Below are positions 1 to 64,000 of a DNA stretch of 64,000 nucleotides, in pieces. Both the position numbers and the translations under genes were made by a program. The stretch spans positions 1 through 64,000 of the forward strand of contig JAQWIW010000018.1 of assembly GCA_029248665.1 (NCBI GenBank), in the 5' to 3' direction. The notes under the pieces were generated by a model. That model was not told the DNA's origin, did no database searches, and worked only from the letters and a program-made list of their open reading frames with translations. Source of the DNA: Opitutia bacterium. GTDB taxonomy: Bacteria; Verrucomicrobiota; Verrucomicrobiia; Opitutales; Coraliomargaritaceae. Every line of letters begins with the position of its first letter. The first letter of the stretch is position 1.

Positions 1-18
1 AACACCAACACCAACACC
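1..18. repeat. short tandem hexamer AACACC x3 at window edge
   Basis: Three perfect copies of AACACC open the window and may continue to the left. In the reading frame of the following partial gene they encode a Thr-Pro alternation, so the repeat is part of a coding linker. Confidence 0.8.
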
Positions 19-322
19 GAAATCAAAAGGAGATTATAAAAAAAGAGCAATCAAGGCTCTCACGAAAGAGGAGCTCCAATTGGTCTGGGATGATTTCAAA
101 AAAAATAACTTGGGTTTGATTAATACCTATTTTGGAGCAAATGAAGATAAAATAGTGGCTCTTGATAGCAATAATTCATTTACGATTGACCTCGATGATG
201 TCGAATGGCGCGGAATGCCGAACTTTTATTTATGTTTAAATATGTTTGGCGAAAAATGGTATTTTCGAGTTGATGATTTTTATGTTTCTGGGTTACATAA
301 AATTAATTTAATTAAATTATAA
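2..322 (+). CDS. C-terminal part of an unknown protein with a Thr-Pro linker (5' end outside window)
   Basis: The frame is open from the left edge to a TAA at 320-322, giving at least 106 residues, so the true start lies outside. A TTG or internal start near 80 is not needed. The visible part begins with a Thr-Pro repeat, then a Lys-rich stretch, then about 80 residues with alternating hydrophobic and acidic positions, including WDDFKKNNLG and EWRGMPNFYLC, that look like a small beta-rich domain. I do not recognise the family. It sits beside a decayed tRNA and integrase-like sequence, so it may belong to an inserted element. Function unknown. Confidence 0.55.
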   Translation, partial: TPTPTPKSKGDYKKRAIKALTKEELQLVWDDFKKNNLGLINTYFGANEDKIVALDSNNSFTIDLDDVEWRGMPNFYLCLNMFGEKWYFRVDDFYVSGLHKINLIKL

Positions 323-405
323 TTCGCATAATAATATTTTTTTAGAGGTAATTAATATATATACATATTAGAATCCCCAGAAAAACCGAACCCCCTCCCG
401 GCACC

Positions 406-434
406 TAAAAAGTTGCCTAATGGTTTGCCTAATT
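406..434 (+). repeat. left copy of imperfect ~30-bp direct repeat (att-like)
   Basis: The core holds two TTGCCTAA octamers at 413-420 and 425-432, 12 bp apart. A matching block with octamers at 655-662 (TTGTCTAA) and 667-674 (TTGCCTAT) has the same 12-bp spacing and the same A-rich lead-in. Further octamers lie at 445-452 (TAGCCTAA) and 474-481 (TTGCCTAA). Paired short direct repeats of this kind are typical of arm-type sites of tyrosine-recombinase attachment regions; that reading is inference. Confidence 0.5.
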
Positions 435-572
435 TTGTTGATTTTAGCCTAATTTTGGCAAATTGTGGACTTATTGCCTAACCAGCAAATACTTATAACC
501 ATTAAACCATAATCAGAACCCAATGTTCATAAAATGCCACTAGAGGAAGAATAGGGGTGGCAAAATTATAAT

Positions 573-644
<72 letters not shown>

Positions 645-646
645 CG

Positions 647-676
647 ATAAAAGTTTGTCTAATTCTTTGCCTATTG
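647..676 (+). repeat. right copy of imperfect ~30-bp direct repeat (att-like)
   Basis: This copy matches 406-434 in the same orientation, with octamers at 655-662 and 667-674 spaced 12 bp. Together the copies bracket the tRNA-Asn remnant. Confidence 0.5.
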
Positions 677-697
677 GGTTCGTAACGAACATAAAAG

Positions 698-907
698 ATG
701 AGAAATAAAACAGAAGTTATCTACAAGACAGATAGATTTAGCATTTTCAAGAATAAAAACAAAACTTTTTCAATTGAGGGGGTAACTAGTAAGAGAAGGG
801 TACGTGAGAGAGCTAAGTCATTATTTGAGGCAAAGTCCTTATGTGACCTTAAGGAGGTGTGTATCAAAGGCGAACAAGTAGCACGAACTCACTTAAGTAA
901 GCTATAA
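698..907 (+). CDS. 69-aa protein resembling the arm-binding N-terminus of a tyrosine integrase
   Basis: This is a small basic protein. Its middle follows the pattern seen in arm-type-DNA-binding N-terminal domains of verrucomicrobial phage-type integrases: a strand (TFSIEGV), a basic turn (KRRVRERA), then a helix rich in Ala and Glu (SLFEAKSLCDLKE). No catalytic integrase domain follows before the stop, so it would be a remnant or a stand-alone DNA-binding protein. The position next to a broken tRNA-Asn and att-like repeats fits an integrative-element remnant. The resemblance is by eye only. Start ATG at 698 has no Shine-Dalgarno. Confidence 0.4.
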   Translation: MRNKTEVIYKTDRFSIFKNKNKTFSIEGVTSKRRVRERAKSLFEAKSLCDLKEVCIKGEQVARTHLSKL

Positions 908-1075
908 GTATTTGAAACAGAAAAAGCTTTTAACAGTCATTAATTATGAATGATTAAGATTTGTTTTGAATGCCTATTATTAACTGATTAATTGGCGGCA
1001 ATAATTCACACAAGAAATCGTGTTCCACAATGAAAGTTACTTGTAACATATCCAATGTTCATTTTATTATTACTC

Positions 1076-1249
1076 ATGAATAAATCAAACTTACTCTTCT
1101 ATGCATCACTCTTATCAGTGATTTTATCAATTGGAATCTGGATGGGAATCTTCCCTCTATGTGCTCCTGAAAACTATAAAATATCAGCTGTATTCGTTGG
1201 ATTATGGGCACCGACTCTTATGTCCATGTCTAATAGATATAAATCTTAA
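1076..1249 (+). CDS. small membrane protein (57 aa), unknown
   Basis: Translation from the ATG at 1076 gives MNKSNLLFY followed by two hydrophobic segments (about residues 8-26 and 38-52) with a short loop between them. An upstream in-frame ATG at 1055 would add seven hydrophobic residues and is less likely. A hairpin directly follows the stop codon, supporting an expressed gene. I do not recognise the family. It lies between the decayed tRNA strip and aspS. Confidence 0.4.
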   Translation: MNKSNLLFYASLLSVILSIGIWMGIFPLCAPENYKISAVFVGLWAPTLMSMSNRYKS

Positions 1250-1260
1250 ATATCTTTCAT

Positions 1261-1283
1261 AATGACAGTATTGTACTGTTATT
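1261..1283 (+). terminator. hairpin after small membrane protein
   Basis: AATGACAGTA and TACTGTTATT form a 10-bp stem (one G-T pair) around a 3-base loop, 11 bases after a stop codon. The following bases are A/T-rich but there is no clean T run, so termination is probable rather than certain. Confidence 0.4.
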
Positions 1284-1451
1284 GAAAAATTTAGTAGCGA
1301 CCCCGAAAGTTCTTACCTAGGGGGCTTACACTTTACAAAAAGTATTGCCCTCCTATCACATAGGCAAAGTCAGAGATTTAGGGGCATTACGTGATTAATT
1401 TTTAAATAATTATTGCTTGTTTCTTTAATTTGGGTTGTTTCTATCATTTTT

Positions 1452-3245
1452 ATGAAACGCACACACAATTGTTCAGAATTAAGAGAAGGCGATGCCGGTC
1501 AAGCGGTACTACTTAGCGGATGGGTTGACTCAGTTAGAGATCATGGCGGCATCTTGTTTGTTGATTTGAGAGACCGAGAGGGTATTACTCAGATTGTTTT
1601 TGATCCTCAGAATCATTCTCTGAAAGAAAATTTTGCTAAGATTAAGCCTGAGTCCGTGTTATCGATTGCTGGAATCGTAGAGAAAAGAATAGGCGAAACT
1701 TCAAATAGTCATTTATCTACAGGGGCAATTGAAGTCCATGCCTCAGAGATGGTTGTTCATAATGTTTCTAAAACACCTCCATTTCCGATGGATGATTCAG
1801 CGGATAAGGTAGGGGAAGAGTTGAAGATGACTTACCGTTATTTAGATTTGAGACGTAAATCCAATCTTGAGATCTTGAGATTACGTCATAAGACCAATCA
1901 ATCCATTCGTAATTATTTAGATTCTGTCGATTTTACAGAAGTAGAAACACCGATGCTTTTCAAAAGTACGCCCGAAGGTGCTCGAGAATTTCTCGTTCCA
2001 AGTCGGATGAACCCAGGTTCTTTTTATGCACTTCCACAGTCGCCTCAACAATACAAACAGATGCTCATGGTGGCAGGTGTGGAAAAGTATTACCAGTTAG
2101 CTCGCTGTTTCCGCGATGAAGACCTCCGTGCGGATCGCCAACCTGAATTCACCCAATTGGATATCGAGCTTTCATTTATTGATCGAGAAGATATGTATGC
2201 GCTGATTGAAGGACTGATGGCTAAAATTTGGCAGGATATATTGGGCATTGAAATTAAAACACCTTTCTTACGCTTAAGCTATGAAGAAGCAATGAACCGC
2301 TTTGGTGTGGATAAGCCCGATATGCGTTTCGACACAGAGCTTGTTGATTGCAATTCGATTTTTGAAAAATCCGATTTCAAGGTATTTTCAGGAGCGATCA
2401 AATCAGGTGGCTCAGTTAAAGCGATCAATGTCAAAGGTCTTGCCGACATCACTCAAGGTGAATTGAAGAGACTCGAAGAGAGTGCAAAATCACTTGGTGC
2501 TAAAGGCTTGGCTTTCGTGAAGGCTGAGAATGATGAATGGAAATCACCTATTTTAAAATTCCTTTCTCAAGAAGAGCAGGATAATTTAAAGACTACTCTA
2601 AATGTTGAAAATGGTGACATTATCTTTTTTGCCGCTAGTGAATGGGAGAAAGCTTGTGCGATTCTCGGTCGTGTTCGCTTAGAGTCTGCTGAATTGTTAC
2701 AGTCACGAGGGCTTTTAACGCTAGATAAAAACGACTTTAAATTCTTATGGGTGATTGAATTCCCATTAATGCTTATGGATGAGGATGCAGGTCGCTATGT
2801 ATCATCTCACCATCCGTTCACCTCTCCAGTCCCTGAAGATATTGATTTATTAAAATCAGATCCGATCAAAGTTCGTGGGCAACATTACGATTTAGTCTTA
2901 AATGGTGTTGAACTCGGTGGAGGCTCAATTCGTATCCATCAACCAGACCTTCAGAAAATGATCTTTGAGGAAGTTCTTAAGATAGAGCCTGAGATCGTGA
3001 AAGATCGCTTTGGTTATATGTTAAAGGCCTTCGACTATGGCGCACCACCTCATGGGGGCATTGCCTTTGGCGTTGACCGTTTGGTGACCTTACTAGCGGG
3101 CAAGAAAAGCATCAGAGATGTTATCGCTTTCCCGAAAAATCAAAAAGGACAAGAAATGATGACCCAAAGTCCAGGTATTGTTTCCGAAGCCCAATTGGGT
3201 GATTTGCATATATCGGTAGTAGAACCTGACCAAGAGGAAGATTAA
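1452..3245 (+). CDS. aspS: aspartyl-tRNA synthetase
   Basis: It charges tRNA-Asp with aspartate in the cytoplasm. The 597-residue length and layout fit the bacterial type: an N-terminal OB-fold anticodon domain (HNCSELREGDAGQAVLLSGW), class II catalytic core, GAD insertion in the middle and C-terminal completion of the core. Motif 2 (FRDEDLRADRQPEF) is near residue 220 and motif 3 (GIAFGVDRLVTLL) near 536. I chose the ATG at 1452 because the protein then begins MKRTHNC as in relatives; an ATG at 1413 would add 13 hydrophobic residues. No Shine-Dalgarno precedes it. Whether it is discriminating or also charges tRNA-Asn cannot be told here. Confidence 0.97.
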   Translation: MKRTHNCSELREGDAGQAVLLSGWVDSVRDHGGILFVDLRDREGITQIVFDPQNHSLKENFAKIKPESVLSIAGIVEKRIGETSNSHLSTGAIEVHASEMVVHNVSKTPPFPMDDSADKVGEELKMTYRYLDLRRKSNLEILRLRHKTNQSIRNYLDSVDFTEVETPMLFKSTPEGAREFLVPSRMNPGSFYALPQSPQQYKQMLMVAGVEKYYQLARCFRDEDLRADRQPEFTQLDIELSFIDREDMYALIEGLMAKIWQDILGIEIKTPFLRLSYEEAMNRFGVDKPDMRFDTELVDCNSIFEKSDFKVFSGAIKSGGSVKAINVKGLADITQGELKRLEESAKSLGAKGLAFVKAENDEWKSPILKFLSQEEQDNLKTTLNVENGDIIFFAASEWEKACAILGRVRLESAELLQSRGLLTLDKNDFKFLWVIEFPLMLMDEDAGRYVSSHHPFTSPVPEDIDLLKSDPIKVRGQHYDLVLNGVELGGGSIRIHQPDLQKMIFEEVLKIEPEIVKDRFGYMLKAFDYGAPPHGGIAFGVDRLVTLLAGKKSIRDVIAFPKNQKGQEMMTQSPGIVSEAQLGDLHISVVEPDQEED

Positions 3246-3289
3246 AAATCTATTTTACTAGTGGATGCTTTTACCTTTTAGTTCACGTT

Positions 3290-5092
3290 ATGGAACTGAT
3301 GAAACGTATTTGCACCTCATGCTTTTTAGTTTTAGGCTTAGTCACTTTTCTAATTGGTGAAATCCAAATCTCTGAATCAGTTACTCAGTTTCGTTATCCT
3401 AAATTTTCAGAGAATGGATTTATTGAATGGGTACTTGAAGGCAATTCTGGCACCTACAGCCAATCAAACATTTCGATTGAAGAACTAAGATTGCGTATTT
3501 ATTCAGGCGACCAATCTGCGAGGTCTCTATCCAATATTTCTGGAGATAATTGCACCTTTGACAGTGATACCGAAGTTGCAACATCTGATGACTCTATCTC
3601 GATAAAGGGGAGTGGCTTTAATCTCTCAGGCAATCAATGGACATATGATTTATCAGAGGAAATCATTACTTTAAATTCAGATGCTATGGTGCGATTTTCG
3701 GAGAGTATAGACACCGTATTCTCCAATGGAGCAGAGAGCGGGGAAACGACAATCAAAAGTAATCGTATGCGCTTAGTTATAGAACCGACACGTTACTTAT
3801 TCACTTTCGAGGGAAATTGTACCCTATCTTCTAATGCAACTATACTAGAGTCCGATTTTCTTGAATTAGAATTACTTAATAATTCGAACAAGGTTAGCTT
3901 TTCGATACCTTCTGGAGAGTTGTCAGGCATGAAATCAATCTCTGGTAAAGGAGATGTTGAATTCATTAGCAAAGAACAGTATGTTCAATCAGAACGTTTC
4001 ACCATAATACCATTAGAAAACAAAGCTAGATTTGAAGGAAACGCATTGATGCGGCATAATCAAATTGTGCTTAAAGGAGACCAGTTTGACTTGAAGCAAA
4101 ACAATGTAGATATCGTTTCTTTTGATAATAACTTATCTTCATTTTCTAACACTAACGTGAATGAGGCAGACTCAGGACTAGGTTATGACAATACTCTTAT
4201 TCAGTCAAAAAATATATTTTTATCCAAGCAGGACGAAATTTATCAATATACCTTTGATAAAGATGTATTCTACCTTTCCGATATTTATCGAATAAATGCG
4301 GAATGGCTCTACCTTGAAACTCAAAATGAACTCAGCCATAACTCATCTGATATGCTTCAAAATATTCAATTTACTGAAGCAAAAGAGAATGTTCTGGTAA
4401 AACATAAAGACTACGAAATCAGCGGAGAGTTTTTAAAATATTTACCCACCGAGAATAAATTAGAAATAAGAAACAATGTTAATTATATTAGCGATTTTGC
4501 TAAATTGAAATCTGATCATTTAATTATAGAAAATAATGAATTAGTTGCTCATTCAAACATTGTACCAATCAAAGTAATTTTACCTCATACCAATGACTTG
4601 AGTTTTGAAATTAATGAGAATTTGAATAGCAGTGATTCCGAATCAAAAAGTGATACCATAACTTATGCTAAAAGCTTAAAAATTAAAAATGTTGATTCAT
4701 TTTATGACTGTATTTTCAGAGAAGATGTTAAGCTCATCCATGCTAATGATGATTTTTCTATGGAAACTGAAAAGCTGACAATGCAATGGAAGCCATTGCT
4801 TAATGATAGTTCAAAATATGCTTTAGAAATGATTGATGCAGAAGGCTCTGTAATTATGGAGGAAAAGGATTACTACGCTTCGGCAAATCATGTAGAAATA
4901 TTGCCCGAACAGAAATTGTTACACTTTCGAGATAATGCACATTTTAAAGATAATAATGGCTCAATTTGGGGAGATCATATTACTTTCGATAGAAAATTGA
5001 AGCAAACAAAGGTAAGCGGTTCACGAAATGGAGAACGTGCACGCATCCAATTCGACATATTTGGAACAGAGGAAGAAAACCTTGAAGAATAA
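3290..5092 (+). CDS. LPS-export periplasmic protein, LptC/LptA (OstA)-like, long form
   Basis: A 600-residue exported protein with an N-terminal signal or anchor (CFLVLGLVTFLIG near residues 10-22). The N-terminal part resembles LptC: a strand-rich start, then beta repeats. Several OstA/LptA-like stretches of short beta strands follow, with recurring patterns such as LKGDQFDL, VSGEFLKYL-like and WGDHITFD. LptC and LptA together bridge LPS from the LptBFG pump to the outer membrane; here they look fused or greatly expanded, since each is normally about 170-200 residues. The gene ends 25 bases before the lptB start, supporting the role. Start at 3290 or 3299 is uncertain. Family assignment is moderate. 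Confidence 0.7.
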   Translation: MELMKRICTSCFLVLGLVTFLIGEIQISESVTQFRYPKFSENGFIEWVLEGNSGTYSQSNISIEELRLRIYSGDQSARSLSNISGDNCTFDSDTEVATSDDSISIKGSGFNLSGNQWTYDLSEEIITLNSDAMVRFSESIDTVFSNGAESGETTIKSNRMRLVIEPTRYLFTFEGNCTLSSNATILESDFLELELLNNSNKVSFSIPSGELSGMKSISGKGDVEFISKEQYVQSERFTIIPLENKARFEGNALMRHNQIVLKGDQFDLKQNNVDIVSFDNNLSSFSNTNVNEADSGLGYDNTLIQSKNIFLSKQDEIYQYTFDKDVFYLSDIYRINAEWLYLETQNELSHNSSDMLQNIQFTEAKENVLVKHKDYEISGEFLKYLPTENKLEIRNNVNYISDFAKLKSDHLIIENNELVAHSNIVPIKVILPHTNDLSFEINENLNSSDSESKSDTITYAKSLKIKNVDSFYDCIFREDVKLIHANDDFSMETEKLTMQWKPLLNDSSKYALEMIDAEGSVIMEEKDYYASANHVEILPEQKLLHFRDNAHFKDNNGSIWGDHITFDRKLKQTKVSGSRNGERARIQFDIFGTEEENLEE

Positions 5093-5117
5093 GAAAAAAA
5101 ATGATGTAAATATCCTT

Positions 5118-5861
5118 ATGAGTTTAAATTCTGATCAATCTAAAATTGCAGTAACTAATTTAATTAAAGATTTTGGTAAGAAAAGGGTGATCAATGATTT
5201 AAGTTTGAATATTAAAGCGGGTGAGATCGTAGGATTACTTGGTCCCAATGGCGCCGGTAAAACAACCACTTTTTACATTATTTTAGGATTAATCGAAGCA
5301 ACTACTGGCGATATTTTACTAAATAATGCCTCAATAAGTGATTTAGCAATGTATCAGAGAGCACGCTTAGGTATTGGTTACTTGCCTCAAGACTCTTCAG
5401 TTTTTACGAAACTATCAGTTAGAGATAATTTAAAATCAATCGCTGAAACACTTCCTTTACAAAAAAATGAACAGAAAGAAAAAGTAGATTCTTTGCTAGA
5501 AGACTTTGGACTAGTCAATATTGCGGATCAAATGGCATATACCCTCAGCGGAGGAGAGCGGAGGCGATTAGAAATTGCTCGCTCTATCTTACCATCCCCT
5601 AAATTTTTATTAATGGATGAGCCATTCAGTGGGGTAGATCCCATTAGTATTTCTGAAGTACAAAAAATCGTCTTAAAATTAAAAGAAAGAAATATAGGTA
5701 TTTTAATTACGGATCATAATGTAAGAGAAACTTTGAAAATCGTTGATAGAGCCTATTTAGTTTATGATGGTAGAATCTTATCTGAAGGTGATAGTAATTT
5801 TTTAATTAATGACCCTCAAAGTAAGGAGCTCTATCTCGGAGAAAATTTTAACATTAACTAA
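5118..5861 (+). CDS. lptB: LPS export ABC transporter ATP-binding protein
   Basis: The cytoplasmic ATPase that powers LPS extraction by LptF/LptG. The 247-residue product has Walker A GPNGAGKTT near residue 43, the ABC signature LSGGERRR near 143, Walker B LLMDEPF near 164 and the H-loop TDHNV near 204. The start at 5118 (MSLNSDQ) is chosen because the frame upstream of it only overlaps the preceding gene. The LptC/LptA-like gene is just upstream, and an LptF-type permease lies at 38752. hprK follows 6 bases later, likely in one transcript. Confidence 0.93.
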   Translation: MSLNSDQSKIAVTNLIKDFGKKRVINDLSLNIKAGEIVGLLGPNGAGKTTTFYIILGLIEATTGDILLNNASISDLAMYQRARLGIGYLPQDSSVFTKLSVRDNLKSIAETLPLQKNEQKEKVDSLLEDFGLVNIADQMAYTLSGGERRRLEIARSILPSPKFLLMDEPFSGVDPISISEVQKIVLKLKERNIGILITDHNVRETLKIVDRAYLVYDGRILSEGDSNFLINDPQSKELYLGENFNIN

Positions 5862-5867
5862 TAAACG

Positions 5868-6836
5868 ATGGCAAAAGGACAGAGAACCAATTCGAGCAAG
5901 GTAGAAGCATTATCAGTAAAGCAGTTATATGATTCGTTTCACGAACCACTAAAACTAGAACTTGTGTCAGGGCAAAATGGAATGAGCCGCATGATCGGTG
6001 AGCGAAGTTTGAATCGACCTGCCTTAGCATTAACTGGATTTTTAAAATTTTTTGCCTCTAAGCGAATTCAATTATTTGGAGCAGGAGAAATGGGCTATCT
6101 ACGATCTTTAAAAATCGAGGAAGAAGAATTGATACTACGGACTATTTTTTTTAAGAAAATTCCCTGTATTATTATTTCTAGAAATTTAGCTCCATCGAAA
6201 ACACTAAAGCGTTTAGCTAATGAGTTTAACACTCCTTTAATTCGTTCAAGCTTACCTTCAAAGACCTTAACTACAGAACTAACTTTATTGCTTGAAGATT
6301 TTTTCGCCCCAAGAACTCAATTACATGGCACCTTGCTCGACGTTAAAGGAATTGGAACCCTGATTACAGGTGAGAGCGGGGTAGGCAAAAGTGAATGTGC
6401 ATTAGCCTTAATTGAGCGTGGTCACAGTTTAGTTGCGGATGATCTCACTTACATCAAACGAATCAATGATCGTGAAGTAGTAGGCACATCAAATGACTTA
6501 AGCAGGGGTTATATGGAGTGTCGAGGACTTGGCATCATCAATATTGCAGAGCTCTTTGGGGTTCGTTCAGTGCGAAAAGAAAAACGGATTGATTTACAAA
6601 TAAACTTTTTCAATTGGAAAAAAGGCATTTCCGTAGAAAGAACTGGTTTAAATGATAAGGAGCGTGACATTTTAGGTTTAAATATTCCGCTGATCGAAAT
6701 TCCAGTTCGTCCGGGAAGAGACATGGCCTTATTGGTAGAAGTTGCAGCTATGGTTAGAGCTTTAAAACAAATGGGGCATGATTCAGCTAGTGAGTTTAAT
6801 CAGAAACTGATAAAACTTATGGAAAATAAAAAATAA
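5868..6836 (+). CDS. hprK: HPr kinase/phosphorylase
   Basis: It phosphorylates and dephosphorylates HPr on serine, linking carbon state to gene control. The 322-residue protein has an N-terminal HprK domain and a C-terminal kinase domain with Walker [11 protein letters not shown] near residue 166, an acidic VADD motif shortly after, and the HprK signature [11 protein letters not shown] near 215. A 10-residue basic leader precedes the usual start of the family. PtsI is encoded at 35072, but no PTS permease is in the window, so the pathway here may be regulatory. The lptB-hprK neighbourhood is common in Gram-negative bacteria. Confidence 0.95.
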
Positions 6837-7268
6837 GCATTATCATTAAATTACAAGATTCTCTAAATGAGTTACTTAGAAACTTATGCCATGGAGCAAA
6901 GTTTTTTCTGTGAGAAATAAAGAAAAAAAGATAATTATTTCTTCGCATTAGAATGTGAATAACTTGTTAATTAGTTGGTCTTGCAAATCATTCTTAAGTG
7001 CAATTTTTTATTCATCTTACAGTTGATTTATTCTCAAAAATAATTTTTCATCATCCTACCACAAAATTATTTTAATGGTTTATGCCATGTATAGGTCTCG
7101 TAAAACACTAATTAAGAATAACTTAGGTTATTATTTTATCCAAATCGCTATCATCCATCCAAATGTTTAGAAAATTATACCAAGAAGAAGTACGAGCGCA
7201 TCATAAACAGAGCCTACAGTTACAAAATAGAAACAATCAATGTGAACAATTAAACGGCATCATACATT
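6837..7268. other. possible replication origin upstream of dnaA
   Basis: This 432-base AT-rich gap contains one perfect DnaA box (TTATTCACA on the minus strand, 6954-6962). One-mismatch boxes lie at 7028-7036 (TTATTCTCA), 7136-7144 (TTATCCAAA) and 7241-7249 (minus strand TTGTTCACA). A purine/AT-rich stretch at 6915-6945 could serve as an unwinding element. Position before dnaA supports oriC, but the box count is modest and I could not compute skew. The boxes could instead serve dnaA autoregulation. Confidence 0.45.
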
Positions 7269-7276
7269 ATGTCTGA
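7163..7276 (+). CDS. 37-aa ORF overlapping the dnaA start
   Basis: ATG at 7163 opens a 37-residue frame (starts [16 protein letters not shown], rich in Gln and charged residues, helix-like) that stops at 7274-7276, eight bases past the first base of the dnaA start codon. The overlap suits translational coupling, and the ORF spans a near-consensus DnaA box. It could be a leader peptide of dnaA or a chance ORF; no family is recognised. Confidence 0.35.
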
Positions 7277-8666
7277 TATAGATTATGCTCAAGGTCTATG
7301 GGAAAAGGTTTGCGAAGAACTCAAACGAATTTTCCCTTCAGATGTGTATGAAATGTGGTTTTCCGATATTGTTTGTGAATCTTTTAATGAGGATATTCTC
7401 ACTCTTAAGGTGCCAAATGACTTCAATGCTATTTGGATAGAAAACAATTATTTGGATTTCATTAAGCAACATGCGTGCTTTATTTCAGGTTCTCCTATTT
7501 CAGTTCGCCTTGAAATCATTGAAGCAACTAAAGAGAACCCGATTGTTGAAGATATTCCAGCACAGAAAGCAAACCATTACCGTAATCGACTTAAAGAAGA
7601 TCGTATATCTCCTCAATTACCTTCCGAATTAAAACCCACTTTTTTAAATCCTAAAAATACATTTGAAAATTTTGTCATCGGCTCAGGCAATCAACTAGCA
7701 CATGCCGCGTGCATCGCTGTAGCCAATGCACCTGGTAGAGCTTATAATCCATTATTTGTTTATGGTGCGACTGGTTTGGGAAAGACTCATTTAATGCATG
7801 CGGTATCCCACCAAATTTTGAATTCAAAACCAGATGCGAAGATTGCCTATCTTTCTACTGAAAAATTTACTAACGAATTCATTCACGCAATTAGAGAAAA
7901 TAAGTTAGCGAAATTCCGTAAGCGCTACCGCACAGTCGATGCACTATTGATTGATGATATTCACTTTCTTTCAGGTAAAGACAGTACACAGGAAGAATTT
8001 TTTCATACTTTTAATGATTTATTCGAATCAGGGAAACAAATCATTATTGCAAGCGATCGACCTGCAAATGAAATTGATCGCCTTGAAAATAGACTAGTCT
8101 CTCGTTTTCAGTGGGGCTTAGTAACTGATATTCAGCCGCCAGATTTTGAGACACGCTTAGCGATCCTCAGTAACAAAGCTTCTGCAATGAATTTAGAAAT
8201 TAGTGACGAGATACTATATTTCCTAGCTGAGCGCGTTTCAAGAAATGTACGACGCATGGAAGGTGCTTTAACAAGAATCATTAGCTACGATGCTTTAATT
8301 GATCGTAAGCTGGATTTAGCTTCTGTAGAAAACTTACTTTCTGATTTGTTACAAGATGAAGTAGCTGCGGAGATATCCATTGATCAAATACAGAAAAAAG
8401 TAGCTGAATATCATCAAATTTCATATAGCGATATGCTGGGCAGAAAAAGGACTAACAAAATTGCTTTTCCTCGACAGGTTGCGATGTATCTCACAAGAAC
8501 ACTGACTAATATACCACTCAAATCAATTGGTGATGCATTCGGTGGTAGAGATCATGGAACAGTTATTCATGCCTGTAAACAGGTTGAGAATATGATGGAT
8601 CAAGACGGAACTATCAAACGATCAGTCGATTATTTGAGTAATGTGATATCCAAGAATAATTCTTAA
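7269..8666 (+). CDS. dnaA: chromosomal replication initiator protein
   Basis: It binds DnaA boxes and unwinds oriC. The 465-residue protein has an N-terminal DnaB/DiaA-interaction domain, a linker near residues 90-125, the AAA+ core with Walker [10 protein letters not shown] near 166 and Walker [10 protein letters not shown] near 225, and the C-terminal DNA-binding domain with the signature [11 protein letters not shown] near 424. Length is normal. No Shine-Dalgarno precedes the ATG, and a 37-codon ORF overlaps the start. The AT-rich gap upstream with DnaA boxes may be oriC or an autoregulatory region. A small lineage-type gene follows 2 bases after the stop. Confidence 0.97.
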
Positions 8667-8668
8667 TT

Positions 8669-9136
8669 ATGAATCTATCGGACGAACAAAAATCTGTAGT
8701 ATGTCAATGGGTCTCTGAAGGGGAATCGATTGCACGTATTCAAAATCTACTTAAGGAGCAATTTAGTATTGGCTTAACATATATGGATGTTCGTTTTCTG
8801 GTTGATGATTTGGGAGTCACTTATAAGGATTCGACTGAAGTTGCTAATGAAGCGAAAAATGAAGATGTAGATGTCGAGCCTGGGACAGAAATCCCTGCTG
8901 AAGACATTAATGAAGCATCAGGTGTAGTTGTCGATGTTGATGCAGTGATACGACCAGGTTCTTTGGTGAGTGGTAATGTGCGATTCAGTGATGGAGTCAC
9001 ATTAGGATGGCAATTAACAAGCACAGGCCAACTGGGATTGATCCCTGGTGACGACCCTGAATATCGCCCATCAAATGAAGATCTTCAATCTTTTCAAACT
9101 CAACTACAAGACCTCCTTAAAGATAAAGGATTTTAA
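8669..9136 (+). CDS. conserved hypothetical protein cotranscribed with dnaA
   Basis: A 155-residue acidic protein. Residues 1-50 look like a helix-turn-helix (QWVSEGESIARIQNLL, then MDVRFLVDDLG). A Glu/Asp/Val-rich linker follows, then a small C-terminal domain (SGNVRFSDGVTLGW, GLIPGD) ending in a helix (LQSFQTQLQDLLKDKGF). I recall similar proteins only from Verrucomicrobia-type genomes and know no function. It starts 2 bases after the dnaA stop, so it is probably coupled to dnaA. Its stop overlaps by 4 bases the stop of the opposite gene. Confidence 0.7.
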   Translation: MNLSDEQKSVVCQWVSEGESIARIQNLLKEQFSIGLTYMDVRFLVDDLGVTYKDSTEVANEAKNEDVDVEPGTEIPAEDINEASGVVVDVDAVIRPGSLVSGNVRFSDGVTLGWQLTSTGQLGLIPGDDPEYRPSNEDLQSFQTQLQDLLKDKGF

Positions 9137-9633
9137 TTCTCATCTGAGGATGAAACAGGGTACAATCTAATCCCTAAGAGGTTATCATTAAAGGTGAAAT
9201 CGTAAAAGCCTTCAATGCTTTCTGAATTTTTATTTAAAGTTATCGAATCCGTGGTGGGTGAGAGTGTTTTTTTGGCCAATTTTGCAGGGATTTTTTGTGT
9301 ATAGTAATCGGATGCCGATACTTGTAACAGATACGAATCCTCGGTGAACTTGGAGGAATCGATGGGGATTAAATTCCTTCCGATCACTAAGCCATCAAAT
9401 TCTTCGATAATTTGACCTTTGGAATCAATTATTTCTAAAAGGGCACCAGGACCTCCTTTAGGATAACGAGTGAACTCCATTCCGAACTCATCTGCGTAGC
9501 GAATACCAAGATGGAAAACACCCGGATTTGTTTGTAATGCCTTGGGTCCGATATAAATAAACAAGGCACCAACAATACATGTTAGTAGAAATAATGAAAA
9601 AACAACAAATTTACCGTTAAACAACATTGACAT
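9133..9633 (-). CDS. membrane-anchored hypothetical protein
   Basis: A 166-residue protein with an N-terminal transmembrane segment (FSLFLLTCIVGALFIYIG) and a periplasmic domain rich in beta strands (GALLEIIDSKGQIIEEFDG, SYLLQVSASDYY). No catalytic motif is visible. It is convergent with the preceding gene (4-base overlap) and divergent from the small gene that leads the Act operon, with about 150 AT-rich bases between them. Function unknown. Confidence 0.65.
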   Translation of the reverse strand: MSMLFNGKFVVFSLFLLTCIVGALFIYIGPKALQTNPGVFHLGIRYADEFGMEFTRYPKGGPGALLEIIDSKGQIIEEFDGLVIGRNLIPIDSSKFTEDSYLLQVSASDYYTQKIPAKLAKKTLSPTTDSITLNKNSESIEGFYDFTFNDNLLGIRLYPVSSSDEN

Positions 9634-9779
9634 TATATAGAAATATTAAAGAAAAACTTACCTTTGTTTTATAAATTATTAAAAATAATAAGAGTTGAAT
9701 TAGAATACATGTAATTAGTAAAAAAAATAATTAGAATTTGCAATTGTGTTCTAACTTATCTCTTTTAAACATTTTAACA

Positions 9780-9968
9780 ATGAACTTATATAAAAGGATT
9801 TCGAGAAAGTCATTTTTCAACAAACTAGGCCTGTTTGGCAGTGGTTCAGTGATCACTGGTTATTTTGCTAGTAAAGGTCTTACTAGTAAACCATCTAAAG
9901 TGACATCCAAATTAGAAATGCGCTTCAAAAAGCCTACGAAAATCATCCAAAGCGATATTATATCTTAA
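9780..9968 (+). CDS. 62-aa protein with Tat-like leader, first of the Act block
   Basis: Translation from ATG 9780 gives MNLYKRISRKSFFNKLG, a twin-arginine-like motif with RK instead of RR, then a short hydrophobic stretch (GLFGSGSVITGYFA) and a basic tail. An in-frame ATG at 9738 is less likely because it would bury the leader. It lies 21 bases before actA in the same direction, so it may be an accessory to the complex. No family is recognised, and it could be a remnant of a larger Tat protein. Confidence 0.4.
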   Translation: MNLYKRISRKSFFNKLGLFGSGSVITGYFASKGLTSKPSKVTSKLEMRFKKPTKIIQSDIIS

Positions 9969-9989
9969 GCTTATTTAGAAACCGATCCT

Positions 9990-10643
9990 ATGGCCAATAT
10001 ATTTCCTAAGTGGGTAAACTCAGTCCCAATCAAAGTAATCGTAGCATTACTACTAATCAAAACAGCAGTTGTAATTGGAGTGACTTACTATCTCAGCCCT
10101 CAGTACACTCGGGTGGGTTATGCTCCAACGCAACCGGTTGCCTTCAGCCACGAATTTCATGCGGGAACTTTAGAAATAGATTGTCGCTATTGCCATACCT
10201 TTGTTGAGCAATCAGGTCATTCAAATGTACCTGGGACAAATGTTTGTATGTCTTGTCACAGCATGGTGCTGAAAGACGATGCACGACTAGCTACAGTACG
10301 CCAAAGTTATGATTCAGGAGAACCAATACCATGGGTAAGGGTTCATAAAGTACCTGACTACGTTTATTTTAATCATGCAGTGCATGTAAATCGTGGCATC
10401 AGTTGTGTCGAGTGTCATGGTAAAGTAGATGAGATGGAAGTAGTTTATCACGCAAAAGAATTAAGCATGGGATTTTGCTTAAAATGTCACAGAAATCCAG
10501 AAGACCATATTCGACCAGTGGAAGAAGTATATAATTTAGATTGGGAACGACCAAGCGATCCTAGTGCGGTTAAAGAATTAGAAGAATTTGTGCATGATTG
10601 GGGAGTCAACCCGCCTCAAAGTTGCTCTGGATGTCATCGATAA
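9990..10643 (+). CDS. actA: alternative complex III pentaheme cytochrome c subunit
   Basis: Multiheme c-type cytochrome of the quinol:electron-acceptor oxidoreductase (Act complex), on the periplasmic face. The 217-residue protein has an N-terminal membrane anchor (about residues 12-33) and five CxxCH heme sites: CRYCH, CMSCH, CVECH, CLKCH and CSGCH, the last at the C-terminus. Spare His residues (FSHEFHAG, FNHAVHVN) fit bis-His ligation. Length and order match ActA. actB follows 9 bases after. Confidence 0.95.
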   Translation: MANIFPKWVNSVPIKVIVALLLIKTAVVIGVTYYLSPQYTRVGYAPTQPVAFSHEFHAGTLEIDCRYCHTFVEQSGHSNVPGTNVCMSCHSMVLKDDARLATVRQSYDSGEPIPWVRVHKVPDYVYFNHAVHVNRGISCVECHGKVDEMEVVYHAKELSMGFCLKCHRNPEDHIRPVEEVYNLDWERPSDPSAVKELEEFVHDWGVNPPQSCSGCHR

Positions 10644-10652
10644 TACCTAAAC

Positions 10653-13600
10653 ATGAAAGAAAAATCACAAGAACATGGTGCTAAATATTGGAAAAGTCTT
10701 GATGACTTATCCGAAACACCTGCATTTAAGGAATGGGTCGATAAAGAATTTCCATCTGGAGCTTCTGAACTCGAAGGTGTAGGCCGTAGAAATTTCATGA
10801 AAATCATGGCGGCTTCATTTGGCCTTGCAGGCCTTGGAATGACAGGGTGTCGTCGACCGAAGCAACATATATTGCCCTACGCACAACAACCTGAAAATTT
10901 AATTCCTGGAGTTGCCAATTTTTACTGCTCTTCAGTACCTGGCATGACTGCTAATATTCCGGTTATTGTAGAATCGCATCAAGGTAGACCTACAAAGATC
11001 GAAGGCAATCCGTCCTACAAGCCATTTGGTGGAGCAACATCTACCTATAATCAAGCCTCGATACTAGATCTCTATGATCCTGACCGTGCAACTACTTCAA
11101 GTTATAATAAATCAAAAATTACAGCTTACCAAGTAAAGGACTTCTTATTGAGCCTTAAGGAAACATCTCTCGAATCTAAAGGTAACGGACTTGCAGTATT
11201 AGCCGAACCTAGTGCATCACCTTCTAGAGAAGCACTTAAGAAAGCTTTCAAAACTCGTTATCCTGAGGCAACATGGACAGAATATACTCCAAGCCAGTTT
11301 TTGAATACCAGCAAAGCGGCAAAAGCTATTTATGGCTTTTCTGTCAAAAACTCAGTCGATTTTTCTAAAGTAAATCGTATTCTTTCTATTGATTCTGACT
11401 TTTTATCCGAAGGAGATGATGCTTTAGCCAAGTCACGAGGGTTTACTGCGAAAAGAAAGATCCTCAATAAAGATGAGGTATCAAAAATGAATCGCCTTTA
11501 TTCTGTTGAGAGCAATCTAACATCAACTGGATCAATGGCCGATCACCGCTTACGCTTAAGCGTTTCTCAAATGCCTGCTTTTATTGCAAAATTGGGAATC
11601 GAAATTATACGTCTAGCTAAAGTAGGAAGCGAATTAGAAAGCACTTTGTCCGCAATTGCTAGCACTTGCGAAATTGAGGATAATTGGATCAAAGAATGTG
11701 CGGTAGATTTATATGCCTCAAAGGGCCATTCAGTTATTCTTTTAGGCGATCATCTTTCTACTGAGGCACAAGCTCTAGGTTTTTATTTAAATCAAATTTT
11801 ATCAGCACCGCTCGCGTTATTGGAAGATAAGGTTTCCGCACCTGAAATAACTGATTTGGCTAATTCAATAAAGGCAGGATCTGTCAAAACATTGATCGTA
11901 CTTGGAGGAAATCCTATATTTGATGCACCAGCTGATCTCGAATGGAATAAGTTATACAATAATATCGATACAACGATTCACCTTAGTTATTCCTTTAATG
12001 AAACGTCTGCCGAGTCTGATTATCATATCGCACAGTCGCATTATTTAGAAACTTGGTCAGACGGTAGAACACCAGAAGGTCACCTTGTTCCAGTTCAGCC
12101 GCTCATTGAGCCTTTATTTGATACTTTTGACGAATTATCTATTCTCTCAAGCCTTGTACATGATACTTCCAAGGAAAACTACGCTATTGTTAAAGATACT
12201 TTTGCAAATTTGGGCGGTTCAGATTTTAATCAATTTTTAAAAGAGGGTATTTTAGAATCGATTTCTTATGCTCGCTCTTCTGCAACTGTTAGTATTCCAG
12301 CTTTAGCTGAATTACTCAAAAAAGCATCTATGGAAAAAGTGCAGTTGGGACTTAATAATTTAGAGCTACGTTTTATTCCAAGTTTTCATGCCTTTGATGG
12401 ACGATTTGCCAATAATGGATGGCTGATGGAGTGCCCTGATCCTATTACAAAACTTACATGGGATAATGCACTTTTGATCAGTCCACGTTTGGCCAAAGAA
12501 TTGGAAAGCGAATACGGTGTATCTATATTTGCATCCAGTACAGCGATGAATGAGGGCAGTGACTTTTTTAAGAGCGTTAAGGGTGAATTGCAAAAAAATT
12601 CTTCGGTCTTTAAGCGAGGCAAAGAATCTGCAGTTATCGCACAAATTGAAGTTGGGGGTAAGCATTTAGATATTCCGATCCACGTATTGCCTGGCTTAGC
12701 AAACTACACGGTTGTTTTACCATACGGAATGGGCCGCAATCTAGTGGGTAGAGTAGGTGAAAATGTTGGTATCAACACATATGGCTTAAGAACCAGTGAA
12801 GGCATGGGTTTCATTACTGGTGCGAAATTAAAAACCACTGAAAAACGTTTTTACTTAGCCAATACTCAAGAGCACTGGTCTATGGAAGGGCGTGCAATTG
12901 TTCGAGAAGGTAATGTTGATTATTATAAAAAAAATCCTGATTTTGTAAATCAAATGGGTGTGGAATCTCATGCTCCTAAGAATTATGGTTACAAGGATGA
13001 CGCTTCGTTATCAGATAAGTCACAAAATCAGTATCGAGGTAATTCAGCTTACGTACACCCTAAGTTCAATGAGCCTGACCCAAATGTAAAAGTTTGGAAA
13101 GACAAGGAAGAGCTTTATCCTGCGAATCAACAGTGGGGCATGACTATTGATTTAAATACTTGCACAGGTTGCTCAGCATGCGTTGTCGCTTGTCAAAGTG
13201 AGAACAATATTCCTATCGTGGGGAAGGATCAAGTGCTTCGAGGAAGAGAAATGCATTGGATTCGTTTAGATCGCTATTTTTCTGCTGAAAAGTATACTCC
13301 TTCAGAAATTCCAGAAGATGTTCAAGTTTCTTTCATGGGCATGACTTGTGCACACTGCGAAAATGCACCGTGTGAAAGTGTTTGTCCGGTCAACGCGACA
13401 GTACACGATAAGGAAGGTTTAAATACAATGGCCTACAATCGTTGTGTGGGAACTCGCTATTGTGCAAATAATTGCCCATACAAGGTACGTCGTTTCAACT
13501 TCTTTGATTGGAACAAACGCGAAATTGGAGAATTTTATAAAGGACCTCTTGGCCCAGTCGAAGAACCTGAACTTGAAAAAATGAGGGCTAATCCTGACGT

Positions 13601-14063
13601 GACTGTTCGTATGCGTGGAGTGATGGAGAAATGCACTTATTGCGTACAACGTATTCAGGCGGCTAAGATCACTCAAAAAAGTATCGCTGGTGCGAGTAGT
13701 GAAACTGCAGTTCCAGATGGCACAATTAAGACTGCATGTCAGCAAGTCTGCCCTAATGATTCAATTACTTTTGGTGATATCTCAGATCCAAAATCAGAAG
13801 TCTCAAAAATGAAGGCCAGTGATCGTAACTACTCAGTACTTGGTTACCTTAATGTTCGTCCACGTACGACTTATTTAGCTCGTTTGAGAAATCCAAATAA
13901 GTTGATGCCTGATTACTATAAGAAACCGTACGCCTATAAGGCTTACAAAGATCGTTATGGAAGCTCGCAATCAACATCAGGACACGATGCGCATGATTCT
14001 CATGGAGACCATTCACACTCTCATTCTGAATCTCATAACGACGAATCACACCCAGCTCACTAA
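10653..14063 (+). CDS. actB: alternative complex III iron-sulfur/molybdopterin-like subunit
   Basis: Large periplasmic subunit carrying electrons between quinol-oxidising membrane subunits and c-hemes. The 1136-residue protein has a Tat signal ([13 protein letters not shown] near residue 46), then a molybdopterin-oxidoreductase-like domain (about 70-780) that in this family carries no molybdenum cofactor, then a ferredoxin-like domain with cysteine groups [11 protein letters not shown] near 835, [26 protein letters not shown] and CTYC/CQQVCP. This is the fused form of ActB. The last ~28 residues are a His/Asp/Ser-rich tail with nine His, unlike the core. actC follows 13 bases after. Confidence 0.95.
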
Positions 14064-14076
14064 TTTATAAAATATT

Positions 14077-15588
14077 ATGTCTTCGGATACTACAGATTGT
14101 TCAATAGATTCGGCTAAACAAGCTTTGCTCGATAAGGTAGCACCAGCGACCTTAAAGGATCAAAATTTGGTGACCAATAATCGTGAATTCAGTTGGGTGA
14201 CCAACAAAATTTGCAAGATTGTCGAATCGAATACACCTAATTGGTGGTGGGTTTGTATGGCTGTTGCATTGGTAACAGCATCATTCACCTTGATGGGCTT
14301 AATATGGCTTGTAAGTACAGGTGTTGGTGTTTGGGGATTGGCTAATCCTATCAATTGGGGTTGGGCGATTGTTAATTTTGTTTTCTGGATTGGTATCGGA
14401 CACGCGGGTACTTTGATTTCGGCTATCTTATGTTTACTTAAACAAGGGTGGCGTACATCGATTAATCGTGCAGCAGAAGCGATGACAATTTTTGCGGTGG
14501 TTTGTGCGGGTATTTTTCCTCTATTTCACGTTGGCCGTGTTTGGTTTGCTTGGTGGCTTTTCCCTTTACCGAATGCTAATCTTATTTGGCCTCAATTTAG
14601 ATCACCTCTTGAGTGGGATGTTTTTGCCGTTTCAACTTATGGAACAGTATCCGTTTTATTCTGGTACATGGGAATGATTCCTGACTTAGGTATTTTGAGA
14701 GACCGTGCGGTGCAACGATTGACTGCAGGAATCTATGAAGAAACATCTAAATTAAGAGAATCAATCGCACGTGGTACAGATGTATTTAGAAAATATTTCT
14801 ATGGCGTACTTGCAATGGGTTGGCGTAATGCGGGTAATCATTGGCGTAATTACGAAATGGCTTATTTGTTACTAGCAGGTCTTTCTACACCCTTGGTGTT
14901 ATCTGTGCATACAATCGTTTCTTTTGACTTCGCTGTAGCAGTACTTCCAGGATGGCATACAACAATTTTCCCTCCTTATTTTGTTGCCGGTGCGATTTTC
15001 TCTGGATTCGGAATGGTTTTAACTTTGATGCTCCCATTGAGAGCGCTTTATGGCTTACATGATTTGATCACCCAACGACACATTGATAATATGTGTAAGA
15101 TTTGCCTAGGTACTGGTTCAATCGTTGGCTATGCCTACATAATGGAATTCTTTATCGCTTGGTACGGTGCAAATCCTTATGAAAGTTTTGCTTTTATAAA
15201 CCGTGCTTTCGGGCAATACTCTTGGGCATATTACATTATGTTCTCTTGTAATGTATTTACTCCACAGTTGTTCTGGTTTAAGGCAGTTCGTCAAAATGCA
15301 GCCTTGGTTTGGATCATGTCTATTTTAATTAATGTCGGTATGTGGTTTGAACGATTTGTGATTACGGTGACATCGCTTGCCAATGATTTCCTTCCAAGTA
15401 GCTGGGGTTACTACTCGCCAACGATTGTAGATATTTTCACTTTCGCTGGTACCTTCGGATTGTTTTCAACTTTATTTCTTATGTTTTTAAGGTTTTTACC
15501 TCTGATGCCAATTGGTGAAATTAAATTTATTATGCCTCAAGCGGATCCGCATGGGCATAGTGACGATGATGGAAAGGAGTCAGAATAA
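14077..15588 (+). CDS. actC: alternative complex III membrane subunit, NrfD-like
   Basis: Polytopic membrane subunit of the NrfD/PsrC family, the likely quinol site in the Act complex. The 503-residue protein shows about ten hydrophobic segments from residue 60 to 470, including [18 protein letters not shown] and the conserved [11 protein letters not shown]. The cytoplasmic N-terminus and the C-terminus, with a short His/Asp tail ([13 protein letters not shown]), flank them. Length is normal. Its last base overlaps the actD start, showing tight coupling. Confidence 0.94.
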
Positions 15589-16121
15589 TGTCAGAAGAAA
15601 TTTATGGTATAGTTGCTAGCTTTAAAGACACACCGTCTTTATATCATGCTGCAGAAAAAGTACGTGATGCTGGGTTTAACCACTGGGACACATACTCTTC
15701 ATTTCCTATTCACGGAATGCCGGAAGCACAGGGACAGAAACGTTCAAAAGTGCCTATTTTTACTTTTGCTGGCGGGGTTACAGGATTAACACTGGGTACA
15801 ACAATGGTTTGGTATATGAATGCATTCGATTATCCATTAATCGTTGGTGGATACCCATTCTTCAGTCCGGTTTTCCCTTTTCCTATTATGTATGAGCTAA
15901 CCATTCTTTTAGCTGCTTTTGGAACATTAGGAGGCATGTTCATCATGAATTTATTACCTCAGCATTATAACCCTTTGTTCAATTGTGCAAAATTTCTTGA
16001 GGTATCGGATGACCGTCTGATGATCGCGATTGAAGCGAAAGATGGACAATTTGATCCAGTGGCAACAAAACAATTTCTAGAATCCATTGGTGGTTTTGAT
16101 ATAGAGGAGGTTACGGCTTAA
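15588..16121 (+). CDS. actD: alternative complex III subunit D (DUF3341)
   Basis: A 177-residue membrane subunit with two hydrophobic segments (about 60-80 and 100-125) after an N-terminal soluble domain that starts [20 protein letters not shown], the usual beginning of DUF3341. It helps assemble the Act core and has no cofactor motif. The start codon overlaps the last base of actC, and one of the few Shine-Dalgarno-like sequences in the window (AAAGGAG) lies upstream. Confidence 0.93.
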
Positions 16122-16127
16122 TTTATC

Positions 16128-16781
16128 ATGCGTACATTTTTAACAATTTATGTTTTAGTCATAGCTGTGACGGTTTCCATTTTAGGCTTCCGTGGCACTT
16201 TAACCGAAAAAGAACCGTTTGAGGTGTTTAGCGATATGGATCGCCAAGCTAAGTATAAACCACAAGCGGAAAATGGCTTTTATCTAAATGGTCAAAATGA
16301 CCGATTACCACCAAAGATGACAATGTCTCGTGGTAATGCTTTAGAAATGAAAGAAGTCTTTGCCACTGACTATACGGCCAACTCTGCAGCTAAAGAATTA
16401 TTGCTTTCAGGCAAAGACGCTGATGGAGAGTTTTCGGATGTATTCCCTTATCCAGTTGATTTCAAACTAATGCAGTACGGAAAAGAGAGTTACAATATTT
16501 ACTGCATGACCTGTCATGGTGCAGCAGGTGATGGTAATGGCGTGACTAAGCCTTATGGTATTTTAGCAACTTCTTATCATGATGACCGATTGAGAGATGC
16601 ACCTGATGGATATATATATGATGTTATCACTAACGGTAAAGGTTTGATGTATGGCTTAAAGGATCGTTTGTCCAATAAACAAAGATGGGGCATAGTGCTT
16701 TATCTGAGAGCTTTACAACGTTCGCAAAGTGCATCACTTGAAACATTATCTACAACAGAAAAATCAGAATTAGGACTATAA
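16128..16781 (+). CDS. actE: alternative complex III monoheme cytochrome c subunit
   Basis: A 217-residue c-type cytochrome of the Act complex with an N-terminal anchor and one heme site CMTCH near residue 127 in a typical cytochrome c fold (GKESYNIYCMTCHG). Met residues after it (GLMYGLKDRL) can give the distal ligand. It probably hands electrons to CcoO or the extra cytochrome c encoded just downstream. actF starts 5 bases after its stop. Confidence 0.93.
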   Translation: MRTFLTIYVLVIAVTVSILGFRGTLTEKEPFEVFSDMDRQAKYKPQAENGFYLNGQNDRLPPKMTMSRGNALEMKEVFATDYTANSAAKELLLSGKDADGEFSDVFPYPVDFKLMQYGKESYNIYCMTCHGAAGDGNGVTKPYGILATSYHDDRLRDAPDGYIYDVITNGKGLMYGLKDRLSNKQRWGIVLYLRALQRSQSASLETLSTTEKSELGL

Positions 16782-16786
16782 ATAGT

Positions 16787-18064
16787 ATGAGCGATCAGAA
16801 AGATATTCAAAAAATAAATTCAACCGGTTTTTTTGCATTGGTAATCGGCTTAGTGGCTTTGGCCATTTCTCTTTATGGAATTTTTTCCGGACTTGAGACT
16901 GAAGATCCAGCTAGAGGCTTTTTAAGTTGGTTAGTAGGTTTGTCCTTTTGGTTATCCATAGCACTTGGCTTACTGTTTATTACTCAAATATGGTATGTGT
17001 TCCACGCACGTTGGCCGACAATTATTCGTCGTCAATGCGAGCACTTCTTGAGTGTATTTCCTTGGCTGTTCCTTTTATTCATTCCTTTATTTATCATCCC
17101 TCAAATCATTGGAGAGCCTGGTATCCTTTGGAAATGGTTAGATGGTGCTAATGCATTACCAGGTGGTCACGGAACGGTACAAGATGACCCTTTATACCAA
17201 TGGAAGTCAGTTTATCTAAATTCAAATGCTTTCATCGTTCGTGCGGCTATTTATTTCTCTGTTTTTATTGGCTTATCTTATTTTCTTAGAAAATGGTCCT
17301 TCGATACCGACATAACAGGCAATGTGGAAAATACCCATAAAGCGAGACGACTTTCTTCAGTAGGATTATTCTTACTGGCAACAGCATCGACACTAGCAGG
17401 TATTGATTGGTTTAAGTCATTAGATTACCACTGGTTTTCTACCATGTACGGAGTTTGGTTTTTTGCAGCATCTATGCGTGCTGCTTTAAGTGCAATTTTG
17501 ATCTTCTGCATCATCGTTTCTGTAAAAGGTTACATGAAGGGCACTTTCAAACAAGCGCACCGTTATGACCTTGGTTGCATGATGTTGGCCTTTACCATCT
17601 TTTGGGCCTATATTAGTTTCTCTCAGTATTTCTTGATCTATAATGCGAATATACCTGAAGAAACTTATTGGTATAACATTAGAGAACATGATGGTTATGG
17701 CGTTAAGAATTCATGGTGGGTTATTAGTTTACTCCTCATCTTCGCCCATTTCATAGCTCCATTTTTAATGTTACTTTGGTACAAAACTAAAATTGTGGTG
17801 AATCGCTTAGTATTTGTTGCGATATGGATATTGGTTTTCCATCTTGTTGATCTCTATTGGAATTTAATCCCTGGTAAGGTGATTGATGCGACTGCTTCAC
17901 ATGGCTACTATATCAGACAATTTTCTGTTGAGGTCTTTGATATAACTGCAATTATCGGAATAGGGGGCATCTGTATTTGGTCGGTCTGCCGTAGTATGCT
18001 TAAGGCGGAACCGATTCCGATTAAAGATCCAAATATTCTCACTTCTCTCAATCATTCTGAATAA
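16787..18064 (+). CDS. actF: alternative complex III membrane subunit F, NrfD-like
   Basis: A second NrfD-type membrane subunit, paired with ActC in the complex. The 425-residue protein has about ten hydrophobic segments and the family patterns STLAGIDWFKSLDYHWFSTM and YNANIPEETYWY. Charged and polar residues inside segments fit a proton-translocation role proposed for ActC/ActF; the mechanism is not settled in the literature I know. A small membrane protein gene follows, then the cbb3-like genes. Confidence 0.93.
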   Translation: MSDQKDIQKINSTGFFALVIGLVALAISLYGIFSGLETEDPARGFLSWLVGLSFWLSIALGLLFITQIWYVFHARWPTIIRRQCEHFLSVFPWLFLLFIPLFIIPQIIGEPGILWKWLDGANALPGGHGTVQDDPLYQWKSVYLNSNAFIVRAAIYFSVFIGLSYFLRKWSFDTDITGNVENTHKARRLSSVGLFLLATASTLAGIDWFKSLDYHWFSTMYGVWFFAASMRAALSAILIFCIIVSVKGYMKGTFKQAHRYDLGCMMLAFTIFWAYISFSQYFLIYNANIPEETYWYNIREHDGYGVKNSWWVISLLLIFAHFIAPFLMLLWYKTKIVVNRLVFVAIWILVFHLVDLYWNLIPGKVIDATASHGYYIRQFSVEVFDITAIIGIGGICIWSVCRSMLKAEPIPIKDPNILTSLNHSE

Positions 18065-18077
18065 ACGATTTATTATT

Positions 18078-18356
18078 ATGGGTAAAAGCGATTTTAAATT
18101 TTCATCCTTGTTCTCCATTATATTTGGAGGCCTAGCTATTTTGATTTTTCTTCTGATTCTTGTTGTGACTTATTTGCCTAACAAGCCAGAGGATGTAGAT
18201 TCTGCTTTGAAGCAAGATCGAATAAACAAAGCGGAAACAATCCGCGCAGAGGGCATTAAGAAATTAAACCAATTAATACTTATCGATACTGAATCTGCTA
18301 AGATTCCTATCGAGAGAGCGATGGAGCTGACTCTTAGCGAATATCGCCAAAACTAA
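18078..18356 (+). CDS. small membrane protein of the Act/cbb3-like block
   Basis: A 92-residue protein with one transmembrane segment (about 15-35) and a mainly helical periplasmic part ending with IPIERAMELTLSEY. A similar IPIxxAMEL ending occurs, as I recall, in small proteins encoded next to Act and caa3/SCO clusters, so it is probably a minor subunit or assembly factor. It lies 13 bases after actF and 35 before the ccoN-like gene. No cofactor motif. Confidence 0.65.
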   Translation: MGKSDFKFSSLFSIIFGGLAILIFLLILVVTYLPNKPEDVDSALKQDRINKAETIRAEGIKKLNQLILIDTESAKIPIERAMELTLSEYRQN

Positions 18357-18391
18357 TTCAGTATTTAAATCTTTAGCTAATTCCTTTAATT

Positions 18392-19822
18392 ATGTCTGTG
18401 TCATCAGCTGGTAGTCCCCATGATTCGCTCAATACAATCGATAACTCGATTAATAAAGCCGTCTTTTATTTTATTTTGTCTGCGATTACTTGGTTGGCAC
18501 TGAGTTCATTATTGGGATTGATCGGTGGTATTAAGACGGTGATTCCTAGTTTTTTAAGCACTAATGAAGGTTTCACTTTTGGTCGTATCCAAGCCATGCT
18601 CAATACTACTTTGTTAATGGGGTGGTGTAGTAATGCAATTTTCGCTGTTGCTTTCTGGATCATGGCTCGTTTGTCAAGTACGCCAATCAAACATGGCGGC
18701 ATTCTTTTAATTGCGGGTGTGATTTGGAATATTGCCCTGAGCCTTGCCTTAATCGGCATTTTTATTGGTGATTTGACCGCTTATTCTTGGATGGAATTCC
18801 CAAGCTATACATCGGGTATCTTTTTGCTGGCTTATACTTTAATAGCAGTTTGGGGAATCGTTACCTATCGTCATAAACAAAATGACTACTCCTACGTCTC
18901 TCAATGGTATATCTTAGGTGGACTATTATGGTTTCCTTGGATTTTTGTCATCGGACAGTTTTTTATCAATTGGGTGCCAGTTAGAGGTGTTCTTCAGTCG
19001 ATTGTTCATGCATGGTATATCAATAATGTCTTTTACCTTTGGTTATGCCCAATCGCTTTAGGAGCGTGTTATTATTTCATTCCAAAATTATCGAATACGG
19101 CGATTCGTAGTTACCATTTGTCGGCTTTAGCCTTTTGGACATTCGTTCTATTTGCTTCATGGTCTGGGCTGACTTACTTAATCGGTGGCCCAGTTCCGGT
19201 ATGGTTAACGACAACTTCAATTGTCTTTGCCGTATCTTTAATCATCCCAGCCTTAATATTTTATACCAATCTTATCGGGACTGCTTTATCTAGTTTCAGT
19301 CAGTTTAAAAATAACTTAGCCCTGAAATTTATTATTTTTGGAAGTGCTGCTTTCATTTTACATCTGTTTGTAAAGATGGGGCTTTCCATTCGTTCAGTTG
19401 ATGCTCTTGCTCATTTTACAATGATTTATGAAGCTCACCATTGGCACCTTATTTATGGTTTCTTTAGCATGGTTTTCTTCGGTGCTTTTTATTACCTAGT
19501 GCCTACATTGCTCAAACATTCTTATAAATCTAATGTGCTGCCTAATTTCAATTTCGTACTCTCTGCACTTGGGATCATCATCCTGCTAGTGGCTTTGTAT
19601 GGAGCTGGTTGGCAACAAGGCACACAGTTCGCAAATGCCGAACTCTCTTTCCTTCAAATTGCCAATGATTTAACTTTTTGGATGCAGCTAAAATTGGTTG
19701 GCCTAACGATTCTCTTTATCGCTAATCTGTTGTTTGCATTCAATGTCGTTGCTTTGTTGCTCAGTAAGCTACTGGATGTGTTGCCTAATTTTTCAAACGA
19801 TGAAATTAATCCGAATACCTGA
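18392..19822 (+). CDS. CcoN-like heme-copper oxidase subunit I lacking active-site ligands
   Basis: A 476-residue, about 12-segment membrane protein alignable by eye with CcoN of cbb3 oxidases (FGRIQAML for FGRLRPLH; WYINN for WYGHN; FGAFYYLVP for FGALYHLVP). Against the canonical protein the low-spin heme ligand H60 is L70, the copper-B ligands H207, H257 and H258 are N211, T261 and Y262, and the cross-linked Y251 is A255. Only the region of the paired heme ligands H345/H347 keeps histidines (H349, H350, H352). The frame is intact and the neighbours are conserved, so this is a divergent family rather than a pseudogene. It cannot be a normal O2 reductase and may be a scaffold for CcoO in the Act assembly. 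Confidence 0.85.
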   Translation: MSVSSAGSPHDSLNTIDNSINKAVFYFILSAITWLALSSLLGLIGGIKTVIPSFLSTNEGFTFGRIQAMLNTTLLMGWCSNAIFAVAFWIMARLSSTPIKHGGILLIAGVIWNIALSLALIGIFIGDLTAYSWMEFPSYTSGIFLLAYTLIAVWGIVTYRHKQNDYSYVSQWYILGGLLWFPWIFVIGQFFINWVPVRGVLQSIVHAWYINNVFYLWLCPIALGACYYFIPKLSNTAIRSYHLSALAFWTFVLFASWSGLTYLIGGPVPVWLTTTSIVFAVSLIIPALIFYTNLIGTALSSFSQFKNNLALKFIIFGSAAFILHLFVKMGLSIRSVDALAHFTMIYEAHHWHLIYGFFSMVFFGAFYYLVPTLLKHSYKSNVLPNFNFVLSALGIIILLVALYGAGWQQGTQFANAELSFLQIANDLTFWMQLKLVGLTILFIANLLFAFNVVALLLSKLLDVLPNFSNDEINPNT

Positions 19823-19831
19823 TTTAATAGC

Positions 19832-20512
19832 ATGAAACATTTCTCCATTTTATTATTTGGTATCTTTATTGTTCTCACATCCTCTTTCTTGGGCCTGATT
19901 TCTTCTAGCCTAAATCAACTAGGAGGTTTGAAACAATCCACCGAAAGTTTGGAATTGGATGATGCAGGTGAGCTTGTTTTAGTAGATGGCGATCCTTTAT
20001 ATCCAATGAAATTATCTGGCTCATCTGAGCAAGGACATATGGAATACGTTAAATTGGGCTGTGTTAATTGTCATTCCCAACAAGTGCGTAGAGAAGAATT
20101 AGGAAATGATCTTCAGCGAGGTTTCGGACAAAGAGTTTCAGTACCTCGTGACTTTATTCTGCAATCGAATATGGTTCTCGGTTATTCTCGTCTTGGTCCT
20201 GATTTATCCAGTGTCGGCTCAAGAAAATCTGATTTGAATTGGCATTTAATGCATTTGTATAATCCGCAGATCACTTCTCCGGGCTCATTAATGCCTCCTT
20301 TCCCATTTTTATTTGAAACAATTAAAATCAGTGAAGTTGCTGCGACTAGCGGTGCACTTGAGTTCCCTGAGGGAAGTCCTTATGCACCAGAGAATGGTAT
20401 TGCTATTATTCCTTCGAGAAGAGCGGTTGCACTGGTTGAATATTTATTAAATCTTGATATAAATTATAACTTACCTGAAGCAGTAGTAACCAAAAATGAC
20501 ACAGGAGAATAA
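19832..20512 (+). CDS. ccoO: CcoO-like monoheme cytochrome c subunit
   Basis: A 226-residue membrane-anchored c-type cytochrome. The N-terminal segment (residues 4-22) anchors it, and the heme site CVNCH near residue 76 is followed by the CcoO patterns SQQVRRE, RLGPDLSSVG, WHLMHLYNP and the distal-Met motif SLMPPFPF. All heme residues are present, in contrast to the neighbouring CcoN-like subunit. It should carry electrons from the Act complex. The gene overlaps the next by 17 bases. Confidence 0.88.
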   Translation: MKHFSILLFGIFIVLTSSFLGLISSSLNQLGGLKQSTESLELDDAGELVLVDGDPLYPMKLSGSSEQGHMEYVKLGCVNCHSQQVRREELGNDLQRGFGQRVSVPRDFILQSNMVLGYSRLGPDLSSVGSRKSDLNWHLMHLYNPQITSPGSLMPPFPFLFETIKISEVAATSGALEFPEGSPYAPENGIAIIPSRRAVALVEYLLNLDINYNLPEAVVTKNDTGE

Positions 20513-21284
20513 AGACTTAGATGAATCCAAAGAATTGCAGGACGATGCAATTCAGGAAATCCATCAGAATTTACTAAAGGATAAAGAATTACCTAAAGAG
20601 GGGTTTTCCTTTCTACCTATTGCTTTAATCTTCTTATTTGCAGGCGTTTGTTTTTGGGGTGGTATTTATATCGTTACGCATGGGGGCGAGTTTAGGTGGG
20701 ATGGATATCATCCAGATTTTGTTGCAAGCGACAAATCCTTATCTATTCCAGAAAAGTCTCTATTTGAGATCGGTGAAAAGGTTTTTATTGCTCAGTGCGT
20801 ACAATGCCACCAAAACGACGGAAAGGGTATTGCAGGCGTTTATCCCCCTTTAGTTGAATCAAGTTGGGTTTTAGGTCATCAAGAGGTCTTAGCCAGAATC
20901 CTCATCAACGGAATGAATGGTAAGGTTGTCGTCTTAGGTAAGACTTACAATGGTAACATGCCTGCCTTTGGTCCCTCAGGTCTCAATTTGAAGCCCAAGC
21001 AGATTGCGGGAGTCTTAAGCTACATTAGACAAGAATGGGGCAATGCAGGATCTGACATCACTGAAGATACCATGAAAAATTACATGGCCATGTACAATGC
21101 ACGTACAACACCATGGACATCCGAAGAGCTTTCATTGAATTTATCACCAGAGCCTGAGGCTCCGTCAAAAGACACAGACATCGACATATCCGATGATAAT
21201 AAAATGTTAGACACCCATGGTGACGAAGACCATACTGACAGCGAACATTCAAATATGATTCTGTCACACAAAGAGCACTCATAG
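20496..21284 (+). CDS. monoheme cytochrome c, CcoP-like, with acidic/His-rich tail
   Basis: A 262-residue membrane-anchored cytochrome c. One transmembrane segment lies near residues 38-60, and one heme site CVQCH near 101 in a class I domain (LFEIGEKVFIAQCVQCH, NMPAFGP with the distal Met). Canonical CcoP has two hemes, so this is a CcoP-like or stand-alone cytochrome. The last ~50 residues are rich in Asp, Glu, Ser and His and resemble the tail of ActB. Start overlaps ccoO by 17 bases. Confidence 0.85.
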   Translation: MTQENKDLDESKELQDDAIQEIHQNLLKDKELPKEGFSFLPIALIFLFAGVCFWGGIYIVTHGGEFRWDGYHPDFVASDKSLSIPEKSLFEIGEKVFIAQCVQCHQNDGKGIAGVYPPLVESSWVLGHQEVLARILINGMNGKVVVLGKTYNGNMPAFGPSGLNLKPKQIAGVLSYIRQEWGNAGSDITEDTMKNYMAMYNARTTPWTSEELSLNLSPEPEAPSKDTDIDISDDNKMLDTHGDEDHTDSEHSNMILSHKEHS

Positions 21285-21290
21285 TACTTT

Positions 21291-21980
21291 ATGCTAAAAG
21301 CACACGATTTTTTCACCTTATCAGAGGAATTTCCTTTCAAGGATTCTTTTAATATAAGTGATGCACCGTGGGAATGGGTATCGAAAATTAAAGATACACT
21401 CGCTAATTTTCCCTTTGAAGAGTTATCCATAGACATTCCTTCCAACTTATCGATCAAAGGTAAGGTTTATATACATCCTACTGTTAAATTACCTGCCTAT
21501 GGATGTATAGAGGGCCCTTGCTATATTGGGAAAAACACAGAGCTCAGACCAGGAACTTACATTCGAGGTAATGTCATCATCGGTGAATCTTGTGTTTTAG
21601 GAAATTCATGTGAATTCAAAAACACTTTAATTCTCGATAATGCTCAGATTCCTCATTTTAGCTATATCGGAGACAGCGTAATCGGGAATAAGGCACATTT
21701 AGGAGCAGGGGTGATATGCTCAAATCTGAGACTGGATCAACGGAATGTAAAAATCTTTGATTTAGAAAGAAAAAGCCATGATACCCAAATGAGAAAACTT
21801 GGAGCGATTGTAGGCGATGAAGTCGAAATTGGGTGCAATACCGTACTCAATCCTGGAAGTTTGCTTTTAAGGAATAGTATGGTCTATCCAAATACTACTT
21901 TTAGCGGTACTCTAAATTCTGGAGAAATTGCTCACCATGAGCAAAAGCTCAAGATCACTCGCTTTAAATCCATAAAGTAA
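21291..21980 (+). CDS. hexapeptide-repeat (left-handed beta helix) sugar nucleotidyltransferase-like protein
   Basis: A 229-residue protein with hexapeptide repeats from about residue 60 to 200, for example YIGKNTELRPGTYIRGNVII and CVLGNSCEFKNTLI. These resemble the C-terminal acyltransferase half of GlmU and the UDP-N-acetylglucosamine diphosphorylase-like proteins of Chlamydiae/Verrucomicrobia. The pyrophosphorylase signature GxGTRM is absent, so it may be only a transferase or a partner. It starts 6 bases after the cytochrome gene, but its job looks unrelated to respiration. Exact substrate unknown. Confidence 0.7.
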   Translation: MLKAHDFFTLSEEFPFKDSFNISDAPWEWVSKIKDTLANFPFEELSIDIPSNLSIKGKVYIHPTVKLPAYGCIEGPCYIGKNTELRPGTYIRGNVIIGESCVLGNSCEFKNTLILDNAQIPHFSYIGDSVIGNKAHLGAGVICSNLRLDQRNVKIFDLERKSHDTQMRKLGAIVGDEVEIGCNTVLNPGSLLLRNSMVYPNTTFSGTLNSGEIAHHEQKLKITRFKSIK

Positions 21981-22009
21981 GAAACACTCAATGGTATAAT
22001 CATACACCA

Positions 22010-22438
22010 ATGGACATAGTAAAAAGAGATTTCAATGCGATAATCAAGGCGATACAAGCAGATGATTCTAGATATAGTAGCGGTGCTTACTATTTTCTTA
22101 GAGAAGCCTTAGATTATACGATAAAAATTTCATTTGATAATGAAGAATTCTCTGAGCTTTCACAGCATATTTCTGGACAAGAGTTACTTGAAGGGATTAA
22201 AGATTTTGCCTTAGAGCGTTACGGCCCTATGGCTTTTGAATTATTCAAAAGTTGGGGAGTAAATAATTGCAAGGATTTTGGAAATATAGTCTTTAATCTA
22301 GTCGAATGCCAAGTGCTAGGAAAGAATGATAGTGATACTCCCGAGGATTTTGAAAAAGGCTATAATTTTAAAGAAACTTTTCTTAACCCATTCGTTCCTG
22401 AAAATAATATCCGCCAGAAAAAGCCACGCTTGTACTAG
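22010..22438 (+). CDS. Minf_1886 family protein
   Basis: A 142-residue soluble protein matching the Minf_1886 (TIGR04138) family shared by Planctomycetes and Verrucomicrobia: an N-terminal helix, the pattern YSSGAYYFLREALDYT, SGQELLEGIKDFAL, YGPMAFELFKSWG and CKDFGNIVFNLVE. No known function. Its presence is one of the better taxonomic clues here. It follows the hexapeptide gene by 29 bases in the same direction. Confidence 0.8.
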   Translation: MDIVKRDFNAIIKAIQADDSRYSSGAYYFLREALDYTIKISFDNEEFSELSQHISGQELLEGIKDFALERYGPMAFELFKSWGVNNCKDFGNIVFNLVECQVLGKNDSDTPEDFEKGYNFKETFLNPFVPENNIRQKKPRLY

Positions 22439-22466
22439 ACTTATTCACTGCACTTAATATTGCTCA

Positions 22467-22904
22467 TTAAATTTGAGCCGATTTTTCTTTTCTTAAGTGT
22501 ATCGCCAGTTCTAAAGCTTTTTCTTCACCATATTTTTTTATAGAAAATGATGTGGATTGTTGTATTTTTGGCTTGGGTCTCCAACTGACAGTATAGCATT
22601 CATAATACTTACCATTACTCGCTTTTTTTGATGTACGACTGACCCCAAGGACACCTGTTTTATTGCGCTTATCATTATTAACAACTCTTCGTTTGGTCGG
22701 TTTCTTAGGGATTTTATCAATCATCTTGTTCAATTTTTCTCTTTGGGTAACTGCCTTCTTAAAGGATAGTTCTTTTCCGCCAAATTTTGAATCACTAAAA
22801 AACTTTGAGTATGTTTTTTGATTGCGATAGACTCTAACATACCAACCAACCGTGCTGTTTGTCTCAATTCGACTGATTCCTTTTAAAGATTCTATATCGC
22901 TCAT
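22467..22904 (-). CDS. protein with two AP2-like DNA-binding domains
   Basis: A 145-residue basic protein with two copies of an AP2/ERF-like unit: residues 9-60 (GISRIETNSTVGWYVRVY, then SKFFSDSKFGG) and 83-140 (GVLGVSRTSKKA, YYECYTVSW, SFSIKKYGEEKALELAI), joined by a basic Pro/Lys linker. Bacterial AP2 domains occur in homing endonucleases and in stand-alone regulators; no nuclease domain is present. It is isolated in orientation and flanked by AT-rich DNA upstream. DNA binding is likely, its target unknown. Confidence 0.75.
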   Translation of the reverse strand: MSDIESLKGISRIETNSTVGWYVRVYRNQKTYSKFFSDSKFGGKELSFKKAVTQREKLNKMIDKIPKKPTKRRVVNNDKRNKTGVLGVSRTSKKASNGKYYECYTVSWRPKPKIQQSTSFSIKKYGEEKALELAIHLRKEKSAQI

Positions 22905-23001
22905 AACTGCTTTAATTAACTAATAATTAATAATTATAAATCAATACGATTATTTCAAAAGTAAACTTTACTAAATTCAAAAAAAATTGGTATACATAGG
23001 C

Positions 23002-23643
23002 ATGAAAATTCCAGTAAAAGTCAAAATATGTGGTATGAGACGCCATGAAGACTTATTATACGCCAAAGAGTTGGGTGCTGATTATTTTGGTTTTATAGTT
23101 TATGAGAAATCACCTCGGTATATTTCGTTCGATAAGTTAAAACCATTACTTTCCAATATATCTTTAGATAATTGCGTTTTTGTTGATGTGATGCCAACGG
23201 CAGATAAGATCTTGCAAATGCAAGCTTTTGGCTGTCAAAATTTCCAGATTCATATTCATGAAGAAACTAGTTTAAGTGAATGTAAATCCTATGCTAAATT
23301 AATTAAAAAAGACTCACTGTGGTTGGCTCCTCAACTCAAAAATTTAGATGATTTTAATGAATCCTTACTTGAATTTTCCGACAATTTTTTAATTGATTCC
23401 TATTCAAAGGAACAAATTGGAGGCACAGGAAAAGTTGGAGATTGGGATGGGTTTAAACGACTTAGTCAGAAACACCCCAGTAAACGATGGATATTAGCAG
23501 GAGGACTCAATCCTGAAAATATTAAGGATGCAAGTAATCAGTCAGGGGCTGAAATTCTTGATGTAAATAGCGGAATTGAAGACACACCTGGTATAAAAAA
23601 CAGGGAAGCTTTAAAGCTATTATTCCATAACTTACATTCTTAA
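23002..23643 (+). CDS. trpF: phosphoribosylanthranilate isomerase
   Basis: Third step of tryptophan synthesis, converting PRA to CdRP. The 213-residue TIM-barrel protein begins KVKICGMR with the catalytic Cys, and has FGFIVYEKSPRYIS, a middle strand FVDVM and the C-terminal phosphate-binding pieces WILAGGLNPENI and ILDVNSGIE. Length is normal. ATG at 23002 is preferred over a TTG at 22987. It stands apart from other trp genes. The catalytic residues are all visible. Confidence 0.93.
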   Translation: MKIPVKVKICGMRRHEDLLYAKELGADYFGFIVYEKSPRYISFDKLKPLLSNISLDNCVFVDVMPTADKILQMQAFGCQNFQIHIHEETSLSECKSYAKLIKKDSLWLAPQLKNLDDFNESLLEFSDNFLIDSYSKEQIGGTGKVGDWDGFKRLSQKHPSKRWILAGGLNPENIKDASNQSGAEILDVNSGIEDTPGIKNREALKLLFHNLHS

Positions 23644-23714
23644 AGCCTTTTGATATAAATATTGATTTAACGCTTTACAGTATCAATTGAGGATGCTTTG
23701 TTCTTCACTTAATA

Positions 23715-23796
<82 letters not shown>

Positions 23797-23798
23797 AT

Positions 23799-23828
23799 GA
23801 AGGCCAAATCGTACGTGATTTGGCCTTC
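23799..23828. terminator. hairpin after initiator tRNA
   Basis: Perfect 12-bp stem (GAAGGCCAAATC with its complement) around a 6-base loop, 2 bases after the tRNA CCA. No strong T run follows, so it may act by structure or in tRNA processing. Confidence 0.55.
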
Positions 23829-23876
23829 GCCATTTATAAATACTAAGCTAGGAATCAAATTAGAAATCTGCACCCA

Positions 23877-25022
23877 CTAAGACTTAATCGATTCAAAAGC
23901 CCATTCTATCCATGTTAATAAGCATTTGATTGAAGCGGTTTCCACAGTAGCACCTCCCCAAATTCGAATCCCTGGAGGAGCATCTCGATAGCTTCCGATA
24001 TCAAATGCTACCTCTTCTTTTTCCAAAAGTGCAACTAAGGCTTTTGCTTTAGTTGCTTGTTCTTCTGGAGTTAAAGCTTGATACCATGGTGCCACAATTT
24101 TCAAACAAATTGATGTACTGGAACGAGTTTCAGGGTCTTCAGCAAGAAAGTCGATCCAATCGTTTTTTTCGACCCAAGCAGCCACTTCTGCTAAGTTATC
24201 ATTTGATCTTTGGACGAGACCATTAAGTCCGCCAATTGATTGAGCCCAACGCAATCCATCTACAGCATCCTCTATACAAAGCATAGATACCGTATTAATG
24301 GTTGCCCCTGAAAATATTCCTGAGATGACTTTATTCTTCTTTGCCAACTTGAAAATTTTTGGCATCGGCCATGAAGGAGTGTATTCTTCAAGACGTTTCA
24401 AGGCACGTGGACTTAATGCAATCATTCCATGAGCTGCTTCTCCACCCATTACCTTTTGCCAAGACCATGTAATGACATCTAATTTGGAATAATCCATATC
24501 CATGGCAAAGACAGCTGACGTTGCATCACAAATGGACAATCCTTCTCGATCTGCAGGTATCCAATCTAAGTTCTTTAATCGGACGCCTGAAGTCGTTCCA
24601 TTGAAGGTAAAAACGACATCATTTGAAAAATCTACCGCGTTTAAATCGGGTAATTGACCGTAATCAGCAACAAATTTTCGTGCATTATTTAATTTAAGCT
24701 CATTTAGGATATCTCCAACCCATGTAGAACCGAATGATTCCCATGCAAGGACATCAACTCCTCTGGCCCCTAACAATGACCACATAGCCATTTCTATGGC
24801 TCCTGTATCAGATGCTGGAACAATACCACATACATAATCTTCAGGCAGTCCTAAAAGTGCCTTTGATTCATCAATAACAGATTGGATTCTTTCTTTGGCT
24901 ATTTTTGCTCTGTGGGAGCGTCCGACTAGGGCTTCATCTAGTGCCTTAATTGACCAATTTGGACGTTTGGCACATGGACCTGATGAAAAATTTGGACTGA
25001 GTGGTTTTTCGTTTGGTTTCAT
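23877..25022 (-). CDS. serC: phosphoserine aminotransferase
   Basis: PLP enzyme of serine synthesis and pyridoxal supply (3-phosphohydroxypyruvate plus glutamate). The 381-residue protein resembles the SerC type known from alphaproteobacteria: [14 protein letters not shown] at the start, [25 protein letters not shown] and the PLP-lysine region [14 protein letters not shown]. The ATG at 25022 is chosen so that the protein begins [12 protein letters not shown]; an upstream ATG at 25070 would overlap the next gene. It is the last gene of a minus cluster with an unknown 107-aa gene and the N-acetylglutamate synthase. Confidence 0.88.
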
Positions 25023-25054
25023 ATAGGAATGCTGAATGTTTCTGAATTTTAAAA

Positions 25055-25378
25055 TTATTGGATTTCCCAAGAGAGTGAAGTGATTCTTTTTATCTGATTT
25101 TTATTTAATGCTAAAAATAGATCATAAGCTTTATTCAATGCAACATTGGAAATAAATCGAACCGGTTCTTCCTTTTCATTTATATTTTCCAAAGTAAGAA
25201 TTTTATTATCGTAATAAATCAGACTGTAGCCCGATTGATAATGGGTCAGTGAAATATCTCGAAGAGGGCACTGTTTGGTCACTTCAGTAAATAATTCGTC
25301 AAGGTGTGATTCTATCGCAGCATCATCTGGATTGATGAACATACGACCAAAGGCATCAATGATACAGGTATGATCCAT
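25055..25378 (-). CDS. hypothetical protein (107 aa)
   Basis: A small acidic protein without membrane segments, starting [14 protein letters not shown]. An in-frame GTG at 25381 could be the start instead, 1 base from the upstream gene's stop. It sits between the N-acetylglutamate synthase and serC, so it is probably cotranscribed with both. I do not recognise a family. The regular alternation of hydrophobic and charged residues suggests a folded alpha/beta domain. Confidence 0.55.
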
Positions 25379-25381
25379 CAC

Positions 25382-26566
25382 TTAAGTGAGGTTCTTTTTT
25401 AAAACAAAAGAATTTCTCTTATTCTCATTATATTTCAGCTGACGCTCCTTCGGCAATTCTTCATATTCAGCTTGCGTGAAACCACATTTCAATTGGAAAA
25501 ACTTAGAAGCATTTACAGTTAAAACGTATGCGGAATGATAACCCTTTTTCTCCGCTTTTATACAGGCATCATTGACTAACTTACGACCAATACCACGACC
25601 ATTGTAGTAGGGTTGCACGAAAACACTCCCTATTTCTACAGAGTGTTCATCTTTAAAATAATGTATGCAGGTACAGGCGACAATACTACCATCTATTTCA
25701 TAAACACGATAATCAGAAATCCTTTCATTAATGGCGTCGATTGGACGATTGAGAAGGGCGTCTCTTTTTACCGAATTCTTAGTAAGATTGTAGATTGCTT
25801 GTACATCATTCATACCCGCTTCACGAATTATTTCGTATTTATTGGAATGAATCATCGTTCCAATGCCTACTTTATCAAAGAGCTCATTGAGCAAAGCATT
25901 GTGGATATTGCAGTTGAGTAAATGGACACGTTCAATCTTTTGCTCGATTGCCTGTATGGCCAAATGGCTATAACTTAGAAACCATGGGGGTAGCTGCTTG
26001 GCTGTACCTTCAAGTAAATTTTCCTTCAATTCATTAGCAGATATATTAGTGAGCGGCTCTCCGTTGATAACAGGACACTCATTCATACTGAGTAGAATTA
26101 ACTTATGAACTTGAGTACTTTGACAAAGCGTTTCAAAAACTCGATGATTCTCAAAGTTAATTGAATGCCCTTCAGGAGTAATTAAACAAAGTGTCTGGTT
26201 TTCAAAGGATTGCTTGATCACCTCAGTTAGGTGAGCTTTGTCTGATTCCGTTTCTAAGTGAGATTCTTTAAGCTTTAATTGATTGAACTCAAAGGATTCA
26301 TCAACGTCTGAAAGTTTGAAATGGTCTCCCAAATGAACCAATGAGAAAACATCTTCCTTGCACCGATAGAAGAAAAGGCAAATTCGAATGTTCAAGGAAT
26401 CCAATACGGCTATTTCCTTCAGTACAGAAGGGAAGATATCAGTTTGGGTTAAGTCTTCATCTATGCCGATAAAAAAGGTTTGCCGTCTGAATAAGCGAAC
26501 ATAACGAAGTATCCCCGGTAAATCCGAGGGACTTAGTTCGTTATTCTTAGAAAATACGTTATTCAT
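25382..26566 (-). CDS. argA: N-acetylglutamate synthase-like protein
   Basis: First step of arginine synthesis (glutamate plus acetyl-CoA). The 394-residue protein has an amino-acid-kinase-like N-terminal half beginning YVRLFRRQTFFIGIDE, which lacks clear kinase glycine motifs as in ArgA, and a GNAT acetyltransferase C-terminal part (about 255-394) with EIGSVFVQPYYNGRGIGRKLV as the acetyl-CoA site and AYVLTVNASKFFQLKCGF. Architecture and length fit NAGS. It leads a three-gene minus cluster and is divergent from xerD. Confidence 0.82.
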   Translation of the reverse strand: MNNVFSKNNELSPSDLPGILRYVRLFRRQTFFIGIDEDLTQTDIFPSVLKEIAVLDSLNIRICLFFYRCKEDVFSLVHLGDHFKLSDVDESFEFNQLKLKESHLETESDKAHLTEVIKQSFENQTLCLITPEGHSINFENHRVFETLCQSTQVHKLILLSMNECPVINGEPLTNISANELKENLLEGTAKQLPPWFLSYSHLAIQAIEQKIERVHLLNCNIHNALLNELFDKVGIGTMIHSNKYEIIREAGMNDVQAIYNLTKNSVKRDALLNRPIDAINERISDYRVYEIDGSIVACTCIHYFKDEHSVEIGSVFVQPYYNGRGIGRKLVNDACIKAEKKGYHSAYVLTVNASKFFQLKCGFTQAEYEELPKERQLKYNENKRNSFVLKKNLT

Positions 26567-26637
26567 TTGGCATAAAGAAATGTTGCATATTTAATTGAAC
26601 TAGTTGAATAAACAAGCGCGTAATTAAACAAGATTCA

Positions 26638-27549
26638 TTGAGGAACAATAATACAGATTTATTTCAAAATGCAATTGATCTCTACCTAACATGGTTGGAG
26701 CTAGATAAAGGCTTATCCAAACATACTGTCAAAAGTTACCACTCAGACATCTCTCAATTTTTGAAATTTGTCTTAAAGAAAAATGTCAAAAACTGGGAGT
26801 CCGTTCAATCCAGTCATTTTGATGCTTGGTTAAATGAATTAGGAGCAAAAAAGCTTTCTAAGCAAAGCCAGTCACGGAAATTTACCTCCATACGATCTTT
26901 TACAAAATTCCTGATCGCTGAGCGTATCATAAAAATTGATTTTTCGGAATTAAGCTATCGTCCAAAATTAGATAAGAAATTACCGATTGCTTTAGAAGTC
27001 GTGGAAATGAATAAACTCATAAATGCGGCTCAGTCAGATACAACTTATGGATTAAGGGATTACTGTATTATTGAACTAATGTATAGTGCAGGCTTACGTG
27101 TCTCTGAATTATGCCAAATAAAGATCGAGCAGATAAACAGTGAGGCAGGTATCTTAAGGATTTTCGGAAAAGGCTCAAAAGAGCGAATTGTACCACTGGG
27201 TGAGAATGCAAAAAAAGCGTTAGAGGCTTATTTACTTCGTTCTCGCCCAAGCTTCGTTAATGCAAAAACGGACACGACTGTATTTTTAAGCAGATTGGGT
27301 AAAGGCCTATCAAGAAAGACCATATGGTATATGATAAAACGCTATACGGAAAAAGCATTGATCAAAAAAGTTATCAAACCACATACTTTGAGGCACTCTT
27401 TTGCAACACACTTGCTAGAAGGTGGCGCTGATCTCAGATCAATTCAGGATTTACTCGGGCATGCTGATATTTCGACAACACAAATCTACACGAGTATACA
27501 GAAAGCACGTCTACAGGAAGAACATGCTGTTCACCATCCGAGAAAATAA
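26638..27549 (+). CDS. xerD: tyrosine recombinase XerD-like
   Basis: Site-specific recombinase for chromosome dimer resolution. The 303-residue protein has a SAM-like N-terminal DNA-binding domain and the catalytic residues Arg (GLRVSEL, near 153), Lys (GKGSKER, near 177), His-x-x-Arg (HTLRHSFATH, near 248), His (GHADIS) and Tyr (TTQIY, near 284). No ATG is available at the expected position; the frame begins with TTG at 26638. Length and sequence are those of the housekeeping Xer enzymes, not of a phage integrase. Confidence 0.9.
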   Translation: MRNNNTDLFQNAIDLYLTWLELDKGLSKHTVKSYHSDISQFLKFVLKKNVKNWESVQSSHFDAWLNELGAKKLSKQSQSRKFTSIRSFTKFLIAERIIKIDFSELSYRPKLDKKLPIALEVVEMNKLINAAQSDTTYGLRDYCIIELMYSAGLRVSELCQIKIEQINSEAGILRIFGKGSKERIVPLGENAKKALEAYLLRSRPSFVNAKTDTTVFLSRLGKGLSRKTIWYMIKRYTEKALIKKVIKPHTLRHSFATHLLEGGADLRSIQDLLGHADISTTQIYTSIQKARLQEEHAVHHPRK

Positions 27550-27566
27550 TGGATGATGAAAAAAAA

Positions 27567-27644
27567 TGGCCTCCCGTAGGGGATTCGAACCCCTGTCGCC
27601 AGGATGAAAACCTGGTGTCCTAGGCCGGGCTAGACGAACGGGAG
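27567..27644 (-). tRNA. tRNA-Glu (TTC)
   Basis: Full cloverleaf on the minus strand with encoded CCA. Anticodon stem CCAGG/CCTGG around loop TTTTCAT gives anticodon TTC. T arm and 7-bp acceptor (CTCCCGT/ACGGGAG) are intact. Confidence 0.95.
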
Positions 27645-27779
27645 GAAACCTTAAAAGATTAGGAAGTTAGAAAGCTATTCCTTTACTGCAAGTTTATTTA
27701 TTCAATTTTTTATTTATTTTTTTAGGGTAACCCTATAAATTACTTAAATATAAGATAAATATTCACCTAAATTATACAA

Positions 27780-28682
27780 ATGGACCTTCCTTCTTATCCT
27801 GATAAACCGCTCTTAAGCATCGATCACCTTCCTTTTCCTAAAGTAGCAATTGGTAAAGTTAGAGAAATATTTGATTTGGGAGATGCTTATTTAATGGTAG
27901 CGACAGATCGCATATCTGCATTTGATGTAGTATTCAAAGAAGGTTTGAGCGGAAAGGGGATACTACTTACCCAAATGAGTTTATATTGGTTTGATCAAGT
28001 CAGCTCAATAACTCGCCATCACTTAGTCGATAATCATGAAAATAGATGTAAGATACTTTGTAATAAACATCCAGAGCTTACTGGCCGAATAATGATAGTC
28101 AAAAAGCTTAAACCCTTAAGTATCGAAGCTATTGTAAGGGGCTATTTAGCTGGGTCGGCATGGAAAGATTACCAACAAAATCAGACAATCTTTGGATATG
28201 AACTACAAGCTGGACTCGTAGAAAGTTCAAAATTAGACCAGCCATTGTTTACTCCAACAACTAAAGCACAATCAGGACATGATATTCCAATTTCTGTCAG
28301 CAAGGCAAAAGAACTGATTGGAAATTCTATCTTGGATCAGGTTCAAGAGCTAAGTATAAGTATTTTTGAGTACGCAACAAAGCAATTAGATCGATGTGGA
28401 CTGATTCTTGCCGATACTAAATTTGAATTTGGCGTCGATGAGGATAATCAAATTTATTTAATAGATGAAGTTTTAACTCCAGATTCCTCACGCTACTGGT
28501 TTAAAGAAAATTATACTGAAGGCGAACCACAAGAGCCAGTAGATAAACAATTTATAAGAGATTATCTAAATACAATTGATTGGGATAAGCGTCCACCTGC
28601 ACCTCCATTACCTAGCTCAGTTAGACAAGAAACGCTTAAACGCTACGAAAAAGCCTATCAATTAATTACTTCTTTGAATTAA
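27780..28682 (+). CDS. purC: phosphoribosylaminoimidazole-succinocarboxamide synthase
   Basis: Purine synthesis step joining CAIR and aspartate. The 300-residue protein, of the longer SAICAR-synthetase type, has IGKVREIFDLGD near the start (ATP site), LMVATDRISAFDVV, the substrate motif SIEAIVRGYLAGSAW and DTKFEFGVDEDNQIYLIDEVLTPDSSRYW. Length fits that type. A Pro-rich strip is seen near residue 275. It stands alone with a metallophosphoesterase downstream (12 bases), probably cotranscribed. Confidence 0.95.
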   Translation: MDLPSYPDKPLLSIDHLPFPKVAIGKVREIFDLGDAYLMVATDRISAFDVVFKEGLSGKGILLTQMSLYWFDQVSSITRHHLVDNHENRCKILCNKHPELTGRIMIVKKLKPLSIEAIVRGYLAGSAWKDYQQNQTIFGYELQAGLVESSKLDQPLFTPTTKAQSGHDIPISVSKAKELIGNSILDQVQELSISIFEYATKQLDRCGLILADTKFEFGVDEDNQIYLIDEVLTPDSSRYWFKENYTEGEPQEPVDKQFIRDYLNTIDWDKRPPAPPLPSSVRQETLKRYEKAYQLITSLN

Positions 28683-28694
28683 TGATTATTTCTG

Positions 28695-29792
28695 ATGTTC
28701 GTTTTTTTATTAAATAAACTAGATATAAAAAACAAAAATGCATTTTTATTCATCCCTATATTGGGATCACTGATTTATTTTTTAATACAAAATATAATAT
28801 TCATAAAGTCAGGGTTACTAGATCCCAATTTTGATGTCATCTTTGAGTGTTATAAATTTAATCTAAATTATCTGCCTAGAGTTTTTCTTGTACTAAGTCT
28901 TATTTATTTTGTTTTATTAATCGCCTTAAGACCCTTTCGAAAACTCGGACTAATTTTTGCTCTATTCAGTATTTTGGTTAGTATCAGCTTGTTTGCTTTA
29001 GATTTCTACATAACAAAAATTGAACCAGAAAAACTGCTTATCAGAAATATTACGCTAACATCTGATAAAATTACAAAATCAATCAAGGTTGTTCATTTTA
29101 GTGATGTTCAATCTGCAAAAATCGATGACTACGAAAAGCGCATTTTTAAAACAATTCAAAAAATAGATGCTGATTTAATCCTTTATACTGGGGATTTCCT
29201 TCAATTACCAAAGGAATTAAATTTCAAAGACCAATGGGAACAAATGCATCGCTTATTCGATTCACTAAACCCTAGATTTGGCATCTATGCAGTATACGGA
29301 GATACTGAACTAGCCTTATACTCTGTTCCAAAAGATGAAATACTCCCTATACAAATACTTTCTTCAAAAGCAGATTCTTTTACTTTTGAAGGAGGGAATA
29401 TTAGCATTTATGGATTAAGCCTGTATAATTCTAAAAATCCACTATGGGCAATGCGAGGGATTGAAACATGGCTCAAAGAAAATGACGATTCTCACTTTAA
29501 AATACTACTAGGGCATTCACCTGATTACGCCTTGGCCTTAAAAGATAGTAGAATAGATCTTTGTTTAGCAGGACATACTCATGGTGGACAGGTTAGAGTT
29601 CCCTTCATTGGACCACTAACTATTGATAGCCAAATTCCGAAAAAGTGGTCTCGAGGTTTTCATAAAATTGGAATACCATATCTAAATGTATCTGCAGGGG
29701 CAGGTTCAAATCATTATAATGGATTACCTGCAATGCGATTTAATTGCCCGACTGAAATCACAGTAATTAATATAGTGCCACAAAAAGATTGA
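28695..29792 (+). CDS. membrane-anchored metallophosphoesterase-like protein with altered motifs
   Basis: A 365-residue protein with about four N-terminal transmembrane segments (residues 15-110) and a C-terminal metallophosphoesterase domain of the YaeI/YkuE type. GHSPDYA and AGHTHGGQVRVP are intact. The first motif is SDVQ instead of SDxH, and the GNHD motif is replaced by GDTE. Some metal ligands may thus be lost or changed. In relatives the domain hydrolyses lipid-linked or nucleotide phosphates; the substrate here is unknown. It follows purC by 12 bases. Confidence 0.8.
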   Translation: MFVFLLNKLDIKNKNAFLFIPILGSLIYFLIQNIIFIKSGLLDPNFDVIFECYKFNLNYLPRVFLVLSLIYFVLLIALRPFRKLGLIFALFSILVSISLFALDFYITKIEPEKLLIRNITLTSDKITKSIKVVHFSDVQSAKIDDYEKRIFKTIQKIDADLILYTGDFLQLPKELNFKDQWEQMHRLFDSLNPRFGIYAVYGDTELALYSVPKDEILPIQILSSKADSFTFEGGNISIYGLSLYNSKNPLWAMRGIETWLKENDDSHFKILLGHSPDYALALKDSRIDLCLAGHTHGGQVRVPFIGPLTIDSQIPKKWSRGFHKIGIPYLNVSAGAGSNHYNGLPAMRFNCPTEITVINIVPQKD

Positions 29793-29904
29793 AGCATTTG
29801 AAACTCCAGCCAATCAGTGATAATATAAAAATAATTAACAGTAACCATAGGGTTTTTCTTTCCTGTTTTGTTAAGCGCATAATACTTTAATTCAAATACT
29901 CTTA

Positions 29905-30321
29905 ATGATTTCTTCAAAATTTTCGACACTATTCACGAGCGAATCTATAGATTTTGCCATGCTTGTCTTTCTTTGGATTGTTCAAATTATCATCTATCCA
30001 TCATTTAAAGAAGTCGCTAAAAATAGAATACTTATCTGGCATAAAAACTACCAGTCAAAGGTCTGCATTATAATGGGCCCTATAATGCTTCTTCAAATCT
30101 ACATGATCACTGTAGATCTTATAACGGATAGTTCTACCTTATCCATTATTCGTTTTATTTTATTAATGGCATCTTGGTTTTTAACCGTATTTATTTCCGT
30201 TCCCTTACACAAAAAAATTGAAAGCAATAATGATCTACAGGGCTCAATAGAAAGGCTTATTCAAACAAATCTATTTCGAACTTTCACTTGGACGGCTATT
30301 TATCTGACCCATTTGATATAA
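29905..30321 (+). CDS. small integral membrane protein, unknown
   Basis: A 138-residue protein with four hydrophobic segments (about 15-35, 50-70, 78-98 and 117-137) and little soluble part. Conserved-looking residues include WHKNYQ between segments 1 and 2 and RTFTWTAIY near the end. Not recognised. It is convergent with malQ, 6 bases apart. The frame is long for the AT-rich background, supporting a real gene. Confidence 0.6.
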   Translation: MISSKFSTLFTSESIDFAMLVFLWIVQIIIYPSFKEVAKNRILIWHKNYQSKVCIIMGPIMLLQIYMITVDLITDSSTLSIIRFILLMASWFLTVFISVPLHKKIESNNDLQGSIERLIQTNLFRTFTWTAIYLTHLI

Positions 30322-30327
30322 ATGAGA

Positions 30328-31824
30328 TCAACGTCCGTAACATTTTAAAGTATCTTTAATGTATCCATGGCTTTCATGATAGAACTCTTCTAAGTTTTCA
30401 GAACAATAACGCCAATCCCAATTACCGCTTTGGGTGCCTGGATTATTAAAACGGGCTTCCGATTCAAGGCTGAAGAGATCCTGCATAGGAACAATAGCGT
30501 AGTTGGCAACTGACTCAACAGAGGCTCTAAATAAATCCCAACCAATATTTTCGCCTGAAATACCCAAATATTTTTTAAGGTGCTCTTGTGAATCGGAATC
30601 CAAAGATTTAAACCACCCTAAGGAAGTATCATTATCATGAGTACCACTATAAACAACTTGATTTCGTTTTAGATTATGGGGCAGATAGGGATTAGTGGCA
30701 TCTCCACCAAAAGCAAAATGCAAAACAGACATACCAGGAAATCCAGTTTCCTTTAATAATGCTTCAACTTCAGGCGTTATCACTCCAAGGTCTTCAGCAA
30801 TTATAGGCATACGCTCTACTTGACCTTTTATTGCATTAAAAAGCCCTTTACCTGGTGCTTTTTCCCATTGTCCGTGAATCGCTGTTGTTTCGCCTACAGG
30901 TACTGCCCAACAAGACTCAAATCCACGGAAATGATCGATTCGCACGCAATCATAGAGATCTAAGTTATGCTTAATCCTCTGTGTCCACCATTTGAATTTT
31001 TCTTTTTTATGAGCAGTCCAATTAAATAAAGGATTTCCCCAAAGTTGGCCATCTTCTGAAAAATAATCTGGAGGCACGCCAGCAACTTTATTCGGGAAAC
31101 CTTCTGGGGATAAATCAAACAAAGCAGGGTTTGCCCAAACATCTGCACTATCCAAAGCAACAAATATCGGCAAATCACCAATTAATTGAATTCCTTTATT
31201 ATTGGCATATTGCTTTAGCTTACGAAATTGTTTGAAGAAAATAAATTGAGTAAATGCATGCTTTTCTGCTTCTGGAGAAATAAAGGTGCCTTTATTTCTC
31301 TTCTGAGTTGCATTTTTAGACTCATTTTCGTTTTTCCATTCTAAATGTGAACGATTGCCAAAATGTTCTTTTAGAGCCCGGAAATTACAGTAGTCATAAA
31401 GCCAGAAATCATGATTTTTATAAAAATCAAATAGCTCATTTCGTAATTCTTCAGACAGTTCTAGTTCTTTTTTAAACCCTATAAATGCTTTATTAACAAC
31501 TGGCCAAAATGCAGAAAAGAGAGCCCCATAATCTACTTTATCTTTAGAAAGAGATTTCAAGTGAGCTAGATCTTTGCTTTCTATCCATCCATGTTCTTTT
31601 AAATCATCCCAATTGATAAAGTATGGATTACCAGCAAAAGCAGAAAAACATTGATAGGGAGAATCCCCATAACTTGTAGGGCCCAACGGACACATTTGCC
31701 AAAGTTTAAAACCTGACTCAGCAATTACATCAATAAAGCGATAGGCACTTGTGCCAAAGTTTCCGATACCGTGATCATTGGGAAATGAACTAGGGTGAAG
31801 TATAACGCCTGCTAATCGTTCCAT
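30328..31824 (-). CDS. malQ: 4-alpha-glucanotransferase
   Basis: Transfers alpha-1,4 glucan chains in glycogen and maltodextrin metabolism, in the cytoplasm. The 498-residue GH77 enzyme starts MERLAGVILHPSSFP and carries the family motifs SPYQCFSAFAGNPYFI, GDLPIFVALDSADVW (substrate loop), VRIDHFRGFESCWAVP (catalytic Asp), PIIAEDLGVITPEV (acid/base Glu) and VYSGTHDND (stabilising Asp). Length and motifs are normal. It is the last gene of a minus cluster pyrF-ispD-thyA-malQ whose members share no pathway. Confidence 0.95.
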   Translation of the reverse strand: MERLAGVILHPSSFPNDHGIGNFGTSAYRFIDVIAESGFKLWQMCPLGPTSYGDSPYQCFSAFAGNPYFINWDDLKEHGWIESKDLAHLKSLSKDKVDYGALFSAFWPVVNKAFIGFKKELELSEELRNELFDFYKNHDFWLYDYCNFRALKEHFGNRSHLEWKNENESKNATQKRNKGTFISPEAEKHAFTQFIFFKQFRKLKQYANNKGIQLIGDLPIFVALDSADVWANPALFDLSPEGFPNKVAGVPPDYFSEDGQLWGNPLFNWTAHKKEKFKWWTQRIKHNLDLYDCVRIDHFRGFESCWAVPVGETTAIHGQWEKAPGKGLFNAIKGQVERMPIIAEDLGVITPEVEALLKETGFPGMSVLHFAFGGDATNPYLPHNLKRNQVVYSGTHDNDTSLGWFKSLDSDSQEHLKKYLGISGENIGWDLFRASVESVANYAIVPMQDLFSLESEARFNNPGTQSGNWDWRYCSENLEEFYHESHGYIKDTLKCYGR

Positions 31825-31843
31825 AAAATACTCCTTAAATAAA

Positions 31844-32638
31844 TCAGACTGAAATGGGTGCCTTTATCATCGGATGAGGATCATAGTTTTCTAAACTAAA
31901 ATCTTCATATACGAATGCGTTTAAATCCTTAACTTCTGGATTAATTCGCATAATTGGCTGAGCTTTAGGAGTACGACTTAATTGTTCTTTTGCTTGATTT
32001 AGGTGATTCTTATATAAATGCAAATCGCCGAAAGTATGAACAAATTCATGCGCTTCTAAATTACACACTTGGGCAATCATCTGAGTTAAAAGTGCGTACG
32101 AAGCGATGTTAAAAGGAACACCGAGAAAAAGGTCGGCACTTCGTTGATAAAGCTGACAACTCAATTTACCATTCGCTACATAAAATTGAAAAAGTGCATG
32201 ACAAGGCGGTAGAGCCATCTGGTTAATTTCACCAGGATTCCACGCGCAGACAATATGCCGGCGACTGTTAGGATTATTTTTCAAGCTTTCTACAACTGAA
32301 GCAATTTGATTAATAGAGTCACCTTTCGAATTCGTCCAATCGGTCCATTGTGCACCATAAACCCGACCTAAGTCTCCATTTTTATCGGCCCATTCATCCC
32401 ATATTGAAACTTTATTATCGTTTAAATATTTTACATTAGTATCGCCTTTTAAAAACCAAAGCAATTCGTAGATAATCGACCTTAGGTGGAGCTTCTTAGT
32501 TGTTAAAAGAGGGAAGGTTGGGTTTAAAGAAAACCTTAATTGTGCACCAAACACGGATAATGTTCCTGTGCCAGTTCGATCAGAGCGGTCAGTACCATTG
32601 GTTAAAACATGATCTAGTAATTCCAAGTAACTCTTCAT
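31844..32638 (-). CDS. thyA: thymidylate synthase
   Basis: Makes dTMP from dUMP with methylene-tetrahydrofolate. The 264 residues equal the length of the short bacterial type. Visible motifs: [13 protein letters not shown], the dUMP/folate region [14 protein letters not shown], the catalytic Cys in [30 protein letters not shown] and DLHLYKNHL. It lies between ispD (14 bases) and malQ (19 bases) in the same direction. Confidence 0.97.
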
Positions 32639-32652
32639 AATAGAATAAATTA

Positions 32653-33369
32653 TTATGATGGATTTTGATTAAGCAAATAAAGAATGTACCCTAAATCATT
32701 TTTAGTGGTTATTTTAGGATTAGGCTGATCATTAAGCACCAAGTTTATTTTAATCTCTGAAAAGACTAGGGAGGACGAATCGTCTGTAATACTTTGCTTT
32801 GATTCAAAAACCTTACGATAGCACTCATTGATCAGAGCGAAATCAAATATTTGAGGGGTTTGTACGGAGCGTAATTTTGAGCGATCAAGATCTTTAACTA
32901 GCGGTGAATCAGAAGCAGTACTCTCATCAATTTGTTTAATAGTATCGGTAAGCAAAGTTGCGGGTATCGCATTTTGGTATTTCTTGGCCTCGGTTAAGAG
33001 TTTCAAAATGAAATCGGAGTTAATTAAAGGCCGAGCAGCATCGTGTATCGCAACATATTGTACAGGCTCTTCAAACGACTCCAGCTCTTGCAATGCATTA
33101 AAGACTGATCTTTGACGAGAATCGCCACCTTTAATAAGCCTAGGCTGATATTCTTCGATGAAAGAAGCCGGCAATATTTCTAGGATCTGCTCCTTTTGGG
33201 CTTGGTCTCGATAGACAATCAAATAGCGATCAAACTGTTTCGTATCAGTAAAAGCTTTAATCGAATAACAAATCACGGGGATCTCCATGATAGGAAAAAG
33301 AATTTTATCCTCCACGCTAGTACCCATTCGAGCTCCAGAGCCTGCCGCTAATAATATCGCACAATTCAT
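32653..33369 (-). CDS. ispD: 2-C-methyl-D-erythritol 4-phosphate cytidylyltransferase
   Basis: MEP-pathway step adding CMP to MEP. The 238-residue protein has the nucleotidyltransferase start [11 protein letters not shown], a [14 protein letters not shown] motif, HDAARPLI, the TIKQ region and [10 protein letters not shown]. Length is normal. ispE, the next MEP kinase, is encoded divergently at 34186, and pyrF separates them. Enzyme identity is clear by motif. Confidence 0.95.
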
Positions 33370-33387
33370 TGTTTTCGTAAAATACTC

Positions 33388-34092
33388 TTAGCGAATGTCA
33401 TCAAGAATTGAAATGACCGATGCTAAAGGGTCTTTGCTTTTGTAAATTGGACGACCGACTACAATAAAATTAGCCCCAAGTTGTTTTGCATTAGAAGGTG
33501 TCATAACTCTTTTTTGCTCATCTAAATCAGCACCCTTAGGACGTATTCCTGGAGTTACAATTAATGGGCCAATCCCAAGATTTTCTCTAAGTAATTTCAA
33601 TTCATGAGTCGATGAGACTATACCATCAACTTTTGCATCAATACTCATTTTTGCTAAATCCAAGACCTGGTCTTGTATTGGCTTGGTAATATTAAGAACC
33701 TCCATTTGTTCTTGATTCATGGATGTCAAAACAGTGACTGCCAAAAGCTTCAAATTGGGATTAGATTCATCCCTTGCTTTAACTGCATAAGCACACATTT
33801 CTGAACCTCCGATAGCATGAATCGTCAATAAGTCTATCGAAGCAGAAGATAGACTTAATATAGTCTTGGCTACAGTGTTAGGAATGTCGTGCAATTTTAG
33901 ATCAAGAAATACATTATAACCCATAGTTTTGATTTCCTGAACTAAAGGAAGCCCATAAGCGGTAAACATTTGTAATCCGATCTTCACCCACTTTAAATGG
34001 CCTTGTAAAGGCTCCATTAATTCTAATGCGGTCTTACGGTCCTCACAATCAAGGGCTAATATCAATTCTGTTTGCTTCTGGTGATTCATCAT
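33388..34092 (-). CDS. pyrF: orotidine 5'-phosphate decarboxylase
   Basis: Final step of UMP synthesis. The 234-residue group I enzyme shows LILALDCEDRKTALEL, FLDLKLHDIPNTVAKT with the catalytic Asp-Lys-Asp array, GIVSSTHEL, VTPGIRP and GANFIVVGRPI. Start is at the first or second of two adjacent Met codons. It heads the minus cluster that runs to malQ and is divergent from ispE with 93 bases between. Confidence 0.96.
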   Translation of the reverse strand: MMNHQKQTELILALDCEDRKTALELMEPLQGHLKWVKIGLQMFTAYGLPLVQEIKTMGYNVFLDLKLHDIPNTVAKTILSLSSASIDLLTIHAIGGSEMCAYAVKARDESNPNLKLLAVTVLTSMNQEQMEVLNITKPIQDQVLDLAKMSIDAKVDGIVSSTHELKLLRENLGIGPLIVTPGIRPKGADLDEQKRVMTPSNAKQLGANFIVVGRPIYKSKDPLASVISILDDIR

Positions 34093-34153
34093 TTAAAGTT
34101 AATTTTAGAAAGTTATGCTATAGTTCAATTCATCTAAAGATTTATTTTACAAA

Positions 34154-34159
34154 TATAAT
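34154..34159 (+). promoter_or_regulatory. candidate -10 element before ispE
   Basis: A perfect TATAAT lies 27 bases before the ispE ATG in the divergent gap. No convincing -35 is seen at normal spacing, so it is only a candidate. Confidence 0.3.
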
Positions 34160-34185
34160 ACTTTTCTTACTAATTCTTTAAATTA

Positions 34186-35058
34186 ATGACAACATTCTTC
34201 TCTCCAGCAAAAATAAATCTTCTGCTAGATATTCATGGAAAACGAATGGATGGCTACCATGATTTGAGCTCATTAATCGTAGGGCTAGATTTTGGAGATT
34301 ATATTGATATTGAGAAAACTGGGAGTTCAAAAGACTTACTTGAGTGTAACGATCCAAATATTCCCTGCGATGAACATAACTTAATTCTAAAAGGTATGAC
34401 CTTATTGAGAAAAGAGATCAAAATAAAAGAACATTTTAAATTTAGCTTAAATAAAAGAATTCCTTCTCAAGCAGGTTTTGGAGGAGGTAGTAGCAATGCC
34501 ACTACAGTGATTAAAGGAGTCCTTGGTTTGATTGGGAAAAGTCTATCTTCTGAAAATCTAAACTTTTTATTATCTCAAATAGGAGCTGATTGTAGTTTTT
34601 TTAAAAATCCAGTACCATCAATGATGACAGGTATAGGAGAAATCATTCATCCCTTAGAGCCAAGTATAAGCAATAAGCTAACAGGTCAAAAAATCCTTAT
34701 TTTTAAACCTTCCTTTAACATTTCTACTATGGCTGCTTATTGTGAATTAAATAAAGAATCTTTTAATGACACAGCACATACCGAACAAAAGATTGAGGAA
34801 TTCAAAAATACAGGAGATCATAAAAAATTAATTCACAACAGTTTTACCCAACCCCTAGAACACAAATATATAGCCTTAAAATCATTATTAAAAACTCTTA
34901 ATGACCATGGAATCCCTTCAATGATAAGCGGAAGTGGAAGTGGTTGTTTTTCTTTACTAAGTGAAGAAAATACAAATACTCAAAGAATTCTAATAAAGGA
35001 CTGTGTACAAAATGCATTTGGTAATGATGCATTTCTAGAAGAAACAAAAGTCCTGTAG
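34186..35058 (+). CDS. ispE: 4-diphosphocytidyl-2-C-methyl-D-erythritol kinase
   Basis: GHMP kinase of the MEP isoprenoid pathway. The 290-residue protein begins FFSPAKINLLLDIHGKRMDGYH, a typical IspE start. The GHMP phosphate loop is PSQAGFGGGSSNA near residue 94, and the C-terminal GHMP motif SGSGSGCFSL lies near 246. Length is normal. It precedes ptsI by 13 bases in one likely transcript. Confidence 0.95.
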   Translation: MTTFFSPAKINLLLDIHGKRMDGYHDLSSLIVGLDFGDYIDIEKTGSSKDLLECNDPNIPCDEHNLILKGMTLLRKEIKIKEHFKFSLNKRIPSQAGFGGGSSNATTVIKGVLGLIGKSLSSENLNFLLSQIGADCSFFKNPVPSMMTGIGEIIHPLEPSISNKLTGQKILIFKPSFNISTMAAYCELNKESFNDTAHTEQKIEEFKNTGDHKKLIHNSFTQPLEHKYIALKSLLKTLNDHGIPSMISGSGSGCFSLLSEENTNTQRILIKDCVQNAFGNDAFLEETKVL

Positions 35059-35071
35059 TTTTTTCTATTTC

Positions 35072-36802
35072 ATGGATAGTAATTCAAAAGAAATCATATT
35101 GAAAGGTATTCCTGCATCTCCCGGGATTTGCCACGGTAATGCTATGCTATTTGCTCAAAGCCATATAGATATACCGATTTATGATATTGATGCAGAAGTT
35201 ATAGAAAAGGAAAAAGAACGATTTGAAAAAGCATTAATTACAACCCGAGAAGAGATATTTCAGATTAGAGATCAGGTTTCAAAATCTCTAGGAGAAGATG
35301 AAGCATTAATCTTTGATGCACACTTAATGGTCTTGGAAGATAATGCCTTAATCACAGAAATCTTACAGCATTTAGAGCAAAATAAAAAAAATGTAGAATA
35401 TAGCTTCAATGAAGTTGTCGAACGTTATATTAATTTCTTTAAGACGATAGAGGACGAATACTTGAGAGAACGAGTATCTGATATAAAAGATGTTTCACGA
35501 AGAGTTCTCAATAATTTACTTGGAGAAACAAAGACAGGGAATGATAGTAAGCATCAAACAAGAATCATTGTTTCCGAAGACATCACACCATCCCAGGCAG
35601 TTGGATTTGATAAAAGTAATTTACAAGGATTTATCACGAATTCCGGTGGTGCGACATCCCATTTTGTGATCATGTCTAGATCCTTTAAGATACCTGCAGT
35701 TGTTGGTCTCCATAATGCTACGGAAAAAATCAAACATAATGACTATATTCTAATTGATGGATACCAAGGCTTGGTATTTATCAATCCAACAGCTAATACG
35801 ATTGTTGAATACAATAAAATAGCCAGTAAACAACTACAAATTGAACGTACCTTTGAAGAAGAATTAGTCGAAAAAACAGAAACTCTTGATGGGCATAGCA
35901 TTGAATTAATGGCTAATATTGAAGCATCTGATGATATTTCTGAATCAGTCCAAAATAATTTTGATGGTATTGGGTTGTTCCGAACAGAAAGTATTTTTTT
36001 AAAGAAGAACGGAGTTCCATCTGAAGATGAACAATTTAAAGAGTACGCCTCCGTTGTTCAAAATACAAACGGCAAGCCAGTCATTATACGAACCTTGGAT
36101 ATCGGAGGGGACAAATTAATAAATGGCGTACACGATGATTCATTCCTTGGTCTTAGAGCAATTCGTTTTTGCTTAGAAAATTTAACGATCTTCAAGACTC
36201 AATTACGGGCCATTTTAAGAGCCAGTGTTTTTGGAGATGTTAAGATCATGTATCCAATGATCAGCGGAGTAGAAGAACTCGACAAAGCTAACCACATCTT
36301 CAATGAAGTGAAGGATGCATTACTAGCAGAGGGGATCGCCTTTAATCCCAATATAGAAGTGGGGGCGATGATTGAATTACCTAGTGCCGTATCCATTATA
36401 GATCTACTCGCAAAAAAAGTTGATTTCTTTAGCGTAGGCACAAACGATCTTATACAATATCTAATGGCGGTAGATCGCATGGACGACCGTGTTTCCCATT
36501 TATATCAACCCACTCATCCAGCAGTACTCAGGTCACTTAAAACCATTTTTGAGAAATCTGACGATAGTAACAAGCATGTAAGTGTCTGCGGAGAAATGGC
36601 AGGGGAGCCCATTTATACAGCATTGTTAATTGGATTGGGCGCAAAATCTTTAAGTGTATCAGTAAGTAGACTGCCTGAAGTGAAGCACTATATTCGCTTA
36701 ATGAACTTAGGCGAATTGAGGGAACTGGTTAAAGAGCTGTTGACTCTTGATCAAGCGGAACCAATTGAGCAAAAACTAAATGCTTTTCTAGAAAAACTAT
36801 AA
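35072..36802 (+). CDS. ptsI: phosphoenolpyruvate-protein phosphotransferase (enzyme I)
   Basis: Takes phosphate from PEP and passes it to HPr. The 576-residue protein has the N-terminal HPr-binding domain (GIPASPGICHG), the swivelling domain with the phosphorylated His in GGATSHFVIMSRS near residue 193, and the C-terminal PEP-binding barrel with LDIGGDKL, GLRAIRFCL, the PEP motif DFFSVGTNDLIQYLMAVDR and the VCGEMAG loop. It follows ispE closely. No HPr or enzyme II is nearby, while HprK is at 5868, so the PTS here is likely regulatory. Confidence 0.96.
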   Translation: MDSNSKEIILKGIPASPGICHGNAMLFAQSHIDIPIYDIDAEVIEKEKERFEKALITTREEIFQIRDQVSKSLGEDEALIFDAHLMVLEDNALITEILQHLEQNKKNVEYSFNEVVERYINFFKTIEDEYLRERVSDIKDVSRRVLNNLLGETKTGNDSKHQTRIIVSEDITPSQAVGFDKSNLQGFITNSGGATSHFVIMSRSFKIPAVVGLHNATEKIKHNDYILIDGYQGLVFINPTANTIVEYNKIASKQLQIERTFEEELVEKTETLDGHSIELMANIEASDDISESVQNNFDGIGLFRTESIFLKKNGVPSEDEQFKEYASVVQNTNGKPVIIRTLDIGGDKLINGVHDDSFLGLRAIRFCLENLTIFKTQLRAILRASVFGDVKIMYPMISGVEELDKANHIFNEVKDALLAEGIAFNPNIEVGAMIELPSAVSIIDLLAKKVDFFSVGTNDLIQYLMAVDRMDDRVSHLYQPTHPAVLRSLKTIFEKSDDSNKHVSVCGEMAGEPIYTALLIGLGAKSLSVSVSRLPEVKHYIRLMNLGELRELVKELLTLDQAEPIEQKLNAFLEKL

Positions 36803-36831
36803 GCTAATTAGATTAACTCTTATTGTAGTCC

Positions 36832-36945
36832 CTAATCTTGGTCTTCATAGTCACTTTTTTGAAAAACCTTGTAATAACACCAAATGACTAAAATGGTGAC
36901 CAAGCTTACAGAAAAAAAGAGCATTAATAATCCGGATATAGTCAT
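36832..36945 (-). CDS. metS: MetS-like small subunit of the NSS transporter (37 aa)
   Basis: A 37-residue ORF, too short for usual gene calls, reading MTISGLLMLFFSVSLVTI with one transmembrane helix and a charged Asp/Glu/Lys end (FQKSDYEDQD). It starts 25 bases after the stop of the NSS-family transporter in the same direction. This is the setting and the shape of MetS, the small partner of MetP methionine/alanine transporters. Confidence 0.75.
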   Translation of the reverse strand: MTISGLLMLFFSVSLVTILVIWCYYKVFQKSDYEDQD

Positions 36946-36970
36946 AATATTTTTAAAATAGGGTAGGAAT

Positions 36971-38680
36971 CTATCCTTTAGCTTTCACAGTCGAAGCAAT
37001 AAATACTCCTAGTAATAATAAAATACCCACAGATTGTAAAGCCACTGGATCAGGGTTTATGAATAAGTCGTTGATGTAGGAATTTCCGCTACTGTTAGCA
37101 CCATTTTTATAAAGAGTACTAAAAATATCCCACATCCAATTACCTAGGATTAAAATCAATAAACAAGGAGTAATATATTTGATTACAAATGCATAGATTT
37201 TCGGTATTTGAATTTTTGATCCTTGATGAGCGGATTTTAGGCCCTTATCAATGCCAATTATCCAAGCAAAAATGATGACTTGAGCTGTAGCCAAAAATAC
37301 CATCAGCAGATTCGATATCCAATAATCCAAGGTGTCTAATGCTTTTAAGTCAGCACTATTATACATTACAAATAATACACCTAAAGTAGTTAATAGAAAA
37401 ACTGCCATTGTGGCTTTGTCTCGGTTCAACTGAAAATGATCTTCAAAAAAGGCCATTGCTGGTTGAAGCATGGAAAGAGAACTGGTTATAGCAGCTAAGA
37501 ATAACAAAAAGAAAAACAAGAATCCAAAAACTTCCCCTGATGGCATATGGGTAAAGACCATAGGCAATACTTTGAATCCAATATCAAAAGTACCAAGACC
37601 AATTCCTGCTAGTCCCGTTATGCCAAAAAATGCTACTGCGGCTGGAATTGATATCATGCCACCCATAGCTACTTCGAAAAATTCATTGGTACTGGAGGCA
37701 GCTAAACCACTGAGTACGATGTCATCCTTTGGCTTTAAATAAGAAGCATAAGTGATAATCACACCAAACCCAACAGATAGAGAAAAGAAAATCTGTGATG
37801 CGGCAGCTAGCCATAATTTAGGATCACACAATAACTCCCATAACGATATGTGACGAATTTGCATCAAATCGCTAATAGATGCCTCTGACTCATATTTTGC
37901 TACTGTTTGAGGATCTGTATTCAACAGCAATTGATCAAAAAATTTCCAAGGAGTCTCTAAATTATCCCTAACTTCAACAACAGTCTTAGATGGATTCCAC
38001 ATATAACCAAGACCTGAGCTAATATTATTATTCGGATACGCAGGGTCAGGAGTCCCTAAAGTAATAACTCGCACTAAAATAATTAACGCTATGAACAACA
38101 AAAGAGGCATCGCTATAAGACAAAATCGTTCAATGCCTTTCGAAATCCCTTTTGAAAGGAAATAAAAGTTTATCGCCAGAGCTGTAATTACATAAATCGC
38201 TAAATGCTCTAAATCAAAATTGATTGCAGATCCATTTTCAGAGACACCAACTAAATTATGAAAGAAAGATACAGCTTCGCCAGTATTATTAAAATGCAAA
38301 TTTCCTAATAAATAATTTGTAGCATAAGCCAGACACCATGATTCAATAATTAAATAATAGAAATAAATACCAATAGGAATCATCAGGGCTATCACTCCAA
38401 GGTATTTGAAATGCTTACGATTAGTGATAGAAGAAAAAATACTTGGAGAAGAATTAAAACCATTTAAGCCACCTTGTCGTCCCATTGCCCATTCCGCCCA
38501 ACAAATAGGCAAACCAATCAAAAGGAAGGAAATTACATAAGCGATCATGAAAGCACCGCCACCGTATTCGGCGACAAGGCCAGGAAAGCGAAGGAAATTC
38601 CCTAATCCAACCGCACTTCCAGATACCGCTAAAATAACTCCGAGTTTGGAATTCCATTTTTCTTTTTGTATTTTAGACAT
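36971..38680 (-). CDS. metP: sodium:neurotransmitter-symporter (NSS) family amino acid transporter, MetP-like
   Basis: Sodium-driven amino acid uptake in the inner membrane. The 569-residue protein has about 12 hydrophobic segments, the N-terminal NSS sodium/substrate motif SAVGLGNFLRFPGL, GGGAFM, and the unwound TM6-type piece FFSLSVGFGVIITYASY. It is larger than typical short NSS proteins, as in the MetP branch. The MetS-like 37-codon gene downstream supports a methionine/alanine MetPS transporter. The substrate is inferred from family only. Confidence 0.85.
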   Translation of the reverse strand: MSKIQKEKWNSKLGVILAVSGSAVGLGNFLRFPGLVAEYGGGAFMIAYVISFLLIGLPICWAEWAMGRQGGLNGFNSSPSIFSSITNRKHFKYLGVIALMIPIGIYFYYLIIESWCLAYATNYLLGNLHFNNTGEAVSFFHNLVGVSENGSAINFDLEHLAIYVITALAINFYFLSKGISKGIERFCLIAMPLLLFIALIILVRVITLGTPDPAYPNNNISSGLGYMWNPSKTVVEVRDNLETPWKFFDQLLLNTDPQTVAKYESEASISDLMQIRHISLWELLCDPKLWLAAASQIFFSLSVGFGVIITYASYLKPKDDIVLSGLAASSTNEFFEVAMGGMISIPAAVAFFGITGLAGIGLGTFDIGFKVLPMVFTHMPSGEVFGFLFFFLLFLAAITSSLSMLQPAMAFFEDHFQLNRDKATMAVFLLTTLGVLFVMYNSADLKALDTLDYWISNLLMVFLATAQVIIFAWIIGIDKGLKSAHQGSKIQIPKIYAFVIKYITPCLLILILGNWMWDIFSTLYKNGANSSGNSYINDLFINPDPVALQSVGILLLLGVFIASTVKAKG

Positions 38681-38751
38681 AGATTAAAGATTTAAATTAA
38701 ATATACTCGCCTATAGAAAAAAAAATCTAACAATTAACAATACTATAATTA

Positions 38752-39846
38752 ATGCTCATACTCGATCGATATTTATTCAGCACTTGGCTAAAACACTTTC
38801 TAATCATAACAGGGTTTTTTCTAGCATTATTAGTGGCCAAAGAAGCATACAACCATTTCGTAGATTTAATAAGGGCGGGATTTGGTATAACAAAGATATT
38901 TGATTTTATAATAGTATCAATATTTGCAGATTTGTTTGTGCTTATTCCGATAACTTTATTTGTTTCGATTATTTTTACATTTATAGCTCTACAAAAATCA
39001 AATCAAATTACCATACTTAAATCCTGCGGACTGAGTTTGTTCCGTATAAGTACACCATTTTACATAGTTGGAACTGTGATTGCTATCTTAAGCTATTTCA
39101 CAGCAGCTCTATTTATTCCTAGTATAACCGATAAAAGAAATACCTACCTGGAGATACTTGGTTCTCATACAGATTCCCAGAATAGCATCGATTCTAGTGA
39201 GATACTCACATATCAAAATGAGGCAAAAAACAGACTATGGTTTATCGAAGCATTTAACGCAGTCCAATTAAAAGGAGCTTATACAATTCTACATCAAATG
39301 AATGATGCAGGTATTGAAATAGGGCGAATTATTGCTCAAAAATGCACTTATGATAATGATCTAGAAACTTGGACATTTTTCAATGGAACGGAGGTTCGTT
39401 TTGATGAAAACAATGGTGATCCGCTTCAATCAATCTCCTTTAAAACAAAACAATTTATCGACTTAGAAGAAAACCCCAGAGATTTCTTACTACTAGATAA
39501 AGAAATATCCCAATTATCATTTACTAAAGTAAAACATATATTGTTTCTTTTACCAAGTACCTCTCAACAACGCTTAAAATATGAAATAAGGTATTATTCA
39601 TTTTTTGCTACACCCTTGCTGTCCATAATTTTGGTCGGGATAAGCATACCGTTTCTAACTAGGGGAATGCGAAATAATCCTATAAACGGAGCATTCTGCG
39701 CATTTATCTTACTAATAAGCTTCTTTATCACTAAGACAATAATTTTTGCCTTAGGCTTAAATTATGGATTCCCGGCATTATTGACCGCTTTTCTACCTTA
39801 TTTTATCTATTTAATACTCTCCGTAAGACTATTATGGCAAAAGTAA
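38752..39846 (+). CDS. lptF: LPS export permease of the LptF/LptG (YjgP/YjgQ) family
   Basis: Membrane half of the LPS extraction pump. The 364-residue protein has the LptF/G layout: two N-terminal transmembrane helices, a cytoplasmic loop (ALQKSNQITILKSCGLSLFRI) that contacts LptB, a third helix, a beta-jellyroll periplasmic domain (about 130-265) and three C-terminal helices. It resembles both LptF and LptG; the symbol is a best guess. Divergent from metP with 71 bases between. Confidence 0.83.
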   Translation: MLILDRYLFSTWLKHFLIITGFFLALLVAKEAYNHFVDLIRAGFGITKIFDFIIVSIFADLFVLIPITLFVSIIFTFIALQKSNQITILKSCGLSLFRISTPFYIVGTVIAILSYFTAALFIPSITDKRNTYLEILGSHTDSQNSIDSSEILTYQNEAKNRLWFIEAFNAVQLKGAYTILHQMNDAGIEIGRIIAQKCTYDNDLETWTFFNGTEVRFDENNGDPLQSISFKTKQFIDLEENPRDFLLLDKEISQLSFTKVKHILFLLPSTSQQRLKYEIRYYSFFATPLLSIILVGISIPFLTRGMRNNPINGAFCAFILLISFFITKTIIFALGLNYGFPALLTAFLPYFIYLILSVRLLWQK

Positions 39847-39855
39847 TTATTTAAA

Positions 39856-39940
39856 TGGTGGTCGAGGAGGGACTTGAACCCTCACGCCTTGCGGCACATG
39901 ACCCTTAATCATGCGTGTCTGCCAATTCCACCACTCGACC
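39856..39940 (-). tRNA. tRNA-Leu with anticodon AAG
   Basis: An 85-base class II tRNA with encoded CCA and a long variable arm. The anticodon stem CATGA/TCATG encloses the loop TTAAGGG, which places AAG at 34-36. The layout otherwise follows bacterial tRNA-Leu (GAG). A34 would need TadA deamination to inosine, which is unusual for bacterial tRNA-Leu. Confidence 0.85.
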
Positions 39941-40067
39941 GATCAAGCTGATGATATATTCTTTAAAAATGAAATTGTGCAACAAGAAAAACAAATCTTT
40001 TTTTAAAGTTTTATCCTTTTTTTTCTTTATTAAATAAATCACATACATAATTATGTAACACTTATCT

Positions 40068-41786
40068 ATGCCTGACAAAGAAAGCACATCCGATACTCCA
40101 AGTACATCTAATACCGTTGATTTAAACTCATTAGCAAATTTAAGTTTTGGCCCGACATGGGCTGACGGAAAAAATACTGAAAAACGAAGCCGTAAGGAAT
40201 TCTCTGGAAAAAATAAGTTTGGGAATAACCGAGGTACTAAAACAGTAAAGAATGACCGAAGGGGACAAACTAAATTTAGAAATAATGCATCCGGCTCTTC
40301 ATTTTCCAAAAACAGAGAATTTGCCGACCACCCAAGAGCAGATTTTGTTCCAACCTTTGATATTAAAATCTATCCTCAAGATGAAACTTTCGAAGCACTT
40401 GTTAAACAACTGAAAGGCAATTTCAGAACTTATCAACTTTTTGAGATTACTCGCTTAATCTTAGAGAAATCAGATCGCTTTATTTGCTTAATCAACCGTA
40501 TAAAGAAAAATTCTGATAATACAGAACAACCTATATATTTTACCCCTAAGGACAGTTTACCTTTTGACACAGAAGAAGAAGCGATAAGTCACTACTGCGA
40601 ACATTATTTAGAAGAATTTTTTGATGTAGAAATTGTTGAAGTAGAACCTCCTAAAGGAAGTTTCAATTTAATTTATCGCTGCCCATTCACTAAAAAATTA
40701 ATTGGCCCACCAAATTATCATCGTTTTCCTGATCTTCTAAAAACTCATCACTCTACAAACATAAAAAACCTCTCACTCGAGGATTATCAAAACAAATTAG
40801 AAAGCTTATCTGAAGAAAGTGTTATAAATGAATGGCTTGAATCTACAAAGCAACAAAAGCACTATCGAATTAAAAAAGAGAATTCTGATAACGAAGAGGT
40901 CAAAGAATTTAAAACACTTGAAGCGGCAAGGCTCCATTTAGTCACAAGCTGTAAAGATACAATTGTAAGATCGTCCACCAACTATAGATTCTCTGGAGCT
41001 AAATTAGAAAGCTTACCCAAGAGTGACTTAAAGCTTTCCATTTTACATTCAATAGAAGCGCAAAGACGCTTTCCACTCGATACAGCAAATAATATAAGAG
41101 GTAGGCTAAGACGTCATAAATTTACCATCTACAAGAAAGGCTCAAAAGGCATATCTTATGTCTGTTGTGTAAAACGAAAATTTCGCGATGTTACTACAGT
41201 ATTCACTGATTCAATAAACGAATTGATTGCTTTCGTTGAAAAACACCAAGCTATCAGCATTCAAGATTTACCCTATAAATTTCTTTCGATACCTAAACCA
41301 GATACGGGAAGTGCCAAATCTGAAAATAAGAGTACTGAAAAACAAAATATTGATGGGGCCGAAGATGGTTCCACCTCTAATGACTTAGAGGCTAAGGACA
41401 CAAATAACCCTAAAAAAGAAGAAGCGGTTAAAGTCACCGAGGTCATTCGCAATATTCGTTGGTTAATTACAGAAGGTTATGTCACCGAATATAGTGATGG
41501 AAAACTTTTTGTTCATCCAAAAGCAGATGTGAGCAATTCGATAAAAAGCGCGGCTAAAAAAGTTTCTGATGAGAAACCAACCGATGCAAAAGAATCAAAA
41601 GAAACAAAAGAGCCTGAAGTTAAAGTTGAATCTAATCAAAACCAACCTCTTGAAAGTAATGAAGAAGCTGTCAGTAAAGACGAAGGTGAAGTAAAAAGCT
41701 GTGAAACTCCTGAAAGTGCAGAAAATAAGATTACTGAAAAACAGGAAAACATAAGTGAAACAACAGTGGAAAAGACTGAAGGTTAA
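40068..41786 (+). CDS. large protein with basic N-terminus and acidic C-terminus, unknown
   Basis: A 572-residue protein. Residues 35-90 are Lys/Arg/Asn/Gly-rich (KRSRKEFSGKNKF), and the middle (about 95-420) is a folded, strand- and helix-rich region. The last 150 residues are Glu/Lys/Ser-rich low complexity. A short motif FSGAKLESLPKSDLKLSIL lies near residue 307. The basic/acidic design suggests a nucleic-acid-binding protein, perhaps RNA, but no named domain is recognised. Similar proteins seem limited to Verrucomicrobia-like genomes; that is a recollection, not a search. It stands alone between tRNA-Leu and convergent alr. Confidence 0.65.
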   Translation: MPDKESTSDTPSTSNTVDLNSLANLSFGPTWADGKNTEKRSRKEFSGKNKFGNNRGTKTVKNDRRGQTKFRNNASGSSFSKNREFADHPRADFVPTFDIKIYPQDETFEALVKQLKGNFRTYQLFEITRLILEKSDRFICLINRIKKNSDNTEQPIYFTPKDSLPFDTEEEAISHYCEHYLEEFFDVEIVEVEPPKGSFNLIYRCPFTKKLIGPPNYHRFPDLLKTHHSTNIKNLSLEDYQNKLESLSEESVINEWLESTKQQKHYRIKKENSDNEEVKEFKTLEAARLHLVTSCKDTIVRSSTNYRFSGAKLESLPKSDLKLSILHSIEAQRRFPLDTANNIRGRLRRHKFTIYKKGSKGISYVCCVKRKFRDVTTVFTDSINELIAFVEKHQAISIQDLPYKFLSIPKPDTGSAKSENKSTEKQNIDGAEDGSTSNDLEAKDTNNPKKEEAVKVTEVIRNIRWLITEGYVTEYSDGKLFVHPKADVSNSIKSAAKKVSDEKPTDAKESKETKEPEVKVESNQNQPLESNEEAVSKDEGEVKSCETPESAENKITEKQENISETTVEKTEG

Positions 41787-41800
41787 AATACGTTTATAAT

Positions 41801-42925
41801 TTATCCTCTAGGGTTAATATATACACGATTTACACGCTTAGTGATTGAACAAAGAGTTTCCCATGGGATAGTCCTCGATTGTGCACTGAATTCTTCTAGG
41901 CCTATTTTACAGTTTTCAGAAGAGCCTATTAAGATGACTTTTTCTCCCGCTTCAACTTCTGGAAGCATAGTTACATCTACAATTATTTGATCCATAGTAA
42001 TCTGTCCAATAATAGGGCATAATTGGTCGCGAATAATGACAGATCCTTTTTCGCCATAAGCGATAGGTATTCCGTCACCATAACCTGCGGTTAAAATAGC
42101 GATTTTTGAATCCTTATCCAAAAAGTGCTTACGCCCATAACTAATGGAAGTTCCCTTAGGCAATTCTTTAACTAGACCAATTTTTGTGTAAAAGCTTAAA
42201 GTAGGAGATAGTTTTAATTTATCCGATTTACATTTTCCATAAGGAAGCACCCCATACTGCAGTAAACCGATTCTAACCGCATTAAAGAAAGGGTATTTAT
42301 CAAGATCAGAAAAAGAGGCTGAATTATCTGCATGTATTTTAAGGCTTTTAGGTAATGCATACGATTCGAGAATATTCTCCATTCGTTGTCTTTGTAAAAG
42401 GGTGAATTCTGGATCATTAACAGGGTCTGAAAAATGCGTATAAATTCCGATTAAATTAATACACTTCATATCTTTAATCAAATTTAAGAATTCACCAATA
42501 CTCTCAAACCAAATTCCCAGCCGACCCATTCCCGTATCTACTTTAAGATGAATATCAGTAGAGTTACCATTTAATTCACAGGCTTTATTTAATCTATTTA
42601 ATTCATCCAAACTGCTTATGGTTGGAATAAAACCTGAATTAGGAATAAAGTGTTCTTCGCCAGGCAAAAGAGCCCCTAAAAGCAATATAGTCCAACCTAC
42701 ACCCATATTCCTTATCTCAAAAGCTTCATGGATGTTTGCTACGGCAAAAGCTTTGATTCCAGATTGTAAACTTCTCTCAACGATTTGGGGCAAGCCATGC
42801 CCATAAGCATCTGCTTTAACAACGGAGACAAATTCCAAATGCTTCGGTAGGGCATTTTTAATGTTTTTTAAATTCCGCTCATAGGCTGAAAGATCAATTT
42901 CTGTCCAAGCTCGCAACGGGATCAT
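41801..42925 (-). CDS. alr: alanine racemase
   Basis: PLP enzyme making D-alanine for peptidoglycan. The 374-residue protein begins RAWTEIDLSAYERNL, has the PLP-lysine motif VVKADAYGHG near residue 38, and C-terminal AILTAGYGDGIPIAYG with the catalytic Tyr region, then PIIGQITMDQIIVDVT. Length is typical. It is the last gene of a minus run topB - membrane protein - UDG-like - tsaB - alr. All key motifs are present. Confidence 0.95.
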   Translation of the reverse strand: MIPLRAWTEIDLSAYERNLKNIKNALPKHLEFVSVVKADAYGHGLPQIVERSLQSGIKAFAVANIHEAFEIRNMGVGWTILLLGALLPGEEHFIPNSGFIPTISSLDELNRLNKACELNGNSTDIHLKVDTGMGRLGIWFESIGEFLNLIKDMKCINLIGIYTHFSDPVNDPEFTLLQRQRMENILESYALPKSLKIHADNSASFSDLDKYPFFNAVRIGLLQYGVLPYGKCKSDKLKLSPTLSFYTKIGLVKELPKGTSISYGRKHFLDKDSKIAILTAGYGDGIPIAYGEKGSVIIRDQLCPIIGQITMDQIIVDVTMLPEVEAGEKVILIGSSENCKIGLEEFSAQSRTIPWETLCSITKRVNRVYINPRG

Positions 42926-42947
42926 AATGTAATGCTATTTTGGTAGT

Positions 42948-43586
42948 TCAATATTGATTCCATTTAACGTAACTATTTTTGCTAGGAGATAAAAATGATG
43001 TATCGATTTCAAGGCTATTTAATTGCCTAATACATCCTAAAAAACGATCTGGAGAATATTCCAATTGCTTTGTTTCTACTGTCGGAGGTCCCCAAGTTTT
43101 CATTTGCGGAATATAGAAAAAATCTCCTTCTAAATCGACCAAGGCATCAGGAGCATATTGATGTATCACTGGCTGCGACTGAAGGTCAGAATCAATCTTT
43201 ATAACATTCCATGAATGACGACCATTTTCGGTAATCAAATAGTTTACAGTGTTTAGTGCCTTCAGTTCTTCAAACAATAGAAGGGCAGATATATGTAAAC
43301 CACTGTAATAAGTGACTTTTGCTGAACGACAACAAGTCTTCAAAAACCCTTCGATCATCATTTGGCTGACCCGTATGCCTAATGTTGAACCAGGAGAATG
43401 AGATGTATAAAAATGACTAATTTCACTCTTATCGATAGAATATTCTGCCAATACTTCCTTTAGGTTCTCAATTAAATTCTCAAAAGGTTGACCACTAAAT
43501 TTATGTTCAAAAAGCCAATTGTTCTTATCATTAAATAGGCCAAAAAAATTATCTTTATGGCTACAATCTATCACTAGTGAATACAT
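42948..43586 (-). CDS. tsaB: TsaB-like tRNA threonylcarbamoyladenosine component
   Basis: A 212-residue ASKHA-fold protein. YSLVIDCSHKDNFFGLF is the start of the fold, and the TsaB signature appears as TSHSPGSTLGIRVSQMM (usual GPGSFTGLRI). TsaB helps TsaD form t6A37 in tRNA. The rest is divergent, without the usual C-terminal part. It is encoded with alr, a pairing seen in other bacteria. The assignment depends mostly on the one motif. Confidence 0.7.
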   Translation of the reverse strand: MYSLVIDCSHKDNFFGLFNDKNNWLFEHKFSGQPFENLIENLKEVLAEYSIDKSEISHFYTSHSPGSTLGIRVSQMMIEGFLKTCCRSAKVTYYSGLHISALLLFEELKALNTVNYLITENGRHSWNVIKIDSDLQSQPVIHQYAPDALVDLEGDFFYIPQMKTWGPPTVETKQLEYSPDRFLGCIRQLNSLEIDTSFLSPSKNSYVKWNQY

Positions 43587-43608
43587 AGGTTTTAAGAATC
43601 AGGAAAAC

Positions 43609-44430
43609 TTAATGTTTCTTAAAGTAGTTCTTATGTTTATCAGAAATTTCTAATTTCAATTCATCCATTGCCAATAATAAATCCTCCCAAAATGACCGTT
43701 TTGATTCTAATGAATCTTTTAATAATAGGTAGGAAGGATTATACGTTGAAATAATGGGATATTCTTCAAATTTTAATACTTTCCCTCGTATGGGATTAAA
43801 TTCATTTTTTTCTAAATTCTGTTCTATAAGAAAAGAATGTGCTAACTCTCCAAGCGATATAATAATTGAAGGATTCACCAAACTGAGTTCTTTTTTAAAA
43901 TATTCAACAAACACCTTTATCCCTTTAGATTCTGGACAATTGATTCCTTTTTGAAGAAGGGTAGTTGATAATGTTTTTGATTTAACAACTGAGGTAAAAT
44001 AAACATCTTCCTGATTAACACCCATGGCTTTAATGATTTTCCCCATCAACTCATTCGCCTTACCTACACAAAGTGAATTTTTCTGAAGCTCCTCGGCATT
44101 AGGATATTCACTAAGAAATAGAATTTTTGGATCTAAAGATCCTTTACCAAATAATAATTTTTCGTTTGGAAAAAAATTAGCTAAAGCTTCTTTTAGGGTT
44201 ATTATATTTTCAGATTTAGAATCTTTAGATAGCCTTAAAGCATTCAATTGATCAATTGAGTCTGAGCTTTGCTCTTTTATTACATTGGAAATTTTTGCTG
44301 TAGAATTTGCCCGGTCAGCAATGCAAACATTTTTTAACTGCGATTGAGATTGCTCAGAAAGAAATATACGATTTTTGCCCGAACGCTTAAGTCGAATTAA
44401 TGCTTCTTGTATAATCTGATTAGAAATCAT
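43609..44430 (-). CDS. uracil-DNA glycosylase family 4-like protein without cluster cysteines
   Basis: A 273-residue protein. After a Ser/Asp-rich first 90 residues comes a UDG-superfamily core: LLFGKGSLDPKILFLSEYPN, VGKANELMGKII, EDVYFTSVVKSKTL, PSIIISLGELAHSFLI and STYNPSYLLL. Family 4 enzymes coordinate a 4Fe-4S cluster with four Cys; here the expected CxxC and KCRPP positions carry no Cys (KSKTL) and the HPAYLL motif is NPSYLL. It may be a specialised or inactive glycosylase. It lies in the alr operon. Confidence 0.7.
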   Translation of the reverse strand: MISNQIIQEALIRLKRSGKNRIFLSEQSQSQLKNVCIADRANSTAKISNVIKEQSSDSIDQLNALRLSKDSKSENIITLKEALANFFPNEKLLFGKGSLDPKILFLSEYPNAEELQKNSLCVGKANELMGKIIKAMGVNQEDVYFTSVVKSKTLSTTLLQKGINCPESKGIKVFVEYFKKELSLVNPSIIISLGELAHSFLIEQNLEKNEFNPIRGKVLKFEEYPIISTYNPSYLLLKDSLESKRSFWEDLLLAMDELKLEISDKHKNYFKKH

Positions 44431-44452
44431 TTATCTTACGTTATTTATAAAA

Positions 44453-45019
44453 TTACTCGGTATTAATTGAAGTATGCCTGTAGTAAATTAAATCAACAAT
44501 TAAGTGTATAGCTAGAATAATTAATACAAAACTGGAATATAGGTAAACGCCTAGAAAATCACATTGTGAAATAAAGATGCTAGAGAGTAATAAATAGCTA
44601 CCGCTAATAAATTTCCATTTATCCACTTTAAGCCATCCATTAAGCAGGAAATAGATTCCGAGTAGGGCAAAATTTATTGCCATTAGATTAAACCAATTGA
44701 AATAGCTAAAAAGAAGATTGGTACTATTAAGAATCACCAAAAGCAAAAAAATACATATGTTAACTAATACTCTGATCTTCAATTTTCCATCTTGGAAGAT
44801 CTGCAAAGTTTGGCTTTGCTTAGAGAATAAATAACTAGCTAAGCTAGTAAGCAATAAAGACAAACTCCAGATAAAGAAAGGGCTATTGATGGGGAGCGTT
44901 AAATCCTTAATATAATATTCAAGGATCAAGCATTTGCTTAAGACCAAAATCCATATTATAAAAAGGACTCTTTTATTATATTCTATGGAATTAAAGAGCT
45001 CAATTTTTTGACTAAACAT
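44453..45019 (-). CDS. polytopic membrane protein, unknown
   Basis: A 188-residue protein with about five or six hydrophobic segments. Residues just before the last segments (LNGWLKVDKWKFISG) are the most charged. Not recognised. It follows topB by 7 bases and precedes the UDG-like gene by 22 in the same direction, so it is a member of the minus operon. Low complexity in Leu/Ile makes homology hard to judge. Confidence 0.55.
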   Translation of the reverse strand: MFSQKIELFNSIEYNKRVLFIIWILVLSKCLILEYYIKDLTLPINSPFFIWSLSLLLTSLASYLFSKQSQTLQIFQDGKLKIRVLVNICIFLLLVILNSTNLLFSYFNWFNLMAINFALLGIYFLLNGWLKVDKWKFISGSYLLLSSIFISQCDFLGVYLYSSFVLIILAIHLIVDLIYYRHTSINTE

Positions 45020-45026
45020 TTAGGAA

Positions 45027-47555
45027 TTATTTTTTCTTAGATTTAAATTTTCCATTTGCTGGAAACTCAAATCCTATTTTCCCTGTTTTTTCATCAAAAG
45101 TCAAATAAGCCTTAAAAGGTCTTTTCGTTCTTTTTGAGATAAACCCTTCAATTAAAGGCGTTTTCCCTGTTGAAAATAATGCTTTAACTGAATCTAAATT
45201 AAGCGTCTGCTGTAAAATTGTCTTACCCAACTTGAATCCGTCTGGAGAAGCATCATTTTTTAAGTCTGGAACAACAAAGCTCTTTTCAGTTTCATATACT
45301 TTATAGTTCTGACCATTCACAAAAGTCAATTCGCAGACTACTTTGCTAAGGTCTAAAACCTCATTGGAATCTTGTTCATCATCAAAAACAAATTCAGTTT
45401 TCCACTTTATCTTCTTTGTTTTAGATTCCTGTTGAACTAACTTCAAACCAGCTGAGAAAGGCTTATTAAAACGAGAGATAAATCCTTCCATTTCTGGTAG
45501 AGATTTTTCGGTTAATAATTGAATCGCTTCATTTTCTAAAAGTTGTCGACCTGCGATGTATTTCGAAATCGAGAAATTACATTCTAGCTCTCGACACTCG
45601 TATGTTTTATCTGTCTGTTTAAGACGAGAAACCGCACAATTAGGACATGCTACTTCAAGATCAGGGAAGACCATGTTTAACATTTTGTCCAAATGTGCTT
45701 TAACTTTAATGACGACATCTTCAGTGAAATTAACAATTTCATTCATGAAAGCGACACGGTTATAATCGCCTTTTTCGATACGATTTAGCTTAGCCTCCCA
45801 ATCACCCGTCATTGAGGGAGAGGTCAGAGCATCAAGACTCATTTCATTGCATAATTCAATCAGACGTAGCCCTTTTCCTGTGACATTTAATTCACGACCA
45901 TCTCTATTAATATATTTTTGACGTAAGAGACCTTCAATTATTGCCGCTCGAGTTGCTGCTGTGCCAAGTCCACGATCAGACATGGCTGCTCGCATTTCTT
46001 CATCTTCTAGACTTTTACCTGCACCTTCCATTGCAGATAATAAAGTTGATTCTGTAAATCTTGCAGGTGGCTGAGTTTCTTTATTTAATAATTCAATATC
46101 TTCAACCTTAGCTAATTCATCATTATTGATAGGGGATAACTCTCCTTTATTTTCAGCAACACCTTTATTGCGGCCGTAAACCTTTAGCCATCCTGGCTCA
46201 ATAAGGATTTTCCCTTTTGTTAAGAAATGATCTTTCGCAATATCTTGATCAATTACAGTAATTCTAGTCGTTTCCTCAAACTGAGCATGTTCAAAAAATA
46301 CAGCAATAAAGCGTTTAAGAATCATGTCATATAATTTTTGCTCAACATCGGATAATTTAACCATTCGACCTGTTGGAATAATCGCAAAGTGGTCTGAGAT
46401 TTTTTTATTATCAAAAATACGCTTACTTAATTTAACTTTTCCTGTTTCAAGAGCAATTTTAGCATATTGGGCTACATCACTGCCTGAACTAGCGATATCA
46501 TTAAGGCAGGATGAGACATTGGATAAGTAATCTTCAGGCAAGTAACGTGTATCTGTTCTCGGATAAGTGATCATTTTATGCCTTTCGTACAATGCTTGAG
46601 CGATACTCAGAGTATTTTTTGCCGTGAAAGGAGCTTCTCTTTGTAAAGTAGTTATATCATACAGCTGGGGCGATATTTGTTTAACTAATTTTTTATCTTC
46701 TTCAATCGCTCCAGATTTTCCAGCACATCGCTCTACGATAGATTTGGCTTTATCAACATCCCATAGTCGCTCAGCCTTCAATTGTTTCGCCTCTGCATTC
46801 TTTTTAAAATCAGGGTCAAACCATTTTCCTACATATTCTCCTGACTGAATGGAAAAATTAGCATCAATCTCGTAATAAGCCTCTGAAGAAAAGTCACTGA
46901 TTTGATTTTCTCGATTCGCTAAAATAGCTAGAGTAGGAGTTTGAACACGTCCAGCAGAAGTGATGTTAAATCCTCCATGGCGAGAGCGGAAACAAGTCAA
47001 AGCTCTTGTTGAATTCAAGCCTACTAGCCAGTCTGATTCTGAACGACATTTCGCTGCATCGGTTAATGGACTCAGTTCTAAATCTTCACGCAATTTGTTC
47101 CAAGCTTCTTTAACAGAATCAACTGTCATTGATTGCATCCATAGACGTTTCACTGGCTTGTCTATTTTACCAATTTGCATGATGTATTTAAAAATCAATT
47201 CACCTTCACGCCCCGCATCACATGCATTGACGATACAATCATATTCCCTTTTACGGCATAAAGATAAAATATGCTTGAGACGTCCTTCTGTTCTTTCAAT
47301 TGGTTGCAACTCAAATTCTTCAGGAATCGAAGGCAATACATTGAAATTCCAAGGTAATTTTTTACCATTACTTCCGGTTGGCATCTTTAATTCAACTAAA
47401 TGACCTACTGCTGAGGTAATCGTGGCTTTATCGGATACAAAATGTTGTGCGTCTTTTGTTTTACCTTTTTTTTCAAATGCGCCTAATGTTTTATTTAAGG
47501 CCTTCGACAGGTCAGTAGCAACTGATGGTTTTTCCGCAATTATTAAGTATTTCAT
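45027..47555 (-). CDS. topB: DNA topoisomerase III
   Basis: Type IA topoisomerase that relaxes and decatenates DNA. The 842-residue protein starts with the TOPRIM fold ([15 protein letters not shown]) followed by [12 protein letters not shown] metal motif near residue 100, the catalytic-Tyr region [14 protein letters not shown] near 330 and C-terminal zinc finger/Topo_C repeats ([11 protein letters not shown]). Length and C-terminal extension match the TopB/TraE type often linked with mobile elements, but this copy sits in a housekeeping operon with alr. Confidence 0.93.
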
Positions 47556-47675
47556 TGAAATTTAAGTATGGTATAAGAAAGTAAAATAAATAAAAGTACC
47601 ATTCATCCTAATGGGTGGTATTTTTCACTCGTCAACATTCTTTATTCATTTTAGCTATATAATTGACCAACAATT

Positions 47676-48896
47676 GTGCGTATAAAAGCCCTATATCGTC
47701 TCTACAAAGAAAGTATTTCGCGCAATTTCAACCGTGGAATTCAATTTATTGTCGATGTTGTTTATGACCGTATAAATAACAATACTGCAGATATTATAGG
47801 CTTCATTCTTAATATATTTTCAATCATATTCTCTCAAATTATCAAAATAAGGTATTTTTTATACAATAATAGATTATTAAAAAATAACCCATTAGGCTGC
47901 TTAGTCATAGTCGTAGGCAATATTACCGTAGGCGGCACCGGAAAAACTCCAGTTGTAGAAAAATTAGCAAAAACTCTACAAAAGAACGGTCGAAAAGTGG
48001 GGATCATCAGTAGAGGCTACAAAAGTAAGAATGAATCAATCTCTAAGAGAATTATACGCTTCATAACTAATGGTGCAGTCACCCCTCCTCGAATTGTCAG
48101 TGATGGGAAAAATGTTTTACTAGGATCTAAGCTAGCAGGGGATGAACCCTATATGCTGGCGAATAATCTTCCAGGAGTTGTTGTTATCTGTGACAGAAAT
48201 CGAGTGAAAGCGGGGTATTTTGCGATTAAAGATTTTGGATGTGATACCTTAGTCCTAGATGATGGCTTTCAATACCTTAAGCTTAAAGGAAGTTTAAATA
48301 TTTGCTTAGTCGACTCAACCAATCCATTTGGAAATGAACATTTATTACCAAGAGGCATTCTTCGTGAGCCTCTGCACCGTCTGTCAAAAGCTGATTATAT
48401 TTTAATCACAAAAACAAAAAACATACAGCAATGTGAAGAATTACACCAAACTATACGCAATCATAATTCTTTAGCAAAAATCATTTACTGTAAACATAAG
48501 CCCAAATACTTATTAAATATAAAAAACAGCGAACAAAAGAATCTAGATTTTATTAAAGAAAAAAAGGTAGCCGTCTTTAGCGGCATTGCTTATCCAGAAA
48601 GCTTTGAAGATACAATTAAAGAACAGGGTGCTGAAATTATTTATACTAAACGATTTTTAGATCACCATCGTTTTAGTAAAGCTGAAATAAAAACCGTATT
48701 CATGGAAGCCTTTGCTTCAGGTGCAGAAATGATACTCACAACTGAGAAGGATGCAGTACGACTGCCAAAAACATTCCCTAAAATACCTTTATATTATTTA
48801 CGTTTAGAAATTGATATATTATCGAATGAAGAAGATTTTAATTCGTTAGCTGAACGCATTTGCCTTCCACGGCAGGAACAATCGCTTCATCAATAG
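47676..48896 (+). CDS. lpxK: tetraacyldisaccharide 4'-kinase
   Basis: Phosphorylates the lipid A precursor at 4' in the inner membrane. The 406-residue protein has an N-terminal membrane-associated segment (about 45-65), Walker [18 protein letters not shown] near residue 88, [20 protein letters not shown] (Walker B) and the C-terminal [19 protein letters not shown] and [11 protein letters not shown]. It is somewhat longer than E. coli LpxK (about 328). The start codon is GTG at 47676. Divergent from topB. Confidence 0.92.
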
Positions 48897-48908
48897 CTTA
48901 CACAAAAC

Positions 48909-50096
48909 ATGGAAAAGAAGAATACAACGGTAGAAGACTTAGAAGTCAAAGATGCTCAAATTATTTTCAATACAGTATGGCAACATCTTATTGAAGAATT
49001 TGGCCAAGAAAATTTAAGGTTTCCCAAAGAGATATTTTGGCTAAATGGTGCTCCTGGGGCAGGTAAGGGAACCAATACTGATTTCATTATGCGGTATAGG
49101 AATCTCACGGCACCTCCAATAGTCGTCAGTAGCTTGCTCACAACCCCTAATGCAAAAAAGAAAAAAGATGCAGGTATACTAGTTGGAGATCGTGAAGTTA
49201 TTGATATCATGTTGAGAACATTATTATCTCCAGTTTATAAGTCTGGAGCTGTAGTTGATGGATTTCCACGTACGAAAGTACAAGTAGAATGCGTAAAACT
49301 ACTGTATGGGAAATTAAATGAGTTAAAGAATCATTATCAATCTGGCGACTTAGAAAACTTTTTTAAAAAACCGCATTTTCATATTGTTGTCCTCTTTATT
49401 GACCAAAATGAGAGCGTCAAACGCCAGATTAGTCGTGGCGAGAAAGCGATTCAAAACAATGAAGATGTTAATGCATCAGGCGTAGGGAAAATCATAGAGG
49501 TTCGTCCTACAGACTTAGATCCAGAAGCCTGCATTAATCGATACCGTACTTTTAAAGAAAAAACCTATGGTGCACTGAAAGAACTTCGAGAAACTTTCTT
49601 CTATCACTTTATTAATGCACATGGAAGTATTGAGGAAATTCGCAAACGTATTGATACAGAATTGCGCTATCAAGGGTCCTTAGAGCTTGATGAAGCTACT
49701 TATGACATGATTTCGCCTATACCTATAGCTAGCATGCTATCCAACCACGCACGGCAAGATTTAGTAGATCGCTTAGAGGGCTATCAAAAATATCATAATG
49801 GATTATTTCAATCGATCGTAGATTTAATCACTGATTATTTCATGCCTATCATAAAACGTCATGCAATTTCAGGTTATTCTGTGGTGAATACGGAAAACAA
49901 ACTACTAGATGATCCACAAGCCATAAGTATGCTGATCGATATTTTTTCCGAAAGGGGTTTTCATGCGATTGTCGATGTGAGCAAAGAAGAAATTCCATAT
50001 CAAGTTGATCGAGATACTTTTGAAATTAAAACCCGTATTAAGAAGATCTTCAGAATTCGCATCAATTTTAAAGCATCAGAAATACGACGTGGTTAA
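48909..50096 (+). CDS. adenylate-kinase-like nucleoside monophosphate kinase with long C-terminal part
   Basis: A 395-residue protein. Residues 35-225 form a nucleotide kinase: the phosphate loop [17 protein letters not shown] near 48, [14 protein letters not shown] near 118, a LID-like stretch with RQISRGEK, and a late Arg-rich helix. Usual adenylate kinase has about 215 residues, so the last ~170 residues are extra and start around [19 protein letters not shown]; no family is recognised. It lies 12 bases after lpxK, likely in the same transcript. Confidence 0.75.
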
Positions 50097-50105
50097 TGTA
50101 GGTAA

Positions 50106-50942
50106 CTAGAATAGATACTTTTTTAAAAAACCTACAATCGATTGAGCCGTAGCAAGAGGACTTTCAATATGCGGTGCATGTCCGCAATCTTTGATCACCT
50201 CACAATCAGAATTTGGATGAATCTCTGAAAATTGACGACTTATCTCGCAATACTTATCATCTAATTTTCCATTTATTAACAGGATGGGGGATTGAATATT
50301 TGGAATCAAATCCCATAAATCAGGAAATACGCCTTGCCCAAAATAGAGTAAGCTATTTTTCAAACCTTTAGGATCTAGAGTTTCTTTTCTTTTCTGCATG
50401 GCTCGATAAAAATCATCAGGAGTTTTCAGTTGTGTGCGAATTAGAGGAAGTGTTTTCCAATAATCCAAAAACCAGGAAATTCCTTGATTTGTTATTTTTT
50501 CTGCAAGTATTTTGTCCGATTCTCTTCTCATCGTTCGCTCTTCTATTGAACGAATTCCAGGATTAACACCAATTAAAATAATAGCATCCCAAAAGCTAGT
50601 TTGCTGAGTGGCATGTAAAAGCCCTAAACGAGAGCCCATTGAATAAGCGATTAGGATATTTTTATGTCCCTGCGGAAAATTAGAATAATCGTTATGTTTG
50701 TGGTGTGCTTGTGCTTGAATATATCGATCAAGAAAATCGTATTGTCCTTTGACTGAGCAATCGGAATCAGACAGCGAATCATGACCAGGCAAATTAGGTC
50801 CGAACCAATTAAGTTTCACCGATACGCCATCCAATATGGATTGGATAGACGTTTCTAGTAAATTAAAATCTGAACCACTTCCAGTAAACCCATGAAGTGA
50901 ATAGAGATTAAATATTAAATTTTTGTCTGATGTCTTCTTCAA
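50106..50942 (-). CDS. menH: alpha/beta hydrolase, MenH-like
   Basis: A 278-residue alpha/beta-hydrolase with oxyanion loop LHGFTGSG, nucleophile elbow YSMGSRLGL, acid region PILLINGKLDDKY and catalytic His in CGHAPHIE. Spacing and lid features (MRRESDKILAEKI) match MenH, the pyruvate-elimination enzyme of menaquinone synthesis, which would fit a menaquinol-oxidising Act complex, but other hydrolases remain possible. Last gene of the ppi-cobA/hemD-hemC minus run. Confidence 0.7.
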   Translation of the reverse strand: MKKTSDKNLIFNLYSLHGFTGSGSDFNLLETSIQSILDGVSVKLNWFGPNLPGHDSLSDSDCSVKGQYDFLDRYIQAQAHHKHNDYSNFPQGHKNILIAYSMGSRLGLLHATQQTSFWDAIILIGVNPGIRSIEERTMRRESDKILAEKITNQGISWFLDYWKTLPLIRTQLKTPDDFYRAMQKRKETLDPKGLKNSLLYFGQGVFPDLWDLIPNIQSPILLINGKLDDKYCEISRQFSEIHPNSDCEVIKDCGHAPHIESPLATAQSIVGFLKKYLF

Positions 50943-50951
50943 GTAAATCGC

Positions 50952-51422
50952 TTATTCTACAACTGAAATAGCAACAATTTTCACATCTTCAATTGGCTTA
51001 TCCATCGGATCTTTTTCAACCTTTTCAATAGACTCAACAACAGCACTACCGCCAGTAACCTCGCCAAATATAGTGTGCTTCATGTGCAACCAAGGGGTAG
51101 CTACAGTAGTTATGAAAAATTGACTTCCGTTTGTTCCAGGACCTGCATTAGCCATTGCTAGTAATCCAGCCTTATCAAATGCTAAATCAGCCGAACATTC
51201 ATCTTCAAAAATTTTCCCCCAAATAGATTCGCCACCACGGCCAGTACCTGTCGGATCTCCGCCTTGTATCATAAATTGCTCAATAATTCTATGAAAGATG
51301 ATTCCATTATAATAGCCATTCTTCGCATGTGTTATAAAATTCTCACATGTTTTAGGTGCGACTGAATCAAATAGATTGAATTCGATAACACCTTTAGTCG
51401 TTTCCATTTTTATTTTAGTCAT
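50952..51422 (-). CDS. peptidyl-prolyl cis-trans isomerase, cyclophilin type
   Basis: A 156-residue cyclophilin without a signal peptide, hence cytoplasmic. [19 protein letters not shown] carries the catalytic Arg and the FxMxxGD motif; [19 protein letters not shown] and FGEVTGG complete the active-site face. It sits between menH-like and the hemD fusion, 9 bases after one and 17 before the other, so it is probably cotranscribed. Confidence 0.93.
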
Positions 51423-51439
51423 AACTGATGATTTTTAGT

Positions 51440-52984
51440 TTATTGATTAGGATTTCGAAAATAAGAAAGTGTTTCCACTACAAAATTTTCTAAATTAGCT
51501 TTGGGGGATTCAAAGGCAACAGGCAGATTATGTTTTCTCAAACTCTCACTTGTTTTCACGCCTATACTTCCAAACTTTGGCTTAATACTGTCGCTTAATT
51601 CAAGTGACTGAGTTGCAGATATATAATTATGAACTGTTGAGGAACTAGTAAATAAAACTAAGTCAGCTCCTTCTTCCTTAAATCTTTCAAAATTTTCATT
51701 CTTCGATAAATCAGTACGAACGTTTTTATACAAAGGTAGACGGTCGACAATCGCACGTCCTTCATCTTGTAATCGCTTAAAAAGAATATCCGAATTCTTA
51801 TCTCCTGTAACAAGTAAAATTTTTACATTATCCAATGTTTGATGCTCTATCAATGCCTCGGCCAAAGCATTTGAATTTGCTGTTTCTGGTATTAAACTCA
51901 CTTTTAACTTATGACTTCTTACAGCCCGGGCCGTAGCCTTTCCGACAGTGGCAATTTGCGATAGCCCGATTGAGCGAACATCTTCATAGGCCTTATCTAA
52001 TAAATCAAAAAATAAATCCACACCGTTGGCACTAGTAAAAACGATCCACTCATACGACGCAATATCGGTAAAAACATTAGTAATAGAATCTCTGTCATAA
52101 TCTTCTTCAATTTCTATAAATGGAACCTCTAGCACATCTGCTCCATAATTCTCTAAAAGTTGAGATAATTCACCGGCTTGTTTTCTTGGTCGTGGTACCA
52201 AAATCTTCTTTCCAAAGAGTGGCTTTTCTTCAAACCAGTTATATTGGCTCCGAGATTTAACAACATTTCCAACAAAAACAATTGCGGGGGATTTAATTTC
52301 CATTGCTTCAGAATCTGGAATAATTTGACCAAGTGTACTGAAACAACTTCTTTGTTTAACATACGTACCATTTTCAACAATGGCGACTGGCGTATCTTGT
52401 TTGAGACCTCCCTCTAGTAACTCACCAACAATTCGCTTCAATTGACCAATTCCCATGTAAATACAAAGGGTAGAATTTGATTTTGCGAATTCTTTAAAAT
52501 CTAAATTAAGTGATGTTTTTTCAGGGTTTTCATGGCCCGTTAGAAATATAATTGAAGAACTGATATCCCTTTGAGAAATCTGAATGCCTGCATATGCAGC
52601 ACAGGCAATAGCTGCCGTGATTCCAGGAACAATTTCATAATGAATACCTTCACTATCTAAAGCATCTACTTCTTCACCAGCTCGGCCAAAGACAAGAGGA
52701 TCTCCACCTTTTAAACGAACTATAGATACATCATTCTGAGCTTCTTCAATCAATAGAGCATTGATCTCTGCTTGTGGAATAGAATGTTGCCCAGAACTCT
52801 TTCCTACAAAGATAGAACGAGCTTCGGGCTTTAACCAATTCAAAACTTTCTGGTTCACTAAATTGTCATAGATAACCACATCCGCTTGTTCTAAAATCGA
52901 TTTTGCCTTAATAGATAATAGGCCTGGATCACCTGGCCCAGCTCCTACTAAATACACAAATCCTTTTTGTACTCTGTAAGTCAT
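51440..52984 (-). CDS. cobA-hemD: uroporphyrinogen-III C-methyltransferase / uroporphyrinogen-III synthase fusion
   Basis: A 514-residue two-domain tetrapyrrole protein. Residues 8-255 form the SUMT domain (VYLVGAGPGDPGLLSIKA, VIVRLKGGDPLVFGRAGEEV-type loop, PGITAAIACAAYAGI), which makes precorrin-2 for siroheme. Residues 258-510 form the HemD domain (ILVPRPRKQAGELSQLLENY, WIVFTSANGVDLFF, FGSIGVKTSESLRK). Such fusions occur in several lineages. hemC lies directly upstream with no intervening bases, so heme and siroheme branch steps are cotranscribed. Confidence 0.92.
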   Translation of the reverse strand: MTYRVQKGFVYLVGAGPGDPGLLSIKAKSILEQADVVIYDNLVNQKVLNWLKPEARSIFVGKSSGQHSIPQAEINALLIEEAQNDVSIVRLKGGDPLVFGRAGEEVDALDSEGIHYEIVPGITAAIACAAYAGIQISQRDISSSIIFLTGHENPEKTSLNLDFKEFAKSNSTLCIYMGIGQLKRIVGELLEGGLKQDTPVAIVENGTYVKQRSCFSTLGQIIPDSEAMEIKSPAIVFVGNVVKSRSQYNWFEEKPLFGKKILVPRPRKQAGELSQLLENYGADVLEVPFIEIEEDYDRDSITNVFTDIASYEWIVFTSANGVDLFFDLLDKAYEDVRSIGLSQIATVGKATARAVRSHKLKVSLIPETANSNALAEALIEHQTLDNVKILLVTGDKNSDILFKRLQDEGRAIVDRLPLYKNVRTDLSKNENFERFKEEGADLVLFTSSSTVHNYISATQSLELSDSIKPKFGSIGVKTSESLRKHNLPVAFESPKANLENFVVETLSYFRNPNQ

Positions 52985-53845
52985 TTATTTATTTATTTGA
53001 TTTTTCATCTTATTCACCAAGCCGATGGCTGATTCTAGTTTTTCCGAGAAGGGCGAGTCATTGATTTCGAATTTATGATACGAAATCAAAGGGTGATAAA
53101 TATGCAAATGTTTACCATCGAAATGAACACCTGCAGGACTTTGACAACCACCATCTAAAACTTTCAAACAAGCTTTCTCAATACTAATCGCTTCATAGGT
53201 ATTCTCACATAATTTTGATTCGAAATTAATAGGATTATCCACTCGGCAAACGATAGCGATTGCACCTTGACCAGCCGCAGGAACCATAATTTCGTGCTCA
53301 AGATTGGTGAATGCTAAATCCTTATACTCAGTAATCTTTAGGCGATCTAAGCCTGCCTCGGCTAAAATGGTTGCATCTGCTTCACCATTACAGATTTTTT
53401 CTAAACGAGTCCCTACATTGCCTCTAATTAATTTAAATTCAGCTTTAGGAAATATTGCACTCAATTGATTTCTTCTTCGTGGACTGCTCGTAGCAATCGT
53501 TTCAATCGCATGCCATTCTTTTCTTGATATCAGCACGTCCGCTTCAGAATCTCTTGGCAAATAGCCTGCAATCTTCAAAGTAGAGGGTAATTCCACTGGC
53601 AAGTCCTTAGCGGAATGCACAGCAATGTCAGCAACGCCTTCTAATAAGGCAGTATCCAACTCTTTAGTAAAAAGCCCAATGCCACCTTGCTTTTCTAAAG
53701 AATAATCCAAACGGCTATCAATTTCTGTAGAAACTGGAAATAGCTCAAAAGTATGCTCACCTAAGCGAGAAGCAAACCAATCACAGACCATCTCGGACTG
53801 CTTGATCGCTAAGGGCGATTTTCTCGTAGCAACTTTTAATATCAT
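52985..53845 (-). CDS. hemC: porphobilinogen deaminase (hydroxymethylbilane synthase)
   Basis: Joins four porphobilinogens. The 286-residue protein shows KVATRKSPLAIKQS, HSAKDLPVELP, IATSSPRRRNQLSAI, RGNVGTRLEKI and the cofactor-anchoring Cys in VLDGGCQSPAGVH near residue 235. Slightly short for the family (about 310). It lies next to the cobA-hemD fusion in the same direction. Confidence 0.95.
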   Translation of the reverse strand: MILKVATRKSPLAIKQSEMVCDWFASRLGEHTFELFPVSTEIDSRLDYSLEKQGGIGLFTKELDTALLEGVADIAVHSAKDLPVELPSTLKIAGYLPRDSEADVLISRKEWHAIETIATSSPRRRNQLSAIFPKAEFKLIRGNVGTRLEKICNGEADATILAEAGLDRLKITEYKDLAFTNLEHEIMVPAAGQGAIAIVCRVDNPINFESKLCENTYEAISIEKACLKVLDGGCQSPAGVHFDGKHLHIYHPLISYHKFEINDSPFSEKLESAIGLVNKMKNQINK

Positions 53846-53883
53846 TTAATTGAATGATTTAGAATAGCTTATAATATGGCTAT

Positions 53884-53911
53884 AAAAAAATTGCCTCAAG
53901 TTTGAGGCAAT
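53884..53911 (-). terminator. intrinsic terminator of ilvC
   Basis: On the minus strand a perfect 10-bp stem (ATTGCCTCAA with its complement, 2-base loop) is followed by at least seven T. It lies about 30 bases after the ilvC stop, the proper position. Confidence 0.85.
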
Positions 53912-53940
53912 TTGAAAGACTTAATCAGAGCAATGTAGTC

Positions 53941-54969
53941 TTAATTATAAGAGGCTTGTGCACCTTTAATGTTACGCTTTTTCACCCAAGGCATTAGAGA
54001 TCTTAAACGAACGCCAACTTTTTCAATAGGGTGCTTTTCACCATCTTTCTGAAATTGCTTATATTTTGGTGATCCATTTTGATATTCTTTAACCCACTGT
54101 TTTGTGAATTTACCTGTTTGGATATCCTTCAAAATTGCTTTCATCGCTTTTTTAGAACCTGCGTTGATCACTCTAGGACCACTCACATAGTCGCCCCATT
54201 CAGCTGTTTCTGAAACTGAAAAACGCATGCCTGAAACTCCAGACTCAACCATAAGATCGACAATAAGTTTTAATTCATGCAAACACTCGAAATATGCCAT
54301 TTCTGGTTGATAACCTGCTTCGACCAAAGTTTCGAATCCTGCTTGTACCAATGCACTTGCACCACCGCAAAGAACAGCTTGCTCACCGAATAAATCAGTT
54401 TCACATTCTTCTTTGAAGCTTGTTTGAAGTACACCTGCACGAGTACCGCCTACACCTTTAGCCCAAGCAAGTGCTACATCTTTAGCTTTCTTGGATGAAC
54501 CTTTATGAACTGCGATCAGAGCAGGGACACCTTTACCTTCAACAAATTGACTACGTACTACATGACCTGGGCCCTTAGGAGCAACCATGATCACATCAAC
54601 GCCTTTAGGTGGAGTGATTAAATTAAAGTGGATGGCTAAACCATGCGTGAAAGCCAAGGTCTTTCCTTTAGAGAGGTTAGGCAGCACATCATTTTCATAG
54701 ACTTCCGCTTGTTTCATGTCTGGAACAGCAATCATGATCACGTCCGCTAATTTCACCGCTTCAGCAGTGTCATAGACCTTAAAGCCATGTTTTTTCGCCA
54801 CAGCCACTGATTTACTCTTTGGATACAATCCAATGATTACATTCAATTTACTGTCTTTTAAGTTCTGAGCATGTGCATGCCCTTGAGAACCGTATCCAAT
54901 GATTGCGAGTGTTTTATTTTTTAAGATGCTTAGTTTTGCATCTTTATTAGTATAAACTTTAGCCGGCAT
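53941..54969 (-). CDS. ilvC: ketol-acid reductoisomerase
   Basis: Second common step of valine/isoleucine synthesis, NADPH-dependent. The 342-residue class I protein shows the Rossmann start AIIGYGSQGHAHAQNLKD, the acidic metal motif ECETDLFGEQAVLCGG and GMRFSVSETAEWGDYVSG. Length is typical. It lies 55 bases after ilvN in the same direction and is followed by a strong terminator. Confidence 0.97.
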   Translation of the reverse strand: MPAKVYTNKDAKLSILKNKTLAIIGYGSQGHAHAQNLKDSKLNVIIGLYPKSKSVAVAKKHGFKVYDTAEAVKLADVIMIAVPDMKQAEVYENDVLPNLSKGKTLAFTHGLAIHFNLITPPKGVDVIMVAPKGPGHVVRSQFVEGKGVPALIAVHKGSSKKAKDVALAWAKGVGGTRAGVLQTSFKEECETDLFGEQAVLCGGASALVQAGFETLVEAGYQPEMAYFECLHELKLIVDLMVESGVSGMRFSVSETAEWGDYVSGPRVINAGSKKAMKAILKDIQTGKFTKQWVKEYQNGSPKYKQFQKDGEKHPIEKVGVRLRSLMPWVKKRNIKGAQASYN

Positions 54970-55024
54970 AGTTTTATAAGTTATGATTAATGATTAAAAA
55001 AATTGTGCAAAAAAGCCTAGTTGA

Positions 55025-55498
55025 TTAGCCACGCTTCAAAGCGACGCCGCCTGTACGAGCCATTTCAATGACTCCGTAAGGTTCAACAAGGTTTAAAAAA
55101 GCTTTTATTTTATTAGGGTTGCCTGTCATTTCAACATTTACGGACTGAGCCGCAACATCAATGATTTTTGCACGAAAGATGTCACAAATTTGTACGATCT
55201 CTGTTCTTTGCTTAGGCTCAACTTTGATCTTGAGCATCAAAAGTTCTCTTTCTGTCGCTTGGCCTTTCGAATATTCTGTAACCTCTAAAACATTCACTAA
55301 TTTGGACACCTGCTTGATTGCTTGATCCAATGCACTGCTATCCCCAATAATGGTAGCCGTGATTCGTGAAAACTTAGAATCTGGCATCGGTCCAACATTT
55401 AAGGTTTCAATATTAAATCCACGACCGCTGAACATTCCAGCGATACGGGCAAGAACACCAAATTTATTCTCTACTAAAATGGAAATAATATGACGCAT
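55025..55498 (-). CDS. ilvN: acetolactate synthase small (regulatory) subunit
   Basis: Regulatory subunit of acetohydroxyacid synthase giving valine feedback. From ATG 55498 the 157-residue product begins MRHIISILVENKFGVLARI, an ACT domain, followed by the second domain (EIVQICDIFRAKIIDVAAQS, KIKAFLNLVEPYGVIE). An upstream in-frame ATG at 55555 would run into tRNA-Val and is rejected. The catalytic partner gene ilvB is not in the window. ilvC is downstream. Confidence 0.92.
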   Translation of the reverse strand: MRHIISILVENKFGVLARIAGMFSGRGFNIETLNVGPMPDSKFSRITATIIGDSSALDQAIKQVSKLVNVLEVTEYSKGQATERELLMLKIKVEPKQRTEIVQICDIFRAKIIDVAAQSVNVEMTGNPNKIKAFLNLVEPYGVIEMARTGGVALKRG

Positions 55499-55523
55499 GT
55501 GTAACTTTAAAACAGAATAATAT

Positions 55524-55604
<81 letters not shown>

Positions 55605-55708
55605 AATAATTTAAGGAACAATGAAGTTGATAGTGAGAATTTAATGAATCAAGACAATTCTCACTATTTTTCGCGAAAACCTTTATTTCTTAAAGGATTA
55701 ATCGCTTT

Positions 55709-56380
55709 CTAAAGGCTTAAGATTTCCTCGTGAAAGGCAGAAGCGTCACTTGATTGATAAAATGAAGTTCCGCAGACTAATGTATTTGCACCTGCATTGA
55801 TACATGAACCCGCATTCTCTAAATTAACCCCACCGTCCACTTCAATTCGGAAACTCAAAGCAGCCTCAACTTGTTTTTCTTTTAAAATACGCACTTTATC
55901 TAGACAGGATGCCATAAATTCTTGTCCACCAAACCCTGGGTGCACGGTCATCACTAAAACCAAATCGACTAATTCCAAGAAGGGTAGCACTGTGTCTACA
56001 TCCGTTTCGGGGTTTAGAGCGATACCTACACAAATTCCTTTTTCTTTAATTGCTTTAATCGTTTCTCTAATCGGATAGTTCGGTTCAACATGGATAGTAA
56101 TTAAATCAGCACCTGCATTGATAAAACTTTCATAATGCTTATCAGGATTTTTAAGCATCAAATGTACATCAAAAAATAAATCAGATTTTTTACGCAAAGT
56201 CTTAACAACATCTGGTCCAAAAGTAATATTAGGAACAAAATGCCCGTCCATGATATCCAAGTGCAACCAATTCACTCCAGCAGCCTTTGCCAGACTTACA
56301 CCATCACCGAGGGCACTTTGGTCAGCAGCAAGAATTGAGGGAGCTAAAAGAATTGAGTCTTTATGTAATGGTAATGTCAT
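55709..56380 (-). CDS. rpe: ribulose-phosphate 3-epimerase
   Basis: Pentose-phosphate epimerase. The 223-residue TIM barrel begins LAPSILAADQSALGDG, with metal motifs LHLDIMDGHFVPNITFG and VHPGFGGQEFM and the phosphate-binding RIEVDGGVNLENA. Length is normal. It lies upstream of tRNA-Val and ilvN in the same direction. Confidence 0.96.
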   Translation of the reverse strand: MTLPLHKDSILLAPSILAADQSALGDGVSLAKAAGVNWLHLDIMDGHFVPNITFGPDVVKTLRKKSDLFFDVHLMLKNPDKHYESFINAGADLITIHVEPNYPIRETIKAIKEKGICVGIALNPETDVDTVLPFLELVDLVLVMTVHPGFGGQEFMASCLDKVRILKEKQVEAALSFRIEVDGGVNLENAGSCINAGANTLVCGTSFYQSSDASAFHEEILSL

Positions 56381-56402
56381 CTGAATTAAATTCGACTTTA
56401 GC

Positions 56403-56585
56403 TTAGGTTAAGTATAGCTCATTTAAAGTTGCACTTATAATTTGTGCAATCAAAAGATTTAACGACCATTTTTTATTCGCTGGAATAGGGTACCAAGGAT
56501 CTATATTAATAGCATTGAGTTTATCTTTAGTACCTGTCTTCAGTAAATCCTGATCGAAATCTTCAATATCTATGATACTCATCAC
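56403..56585 (-). CDS. possible small protein (60 aa)
   Basis: An intact 60-codon frame (starts MMSIIDIEDFDQDLL, ends with an amphipathic helix-like stretch and LNELYLT) placed 22 bases upstream of rpe and only 17 bases from the divergent PPTase start. Sequence bias is compatible with coding. No family recognised; it may be chance. Confidence 0.35.
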   Translation of the reverse strand: MMSIIDIEDFDQDLLKTGTKDKLNAINIDPWYPIPANKKWSLNLLIAQIISATLNELYLT

Positions 56586-56602
56586 TATGATTAAAATTGT
56601 TC

Positions 56603-57265
56603 ATGAATAATCTTCGTAAGCAACTATATACAAACTTTCCTAAGAATATAAGTTGGGCATGCCATTCCGTAAATGAGGAAAATATTGAAATTCCTGATTT
56701 CAAGGAAAAGTCAGCTCGTGAAAAGGAATATTGCCTCGGTCGTTATTGTGCCCAACAAGCACTTGAAGCATTACATTCAAATAATCATTCAAGTAAAATC
56801 GAATCAAGTCCTCATGGATTTCCAATTTGGCCTAATGGTATCAATGGAAGCATCAGCCATTCAAAAGGATTGTGCTTATCCGCGGTAGCAAAATCTATTG
56901 ATTATGAAGCAATCGGTATTGATGTTGAGCAATTCAACCGAATGAAAGAACGTTCCATAGAGCGTATAGTACACCCCTTGGAAAAAGCACAAATCGGGAA
57001 TGACCTTAAAAAAGCAACACTACTTTTTAGTATAAAAGAAGCATTTTATAAAGCACAATTTCCACTCCACAAAAGTCCTTTAAACTTTAAAGACGTCGCT
57101 TTGAATTATGATTTTATCGCTCAAACAGCCCAATTAAAATGGATAGCAGAAAAATTACCCATTTCAAAATCAAGCTACTCTGACTGGGTAATAGCTTACC
57201 AAGTAATCAAAGACACCTGCTTCGTTCTTTGCTCAAAGAGTAATAAAACAGACAAATCAAATTAG
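56603..57265 (+). CDS. 4'-phosphopantetheinyl transferase
   Basis: Moves phosphopantetheine from CoA to carrier proteins. The 220-residue protein, EntD/Sfp type, shows the magnesium motif AIGIDVEQFNRM near residue 112 and FSIKEAFYKA near 147, with SISHSKG before. It is longer than the AcpS type. ATG 56603 is preferred over TTG 56597. It lies 54 bases before lepA. The substrate carrier protein is not visible here. Confidence 0.85.
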   Translation: MNNLRKQLYTNFPKNISWACHSVNEENIEIPDFKEKSAREKEYCLGRYCAQQALEALHSNNHSSKIESSPHGFPIWPNGINGSISHSKGLCLSAVAKSIDYEAIGIDVEQFNRMKERSIERIVHPLEKAQIGNDLKKATLLFSIKEAFYKAQFPLHKSPLNFKDVALNYDFIAQTAQLKWIAEKLPISKSSYSDWVIAYQVIKDTCFVLCSKSNKTDKSN

Positions 57266-57319
57266 AGAGTTGTCTTTTATTCATTTATAGAATCTTAACT
57301 AGTACATTAGTTAACTTAT

Positions 57320-59119
57320 ATGTCTCTTACAGATAACATACGCAATTTTTGCATCATAGCCCATGTCGATCATGGGAAAACGACTCTTTCGGATCGTATT
57401 TTAGAACTCACCCGTACGGTAGAAATACGAAATATGCAAGACCAGCTACTGGATTCAATGGACCTAGAAAGAGAGCGGGGGATAACAATTAAAAGCCATC
57501 CAGTCTCGATGGTATACAGTCATAATAACGTCGATTATGCTTTTAATCTAATTGATACTCCAGGACACGTTGATTTTTCTTACGAAGTTTCAAGAAGTTT
57601 AGCTGCTTGTGAAGGAGCACTCTTACTGATTGATGCTGCCCAAGGTATTGAAGCTCAGACCGTGGCAAATGCACAATTAGCCAGCCAGCATGGCTTGGAA
57701 ATTATTCCAGTCATCAATAAAATTGATTTACCGAGTGCAGACATACCTGCCATTGAAGCACAGTTAGAAGATGTTTTAGCTATACCTGCTGAAGATGCCG
57801 TACTCACGAGTGCAAAAACAGGCATAGGCATTCCAGAACTCATGGAAAAAATTGCCTTAAAAATACCCAAACCTATATCGGCAAATGATGAACCTTTAAG
57901 AATGCTCATTTTTGATTGCATCTATGATACCTATAAAGGTGTTATTTGTTACGTACGGATTTTTTCTGGATCGATAAAAGCAAACGAGACAATCATCACG
58001 ATGAGTGATGGTAAAAAAGCTTTGACCAAAGAAGTCGGGAAATTTTCGCCAAAAATGAACACCCAGAACGTATTGAATACAGGCGATGTTGGCTATATCG
58101 TGACTAATATTCGTGATGTATCTGAAATCAAACTCGGCGATACTATCACTTTACAAAATAACCCGGCGACAAAGATGCTACCAGGGTTTAAGGAAATCAG
58201 CCCGATGGTTTTCAGTGGGATTTACCCAATCGACACAAGCGATTACAATAAACTTAAAGCCAGCATGGGGAAACTTCGCCTTAATGATGCCGCTTTTGTT
58301 TACCAATCCGAAAATTCTGTAGCCCTGGGATTTGGCTTTCGTTGTGGCTTCCTTGGTTTATTGCACATGGAAATCATACAGGAACGTATTCGCCGAGAAT
58401 ATAACCTAGATGTTATTTCCACTTATCCAAGTGTAGTTTACAATATCATTAAAATAGATGGAGAGATGATTGAGGTCCACAACCCAGTACACCTACCAGA
58501 TCCTTCCGAGATTGAAACAATCAAAGAGCCAATGATTCGTGCCTCCATACATATTCCGAGTGGCTCAATCGGAGATACTTTAGCTCTCGTATCAGAGAAA
58601 AGAGGCCTCTGTGAGCAGACTGAAACTATTGATGCACAGAGAGTTATGCTCGTTTGTATTTTACCTCTGAATGAAATCCTCATCGATTTCAATGACCGAC
58701 TAAAAAGCATTACTCACGGTTATGGTTCAATGGATTACGAAATGGCCGACTATCAAGAAGCAAAATTATGCCGTCTGGATATTCGTGTTAATAACGACCC
58801 GGTCGATGCTTTTTCCTCAATCGTTCACGTAGATAAAGCCGAGGGAAGAGGGCGTGTACTCTGCAAACGATTGAAAGAGATTTTACCAAGACAGTTATTT
58901 AAGATCGCCATTCAAGCGAGTGTTGGCGCACAAATTATCGCACGCGAAACGATTACTGCTTTTCGTAAAGACGTTACCGCCAAATGTTATGGTGGGGATA
59001 TTTCTAGAAAGCGTAAATTGTTGGAAAAACAAAAAGAGGGTAAAAAGAGAATGAAAAATATAGGAAATGTTTCTATTCCACAAGATGCCTTCATTAAAAT
59101 ATTAAAGACAACTGACTAA
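57320..59119 (+). CDS. lepA: translation elongation factor 4 (LepA)
   Basis: Ribosome GTPase promoting back-translocation. The 599-residue protein has G1 IAHVDHGKTTL near residue 10, G3 DTPGHVDFSYEV near 82, G4 INKIDLP near 132 and the LepA-specific GLLHMEIIQERIRRE. It ends in the LepA C-terminal KRKLLEKQKEGKKRMK. Length is exact for the family. lepB follows, as in many bacteria. Confidence 0.97.
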   Translation: MSLTDNIRNFCIIAHVDHGKTTLSDRILELTRTVEIRNMQDQLLDSMDLERERGITIKSHPVSMVYSHNNVDYAFNLIDTPGHVDFSYEVSRSLAACEGALLLIDAAQGIEAQTVANAQLASQHGLEIIPVINKIDLPSADIPAIEAQLEDVLAIPAEDAVLTSAKTGIGIPELMEKIALKIPKPISANDEPLRMLIFDCIYDTYKGVICYVRIFSGSIKANETIITMSDGKKALTKEVGKFSPKMNTQNVLNTGDVGYIVTNIRDVSEIKLGDTITLQNNPATKMLPGFKEISPMVFSGIYPIDTSDYNKLKASMGKLRLNDAAFVYQSENSVALGFGFRCGFLGLLHMEIIQERIRREYNLDVISTYPSVVYNIIKIDGEMIEVHNPVHLPDPSEIETIKEPMIRASIHIPSGSIGDTLALVSEKRGLCEQTETIDAQRVMLVCILPLNEILIDFNDRLKSITHGYGSMDYEMADYQEAKLCRLDIRVNNDPVDAFSSIVHVDKAEGRGRVLCKRLKEILPRQLFKIAIQASVGAQIIARETITAFRKDVTAKCYGGDISRKRKLLEKQKEGKKRMKNIGNVSIPQDAFIKILKTTD

Positions 59120-59168
59120 AAATTCTCTCGCACATCATTTAATATTTGTTTAATTTAAATTCACACAA

Positions 59169-60467
59169 ATGCTTCAAGTGAAAATGCAAAAGAAAGACAT
59201 CAATACACTATTAATTAATGCTTCCCGAATTTTTCGTTATAGAAAAGATGTTTTATCTGTAAAAGATTTAAATAAACTAGAGGAAACTCGAGACCGTTTA
59301 AAGGAGCTGCTTCGAGACCGAAAAAGCATTAAAGAAAATTCAAAAATACTCAAAGAGGTTGAAGGCTTAAATCAATTCCTGCTTAAAATAGGAGGTAAGA
59401 TTTATCCAAAAACCTTTTGGATCGATAATGTAGAAGTAGGCTTAGTCGCAATTGTAGTTATCATTGGTATACGAGCTTTTTTCTGCCAACCGTTTATTAT
59501 CCCTACCAATTCCATGTATCCTACTTATAGTGGAATGAATGAAATTGTCTATAGCTTGGATACAGAGCCACAAACAATAAAAGAAAAAATATTCAATAAA
59601 CTATTACACGGATCAAGAAATCATTATTTAGAAACAAGTACAGACGGTAGAGTTTCAATATCGTTATTTTCACAAGCTCCATATTCTAAAGATGCAAAAC
59701 TAAGAAGACTAGGTCATGTCAGCTATCAGTATGTTGAAGGCAGAAAATGGTTCGGCTTACTTCCAGCCACCTATAGGCAATATGAAATTTTTGTAGGCAA
59801 TCAGCCAATTAAATTAGAAGTACCTTTTGATTACTCATTAGATAACGTCATATTAAAAACTTACTTTCCACAATACACATCCTTTGATCAGTTAAAACAA
59901 GAATACCATTCAAAAGGTCGTATAAATGTCTTTAAAGATGTAAGGCACAAAATCAAAACAGCAATCATTGCTAAAAAAGGAGATCCATTAATTTCATTTG
60001 ATATCACGCTTGGAGATGCATTATTTGTAGACCGAGTTTCTTATCATTTCAAAAAACCTGAGGTCGGAGATCCTTTTGTTTTCAAGACAAGCAAAATGGA
60101 AATTAATGAAAAATTAAAACAAAGCTTAGGTGATAAATATTTCATTAAAAGAATTGGAGGTATAGGCGGCGAAAATATTTCTATAATCGATGGAAAGCTA
60201 TATTTAGATAATCAACCGAGAAATGAAGTGACTGCATTTGTTGCCAATGAAAATAAAGAAGGACACTATGAAGGTTATAAGGCAGATGGCATTCTTGCTA
60301 ACGAAGAAAGTTTTACGATACCGCGTGATCATTATTTCGCTTTAGGTGATAATTCGTACAATAGCCATGATAGCCGTTATTTTGGACCTGTTTCCAAGGG
60401 GGCTCTAATCGGGAAGGCATCCTTTATATACTTTCCATTCACGAAACGCTGGGGGCGTGCTAGGTAG
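59169..60467 (+). CDS. lepB: signal peptidase I, long form
   Basis: Cleaves Sec/Tat signal peptides in the periplasm. The 432-residue protein has a cytoplasmic coiled coil-like part (residues 25-75), a transmembrane segment near 95, the catalytic Ser in IPTNSMYPT near 113, the Lys in FIKRIGGIGG near 327 and the C-terminal box ALGDNSYNSHDSRYFGPV. E. coli LepB has 324 residues; the extra is mostly between Ser and Lys (about 125-275). It lies after lepA, a conserved pairing. Confidence 0.93.
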   Translation: MLQVKMQKKDINTLLINASRIFRYRKDVLSVKDLNKLEETRDRLKELLRDRKSIKENSKILKEVEGLNQFLLKIGGKIYPKTFWIDNVEVGLVAIVVIIGIRAFFCQPFIIPTNSMYPTYSGMNEIVYSLDTEPQTIKEKIFNKLLHGSRNHYLETSTDGRVSISLFSQAPYSKDAKLRRLGHVSYQYVEGRKWFGLLPATYRQYEIFVGNQPIKLEVPFDYSLDNVILKTYFPQYTSFDQLKQEYHSKGRINVFKDVRHKIKTAIIAKKGDPLISFDITLGDALFVDRVSYHFKKPEVGDPFVFKTSKMEINEKLKQSLGDKYFIKRIGGIGGENISIIDGKLYLDNQPRNEVTAFVANENKEGHYEGYKADGILANEESFTIPRDHYFALGDNSYNSHDSRYFGPVSKGALIGKASFIYFPFTKRWGRAR

Positions 60468-60494
60468 GCTTTAATCATTGGTTATTAAAGCTTA

Positions 60495-60519
60495 AAGGCT
60501 TATTTTTACCATAAGCCTT
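60495..60519 (+). terminator. terminator-like hairpin after lepB
   Basis: AAGGCTTA and TAAGCCTT form a perfect 8-bp stem with a 9-base loop, about 28 bases after the lepB stop. The T tract is weak. Confidence 0.45.
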
Positions 60520-60523
60520 ATTT

Positions 60524-60560
60524 CGCACAATATATATTATGTCTATTTCAATATTGTGCG
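60524..60560. repeat. perfect 10-bp inverted repeat next to a TATAAT
   Basis: CGCACAATAT at 60524-60533 and ATATTGTGCG at 60551-60560 are perfect complements 17 bases apart. The right arm is directly followed by TATAAT at 60561-60566. It may be an operator for a promoter or a structured leader. The right arm sequence ATTGTGCGTATAA also occurs just before and at the lpxK start (47673). Confidence 0.4.
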
Positions 60561-60747
60561 TATAATACCCTTTAAAAATGGCGTAAGCTTGCTTGATTGC
60601 CTTGGAATGAACCTCCAGATAAAAAGTATAACTACTACAAAGAAAATTGCCCTAGTAGATTACTTAATTATTTGTCGCAATTAAAAGACGTAAATAAACG
60701 ATCTAGTATTTCATAAGTAAAAAGGCGAGCTAACTGCTCGCCTTTTT
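60561..60747 (+). ncRNA. possible small RNA (promoter-like TATAAT to terminator)
   Basis: A TATAAT at 60561 follows an inverted repeat; about 150 bases without an ORF follow, closing with a perfect intrinsic hairpin (GGCGAGC/GCTCGCC plus T run) at 60718-60747. The layout suits a ~175-base non-coding RNA. No match to 6S, SRP or tmRNA signature was recognised. The -35 is weak. Confidence 0.35.
60718..60747. terminator. bidirectional intrinsic terminator
   Basis: Perfect 7-bp GGCGAGC/GCTCGCC stem with A run before and T run after, so it can stop transcription in both directions. On the minus strand it is correctly placed after tRNA-Ala. Confidence 0.8.
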
Positions 60748-60758
60748 GTTTATAAATG

Positions 60759-60831
<73 letters not shown>

Positions 60832-60921
60832 CTAAAAGAATTTCTGTATCCTTTACTTTTCTATAAACGCGTCAAATCATTTGTCTTAAAATATTTCTAG
60901 TTATAGTAACGAAAGATAATC

Positions 60922-61638
60922 ATGGCTAAAAAAATTTCTATAATGCGACAAGAATGGCACAACTTGCTTTTCCTGCATTGGGCGATTCCAGTTAATAGTC
61001 TTCGCCAATATGTCCCTAAACAACTTGAAATTGATACTCACGATGGTTCCGCCTGGATTGGAATTATACCTTTTCAAATGCGCAAACTTAGACCTTCCTT
61101 TGCATTTTCAATTCCCTGTATCTCTAATTTCACTGAAATCAATCTTCGCACTTATGTTAAAGACAAATATAATCGCAAAGGTGTCTGGTTTTTTTCACTG
61201 GATACACAAGGCCCACTTGGCAATTGGGTTGCACGAACTTTTTTTCATTTAAATTACCGTTTTGCAGCAACTGAATTTATTAACGATCAAGCATCTCAAA
61301 ATACCTGTCATTTCAAATTTCCTAATTCAGAATTACCAAAACAAACCCTTTCTTGGCAACATTCAGAAACTACATTCATGCCTTCAGAAGATCCCACTTC
61401 TTTAGAGTGTTTCCTGACTGAACGTTACCGTCTTTTTAGCTATAATTCCAAAAAAGACTCTTTGCTCACAGGCACACTTTCGCATGATCCCTATCAATTA
61501 AATCGCCCCACTTTGCTTCAATATTCAACTGATTTATTCACCAGTAATGGAATGAAGCCTCCAAGCACTTATCCACAAAGCATTCTTGCCTGCAGGCAGA
61601 CCAAAGTAGAAGTTTACCCTATCCAAACTGTTACTTAA
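60922..61638 (+). CDS. DUF2071 (YqjF-type) protein
   Basis: A 238-residue soluble protein with the DUF2071 pattern: QEWHNLLFLHWAIPVNSLRQ, LEIDTHDGSAWIGIIPFQM, TEINLRTYVKDKY, GVWFFSLDTQGPLGNWVART. Members are of unknown function, built as a beta barrel. It stands alone downstream of tRNA-Ala with about 90 bases before the ATG, and no operon partner follows closely. No catalytic residues are known. Confidence 0.85.
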   Translation: MAKKISIMRQEWHNLLFLHWAIPVNSLRQYVPKQLEIDTHDGSAWIGIIPFQMRKLRPSFAFSIPCISNFTEINLRTYVKDKYNRKGVWFFSLDTQGPLGNWVARTFFHLNYRFAATEFINDQASQNTCHFKFPNSELPKQTLSWQHSETTFMPSEDPTSLECFLTERYRLFSYNSKKDSLLTGTLSHDPYQLNRPTLLQYSTDLFTSNGMKPPSTYPQSILACRQTKVEVYPIQTVT

Positions 61639-61838
61639 AATCCGGGTCAACCATTCTCGTTGTTACCCATTTATGATTCAGATTAGTACACTCCTACTAT
61701 TTATTGATCGCATAAGTAATAAAATACCCAGCTAAACGGCTATTTTAATTTATTTCATAGATTTTATTCAATCTAAGGGAATAAAAAATTCATTAATGTC
61801 TCTATATATAATGAACCTTAATAAGATTTATTATAAAG

Positions 61839-62183
61839 ATGCTATTGCGATTCCCAGATTTTGAACAAAAAAGCAATTTTGCCAAAGCATTAGTTTTTTA
61901 TTCCATCTGTCTATTGATAAATTTTATTTTAATGGGATTTATTTTTTTATTTGGAATCCTCACAGGACTATATGTAGAAACTGGTGCCTATGAATTTACT
62001 TATAATGTAAGCCGAATCATTACACCTATATTGATGATCCTTATTTCTTCCTATATATGCTATAAAAAGAACATTTTAAGCCAAATGAACGTTATTTTAC
62101 TTATTTTGCTATCCGCATTCATTTCTATATTTCTTTTGGCAACTCCTGGGCTGCTTATCCCTGCCTATTTCACTACTAAGTAG
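61839..62183 (+). CDS. small membrane protein (114 aa), unknown
   Basis: A protein with three hydrophobic segments (about 18-42, 56-75 and 85-110). A Lys/Asn patch (YKKNILSQMN) between segments 2 and 3 marks the cytoplasmic side. Not recognised. It lies in a gap of about 840 bases between the DUF2071 gene and eda, with 200 bases of plain AT-rich DNA before it. The reading is intact and supported by its hydrophobic regularity. Confidence 0.5.
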   Translation: MLLRFPDFEQKSNFAKALVFYSICLLINFILMGFIFLFGILTGLYVETGAYEFTYNVSRIITPILMILISSYICYKKNILSQMNVILLILLSAFISIFLLATPGLLIPAYFTTK

Positions 62184-62478
62184 GCGATCTATAAGAGATT
62201 AAAAAAAAATTAGATAAAACTATATAAAAAAGCTGGGATCCTACCCCTAAGATCCCAGCACATTATCTACTTTATATTACCCCTAACTCCTATTTCTAGG
62301 AGAAAAATACGTGAATAAATAGCATATGCTTATTAATCCTTACAAAAAAAGATAACTTTTTTTATTTTTTTTTAAAAAGTAATAAAATTCTCTTTTTTTT
62401 ATCATTTATAAGAATTGGAATACTTATTGCGTCCTCTAAATCATATATTATTTTAATAATATAAAACCACAACAATCC
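62184..62478. other. intergenic region before eda
   Basis: It has a strong hairpin at 62232-62259, a short palindrome (AGCATATGCT near 62321) and A/T runs. No gene is seen. Confidence 0.5.
62225..62259 (-). terminator. hairpin with minus-strand T run
   Basis: GCTGGGATC/GATCCCAGC form a perfect 9-bp stem with a 10-base loop. The A run lies on the left, so the T run of a terminator exists only for minus-strand transcripts, though no minus-strand gene is nearby. Confidence 0.5.
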
Positions 62479-63150
62479 ATGAGCGCAAAAATATCAAAAA
62501 ATTTAAAAGATTCCCTGTATAGTTCTCGAATTATTGCCACACCACATATTAGCAATAAAGAAGATGCTCCCTATGTGATTGAGGCACTGATTAAAGGAGG
62601 CATTCATTGGGTGGAAATTACACTCAGAACACCTATAGCTATTGAAGTCATTCAATTAATTACTGAACAATTTCCAGAAATGAAAGTTATGGCAGGAACA
62701 GTCATTGAACCAGATCAAGTCAGTCGGGTACAGGATGCCGGGGCTTCAGTTGCCGTCTCCCCTAACCTCAGTATAAAAGTCCTCGAAGAAGCTTCATCAA
62801 AAACGATGCCATTCATACCAGGAGTCGCAACTCCAAGTGAAATTGGACTGGGAATAGAAATGGGGCTTGATACCTTTAAATTCTTCCCCGCAGAAATGAT
62901 AGGAGGAATGCAGTATTTAAAAAGAGTTTATGCACCCTACGCTCATAAAAAAATCCATTTCATTCCACTCGGTGGCATTACACCGACTAGAATTCCTGAA
63001 TACACTCAGGAGGCATTCGTCTTAGCCCTTGGAGGCTCATGGATAACAGGTAAACAGCTTATTAAAACAAAAAATTGGCACCAAATTACCCAGAATGCCT
63101 TATCCGCAACAAATGCAAATGTAAGCAAAGCACCAACTAAAGTCTACTAA
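62479..63150 (+). CDS. eda: KDPG/KHG aldolase
   Basis: 2-keto-3-deoxy-6-phosphogluconate aldolase of the Entner-Doudoroff or hexuronate pathway. The 223-residue TIM barrel shows GGIHWVEITLRTP, AGTVIEPDQV, FIPGVATPSE and the Schiff-base Lys in TFKFFPAEMIGG near residue 135. Length fits. No edd is nearby. It stands alone, convergent with phoU 3 bases away. Confidence 0.92.
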   Translation: MSAKISKNLKDSLYSSRIIATPHISNKEDAPYVIEALIKGGIHWVEITLRTPIAIEVIQLITEQFPEMKVMAGTVIEPDQVSRVQDAGASVAVSPNLSIKVLEEASSKTMPFIPGVATPSEIGLGIEMGLDTFKFFPAEMIGGMQYLKRVYAPYAHKKIHFIPLGGITPTRIPEYTQEAFVLALGGSWITGKQLIKTKNWHQITQNALSATNANVSKAPTKVY

Positions 63151-63152
63151 GC

Positions 63153-63794
63153 CTACTGATCGCCATTCAAGAGAAAGATAACTTCACCAGCAATATTCTT
63201 AGCATGATCTCCGATACGCTCAATTGATTTTGAAATCAACATTGTATTAAATCGAGCCGTATCTGACATCTCATCTCTTGATGCCTCATTCGACAAGGTA
63301 TCGAAATGTTTTTGATTAATCGCATCAATTTCATGATCTTTCTTTAAAATAAGAAAGGCTTTATCGATATCTTCCTCAACAAAGCATGAGATTGAGTCGT
63401 TAACTAACTGACAAGCCAATGTACCCATCTCAGAGAGATTAAGAGCATTTTTAAGCGAGCCCTCTGTAGTCAATAAGCGATAGGACTTTTGAGCGATGCT
63501 GTGAGCTTCATCTGCTATACGTTCAAAATCTTTACTCGCTTTGAGTGCGACGACTAAAAGCCTCAAATCTGAAGATACTGGCCCTCTTAAGCTCATATAG
63601 CGAATACAAGCATGAGAAATCTCCATCTCAAGCACATCGACATAGTCATCCATGCCATAGGCCTCATTTACTTTTTCTATGTTGTTTTCTAAAAGACCTT
63701 CAATTGAGAGATGAACTACTTCATGCGATTTCTCGCCCAACAGTATTAGTTTGTTTTTCAGTTCTGTGAGTTCTTTGTGGAAATATCTTTTCAT
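63153..63794 (-). CDS. phoU: phosphate transport regulator PhoU
   Basis: Regulates the PstSCAB phosphate importer with PhoR. The 213-residue protein is two three-helix bundles with the PhoU patterns LRLLVVALKASKDFERIADEA and SKSIERIGDHAKNIAGEVIF, each carrying acidic metal-binding groups (ERIxD). Normal length. It follows pstB on the minus strand by 21 bases, the usual operon order. Confidence 0.95.
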   Translation of the reverse strand: MKRYFHKELTELKNKLILLGEKSHEVVHLSIEGLLENNIEKVNEAYGMDDYVDVLEMEISHACIRYMSLRGPVSSDLRLLVVALKASKDFERIADEAHSIAQKSYRLLTTEGSLKNALNLSEMGTLACQLVNDSISCFVEEDIDKAFLILKKDHEIDAINQKHFDTLSNEASRDEMSDTARFNTMLISKSIERIGDHAKNIAGEVIFLLNGDQ

Positions 63795-63815
63795 AATAGA
63801 TTGTCTTTTATTCGC

Positions 63816-64000
63816 TTATCCAAATCGACCTGATACATAGGCTTCCGTCTTGGAATTCTTCGGATTCATAAAAATTTGTTCAGTGGTTTCGTATTCTACC
63901 AAACGACCCAAGTAAAAGAATGCAGTTCGATCAGAAACACGAGCCGCTTGTTGCATATTATGGGTCACCACAACGATTGTATAATGTTTCTTTAACTTGT
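63816..64000 (-). CDS. pstB: phosphate ABC transporter ATP-binding protein, C-terminal part
   Basis: The frame enters at the right edge, giving the last 60 residues: the H-loop region [20 protein letters not shown], then [20 protein letters not shown] and the typical PstB end VSGRFG. The Walker motifs are outside the window. With phoU downstream it is clearly the Pst operon. Confidence 0.93.

Follow-up and report, generated by a model that had tools for sequence, protein, structure and literature searches.

An ACIII-linked CcoN-like subunit that has recurrently lost its redox-centre ligands together with ccoS and is retained under purifying selection

The CcoN-like protein encoded in the window (the whole stretch of DNA analysed, 64,000 nucleotides at positions 1 to 64,000 of contig JAQWIW010000018.1, Opitutia bacterium assembly GCA_029248665.1) was found to lack the ligand set for heme b, heme b3 and CuB as well as the cross-linked tyrosine, a loss which is firm at the level of the sequence. 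The gene lies in one operon with actABCDEF, ccoO and ccoP (Table 1), the same loss was observed in other lineages of the order, and it was accompanied there by disappearance of ccoS. We consider it probable that the ligand-less CcoN is a cofactor-free pseudo-oxidase core that acts as the scaffold of a heme-c relay in which CcoO and CcoP link ACIII to a caa3 oxidase.

Table 1. Features of the ACIII-CcoNOP operon in the window, with the ligand positions of CcoN (P. stutzeri numbering for the reference residues)
Feature	Positions	Strand	Remarks
ActA, pentaheme cytochrome c of ACIII	9990..10643	+	five CxxCH; named by position and motif
ActB, Fe-S / molybdopterin-like subunit of ACIII	10653..14063	+	named by position
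ActC, NrfD-type quinol subunit	14077..15588	+	PF03916 match
ActD	15588..16121	+	named by position
ActE, monoheme cytochrome c	16128..16781	+	one CxxCH
ActF	16787..18064	+	named by position
actF-ccoN gap, 327 bases	18065..18391	+	FixS/CcoS gene absent here, present in intact relatives
92-aa single-TM protein	18078..18356	+	motif IPIERAMELT; found in both intact and ligand-less operons
CcoN-like pseudo-oxidase subunit, 476 aa	18392..19822	+	ligand-less
L70, at low-spin heme b ligand H60	18599..18601 (codon)	+	phmmer, MAFFT
N211, at CuB ligand H207	19022..19024 (codon)	+	phmmer, MAFFT
A255 to Y262	19154..19177	+	cross-linked Tyr251 to A255, CuB H257/H258 to T261/Y262; phmmer, MAFFT
H349 (at b3 ligand H345), H350, W351 (at b ligand H347)	19436..19444	+	phmmer, MAFFT
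CcoO (FixO)	19832..20512	+	one CxxCH heme c site C77-H81, M154
CcoP-like cytochrome c	20496..21284	+	one CxxCH, C101-H105, M155

The ccoN reading frame is open and matched PF00115 (E 1e-36), and the best PDB relatives of its product were cbb3 CcoN chains, e.g. 3mk7. The score against TIGR00780 (117 bits) was below the equivalog cutoff of 583; this cutoff is non-discriminating, since the intact ACIII-linked relatives also fell short of it (234-245 bits). Ligand columns were read from a phmmer alignment to 3MK7 and from a MAFFT alignment with approximately 30 relatives, in both of which all ligand regions were free of gaps. The assignments of L70, N211, A255, T261 and Y262, made by hand in the original prediction, were borne out by both methods, and Q67 was found at the position of R57. 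A single His (H349) of the six His ligands stands in a ligand column, and the cross-linked Tyr is absent. The original prediction had further described a HHWH cluster near H345 and H347; H349 does occupy a ligand column, but no other ligand column is kept and the cluster varies within the window genus (HHWH, HHWQ, LNWH and FDWH), where H349 is not conserved, and a conserved HHWH metal site was thus ruled out. Misalignment was likewise ruled out: the ligand regions were gap-free, 84 rows of relatives (some of them fetched twice) gave the intact string HHYHHHH in the same columns, the structure agreed, and the missing histidines were not restored. These 84 intact rows compare with 41 ligand-less rows carrying 22 different replacement strings, the number found in the main ligand-less set.

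The structural comparison with 3MK7 that had been proposed alongside the original prediction gave a CcoN fold. An AlphaFold model of the window CcoN (52 sequences, pLDDT 91.4) superposed on P. stutzeri CcoN with a Z score of 50.7 and an rmsd of 1.5 Å over 444 residues; the model has the cbb3-type COX1 fold, and by this prediction the window protein is a CcoN complete in all but its redox centre.

Matches to the window CcoN were found in 49 of 57 related genomes, the second match in some of them being an ordinary cbb3; close matches to the gene were seen in the MAG PL36313bin_20 (83% identity) and on a Puniceicoccaceae bacterium MED-G32 contig (81%). The gene order of the window (actA-F, the small TM gene, ccoN, ccoO, ccoP) was conserved across the loci reaching that far. 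For the 92-amino-acid single-TM protein, which has a conserved IPIERAMELT tail, no Pfam family was found above cutoff; it might belong to the ACIII-Cco complex as an additional subunit. As low-scoring copies escape the order-wide PF00115 survey, a 37-genome sample was searched instead. When act-linked homologues were gathered to ask whether the loss is clade-wide, this proved to be so for every member of the window genus that yielded the gene and for all copies read in genus g9, and the ligand-less form also occurred in scattered genera across the order, with loci titled Rariglobus, Opitutus and Didemnitutus among the ligand-less ones. Most relatives in Opitutales, including most genomes of the same family, share the operon but have an intact HHYHHHH site in it, Coraliomargarita and Cerasicoccus being examples. 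The end state differs between lineages, because one copy (L105, positions 391-1893, from a Chthoniobacterales MAG) has the string HNAQRYH, in which both low-spin heme b ligands are kept and the CuB, b3 and Tyr residues are lost; judged by its sequence, it may be an intermediate or else a genuine relay through heme b. In the intact ACIII-linked CcoN proteins (L042, L054 and others) the canonical cbb3 glutamate (E323 in P. stutzeri) was replaced by I, V or T, and these proteins may form a distinct C-family branch. Three genomes (G059, G069 and G141) apparently contain two ACIII-type CcoN-like copies each. In addition, a very weak COX1-like reading frame (L135 on G044:C24; 29 bits, 455 aa) was observed with a CcoO-like match on the same contig, and may represent another emptied CcoN that lies apart from the act operon.

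Ligand state was mapped on a tree built from the linked ActA, C, D and F (the Act tree) and on CcoN trees from which the ligand columns had been removed. Ten changes were counted on the Act tree, of which 8 are forced by well supported branches, and 3-4 on the CcoN trees. The changes are read as losses because regain of six ligands is implausible. Loss of the ligands is recurrent, with at least 8 changes forced on the Act tree. How many losses there were exactly is uncertain, given the fast evolution of ligand-less CcoN and the attraction between long branches; the larger CcoN tree, which is affected by long branches, joins many of the ligand-less ones. That this tree needs 3 changes compared to 10 on the Act tree speaks for an alternative course of events, itself compatible with a scaffold role, in which an old paralogue or donor lost its ligands on one or two occasions and the resulting ligand-less form then spread as ccoN was replaced in situ. 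Such a course is improbable, as a single ligand-less CcoN clade was rejected (AU P =0.005, smaller CcoN set without the longest branches) while placement of the window genus within the clade of its own family was not (AU P =0.35, CcoN set without the longest branches), genus g9 sits inside an intact clade in every tree, and the replacement residues differ between lineages. A single origin of the ligand-less form was ruled out by the smaller CcoN set and likewise by the Act tree.

FixS/CcoS is needed for insertion of heme and Cu into CcoN. In intact loci a second small gene between actF and ccoN matched FixS/CcoS (PF03597, E 5e-5), and an HMM was built from eight of these genes. With this HMM, CcoS was present in 61/61 intact loci and absent from 29 of 30 ligand-less loci (26 loci once genomes fetched twice are removed). 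Among thirty further loci it was found in 16/16 intact and 0/14 ligand-less; L143, one of the thirty, was scored 'no' solely by a frame-offset rule and has a CcoS match at E 1e-22. Seven of the thirty were repeats, and the new ones gave 10/10 and 0/13, respectively. Across both samples about 38 of 39 ligand-less loci had no ccoS, and in one (L055/G044) a diverged ccoS persists. On the Act tree there were 8 independent pairs, and CcoS changed the same way in 7.8 of them on average (sign test, P =0.008). No ccoS was detected in the operon gap of the window with the CcoS HMM or in the window genome with PF03597, nor in the other ligand-less genomes with PF03597 apart from a match in G044 whose significance is doubtful; this Pfam model is weak and misses two intact genomes as well. 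CcoG was also considered as a second marker of loss and was uninformative, as it tracks a separate fused CcoNO oxidase and not the ACIII-linked operon. In Rhodobacter capsulatus without CcoS, according to PMC8267372 (citing Koch 2000 and Kulajta 2006), CcoN lacks hemes b and b3 and CuB, and the CcoNOQP complex still assembles but is inactive.

The host genome (1.42 Mb, 97.8% complete) has a caa3-like locus on contig C30 comprising ctaA, ctaB, coxB with a C-terminal CxxCH, coxA, coxC, coxD and ctaG (named by reading of the sequences, coxA by PF00115), and no bd oxidase was found in it. A further oxidase-family match was present in 29/29 of the ligand-less genomes examined at 90% completeness or more (15 verified in the first set and 14 in the second), the second match in one of the genomes (G032) being a 231-base fragment only. 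Three fragmented and unverified genomes (G071, G147 and G201) had a single low-scoring oxidase match and no second, and G001 (79% complete) was similar; in the former three the missing oxidase likely reflects assembly gaps, since relatives have two oxidase matches. Conversely, in three genomes of one genus (G009, G016 and G020, 97-99% complete) an intact ACIII-linked copy was the only oxidase-family gene found and no bd oxidase was found, and because of this the intact ACIII-linked form very probably functions as a terminal oxidase. A spare oxidase permits the loss of the ligands but does not explain it, since genomes with the intact form mostly have another oxidase as well.

The partner genes of the window, ccoO and ccoP, encode heme c sites, and among ligand-less loci the CxxCH motif was kept in 34/34 CcoO and in 32/33 CcoP sequences, the exception being a masked sequence. 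CcoO T118 (window CcoO numbering) was kept in 59/61 intact compared to 2/34 ligand-less loci, while T121, Y79 and P156 shifted less sharply; these residues possibly face the lost hemes. Within CcoN, the seven ligand and Tyr positions were kept in 5-27% of the 22 ligand-less types, whereas a median of 73% was kept for the other 137 residues that are near-invariant in intact copies (P =5e-5, ignoring relatedness). R57, W203, N252 and T342 were mostly gone along with the ligands, and 22 scaffold residues were unchanged in all 22 ligand-less types.

The suggestion that CcoN serves as a membrane scaffold or relay connected with CcoO and the Act complex agrees with these data, as CcoNOP is locked to actABCDEF, the heme c motifs are kept and scaffold residues are conserved. 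The ancestral operon would have encoded ACIII (ActA-F), a C-family oxidase CcoN-O-P and the maturation factor CcoS, its product probably being a quinol-to-O2 supercomplex. In many lineages owning another terminal oxidase (here caa3), the redox centre of CcoN and the ccoS gene of the operon have been lost, and the CcoN membrane scaffold, the heme c of CcoO, the heme c of CcoP and ACIII have been kept. The cofactor-free CcoN would hold the hemes c of CcoO and CcoP on ACIII, and electrons would exit ACIII via CcoP/CcoO to caa3, either directly or by a soluble cytochrome c, with no reduction of O2 on the spot. Once heme b had gone the heme c of CcoO would be without its usual acceptor, and its onward electron transfer is assumed here. 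We infer the absence of bound heme and Cu, the physical attachment to ACIII and the direction of electron flow, and the direction of the relay is the least certain step of the mechanism. On balance we favour the wider reading that ACIII and the pseudo-cbb3 module would form a distinct quinol:cytochrome c (caa3) relay complex, evolved several times from an ACIII-cbb3 oxidase whose redox centre and ccoS were erased, with the cofactor-free core as a recurrent, selected respiratory building block.

Strong conservation of a polytopic fold after catalysis was lost might also mean that CcoN has gained a new membrane function, such as the conduction of ions or protons, or a novel reaction within the emptied cavity. 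We regard this as unlikely, as the independently emptied copies share no newly conserved set of polar or metal-like residues and a scaffold role accounts for the same conservation; the new reaction suggested in the original prediction was accordingly left without support, there being no replacement His/Met/Cys set common to the ligand-less clades. It is also quite unlikely that hemes are still bound via other residues, so that the subunit would still relay electrons through heme b with altered ligands: the fold persists, isolated histidines occur in some copies and L105 retains H60 and H347, but the conserved histidines of the window genus (H101, H206 and H242) differ from those of g9 (H239, H341, H387 and H445), the four residues R57, W203, N252 and T342 were lost together with the ligands, and ccoS was lost at the same time.

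Rates of substitution in CcoN gave dN/dS values of 0.06-0.07 for the window genus, 0.09-0.11 for the ligand-less genus g9 and 0.012 for one intact pair, all of them rough as several dS values are near saturation. Selection on ligand-less CcoN is relaxed yet strongly purifying, and the description of a subunit that has lost its site and is kept intact was right; intact homologues do exist and selection is somewhat relaxed (0.06 vs 0.012), but this does not refute retention because selection stays strongly purifying. That CcoN is a pseudogene on its way out, with the oxidase lost and the frame drifting, is close to refuted, for although CcoN evolves faster than the Act genes of the same operon (in the window genus, 55-83% identity compared to 91-97% for ActC) and one ligand-less locus retains a diverged ccoS, the g1 copies contain no internal stop, ccoN is present in every genus member in which ActC was found (6/7), dN/dS is 0.06-0.11, all 22 ligand-less types share the 22 scaffold residues, and the gene was retained through genus-wide and older losses.

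The active site of heme-copper oxidase subunit I is a textbook invariant. Here it has been emptied again and again together with its insertion factor while the protein was retained under selection, which provides natural replicates for asking about the non-catalytic roles of CcoN in holding CcoO and CcoP and docking on complex III; the co-evolution also supports the proposed role of CcoS. Such genes can pass for working oxidases in annotation and so give false evidence of microaerobic respiration. In a 2026 genome paper (PMC13274419), three genes adjoining ActABCDEF were given as a caa3 oxidase. A search of the open-licence literature for ACIII in combination with CcoN, and for inactive heme-copper oxidases, yielded no description of a ligand-less ACIII-linked CcoN, which is weak evidence of absence; the fold family is already known, and so are ACIII-oxidase partnerships (PMC8361435).

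The cbb3 CcoN of P. stutzeri (3MK7) shares with the window copy (22% identity) the whole fold and the adjoining ccoO and ccoP, while the latter is ACIII-linked and lacks the ligand set, the cross-linked Tyr and ccoS; it is classed as a pseudoenzyme variant of the C-family core and not as a cbb3 oxidase, because the defining features tested for were not found in it. Intact Opitutales ACIII-linked CcoN proteins (L042 of Coraliomargarita sp. SDUM461004 and L078 of IMCC26134; approximately 37-42% identity) lie in the same operon, are orthologous by position and share the scaffold residues, and unlike the window copy they retain HHYHHHH and a ccoS gene. In the supercomplex of ACIII and an oxidase in Flavobacterium johnsoniae (PMC8361435, ref 47) the partner is an active A-family oxidase, whereas in the window the putative partner is a ligand-less C-family core. 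The ccoS-deficient R. capsulatus CcoNOQP (Koch 2000 and Kulajta 2006, cited in PMC8267372) resembles the window system in having CcoNOP without CcoS, the CcoN cofactors being absent there and probably absent here; it is a laboratory mutant in which the ligands are present, whereas the state in the window is natural, fixed and repeated.
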